Shown: in pieces, positions 1 through 12,222 of the stretch
Numbering within the stretch: the first letter of the stretch is position 1
How the letters are laid out: each line of letters opens with the position of its first letter
The notes under the pieces: model-generated
The model's database searches: none
The model's input: the letters and a program-made list of their open reading frames with translations, nothing else
Told to the model about the DNA's origin: nothing
NCBI GenBank assembly: GCA_946629405.1
Contig: CAMOXW010000034.1
Coordinates: 1-12,222 of the forward strand
Direction of reading: 5' to 3'
DNA: 12,222 nt
Source: an uncultured Ruminococcus sp.
Lineage (GTDB): Bacteria; Bacillota_A; Clostridia; Oscillospirales; Ruminococcaceae
Translations under genes and position numbers: made by a program

Positions 1-12
1 TGACCGCAAGTT

Positions 13-48
13 AAAAAGCACCGCACAAAAAAACGTGCGGTGCTGCTT
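13..48 (-). terminator. Rho-independent terminator of the symporter gene
   Basis: A perfect 9-bp stem, GCACCGCAC (18-26) with GTGCGGTGC (35-43), encloses an 8-nt A-rich loop. On the minus strand it is followed by TTTTT and lies about 50 bp past the symporter stop codon. The plus-strand side is also T-rich (TGCTTTGTTT), so it may act weakly in both directions. Confidence 0.85.
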
Positions 49-94
49 TGTTTATGCCGAATTGAAACTGTATGCAGAGCTTCGGCTGCTGCGG

Positions 95-1516
95 TTATTC
101 TTTAACTTTGCCTGACTTCAGCCTTTCAAGATAGTCCTTTGTCTCGGATGCCACGACCCCTGAGAGAAGGATTATCGCAATCACGTTTGGTATAGCCATG
201 AGGCCGTTGAAAATGTCAGCCATGTTCCAGACTGCTTCGACCGCGAGATAGGGACCTATAAATACGGCTGCGATATACACCCACCTGTAAACACTTGCCG
301 CAGTCCTGTTTGCTCCGATAAGATACGAAAGACAGCGCTCAGAGTAGTAATTCCAGCCGAGTATCGTTGTAAATGCGAATACTGCAAGGCATACCATGAG
401 TATGAACGATGATACCCTTTCGCTGAACGGCAGACCATAGTCAAAAGCCTTCATCGTTATCATAACGCCCTTCAGCTCTGTTTCTTCCCCGCAGCCTGAT
501 ATTATTATCGCAAGTCCGGTCATGGTGCAGACTATGATAGTGTCGATGAATGTGCCTGTCATGGTTACAAGTCCCTGACGGACAGGCTCATTGGTTTTTG
601 CGGCAGCGGCTGCGATAGGTGCTGAGCCGAGACCTGCTTCATTTGAAAAAATACCCCTTGCAACTCCGCTTTTCATAGCGTAGGCCATAACTGTTCCTGC
701 CGCTCCGCCGGCTGCGGCTTTAAGGCTGAACGCACCGGTGATTATTGATGAAACAGCCTCCGGTATCTCTGTGATATGGCAGAAGATTATTATAAGGCAG
801 CAGCATACATATGTAACTATCATAAACGGTACTACGACCTCGGAAACTGTGGCGATACGCTTTATGCCGCCTATAACTATGAAGGCAGTCAGCAGAGTTA
901 TCAAAGCCCCTGCAATAACGGTAGTCCATGTGTACTCCGCTCCGAGCACGGACACAGTATGATCTTTCTGTGGGTCAAAGAACTGATTTGCCGCTGAGGT
1001 TATACCGTTGATCTGCGTGACCGTACCGATGCCCATAAGTCCGGCAAGCAGACCGAACAGCGCAAATATTTTTGCAAGCCACTTCCATTTTTTGCCGAGC
1101 CCGTTTTCGATATAATAGAAAGGTCCTCCGAGGATATTTCCGTTCTCGTCCTTAACACGGTATCTGACCGCAAGCAGACCCTCAGCGAACTTCGTAGCCA
1201 TTCCCAGAAACGCTGCGAACACCATCCAGAACAGCGCACCTGCACCGCCTGCTGCGATAGCTGTAGCAACTCCGACAATATTTCCTGTTCCCACCGTTGC
1301 GGAAAGAGCTGTACACAGCGCTGCAAAGCTCGATACCTCGCCGCTGCCGTCCTCCTCATTCCTGACCATATATTTCAAAGCAGTACAAAGCCTGCGTATC
1401 TGCAAAAATCTCAGACGCACTGTGAGCAGTACGCCGCAGGCCATTATAAGAATTATCAGGGGAAGTCCCCACACATAGCTGTCCACATCACTTATCAGAT
1501 CATTGATCTTACCCAT
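95..1516 (-). CDS. Alanine/glycine:cation symporter family protein (AGCS)
   Basis: Predicted inner-membrane secondary transporter that imports alanine or glycine with Na+ or H+. The family is recognised from the loop GTGNIVGVATAIAAGGAGA (about residues 76-94) and from SNEAGLGSAPIAAAA with the following TNEPVRQG (about 291-315), both AGCS signatures. The rest is a series of hydrophobic helices (for example 15-35, 150-170, 200-217, 225-247, 370-387, 415-430, 440-455). At 473 aa it has the usual family length and appears intact. The reading frame is open up to 1690, but I place the start at 1516. An AGGAG sits 8 nt upstream, a consensus promoter lies at 1548-1576, and any longer form would run through that promoter and the preceding terminator. 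It is a single-gene unit with its own promoter and terminator, probably unrelated to the surface operon upstream. Exact substrate and coupling ion cannot be read from the sequence. Confidence 0.95.
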   Translation of the reverse strand: MGKINDLISDVDSYVWGLPLIILIMACGVLLTVRLRFLQIRRLCTALKYMVRNEEDGSGEVSSFAALCTALSATVGTGNIVGVATAIAAGGAGALFWMVFAAFLGMATKFAEGLLAVRYRVKDENGNILGGPFYYIENGLGKKWKWLAKIFALFGLLAGLMGIGTVTQINGITSAANQFFDPQKDHTVSVLGAEYTWTTVIAGALITLLTAFIVIGGIKRIATVSEVVVPFMIVTYVCCCLIIIFCHITEIPEAVSSIITGAFSLKAAAGGAAGTVMAYAMKSGVARGIFSNEAGLGSAPIAAAAAKTNEPVRQGLVTMTGTFIDTIIVCTMTGLAIIISGCGEETELKGVMITMKAFDYGLPFSERVSSFILMVCLAVFAFTTILGWNYYSERCLSYLIGANRTAASVYRWVYIAAVFIGPYLAVEAVWNMADIFNGLMAIPNVIAIILLSGVVASETKDYLERLKSGKVKE

Positions 1517-1547
1517 TGACACCTCTCCTGTATTATAAGCTGTTAAA

Positions 1548-1576
1548 ATTATATCATACATTCTCTGAAAAGTCAA
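1548..1576 (-). promoter_or_regulatory. SigA-type promoter of the symporter gene
   Basis: On the minus strand TTGACT (1576-1571) and TATAAT (1553-1548) are separated by exactly 17 bp, and a TG dinucleotide lies 1 bp upstream of the -10 box. Transcription would start near 1541, leaving a leader of about 25 nt before the ATG at 1516. That leaves no room for a glycine riboswitch. Confidence 0.85.
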
Positions 1577-1643
1577 TGCCTTGTGCAGTGCAGCGTGAGA
1601 ACATTGCCGTCCATACGTCAGCGCCGCAGCCTCTTTCTCTGAC

Positions 1644-1681
1644 AAAAAAGCAGAGCCTACGGGAAATCCCGTAAACTCTGC
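1644..1681 (-). terminator. Rho-independent terminator at the end of the surface operon
   Basis: On the minus strand GCAGAG/CTCTGC (1681-1676 with 1655-1650) is followed inward, after a 3-nt symmetric internal loop, by ACGGG/CCCGT around a 4-nt loop. A run of six T (1649-1644) comes next. It lies about 57 bp past the stop of the vWA protein gene and just upstream of the symporter promoter, separating the two transcription units. Confidence 0.85.
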
Positions 1682-1737
1682 GCCGATCATGTTGAAATGT
1701 AATATCTGTCCGCGGTAAGGATCGCTCTCAGCTTTCC

Positions 1738-4700
1738 TCAGAACAATCCTCCGCCGCCGTTGTACGGGTCGTATTCCTCGTCATACTGGTCATCTTCATG
1801 AGATTCATAGGGGTTGAAGAACGGATCGTTCTGCCCGTAGGTCTCATCCTCGTAGGAATAGTCGTTCTGTCCGTAGGGATCATACTGTTCGTTCCTGTTT
1901 TCGGATGCGGGAACGGTCGTTTCCTCCTTCTCCCTGTACTTGCGCTTCTTCTTGCTGACAGTGATGCCCTTGTCTTTAAGGTAATCCTCCGCGGTATCGG
2001 AAGCTCCGCCCATGTCCATCTGGGCTACTGAGGTGAGTATCGAATTAGCAGTTTCCTCCGAAATATCGCCGGATTCAGCCTTGTCCTCCACCTGCTTCAC
2101 ATAGCGCTTCGTCAGGAAGGAGAGGTACTTCTGCTGGAGGCTTCCGTCCTCGATGCTGTTGTCGTAGAGCATCTGCGCTGAAACGAGCTCCTGATCGCAG
2201 ATCTGGTTGAATATCGTCGTTGCTGCCGAACGGTAGATCGTCACGATGCTGAGCGTCATAAGCAGGCATATTCCCATTACGACAAGCTTCGCTGTAACTG
2301 CTGTTGCCGACTGCTTCTCACGCCTTGCCCTCTCAGGCAGCCATATCGGTACCGTATGTATCTCCTCTCCGCAGGTACGGCAGAATTTCGTCCCGGGAAC
2401 GACGGCTGCTCCGCACTTTCCGCAGACCTTGTTCTTCTGGCTTCTTCTGTATGCGAAGTATAGCTCAAGTCCGAGGAGCGCGGTGAATATAACTGCAAGG
2501 CTGACCCAGAATACGATCGCAAGGGTATTTGACTTCTTGCTGCCGCTGCCGTTTTCGCCGGCTGTATAGGCCGAATCGAACTTTCCGTCGCCGTCGCTGT
2601 CAATATTGAGAGTCGTTTTGCCGGAGGACTTCGTGTTCGTCGCTATAACTGTGTCGGGACTTACCGGTATCGCCTTGAAGGTGCGGACATCGGAATATTC
2701 GCCCTCGTCATCGGCAAAGCTTATGGAATAATCCATTGTTCCTGTGCCGTAGCCGTTTATGCAGAGCTCATAGTTCGCCTCGTCATTCAGCCTGAGCACC
2801 TTGACCTCGTTATTCTCGCCTTCAAAGGAAAGTGAACCGAACGATGCCCTTGTACTGAGTGCCTCGGGGTCTGAGCAGAGAGTTTCACCGCTGCAGCTTA
2901 CCGTTACATCGACCGGGCAGGCTATCCTTACAACTATGCTATAGCTTCCGCTGACTGAATCCGCAAGGTCATTAAAAGCGTAGGCAAGGTCGGAGCTGTC
3001 CGTTACATTATAGTCGCAGCTCTCGGATGCGATAGCCTTCATGAGCGCCTGCGCTTCGGTAAGGCCGGTGCCTCCGTAGTTGTGGAAAAATCCGAGAGTA
3101 TAGATGATTATACCGCTGTCCTTTATCTCCTGAGCCTTCTCCTTTACAGCTGACTCATAGCTTCCGTCCGAGCCCGTGGGACCGTTCTCCGGATAGCCGT
3201 CGCTAAGGAGAAAGAGCAGTTTTTTATTGCTGTCGGTGTGGGAAAGCAGCTCCGCGCCGGTGTCGATGCCGTCGTACATATTTGTACCGCCGTCTGCGCC
3301 GAGATTCTGTATCGCGGAAACGAGCTCGTCCCTGTCGCTGCTGGAGATTATCGCCTTCTTCGCATTGGTCGAATACGGAACAAGGCTTATGTCAATGCTC
3401 GGATTCTCGCTGAGAACATAGTCCACGAACTTTATCGCGGAGTTCCTTGTCTCGGAAATCGGCTCGCCGCGCATACTTCCCGAAACATCAAGAACAAGCG
3501 CTACTGAACGTCTTACCGAGCCGAATTTTGTGAGTATCCTGTCGCGTGAGACATAGTCCTCGCCCTCCTTGTCGGAAACGATAATATCGCCCGACTCATA
3601 GGATATCTCATTGTTTTTGGTATCAGTTACCGTGATGTTGTAGATGCCGGGGTCAATTCCTTCAAGTGTGAAGTCCGGCGAATTGCTGTCCTTGTCGATG
3701 ACGTCCTCACTGTCGGAATTTCTTGTAACTGTGACGTGGTAGTCGGAGTATTCCGAATAAGCTGAATCATAGACAGTAAACTCAGCGTTGTTGGTGTATA
3801 CCTTTTCAAACGCGCGGCATACGCCGGTGCTTGTTATTCCCGACTCAGCGAAGGCCTCGATAACGCTCATGAGCTGGCTGTCGGAAAGCTTGTATGTGCT
3901 GTCAACATAGCGTCCGCCCGCGTTGAGCCTTACAGCGGCAGAAACTATGATATCGCTGAACTGCTCATAGGTCATCATGCCCGGCATCATATCGAGCGAG
4001 ATGAAATAGAGGAAGCCGATCTGCTCCGTTGTGAGCGCCTCAAAGCCGTTCACGCCCTGTGACATGAGGTAAGCGGTGTGTGTGATGAGTGTGCTGTCAT
4101 GAGCCTGCTCATCAGGTGTGAGCCTGAATGAATACCCCGCAGTATCGGCTAAAACTGCCGCATTTCCGGTCGAAGCCGGGTCAGCCATGCTCCTTGCGCT
4201 GCCTGTGCTGTCGGGAGCGGATATCCAGTCGCAGGAATTGTCAAAGCCGCCGTCGGAATAGTCCTCGCAGAGCTCCGCAAAGAGGTCGGCAAGTCCGGTA
4301 TAGAACACCGAATCCGCAGTTATCGTCATGGGAAGCATCGCCTTTGCGTACTCCTTAGCGATGCCGTTCAGTGAAATGTTGTCCGCAAGCACAGCGGAAG
4401 CCGCCTGTTCAGTGAAGCCGTCGCCGGTCAGATCGGTGTAGCGCAGGGTCAGCTCCTCAGGGATAAGGTCACTGCGGAGGAAGCCGCGCAGCCGCTCGGA
4501 GGCTGAATACAGTGTGATGAAGTACCCTTCGAGCGCACGGTTATAGTTAATGTCAAAGAAGTCGTAAGCCTTGACAGCATTCTCGAAGATTGAAAGAGCT
4601 GCCGCATTGGTCTTCTTTGCGGGAGCGTAGAGGTCATCGTCCGAGAAATCGTCGTAGACATAGATCTGGCGGTCACTGTCACCGATCGTTCCATTGTCCA

Positions 4701-5544
4701 CACGGCTTGTGTAGCCTGTGTTGTAGTATGAGCTGCTGCCGGCATATCCCACGGCCGTGTCGATTATCCTGCCGGTGTTGGCGTCGATGTAGATTTCCGA
4801 AACGACGGCACCTGTTCTCGGGTCTATGACGGAAAACTTATACGCAACAATCGGCTCATCGTCTGAATTGACATAGATCACCTTCCCCTGATTTTCAAGG
4901 CTGAAATCCTCCGGAGCAACGCCTGTAGTGTCGTATACCTCCTGCTCAGCCTTCTCAGAAGCCCTTTGTGAATCTATTTTCGGGGAAACGTCGAGGTCCT
5001 CGGGCGGAGTAAAATGCACTCCCTCGATGCTTTCGAGGGAGCCGTCCTTGTTGACTACCTCCTTGATGCTGAATCCGTCGATCGAAATACCTTCAATATA
5101 CTGTTTGAAGGTATAGGTGTCGAAGACCTCGCCCTCGGAATACTCCGTGATGCTGTACTCCTGCTGGGGATGCTCGATCCCGAGCTCCGGGGCAAGAGTT
5201 TCAAGCGCTGCCATAGCTTCTTCTTCGTCATTGATAATAATATCATTTTTTCCGGAAACACCGCCCGCACGGTAGGATATCACGCCCTTTGCCTTTATTG
5301 AATCGGCGCGGAGCTGGAGGCTCTTGATCTCCTCCTTGATCTCCTGCTGCTCGGAGGTCATTCCCTCGGATGCAAGGGCCTCGCCGGGATGCTTGCTGAG
5401 AACGCTGTAGATACAGTAGCCGTCAACAGCCGTCGTAACTGAGATAACGCCTATCATCGCCCATGTCAGCGCGCGAAGTCCGCCGCGCTTTGGTAGCTTC
5501 GCGGGTGCCGCAGCCTTTCCGGGAGCGTTTTTTGCTTTACTCAT
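1738..5544 (-). CDS. Large membrane protein: FTP/PepSY, degenerate M4 peptidase-like domain, vWA domain, zinc ribbon
   Basis: A 1268-aa protein. I start it at ATG 5544 because GGAAGG lies 8 nt upstream; a GTG three codons earlier is in frame but badly placed. In order: TM helix (about 25-48), charged coiled-coil-like stretch (62-87), FTP-like and PepSY-like regions (about 105-265, with YIDANTGRIIDTAVG-type ending), M4-like domain (about 267-575), beta-sandwich (585-660), and vWA domain (about 680-870). Then come a DSDGDGKFD calcium-type loop (982-990), TM (1007-1033), zinc ribbon (C1041, C1044, C1055, C1058), TM (1083-1106), and an acidic Tyr-rich tail. The vWA MIDAS residues are present: DVSGS (D686, S688, S690), T754 and D782. 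The M4 similarity rests on RSMADPA (451-457) and AYLMSQG (491-497), but the HExxH position reads IAKEY (395-399) and the third ligand position reads T416. It is therefore probably a non-catalytic, ligand-binding surface protein. Topology and role are inferred. Confidence 0.88.
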   Translation of the reverse strand: MSKAKNAPGKAAAPAKLPKRGGLRALTWAMIGVISVTTAVDGYCIYSVLSKHPGEALASEGMTSEQQEIKEEIKSLQLRADSIKAKGVISYRAGGVSGKNDIIINDEEEAMAALETLAPELGIEHPQQEYSITEYSEGEVFDTYTFKQYIEGISIDGFSIKEVVNKDGSLESIEGVHFTPPEDLDVSPKIDSQRASEKAEQEVYDTTGVAPEDFSLENQGKVIYVNSDDEPIVAYKFSVIDPRTGAVVSEIYIDANTGRIIDTAVGYAGSSSYYNTGYTSRVDNGTIGDSDRQIYVYDDFSDDDLYAPAKKTNAAALSIFENAVKAYDFFDINYNRALEGYFITLYSASERLRGFLRSDLIPEELTLRYTDLTGDGFTEQAASAVLADNISLNGIAKEYAKAMLPMTITADSVFYTGLADLFAELCEDYSDGGFDNSCDWISAPDSTGSARSMADPASTGNAAVLADTAGYSFRLTPDEQAHDSTLITHTAYLMSQGVNGFEALTTEQIGFLYFISLDMMPGMMTYEQFSDIIVSAAVRLNAGGRYVDSTYKLSDSQLMSVIEAFAESGITSTGVCRAFEKVYTNNAEFTVYDSAYSEYSDYHVTVTRNSDSEDVIDKDSNSPDFTLEGIDPGIYNITVTDTKNNEISYESGDIIVSDKEGEDYVSRDRILTKFGSVRRSVALVLDVSGSMRGEPISETRNSAIKFVDYVLSENPSIDISLVPYSTNAKKAIISSSDRDELVSAIQNLGADGGTNMYDGIDTGAELLSHTDSNKKLLFLLSDGYPENGPTGSDGSYESAVKEKAQEIKDSGIIIYTLGFFHNYGGTGLTEAQALMKAIASESCDYNVTDSSDLAYAFNDLADSVSGSYSIVVRIACPVDVTVSCSGETLCSDPEALSTRASFGSLSFEGENNEVKVLRLNDEANYELCINGYGTGTMDYSISFADDEGEYSDVRTFKAIPVSPDTVIATNTKSSGKTTLNIDSDGDGKFDSAYTAGENGSGSKKSNTLAIVFWVSLAVIFTALLGLELYFAYRRSQKNKVCGKCGAAVVPGTKFCRTCGEEIHTVPIWLPERARREKQSATAVTAKLVVMGICLLMTLSIVTIYRSAATTIFNQICDQELVSAQMLYDNSIEDGSLQQKYLSFLTKRYVKQVEDKAESGDISEETANSILTSVAQMDMGGASDTAEDYLKDKGITVSKKKRKYREKEETTVPASENRNEQYDPYGQNDYSYEDETYGQNDPFFNPYESHEDDQYDEEYDPYNGGGGLF

Positions 5545-5572
5545 ATATATCACCTTCCGGTCAATAAAATTA

Positions 5573-5606
5573 TCGGGCAGCCGCCGTTATCAACAGAGCT
5601 GCCCGA
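5573..5606 (-). promoter_or_regulatory. Intergenic hairpin, possible attenuator before the vWA protein gene
   Basis: A perfect 9-bp inverted repeat (TCGGGCAGC 5573-5581, GCTGCCCGA 5598-5606) with a 16-nt loop lies between the 166-aa gene and the large vWA protein gene. On the minus strand it is followed by TAATTTTATT. That tract is U-rich but interrupted, so partial termination or mRNA processing/stability is more likely than full termination. The large gene's ribosome site lies beyond it and remains free. Confidence 0.5.
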
Positions 5607-5630
5607 AAAGTGATCATCGGCTTGTTTAAA

Positions 5631-6131
5631 TTATACTCCCCTGTATTTCTTTCCCGTCAGCACGGCAATGATTATTGCGCCTGCGAGAAAAATGAAAGGG
5701 GCAAAGAGTATATTGCACTCGATAAGGGATGAAGCAGTGCTTCCCCCGAGGTCTTCAACAGCACCCTCGCAGTTATTCTTCACCTTGAAGGCATCTATCG
5801 CAAGGAAAGCATAAGCGATGACCTGAAACGTTGCACCGGCAGAAAGTTCAGCCTCTGCCTTGCTCCCGTCCGGCTGGAGGAGAGCGCCGAGCACGGCGAT
5901 ACCGGTAAGTATCGCTGCGATTATCCCGACGACCCTTGTGACCGATGAGAAGCTGCTCGAAGCGAGCCTGTCTCCCTCGATGTCGAGGGAGGAGGACTTG
6001 CTCAGGTCGTTTATGTCAAATGTTTTGCTGAATCCGAAGACCTTGATCTGAAAAATTTCGACTCTGAAAAAAGCAATTGCTATAATGACGAGTGCCGCCG
6101 ACAGTACAAATACTTTTGTCGAATTCTTCAC
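5631..6131 (-). CDS. Four-TM membrane protein without zinc ribbon, paralogue-like
   Basis: A 166-aa protein of unknown function. It shows four hydrophobic segments (about 6-22, 64-85, 100-115, 140-159). An outward loop of about 40 residues lies between the first two and a shorter one between the last two. This is the same plan as the membrane half of the four upstream zinc-ribbon proteins, but the Cys4 ribbon and the low-complexity linker are absent. The start is GTG, four nt after the TGA stop of the preceding gene. No strong AGGAGG is present, only a weak AAGTGATC, so translation is probably coupled to the upstream gene. C121 and C139 in the second outer loop could form a disulfide. Family membership is by architecture only; sequence identity to the others is low by eye. 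Confidence 0.82.
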   Translation of the reverse strand: MKNSTKVFVLSAALVIIAIAFFRVEIFQIKVFGFSKTFDINDLSKSSSLDIEGDRLASSSFSSVTRVVGIIAAILTGIAVLGALLQPDGSKAEAELSAGATFQVIAYAFLAIDAFKVKNNCEGAVEDLGGSTASSLIECNILFAPFIFLAGAIIIAVLTGKKYRGV

Positions 6132-6135
6132 TGGA

Positions 6136-7029
6136 TCACTTGTTTAAGTTCACGCCGCCGCCGGGATTTCCGGGAGCAGCAGGTGCGACGGGAGCAGCGG
6201 ATGCGCCGGGAGCAGCAGGTGCGCCAAAGCCGGGAGCACCGTTCATGGGCATACCATTCTGGGGTGCGCCGAAGTTGTTCTGGGGAGCGCCGTAGCCGCC
6301 GCCGAAGCCGCCGTTGTTATAGCCGGCAGGTCTTGCACCGAGCTTGATGATCTCTGCGCTGAACAGCCACCATACGATCATGATAGCAGTGAGTATGAGC
6401 ACAAGTATGACAGTTACGGTAACGCCGCCCTTCATCTTTGCAGACTTGGAGAAACCATCCTTGATCTCGCCCTTGAGATGGAGAGCATAGATCATGAGGA
6501 AAAGGTAGCTTACGAACATTGTGATATGGGTGATACCGAGTAGTTTTACGGATTTGAGGTTGTTCTTGTTTAAGTAGAACAGTGAAGCAATGATGCCGCC
6601 GAGTGCTGTGAGCTCAAGGAGAACTCCGAACACCTTCATGAAGGAAGTGAATCCTGTGTCAAAGCCCTCGATACAAGCGTCATAGCTTGCCTTTGATCTT
6701 TCATCCCAGCCCTTGAACTTGTAGTTGAGGATGTCGAATGCGTGGAAGCCTATCATGAGGTAGATGAGTATGCCGATCATGATGATGATGATGATCGGGT
6801 TCTTCTTAACGTCGATGAGCGACTTGAAGTTGAAGGTCTTTCTCTGGCCGTACATCGGAGGAGCACCGTATACGTTCTGGGGAGGAGCGTAGGGAGTGGG
6901 TGCCGGAGCAGGTGCAGGTGCCGGAGCAGGTGCAGGTGCCGGAGCAGGATTTACGCCTGTTGCAATGCCGCAGTTAGGGCAGTTCACTGAATTGTCAGGA
7001 ATATTTTTGCCGCAGTTTGTACAAAACAT
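6136..7029 (-). CDS. Zinc-ribbon four-TM membrane protein with Pro-Ala linker
   Basis: A 297-aa protein of unknown function. The N-terminus MFCTNCGKNIPDNSVNCPNCG is a Cys4 zinc ribbon (C3, C6, C17, C20; C-X2-C-X10-C-X2-C). A (PA)n linker (28-45) and a YAPPQNVYGAPP segment follow, then four TM helices (about 78-98, 131-153, 163-184, 203-223). Unlike its neighbours it has a long Gly/Pro/Ala/Asn-rich tail (235-297) that again carries APQN units. With N-in topology, both ribbon and tail would be cytoplasmic. The start is ATG 7029, with GAGG 9 nt upstream; an in-frame TTG two codons earlier is too close to that site. It ends 4 nt before the next gene, so the two are probably coupled. The ribbon may hold zinc or serve protein-protein contact; no enzyme motif is visible. 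Confidence 0.88.
   Translation of the reverse strand: MFCTNCGKNIPDNSVNCPNCGIATGVNPAPAPAPAPAPAPAPAPTPYAPPQNVYGAPPMYGQRKTFNFKSLIDVKKNPIIIIIMIGILIYLMIGFHAFDILNYKFKGWDERSKASYDACIEGFDTGFTSFMKVFGVLLELTALGGIIASLFYLNKNNLKSVKLLGITHITMFVSYLFLMIYALHLKGEIKDGFSKSAKMKGGVTVTVILVLILTAIMIVWWLFSAEIIKLGARPAGYNNGGFGGGYGAPQNNFGAPQNGMPMNGAPGFGAPAAPGASAAPVAPAAPGNPGGGVNLNK
6899..6949. repeat. 18-bp tandem repeat coding a Pro-Ala linker
   Basis: Two exact 18-bp units (GGTGCCGGAGCAGGTGCA, 6899-6916 and 6917-6934) and a partial third lie in frame within the linker of the 297-aa protein. Each unit adds six residues (three Pro-Ala pairs), so changes in copy number would keep the frame. Confidence 0.85.
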
Positions 7030-7057
7030 TTTCAATTACCTCTCTTATTTTTTATTT

Positions 7058-7071
7058 CAGCGCAAGCGCTG
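7058..7071. repeat. Short palindromic hairpin between two zinc-ribbon genes
   Basis: CAGCGCAAGCGCTG is a near-perfect inverted repeat in the 53-bp gap between the 244-aa and 297-aa genes. No T-run follows it on the minus strand, so it is not a terminator for this operon. It could be an mRNA stability or processing element; function unknown. Confidence 0.45.
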
Positions 7072-7082
7072 TATTTCTTAGT

Positions 7083-7817
7083 TCAGCGGAGCATACCAGC
7101 ACCGGAGTTAGCGTTTCTCATAGCCTGCTCGCCGGTGAGCTGATCTGCTAATTTTTTTCCGCATACTGAAATAGCTATCATAACGATGAGCCAGAACCAG
7201 CTTGTGAACGAAGGTCCGCCGCCTACCTTTATGCCTGCAAATGAAGCAAGGGCGAACAGACCGCTGGACTTCATCTTTGCCCTTACATACCAGCCGTTGA
7301 AAAGAACAAATAAGTATCCGACTGTCATGCAGGTTCCGCCAAGACCTACTGCCTTGACAGCGTTAACGGTATTGCGCTGATAAAGCGAATAGCCGCAGAG
7401 ACCTATTGAGCCGACTGTACCGATGACAGAAAGTATGGCAACTACATTTACGAACTTCGAGAAGCCGAGATCACCGTCTGTGCAGTCAGAAAGAGAAAAC
7501 TTCTCTGTCTCCTTGTAGCCGCCGCCCTTTACTGTGACCTTGACTGTATCGAAGCTGAAAATGCCTATCATACCGATAATAAGGAACAGTATCATTATTG
7601 CCGGGAGTATCATTTTTACGCTGAGCTGATACTGTTTTCCGGCGATGTTGATAACGGGCATACCGCCGCCGGCTGCACCGTTCATCGGAGCTCTGTTCTG
7701 GGGAGCGCCGTAGGTATTGGGAGCTGTATTCTGGGGAGCTGCATTTGTGGGATTTCCACAGTTTGGACAATTCGCTGAACCGTCCGGGATCTGGTTTCCG
7801 CAATTTCTGCAAAACAT
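7083..7817 (-). CDS. Zinc-ribbon four-TM membrane protein
   Basis: A 244-aa protein of unknown function in the same family as its neighbours. The Cys4 ribbon is at C3, C6, C17 and C20 (MFCRNCGNQIPDGSANCPNCG). A short linker (22-60) with APQN and RAPMNGAAGGG pieces follows, then four TM segments (about 68-89, 122-146, 157-177, 205-222). The outer loop between TM1 and TM2 is about 35 residues and beta-rich, with many charged and Thr/Gly residues. The frame is open to 7856, but ATG 7817 is preferred. It begins directly with the family's M-F-C ribbon start and has GAGG 8 nt upstream. Gaps of 109 bp before and 53 bp after contain small hairpins but no clear promoter or terminator, so I read it as part of the operon. 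Confidence 0.88.
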   Translation of the reverse strand: MFCRNCGNQIPDGSANCPNCGNPTNAAPQNTAPNTYGAPQNRAPMNGAAGGGMPVINIAGKQYQLSVKMILPAIMILFLIIGMIGIFSFDTVKVTVKGGGYKETEKFSLSDCTDGDLGFSKFVNVVAILSVIGTVGSIGLCGYSLYQRNTVNAVKAVGLGGTCMTVGYLFVLFNGWYVRAKMKSSGLFALASFAGIKVGGGPSFTSWFWLIVMIAISVCGKKLADQLTGEQAMRNANSGAGMLR

Positions 7818-7838
7818 GATTTTTTCCTCACTTTCCTT

Positions 7839-7854
7839 GACCTTTAAGAAGGTC
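7839..7854. repeat. Hairpin just upstream of a ribosome binding site
   Basis: GACCTT and AAGGTC form a perfect 6-bp stem around a 4-nt loop, in the 109-bp gap ahead of the 244-aa gene. It lies immediately 5' of that gene's GAGG site. No U-tract follows. The rest of the gap (7855-7926) holds further GC-rich inverted repeats, including CGGCA/TGCCG around GAAA on the minus strand, and no promoter I can defend. Confidence 0.45.
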
Positions 7855-7926
7855 ATACCGAATGTTTTTTCCGGCTTAAAGCCTGCCGGAGCCGGCTATG
7901 ATACGGCATTTCTGCCGGTGTCACGG

Positions 7927-8721
7927 TTAACGCGCCTCGTTGTCTGAGCTCTTTGCCGTCCTGAAGCAGACAACAATGAGTGCCGGTCCGAGAATGAGCA
8001 TCAGCCACGGTGCAATAGCAATTTTTGCTTCACCGTCATAGTGATCTTCACCGTTCAGGTGGATGGCCAGGATAATGTTCATAAGATATCCCACTACCGG
8101 AAGCACAAGCGAAAGCGCTGTCACGCGAAGTGAATCCGCACCGCGTCTGACAGCTGCGAGATATCCCGCAAAGCCGAGCATGAGCAGTCCGAGGATTATA
8201 ATTATCATGTTGATGATTATCATAGTGCAGACGAATTTGCAGCCGATCCCGTCATTTCCTCCCGCAAGGAAACAGCTGTACCAGTGTGCGAGAGCAAAGT
8301 CATAGTGCTCCTCCTTCAGGCCGGGAAGTATGATAAGTCCCATAATGTAGAAGAATGCGCTGATGATAAGGAACGGCGGGAGCATTGATAGCACGCCGCC
8401 AAGAGGCTTGCGTGAGAAGAACGGCTTGCGCGGTGCATAGCCGTAGCCCGCAGGTGCGCCGTAATATCCCTGCGGAGCACCGTAGTTCTGGGGAGCGCCG
8501 TAGTTCTGGGGAGCACCGTAGTTCTGGGGAGCGCCATAGTTCTGGGGAGCGCCATAGTTCTGGGGAGCGCCGTAGTTCTGGGGAGCGCCGTAGTTCTGAG
8601 GCTGTGCCGGAGCCGCCGGAGCGCCGTAGTTCTGAGGCTGTGCCGGAGCCGCCGGAGCGCCGCACTTCGGGCAGAATGTTGAGCCGTCGGCATAGCTTGT
8701 GCCGCAATTTTTACAATACAT
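7927..8721 (-). CDS. Zinc-ribbon four-TM membrane protein with APQNYG repeat linker
   Basis: A 264-aa protein of unknown function. The ribbon is at C3, C6, C17 and C20 ([21 protein letters not shown]). It is followed by a long disordered linker (about 21-100) with two [12 protein letters not shown] units and six APQNYG units. Four TM helices follow (about 108-132, 163-190, 201-222, 237-253). Between TM3 and TM4 it has AIHLNGED and AIAP, and it ends in FRTAK. The preceding gene's protein has matching [13 protein letters not shown] and LRAAK, so these two are the closest pair in the array. GGAGG lies 8 nt before ATG 8721, and the upstream gene's stop codon falls inside this leader. That indicates translational coupling and rejects the longer open frame to 8736. 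Confidence 0.9.
8474..8662. repeat. In-frame minisatellite: seven 18-bp units plus 36-bp units
   Basis: On the plus strand seven nearly identical 18-bp units (GGAGCGCCGTAGTTCTGG with A/G and C/A changes) run from 8474 to 8599. One full 36-bp unit (8600-8635) and a partial second follow; each 36-bp unit contains the 18-bp sequence. They encode the Q/N/Y/G-rich linker of the 264-aa protein. Unit lengths are multiples of three, so expansion or contraction keeps the frame. Confidence 0.93.
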
Positions 8722-8726
8722 ATCCC

Positions 8727-9494
8727 TTACCTCCAACCATATGCTGCGGCAGCCGGAGCGCCGTTGTATCTGAGGACCTTTGCTGCTCTGAGCGCGAACA
8801 GGCAGGCTGCTGCGCTTACCAGTACCATGACTACAGGCTCGATCGCAAACGAAAGATCGTCTTCGTCAGACTTGAGATGAATGAACAGTATGACGAAGAA
8901 GATATGCGGTATCGCTGAGCAGACTGATGCTATCGCTGCTATTAAAGCCGCTGTGTCGTACCTGCCGATGAACGCCGCAGCAGCACCTCCGATAATAGAA
9001 AGCGTCATGAGTGCGCCGAGGATTATCGTGATGTAAGTCGTTGTTACTGTGAGTCCGTCATCGACATAGTCTGAGAAGTCGCTGAAGCCATCTTCCTTGA
9101 TGTCCGCAACGTAAGAATTATCCATAGTGCAGACGCCGTAATAGGTCTTCTTCTCGCCGTCAAAGCGTCCTTCGTACTCAAACCTGAACATCGTAGTCTT
9201 GAACATTCCCATGATGAGGAAGCCTACCATGAGCAGGACAGCACCGACAAGGAGCATTTTTTTCTTATCGACCGGCTGACGCGGTACATAGCCGTATCCG
9301 CCGGGAGCGCCGTAATTCTGCGGCGGCGGGGGCGGATATCCCTGAGGTGCGCCGTAATTCTGCGGCGGCTGGGACGGATATCCCTGAGGTGCGCCGTAAT
9401 TCTGCGGCGGCTGAGCTGCTGTCTGCGCGGCTCCGCACTTCGGGCAGAAGCTCTTCCCGTCAGGCACCTGAGAACCGCATTGGTTACAAAACAT
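8727..9494 (-). CDS. Zinc-ribbon four-TM membrane protein with Tyr/Pro/Gln linker
   Basis: A 255-aa protein of unknown function, first of the zinc-ribbon array. The ribbon is at C3, C6, C17 and C20 ([21 protein letters not shown]). A linker (about 25-75) built of [12 protein letters not shown] units follows, then four TM helices (about 79-97, 151-176, 181-206, 219-236). The TM1-TM2 outer loop (about 50 residues) is the largest of the family and acidic (for example [17 protein letters not shown]). The start is ATG 9494 with GGAG 6 nt upstream. An earlier in-frame start (9524) would add a lysine-rich leader translated from the Shine-Dalgarno region itself, so it is rejected. The stop codon lies 5 nt before the next start. 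It follows the esterase gene after 35 bp, consistent with one transcript. Confidence 0.9.
9307..9412. repeat. 42-bp tandem repeat coding the linker
   Basis: Units of 42 bp start at 9307, 9349 and 9391; the third is partial. Each encodes a 14-residue block of the type [14 protein letters not shown]. The core is GCGCCGTAATTCTGCGGCGG, followed by a more variable part and GGATATCCCTGAGGT. The unit is in frame and related in protein sequence, but not in phase length, to the repeat in the neighbouring gene. Confidence 0.9.
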
Positions 9495-9529
9495 AATGAT
9501 CTCCACCTTCTTTTTTATTTTCAAGACCG

Positions 9530-11266
9530 TTATCCGATCTTTTCAAGCTTAACATTATAAAGGGTCACGCTGCGGTAGTTGATGCCGCCCATGTATACCG
9601 CGATCTGTGCGTCCGGGTCGTCCGAATCGACCGTAAATTCAGCCTCAAACGGCGACTTCGCACCGCTGTTCACAAGGGTGCCGCTGTAGTATACCTGCGA
9701 GCCGTCCGCACTTCTGAGGAATACCTCATGGTCGGAGGTCTTTCCGCCCTCGCCCTCAGCCGAGGTACACTCAAGGGTCAGGCGGTACTTTCCGCCCTTT
9801 TTCAGGCCTATTCCCGAAATGACAGCCTGTACGTCCTCGGGGGAGCTTCCGCCGCTCACCATGTTCACCCAGAAGGACTTGTCGTAGTCCGAGAAGAACG
9901 TCGAGGCATTTGCGCCGGAGCCTTCGCCGTAGGAAATGCTGTACTCCGCATCCGCCGCAACATCGAGCCCTATCTGGTCGGATTCAAGTCCGAGAGCCTG
10001 ACAGATCTTATCCGAGAGAATGTATGCGTTCTTCTGCTGTGTCACCGCCGAGGGATGCCAGTCAGAGCCGTAGCCGTCCGAGGTACTCTGCACCGGTGAC
10101 TGGTAGGACATTATCCTTGTATCTCCGGTTGCTTCCCTGAAATCGGCAACTGCCTGCTCTATCATCGGGTATTCGTCCGTGCAGCCCATAATTCCGAGCG
10201 TGCATATTATGTAAGCGTCAGGGTTGTTTTTCCTGACAGTTTCGAGGAATTTTTCGTACTCCTGCGTAAACTCCGGACCGCGGGTCTCGGGATCCTTGTC
10301 AATGTAGGTAGCATCGTTCGTACCGAGATTTATCACGACAACATCGTTCGGCTTCGCGCTGAAATCCCACGGGGTCGCGTAATCCTTCATCGAGCCGTAA
10401 TTCTCATAGTACGGCGGAACGAGCTGTCCTGTTACCTTTGTACCGTCCGAGGAATAGCCTGAAACGATGCCGTGGCCGCTGTAGCTTACAGCGCTGTACT
10501 CCGCGCCGAGCTTCTGTGCAGTGAGGTAGGCGTAGGACTTCATGAAATTCTCGGTGGTGGTCTTGAAGTTCTCGTACTGTGATTCTCCCTCAACACCGTA
10601 TGCACAGGTTATCGAATCGCCGATGAACTCGATCCTGAGGTCCTTCTCCTTAACCGGCCGGACCGGGGCAGCAGCATTTGAATCAGCTTTTATCTCAGAA
10701 ACTCCCACAGCGCCGTTGTTTGCCTCTGAGAGGTGGATTATCTTCACCTCGGCGCTTCTCGGGGAAGTACCGCTGAACAGCTCGACTGTTTCCTCCGCCT
10801 TGCCCATAGTTGCATCGGAAATTATCTCGCCGTCAACGATCACGGCATATCTTGGTCTGTGCTCCTCGCCGTTTGAAATTGAGCTGTCGCCCTTCAGGGT
10901 AACTGACGCAGACCGCGCATTTACGGTAAACTCGACCGCAGAGCCGCTCTGGACGAGCCATAGTGTGCCGTCCTTGTAAAGGTCTCTGCCGACATACTTG
11001 ACGTGATCCTCAGTTACCGGAAATGATGACTGAACGAATTCTCCCGTAGAAACCAACTCCCGCCTCATTCTGATCATGTCGAAAACATCGACCCGTCCGT
11101 CGCTGTTGAGATCCTGTTCCGCCTTTACAGGAGCTTCACCGAGGAGGGAATCTCTCATGCCCTTGAGATCGTCCGCGGTATATTTTTCCGCCGCATATAC
11201 AGCAGCACCTAAAGCTGCTGATGAAACTGCCGCTGCCGTAAGAGCAGTGACAATACGCCGTTTCAT
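9530..11266 (-). CDS. Secreted SGNH/GDSL esterase, CE2-like, with N-terminal dockerin-like F-hand
   Basis: A 578-aa protein. I chose ATG 11266: GGAGG lies 10 nt upstream and the product then begins with a clean signal peptide (MKRRIVTALT, cleavage near AVYA-AEK, about residue 25). Next is a dockerin-like segment (about 28-73). One F-hand loop, DLNSDGRVDVFD, is intact; the first repeat keeps only its helix (YTADDLKGMRDSLLG). A jelly-roll-like region (80-195) comes next. The SGNH hydrolase domain (about 210-430) has GDSI (S218 nucleophile), SGHG (264-266), LGTND (N317) and DWHP (H404). The two-domain layout with GDSITCAYG fits carbohydrate esterase family 2, whose members remove O-acetyl groups from plant polysaccharides such as xylan or mannan. 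A C-terminal beta-sandwich (about 440-578) may bind carbohydrate. It is the first gene of the operon. SGNH fold is sure; CE2 and substrate are less so. Confidence 0.92.
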   Translation of the reverse strand: MKRRIVTALTAAAVSSAALGAAVYAAEKYTADDLKGMRDSLLGEAPVKAEQDLNSDGRVDVFDMIRMRRELVSTGEFVQSSFPVTEDHVKYVGRDLYKDGTLWLVQSGSAVEFTVNARSASVTLKGDSSISNGEEHRPRYAVIVDGEIISDATMGKAEETVELFSGTSPRSAEVKIIHLSEANNGAVGVSEIKADSNAAAPVRPVKEKDLRIEFIGDSITCAYGVEGESQYENFKTTTENFMKSYAYLTAQKLGAEYSAVSYSGHGIVSGYSSDGTKVTGQLVPPYYENYGSMKDYATPWDFSAKPNDVVVINLGTNDATYIDKDPETRGPEFTQEYEKFLETVRKNNPDAYIICTLGIMGCTDEYPMIEQAVADFREATGDTRIMSYQSPVQSTSDGYGSDWHPSAVTQQKNAYILSDKICQALGLESDQIGLDVAADAEYSISYGEGSGANASTFFSDYDKSFWVNMVSGGSSPEDVQAVISGIGLKKGGKYRLTLECTSAEGEGGKTSDHEVFLRSADGSQVYYSGTLVNSGAKSPFEAEFTVDSDDPDAQIAVYMGGINYRSVTLYNVKLEKIG

Positions 11267-11303
11267 GCAGTACATACCTCCTTTAGACACAAATATTTAC
11301 TTT

Positions 11304-11332
11304 ATTATATATTATTTCGTCCTCTGTGTCAA
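11304..11332 (-). promoter_or_regulatory. Consensus SigA promoter of the surface operon
   Basis: On the minus strand TTGACA (11332-11327) and TATAAT (11309-11304) match the consensus fully with a 17-bp spacer. AT-rich DNA with A/T runs lies upstream (11333-11394). Transcription would start near 11297, about 30 nt before the esterase ATG. No operator or riboswitch is evident in the short leader. Confidence 0.9.
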
Positions 11333-11394
11333 TAGAAAAGCTCCAAAAAATTCTCATTTTTCGCATAATAGACAAAAGCATCGCCCGATTATTC

Positions 11395-11421
11395 AAAAAA
11401 GGACGCCTTTGAACGGCGTCC
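11395..11421 (-). terminator. Rho-independent terminator after the peptidoglycan-binding genes
   Basis: On the minus strand GGACGCC (11421-11415) and GGCGTCC (11407-11401) form a perfect 7-bp stem with a 7-nt loop, followed by TTTTTT (11400-11395). It lies 10 bp past the stop codon of the 173-aa gene and ends that unit before the next promoter. Confidence 0.9.
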
Positions 11422-11431
11422 ATGTGCTCCA

Positions 11432-11953
11432 TTATTTTCGGAGCGTTCTGTCTATGTGCTCGCAGCAGTGGACGAGCATATTCCACGTTGCGCTGTCCAC
11501 TCTGCCGGTCGGCGGAAGTCCTGTCCTTCGCTGGAACCGCACTACCGCCTCTGTTGTAAGTCCGTCGAAATTTCCGCATATATCAACGCATGGAGCGTTG
11601 TCGTAATGGTCGCCTATGTCGTTGAGCATCGCCTGAATGATATAGACAAGCTGTCCGCTGTCGCCTGTCTTTGCGACGTATGCTGCCGACGGGAATACGC
11701 TGTACGGTGCGGGCGCTGCGTCAATATAGCTGCGGTAGACCCTCACTATCCTGTTCCATGTAGCCGTGTCGGTATTTCCCGTCACCGGAAGTCCGTACTC
11801 CATCTGGAAAGCTCTTACCGCATCCGCAGTCTCCGCGCCGTAGACACCGTCCGGCAGGATCTGCGGTATCCTGTCGTTGAACATGGAGATCGCGTAGAGG
11901 TACTTCTGTATCTCGGTGATATGCTGTCTGCGCTGTGCGTCTGTGTATGCCAT
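11432..11953 (-). CDS. Protein with two peptidoglycan-binding (PG_binding_1-like) domains
   Basis: A 173-aa protein made almost only of two cell-wall-binding repeats. The first is about residues 10-72 (DGVYGAETADAVRAFQMEYG then LPVTGNTDTATWNRI). The second is about 95-162 (GNFDGLTTEAVVRFQRRTG then LPPTGRVDSATWNML). A Tyr/Pro-rich spacer joins them. No signal peptide, TM helix or catalytic domain is seen, so it is not a hydrolase by itself and its export is unexplained. The start ATG 11953 has a purine-rich GGAGGAGGGAGGG directly upstream. The upstream peptidoglycan-binding frame runs into it in another frame: the two are either overlapping neighbours or one gene split by a frameshift. A strong terminator follows. 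Confidence 0.85.
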   Translation of the reverse strand: MAYTDAQRRQHITEIQKYLYAISMFNDRIPQILPDGVYGAETADAVRAFQMEYGLPVTGNTDTATWNRIVRVYRSYIDAAPAPYSVFPSAAYVAKTGDSGQLVYIIQAMLNDIGDHYDNAPCVDICGNFDGLTTEAVVRFQRRTGLPPTGRVDSATWNMLVHCCEHIDRTLRK

Positions 11954-12222
11954 ACCCTCCCTCCTCCGCCGTTATCGTGTAGCCCGGATCCTGATAGGGA
12001 CGCTTGTCAAAGCCGTATTTCAGGTCGGAATAAACTCCTGCTATCCTGTCCCATGTGACCGCTCCCACGATGCCTGTTGGGTCTATGCCGAACTGCCGCT
12101 GGAAAGCCGTCACCGACTGCCGCGTTATCGGGCCGAAATAGCCTGTATTATTCACCGGCGGGATATTGTTGTAGGTCCTGCTGATGAGGGTGAGGTACTC
12201 CTGGATTATCTTCACGGAATCA
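11721..12222 (-). CDS. Peptidoglycan-binding protein, 5' end outside the window
   Basis: A partial gene whose frame is open to the window edge. The first visible residues, DSVKIIQEYLTLIS, are the middle of a typical domain; the GTG at 12215 is an internal Val codon, not a start. A PG_binding_1-like domain follows (GYFGPITRQSVTAFQRQFG, DPTGIVGAVTWDRIAGVY). The credible protein ends near 11960 at PGYTITAEEGG. From there the frame reads through the 173-aa gene in a different phase for about 230 bp to a stop at 11721, giving an Arg-rich sequence that looks like a shadow. A stop may have been lost, or an indel may separate this part from the next gene. The functional end is therefore uncertain. 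Confidence 0.7.
   Translation of the reverse strand, partial: DSVKIIQEYLTLISRTYNNIPPVNNTGYFGPITRQSVTAFQRQFGIDPTGIVGAVTWDRIAGVYSDLKYGFDKRPYQDPGYTITAEEGGYGIHRRTAQTAYHRDTEVPLRDLHVQRQDTADPAGRCLRRGDCGCGKSFPDGVRTSGDGKYRHGYMEQDSEGLPQLY

Follow-up and report, generated by a model that had tools for sequence, protein, structure and literature searches.

A conserved Ruminococcus gene cluster for a CE2 esterase, tetraspan proteins of predicted claudin-like fold, and an inactivated M4 protease with a vWA domain

Several described systems resemble parts of the locus reported here. CE2 acetyl esterases, such as AxeC2 and the protein of PDB 2wao, combine a CE2_N with a GDSL domain and have a motif of a GDS nucleophile with DWH. 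The pilus adhesins Mfa5, SpaC, RrgA, and PilB have a vWA domain with a metal site. Claudins, TARPs, and Cav gamma subunits are eukaryotic tetraspans, their superfamily being marked by a four-helix transmembrane bundle on which loops 1 and 2 build an extracellular beta sheet, and claudins bear a W...LW..C...C signature in loop 1. Alpha2delta and gamma serve as calcium channel subunits, the model for a channel-accessory analogy. Among bacterial membrane proteins, mycobacterial Rv0954 (DUF5336), a member of the divisome, has four transmembrane (TM) segments, both ends in the cytoplasm, and a tail rich in Pro and Gln; its deletion left cell morphology unaltered, according to PMC8093794. The consulted sections of PMC4628341 describe lactococcal Llmg_0524 and Llmg_0526 as zinc-chelating membrane proteins encoded in one operon and report that the zinc motif of Llmg_0524 affects wall integrity. 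Among the titles and abstract openings listed for open-licence PMC articles, there was no treatment of bacterial claudin-like proteins or of the present gene set, which is weak evidence of absence.

We analyzed a 12,222-nucleotide stretch of contig CAMOXW010000034.1 from an uncultured Ruminococcus sp. (the window; Table 1). An earlier note on this DNA had proposed seven genes with mostly short gaps, one consensus promoter, and a strong end terminator, encoding a secreted CE2-like esterase, four zinc-ribbon four-TM proteins, a ribbonless four-TM protein, and a pseudo-M4/vWA protein; our analysis bears out both the layout and the assignments. All seven genes (g1 to g7) lie on the minus strand, spanning 11266 to 1738 by ORF reading. 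With gene starts corrected by the MxC/ribbon start and upstream sequence, the gaps from g1 to g7 are 35, 5, 109, 53, 4, and 86 nt. The operon promoter is the best among 21 promoter-like sites in the window (10.6 expected from shuffles; standard deviation, 4.1), and its score was matched by 0 of 200 single-base shuffles of a 260-nt stretch. The same 12/12 promoter precedes the orthologous esterase in four other loci (L001, L002, L066, and L067). Since promoter-like sites exceed the shuffles, internal transcription starts may exist; further minus-strand sites sit within coding sequence, e.g., at 8223 and 5123 (10/12).

The upstream gene, part of a conserved SpoIID-like/PG-binding block, has its own terminator and the downstream AGCS symporter gene its own promoter, so the unit is well bounded. 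Other genes hold the AGCS position in L001, L002, L066, and L067, which likewise places the symporter outside, and we rejected it as an operon member. Its longest frame begins 5' of the operon terminator (window 1690-1517), and its likely start is the ATG at 1516 after AGGAGAGG, so that the terminator stays intergenic. From this layout, we predict that g1 to g7 form one transcription unit. No RNA elements or tRNAs were reported in the window. Anti-phage defense was considered and rejected, the only two PADLOC matches being both weak and partial (g2, 32-112, E = 0.0012; g4, 8-50, E = 0.018).

Table 1. Features of the window in the order of transcription
Feature	Position	Strand	Remarks
Upstream neighbor gene	11432..11953	-	Two PG_binding_1 domains; outside operon
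Terminator of upstream peptidoglycan-binding gene	11401..11421	-	Divides that gene from operon
Operon promoter	11304..11332	-	TTGACA-17-TATAAT; 12/12 consensus
g1, secreted CE2/GDSL esterase	9530..11266	-	Start ATG 11266 after AAAGGAGG
g2, zinc ribbon + low-complexity linker + 4 TM	8727..9494	-	Ribbon 31.9 bits
g3, zinc ribbon + (QNYGAP)n linker + 4 TM	7927..8721	-	Ribbon 33.1 bits
g4, zinc ribbon + 4 TM	7083..7817	-	Ribbon 25.7 bits; structure modeled
g5, zinc ribbon + 4 TM + Pro/Gly/Asn-rich C-terminal tail	6136..7029	-	Ribbon 25.0 bits
g6, ribbonless 4-TM paralog	5631..6131	-	GTG start, 4 nt after g5
g7, large pseudo-M4/vWA membrane protein	1738..5544	-	Pfam, alignment
Operon end terminator	1650..1681	-	14-pair stem, then T tract
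Downstream AGCS Na:alanine symporter	95..1516	-	Own promoter 1576-1548 (11/12); outside unit

The g1 product scores above the Pfam cut-offs for both CE2_N (PF17996; 51.0 bits, cut-off 27.9) and the GDSL domain, as in the described CE2 acetyl esterases, and its translation reads GDSIT and SDWHPS, supplying the GDS nucleophile and DWH. It matches PDB 2wao at E = 5e-39 and AxeC2 at E = 2e-30, the latter under that model's cut-off; a C-terminal CBM_4_9 match is weak and also below cut-off. Unlike those esterases, g1 adds a single N-terminal dockerin-like Ca-loop repeat, DLNSDGRVDVFD (window 11116-11051), soon after the signal peptide, at 13.7 bits against a Pfam cut-off of 22.9. A similar repeat is readable in the L001 and L002 esterases. 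We rejected a cellulosomal dockerin, which requires two Ca-binding repeats, where g1 has one sub-threshold repeat.

Alignment and tree place g2 to g6 in one paralogous family. Two CxxC pairs at ribbon spacing are present in g2 to g5, all at or above the 25-bit cut-off of Pfam Zn_Ribbon_1 (PF13240), and g6 has no ribbon. Low-complexity linkers (QNYGAP, PAPA) lie between the N-terminal ribbon and the TM part of g2 to g5; that of g3 is encoded by tandem 18-bp repeats (window 8452-8601), whose copy number could differ between strains. Each of the five has four TM segments at a laxer threshold, with three in g4 and g6 at another.

One family member, g4, was modeled, giving a four-TM bundle in which loop 1 forms a beta hairpin and loop 2 contributes a strand. 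The best VIA match of this model is a chain of the Cav1.1 complex, which we take to be the gamma subunit. We predict from the model that the g2-g6 family has a claudin-like fold. The predicted bundle, loop 1 hairpin, and loop 2 strand would resemble those of claudins, TARPs, and Cav gamma subunits, whereas the small proteins are bacterial, carry an N-terminal zinc ribbon, lack the W-LW-C-C signature in all 20 sequences, and have fewer strands in the model. No claudin model was among the best 25 of the 35 Pfam families that they matched. The earlier note suggested a membrane scaffold; their paralogy and predicted claudin-like fold would make them more than a generic one.

The g7 protein runs from an N-terminal TM segment through an FTP/PepSY propeptide, an inactive M4 region, a vWA domain (PF00092; 69.6 bits by Pfam), and a beta region to a TM segment, a zinc ribbon, another TM segment, and a helical C terminus. 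A hydropathy scan finds two of the three TM segments in the window protein and all three in L001, L002, L066, and L067. The ribbon, absent from the earlier note, lies at residues 1044-1064 of the 1,271-residue frame and scores 20.2 bits, below cut-off; its four cysteines are kept in 14/14 family members. A single alignment and tree with homologs establish that g7 and the M4 enzymes share an ancestor: among these homologs, L069 and L074 match PF01447 above cut-off, and L069 also matches PF02868. These two vWA-fused metallopeptidases are direct homologs with the same succession of propeptide, M4, vWA, TM, ribbon, and TM, whereas the window clade lacks HExxH and the third zinc ligand and is joined to 4TM arrays.

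In the window protein, KEYAK replaces the HEYTH of relatives, and threonine stands at the distal zinc ligand position, so that both HExxH and the distal Glu that define an M4 site are missing. HExxH is present in seven of the 14 family members (L068, L069, L070, L073, L074, L075, and P0003) and absent from the other seven. The motif reads [KR]EY[AV]K in 5/5 members of the window clade, all of which have also lost the third ligand. The tree requires two losses of HExxH, one in the ancestor of the window clade and one in L071/L072. In that second pair (L071:9541-13383 and L072:7414-11268), HExxH has become EAFTQ and SAYAQ; vWA and ribbon are kept, and neither CE2 nor 4TM genes adjoin.

The metal site of the vWA domain, by contrast with the M4 site, is intact. 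Its MIDAS residues D689, S691, S693, T757, and D785 are invariant in three homologs, and DxSxS is kept in 14/14 family members. Further, the dead M4 domain is under selection and not visibly decaying: between L066 and L067, dN/dS is 0.15 for the propeptide and pseudo-M4 part, which speaks against decay, and 0.10 for the whole gene, with the caveat that dS varies along the gene from 0.21 to 0.88 and recombination may therefore play in. The L001/L002 pair gives 0.14-0.16, with dS near saturation. The g7 structure model is weak (57.9) and its domains cannot be placed from it; its first matches are pilus adhesins, in a list that also takes in integrins and complement factors among other vWA proteins. 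Although g7 shares a vWA domain with a metal site with the pilus adhesins, it is membrane-anchored, its N-terminal part is protease-derived, and long superpositions are poor; no sortase or pilin genes were seen in the operon.

The conserved neighborhood by which the earlier note had proposed to judge the operon was found: two other genomes carry the full set, and two further ones carry part of it. A scan of named genomes recovered L001 (R. flavefaciens MAG RUG12238) and L002 (Ruminococcus sp. RGIG6695, sheep rumen), both with the order SpoIID-like/PG-binding, CE2, ribbon 4TM genes, ribbonless 4TM, g7; SpoIID in L001 scores 22.3 bits against a Pfam cut-off of 23. Ribbon 4TM genes number six in L001, five in L002, and four in the window. 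Near full-length g7 occurs in at least seven of 125 genus genomes (G001, G002, G025, G101, G050, G046, and G059; five best candidates scored per genome) and at least six of 297 family genomes (G001 again, G195, G403, G371, G237, and G315; two per genome), and family genome G178 has one partial g7.

These loci form a graded series. In L070-L075, g7 is adjoined by neither CE2 nor 4TM genes. L069 has CE2 and a g7 with HEYTH intact, without 4TM. L068 agrees as far as its contig reaches: a CE2 gene cut off by the contig edge (G050 C31 7753-8331) lies directly upstream of a HEYTH g7. L067 has CE2, one 4TM gene, and g7; L066 has CE2, a 7-8 TM protein, one 4TM gene, and g7; and the window, L001, and L002 have full arrays. 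In the 7-8 TM protein of L066 (L066:12735-13931; 398 residues), orthologs of g2 and g3 are fused, with a single zinc ribbon; its halves are placed with tree support of 98/98 and 98/93, one of them on a long branch.

With a probability of about 0.4, somewhat short of even, we read the locus as a lineage-specific envelope operon of rumen and gut Ruminococcus comprising a pseudoprotease receptor, claudin-like tetraspans, and a neighboring esterase. The ancestor of g7 would have been a thermolysin-type (M4) protease tethered to the membrane and carrying a vWA module; in the window clade, the catalytic zinc site was lost, and MIDAS, membrane segments, and zinc ribbon were retained. As the zinc site is lost but the MIDAS kept, g7 most likely acts as a receptor or adhesin on the cell surface and not as an enzyme, and would bind its ligand via the vWA domain. 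The g2-g6 proteins would be tandem-duplicated claudin-like subunits, four of them bearing a zinc ribbon attached through a flexible linker, most likely packing against the g7 membrane segments and each other as TARPs and Cav gamma flank their partner. They may set g7 assembly or placement outside; the ribbons, which face the cytosol by our reading of topology, may link g7 to the cytosolic face. As a secreted CE2 deacetylase expressed off the same promoter, g1 would remove polysaccharide acetyl groups near the complex, as a functional neighbor rather than a structural subunit.

It is somewhat unlikely, in our estimate, that the operon reflects descent only, a strong esterase promoter having captured unrelated genes so that CE2, small proteins, and g7 do separate jobs. 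The parts do occur apart: CE2 is found at E <= 1e-40 in 107/125 genus genomes, 12 further CE2 loci that we read lack 4TM and g7 (several follow the same SpoIID-like/PG-binding pair), and six of the eight non-clade g7 homologs with readable upstream context, like L070-L075 above, have no adjacent esterase or 4TM gene. The 4TM profile matches 20/125 genus genomes, and in seven (G053, G006, G120, G083, G059, G058, and G052) the gene adjoins a transporter of NSS type as read from its sequence. Against such capture stand the g2-g3 fusion, the retention of gene order and promoter at 55-58% protein identity, and the position of 4TM directly 3' of CE2 in 11 of the 20 genomes, a context count that leaves out weak matches in G007 and G039. 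These 11 comprise the g7 clade, with four genomes, and G005, G100, G049, G067, G026, G018, and G032; no full-length g7 was found in the seven named here, so the esterase-tetraspan pair occurs without g7. A 12/12 promoter precedes CE2 in 9/12 loci with an adjacent 4TM gene versus 1/14 CE2 genes without, in genomes that are related and not independent and with L095 and both L109 rows being contig ends or partial genes.

Because the esterase, the tetraspans, and g7 are each also found on their own, the one-complex reading is plausible but only partly supported. The same holds for the proposal of a surface complex that senses or binds polysaccharide or a host or wall ligand: the kept neighborhood and MIDAS would fit it, and the separate occurrence of its parts does not.

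A bolder form of the envelope reading, which we judge unlikely, is that bacterial claudin-fold tetraspans with cytosolic ribbons have been tandem-expanded and are hetero-oligomeric around a protease-turned-receptor, independent of or ancestral to the eukaryotic auxiliary-subunit and claudin-strand systems.

Less probable still is a cell-wall integrity or division module in which the 4-TM ribbon proteins, by analogy with Rv0954 and the lactococcal zinc proteins, would act on peptidoglycan synthesis. The g5 protein shares with Rv0954 the four-TM plan, a low-complexity tail, and a DUF5336 (PF17270) match, but at 25.4 bits this falls below the cut-off of 28.6, places g5 outside PF17270, and is the only such match at E <= 1 among 20 family members. 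The consulted sections on Rv0954, which joins the divisome, mention neither a zinc ribbon nor a paralog array, and the unaltered morphology of the deletion strain argues against the analogy (PMC8093794). Llmg_0524/0526 and TcaA likewise are membrane proteins with a CX2C...CX2C zinc motif, encoded in a multi-gene operon, and the Llmg_0524 motif influences wall integrity; however, these proteins have one or two TM segments where ours have four, and the sections consulted on them name no vWA or esterase partner (PMC4628341). The upstream genes do encode PG-binding domains, but they have their own terminator and, at several of the 12 additional CE2 loci, precede CE2 with the remaining genes missing.

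A transport or channel accessory set, in which claudin-like subunits would modulate or form a conduit and g7 would be an extracellular regulator, is highly improbable: the Cav1.1 match, the NSS-type neighbors in seven genomes, and the AGCS gene downstream favor it, but the operon has no pore-forming subunit and AGCS, with its own promoter, is not at that place in L001, L002, L066, or L067.

The elements that appear new are the tetraspan array, claudin-like by prediction, and the series, at a single locus, that leads from protease to pseudoprotease. Living intermediates would run from the esterase alone, through esterase with a HEYTH M4-vWA protease (predicted active) and esterase with one tetraspan and an inactivated protease, to arrays with as many as seven tetraspans. 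Should the predicted fold prove right, the locus would inform the question of whether claudin-type tetraspans were invented by eukaryotes, and it would offer a compact genetic system for studying how an inactive protease domain is retained for binding.

Outside G001, whose seven 4TM profile matches all lie at the operon locus, only six weak matches were found among the 297 family genomes (up to 12 candidates per genome). A second 4TM array elsewhere in G001 was rejected, as the two regions read (L079 and L080) hold none. Ribbon 4-TM genes in the NSS context lie at L096, L097, L100, L102, L103, L104, and L106, several adjoining genes for a one-TM protein and a cyclophilin-like protein, which constitutes a second family context. 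In L001 and L002, a macro-domain gene (L001:13727-14782, assigned by Pfam; L002:13704-14840, by sequence reading) lies directly 3' of g7, followed by a short vWA-like gene, where the window has AGCS. Finally, several genus genomes encode vWA proteins (P0004, L014-L020) that share the vWA domain of g7, the stretch following it, or both, with no match to the M4 part among the search matches listed.
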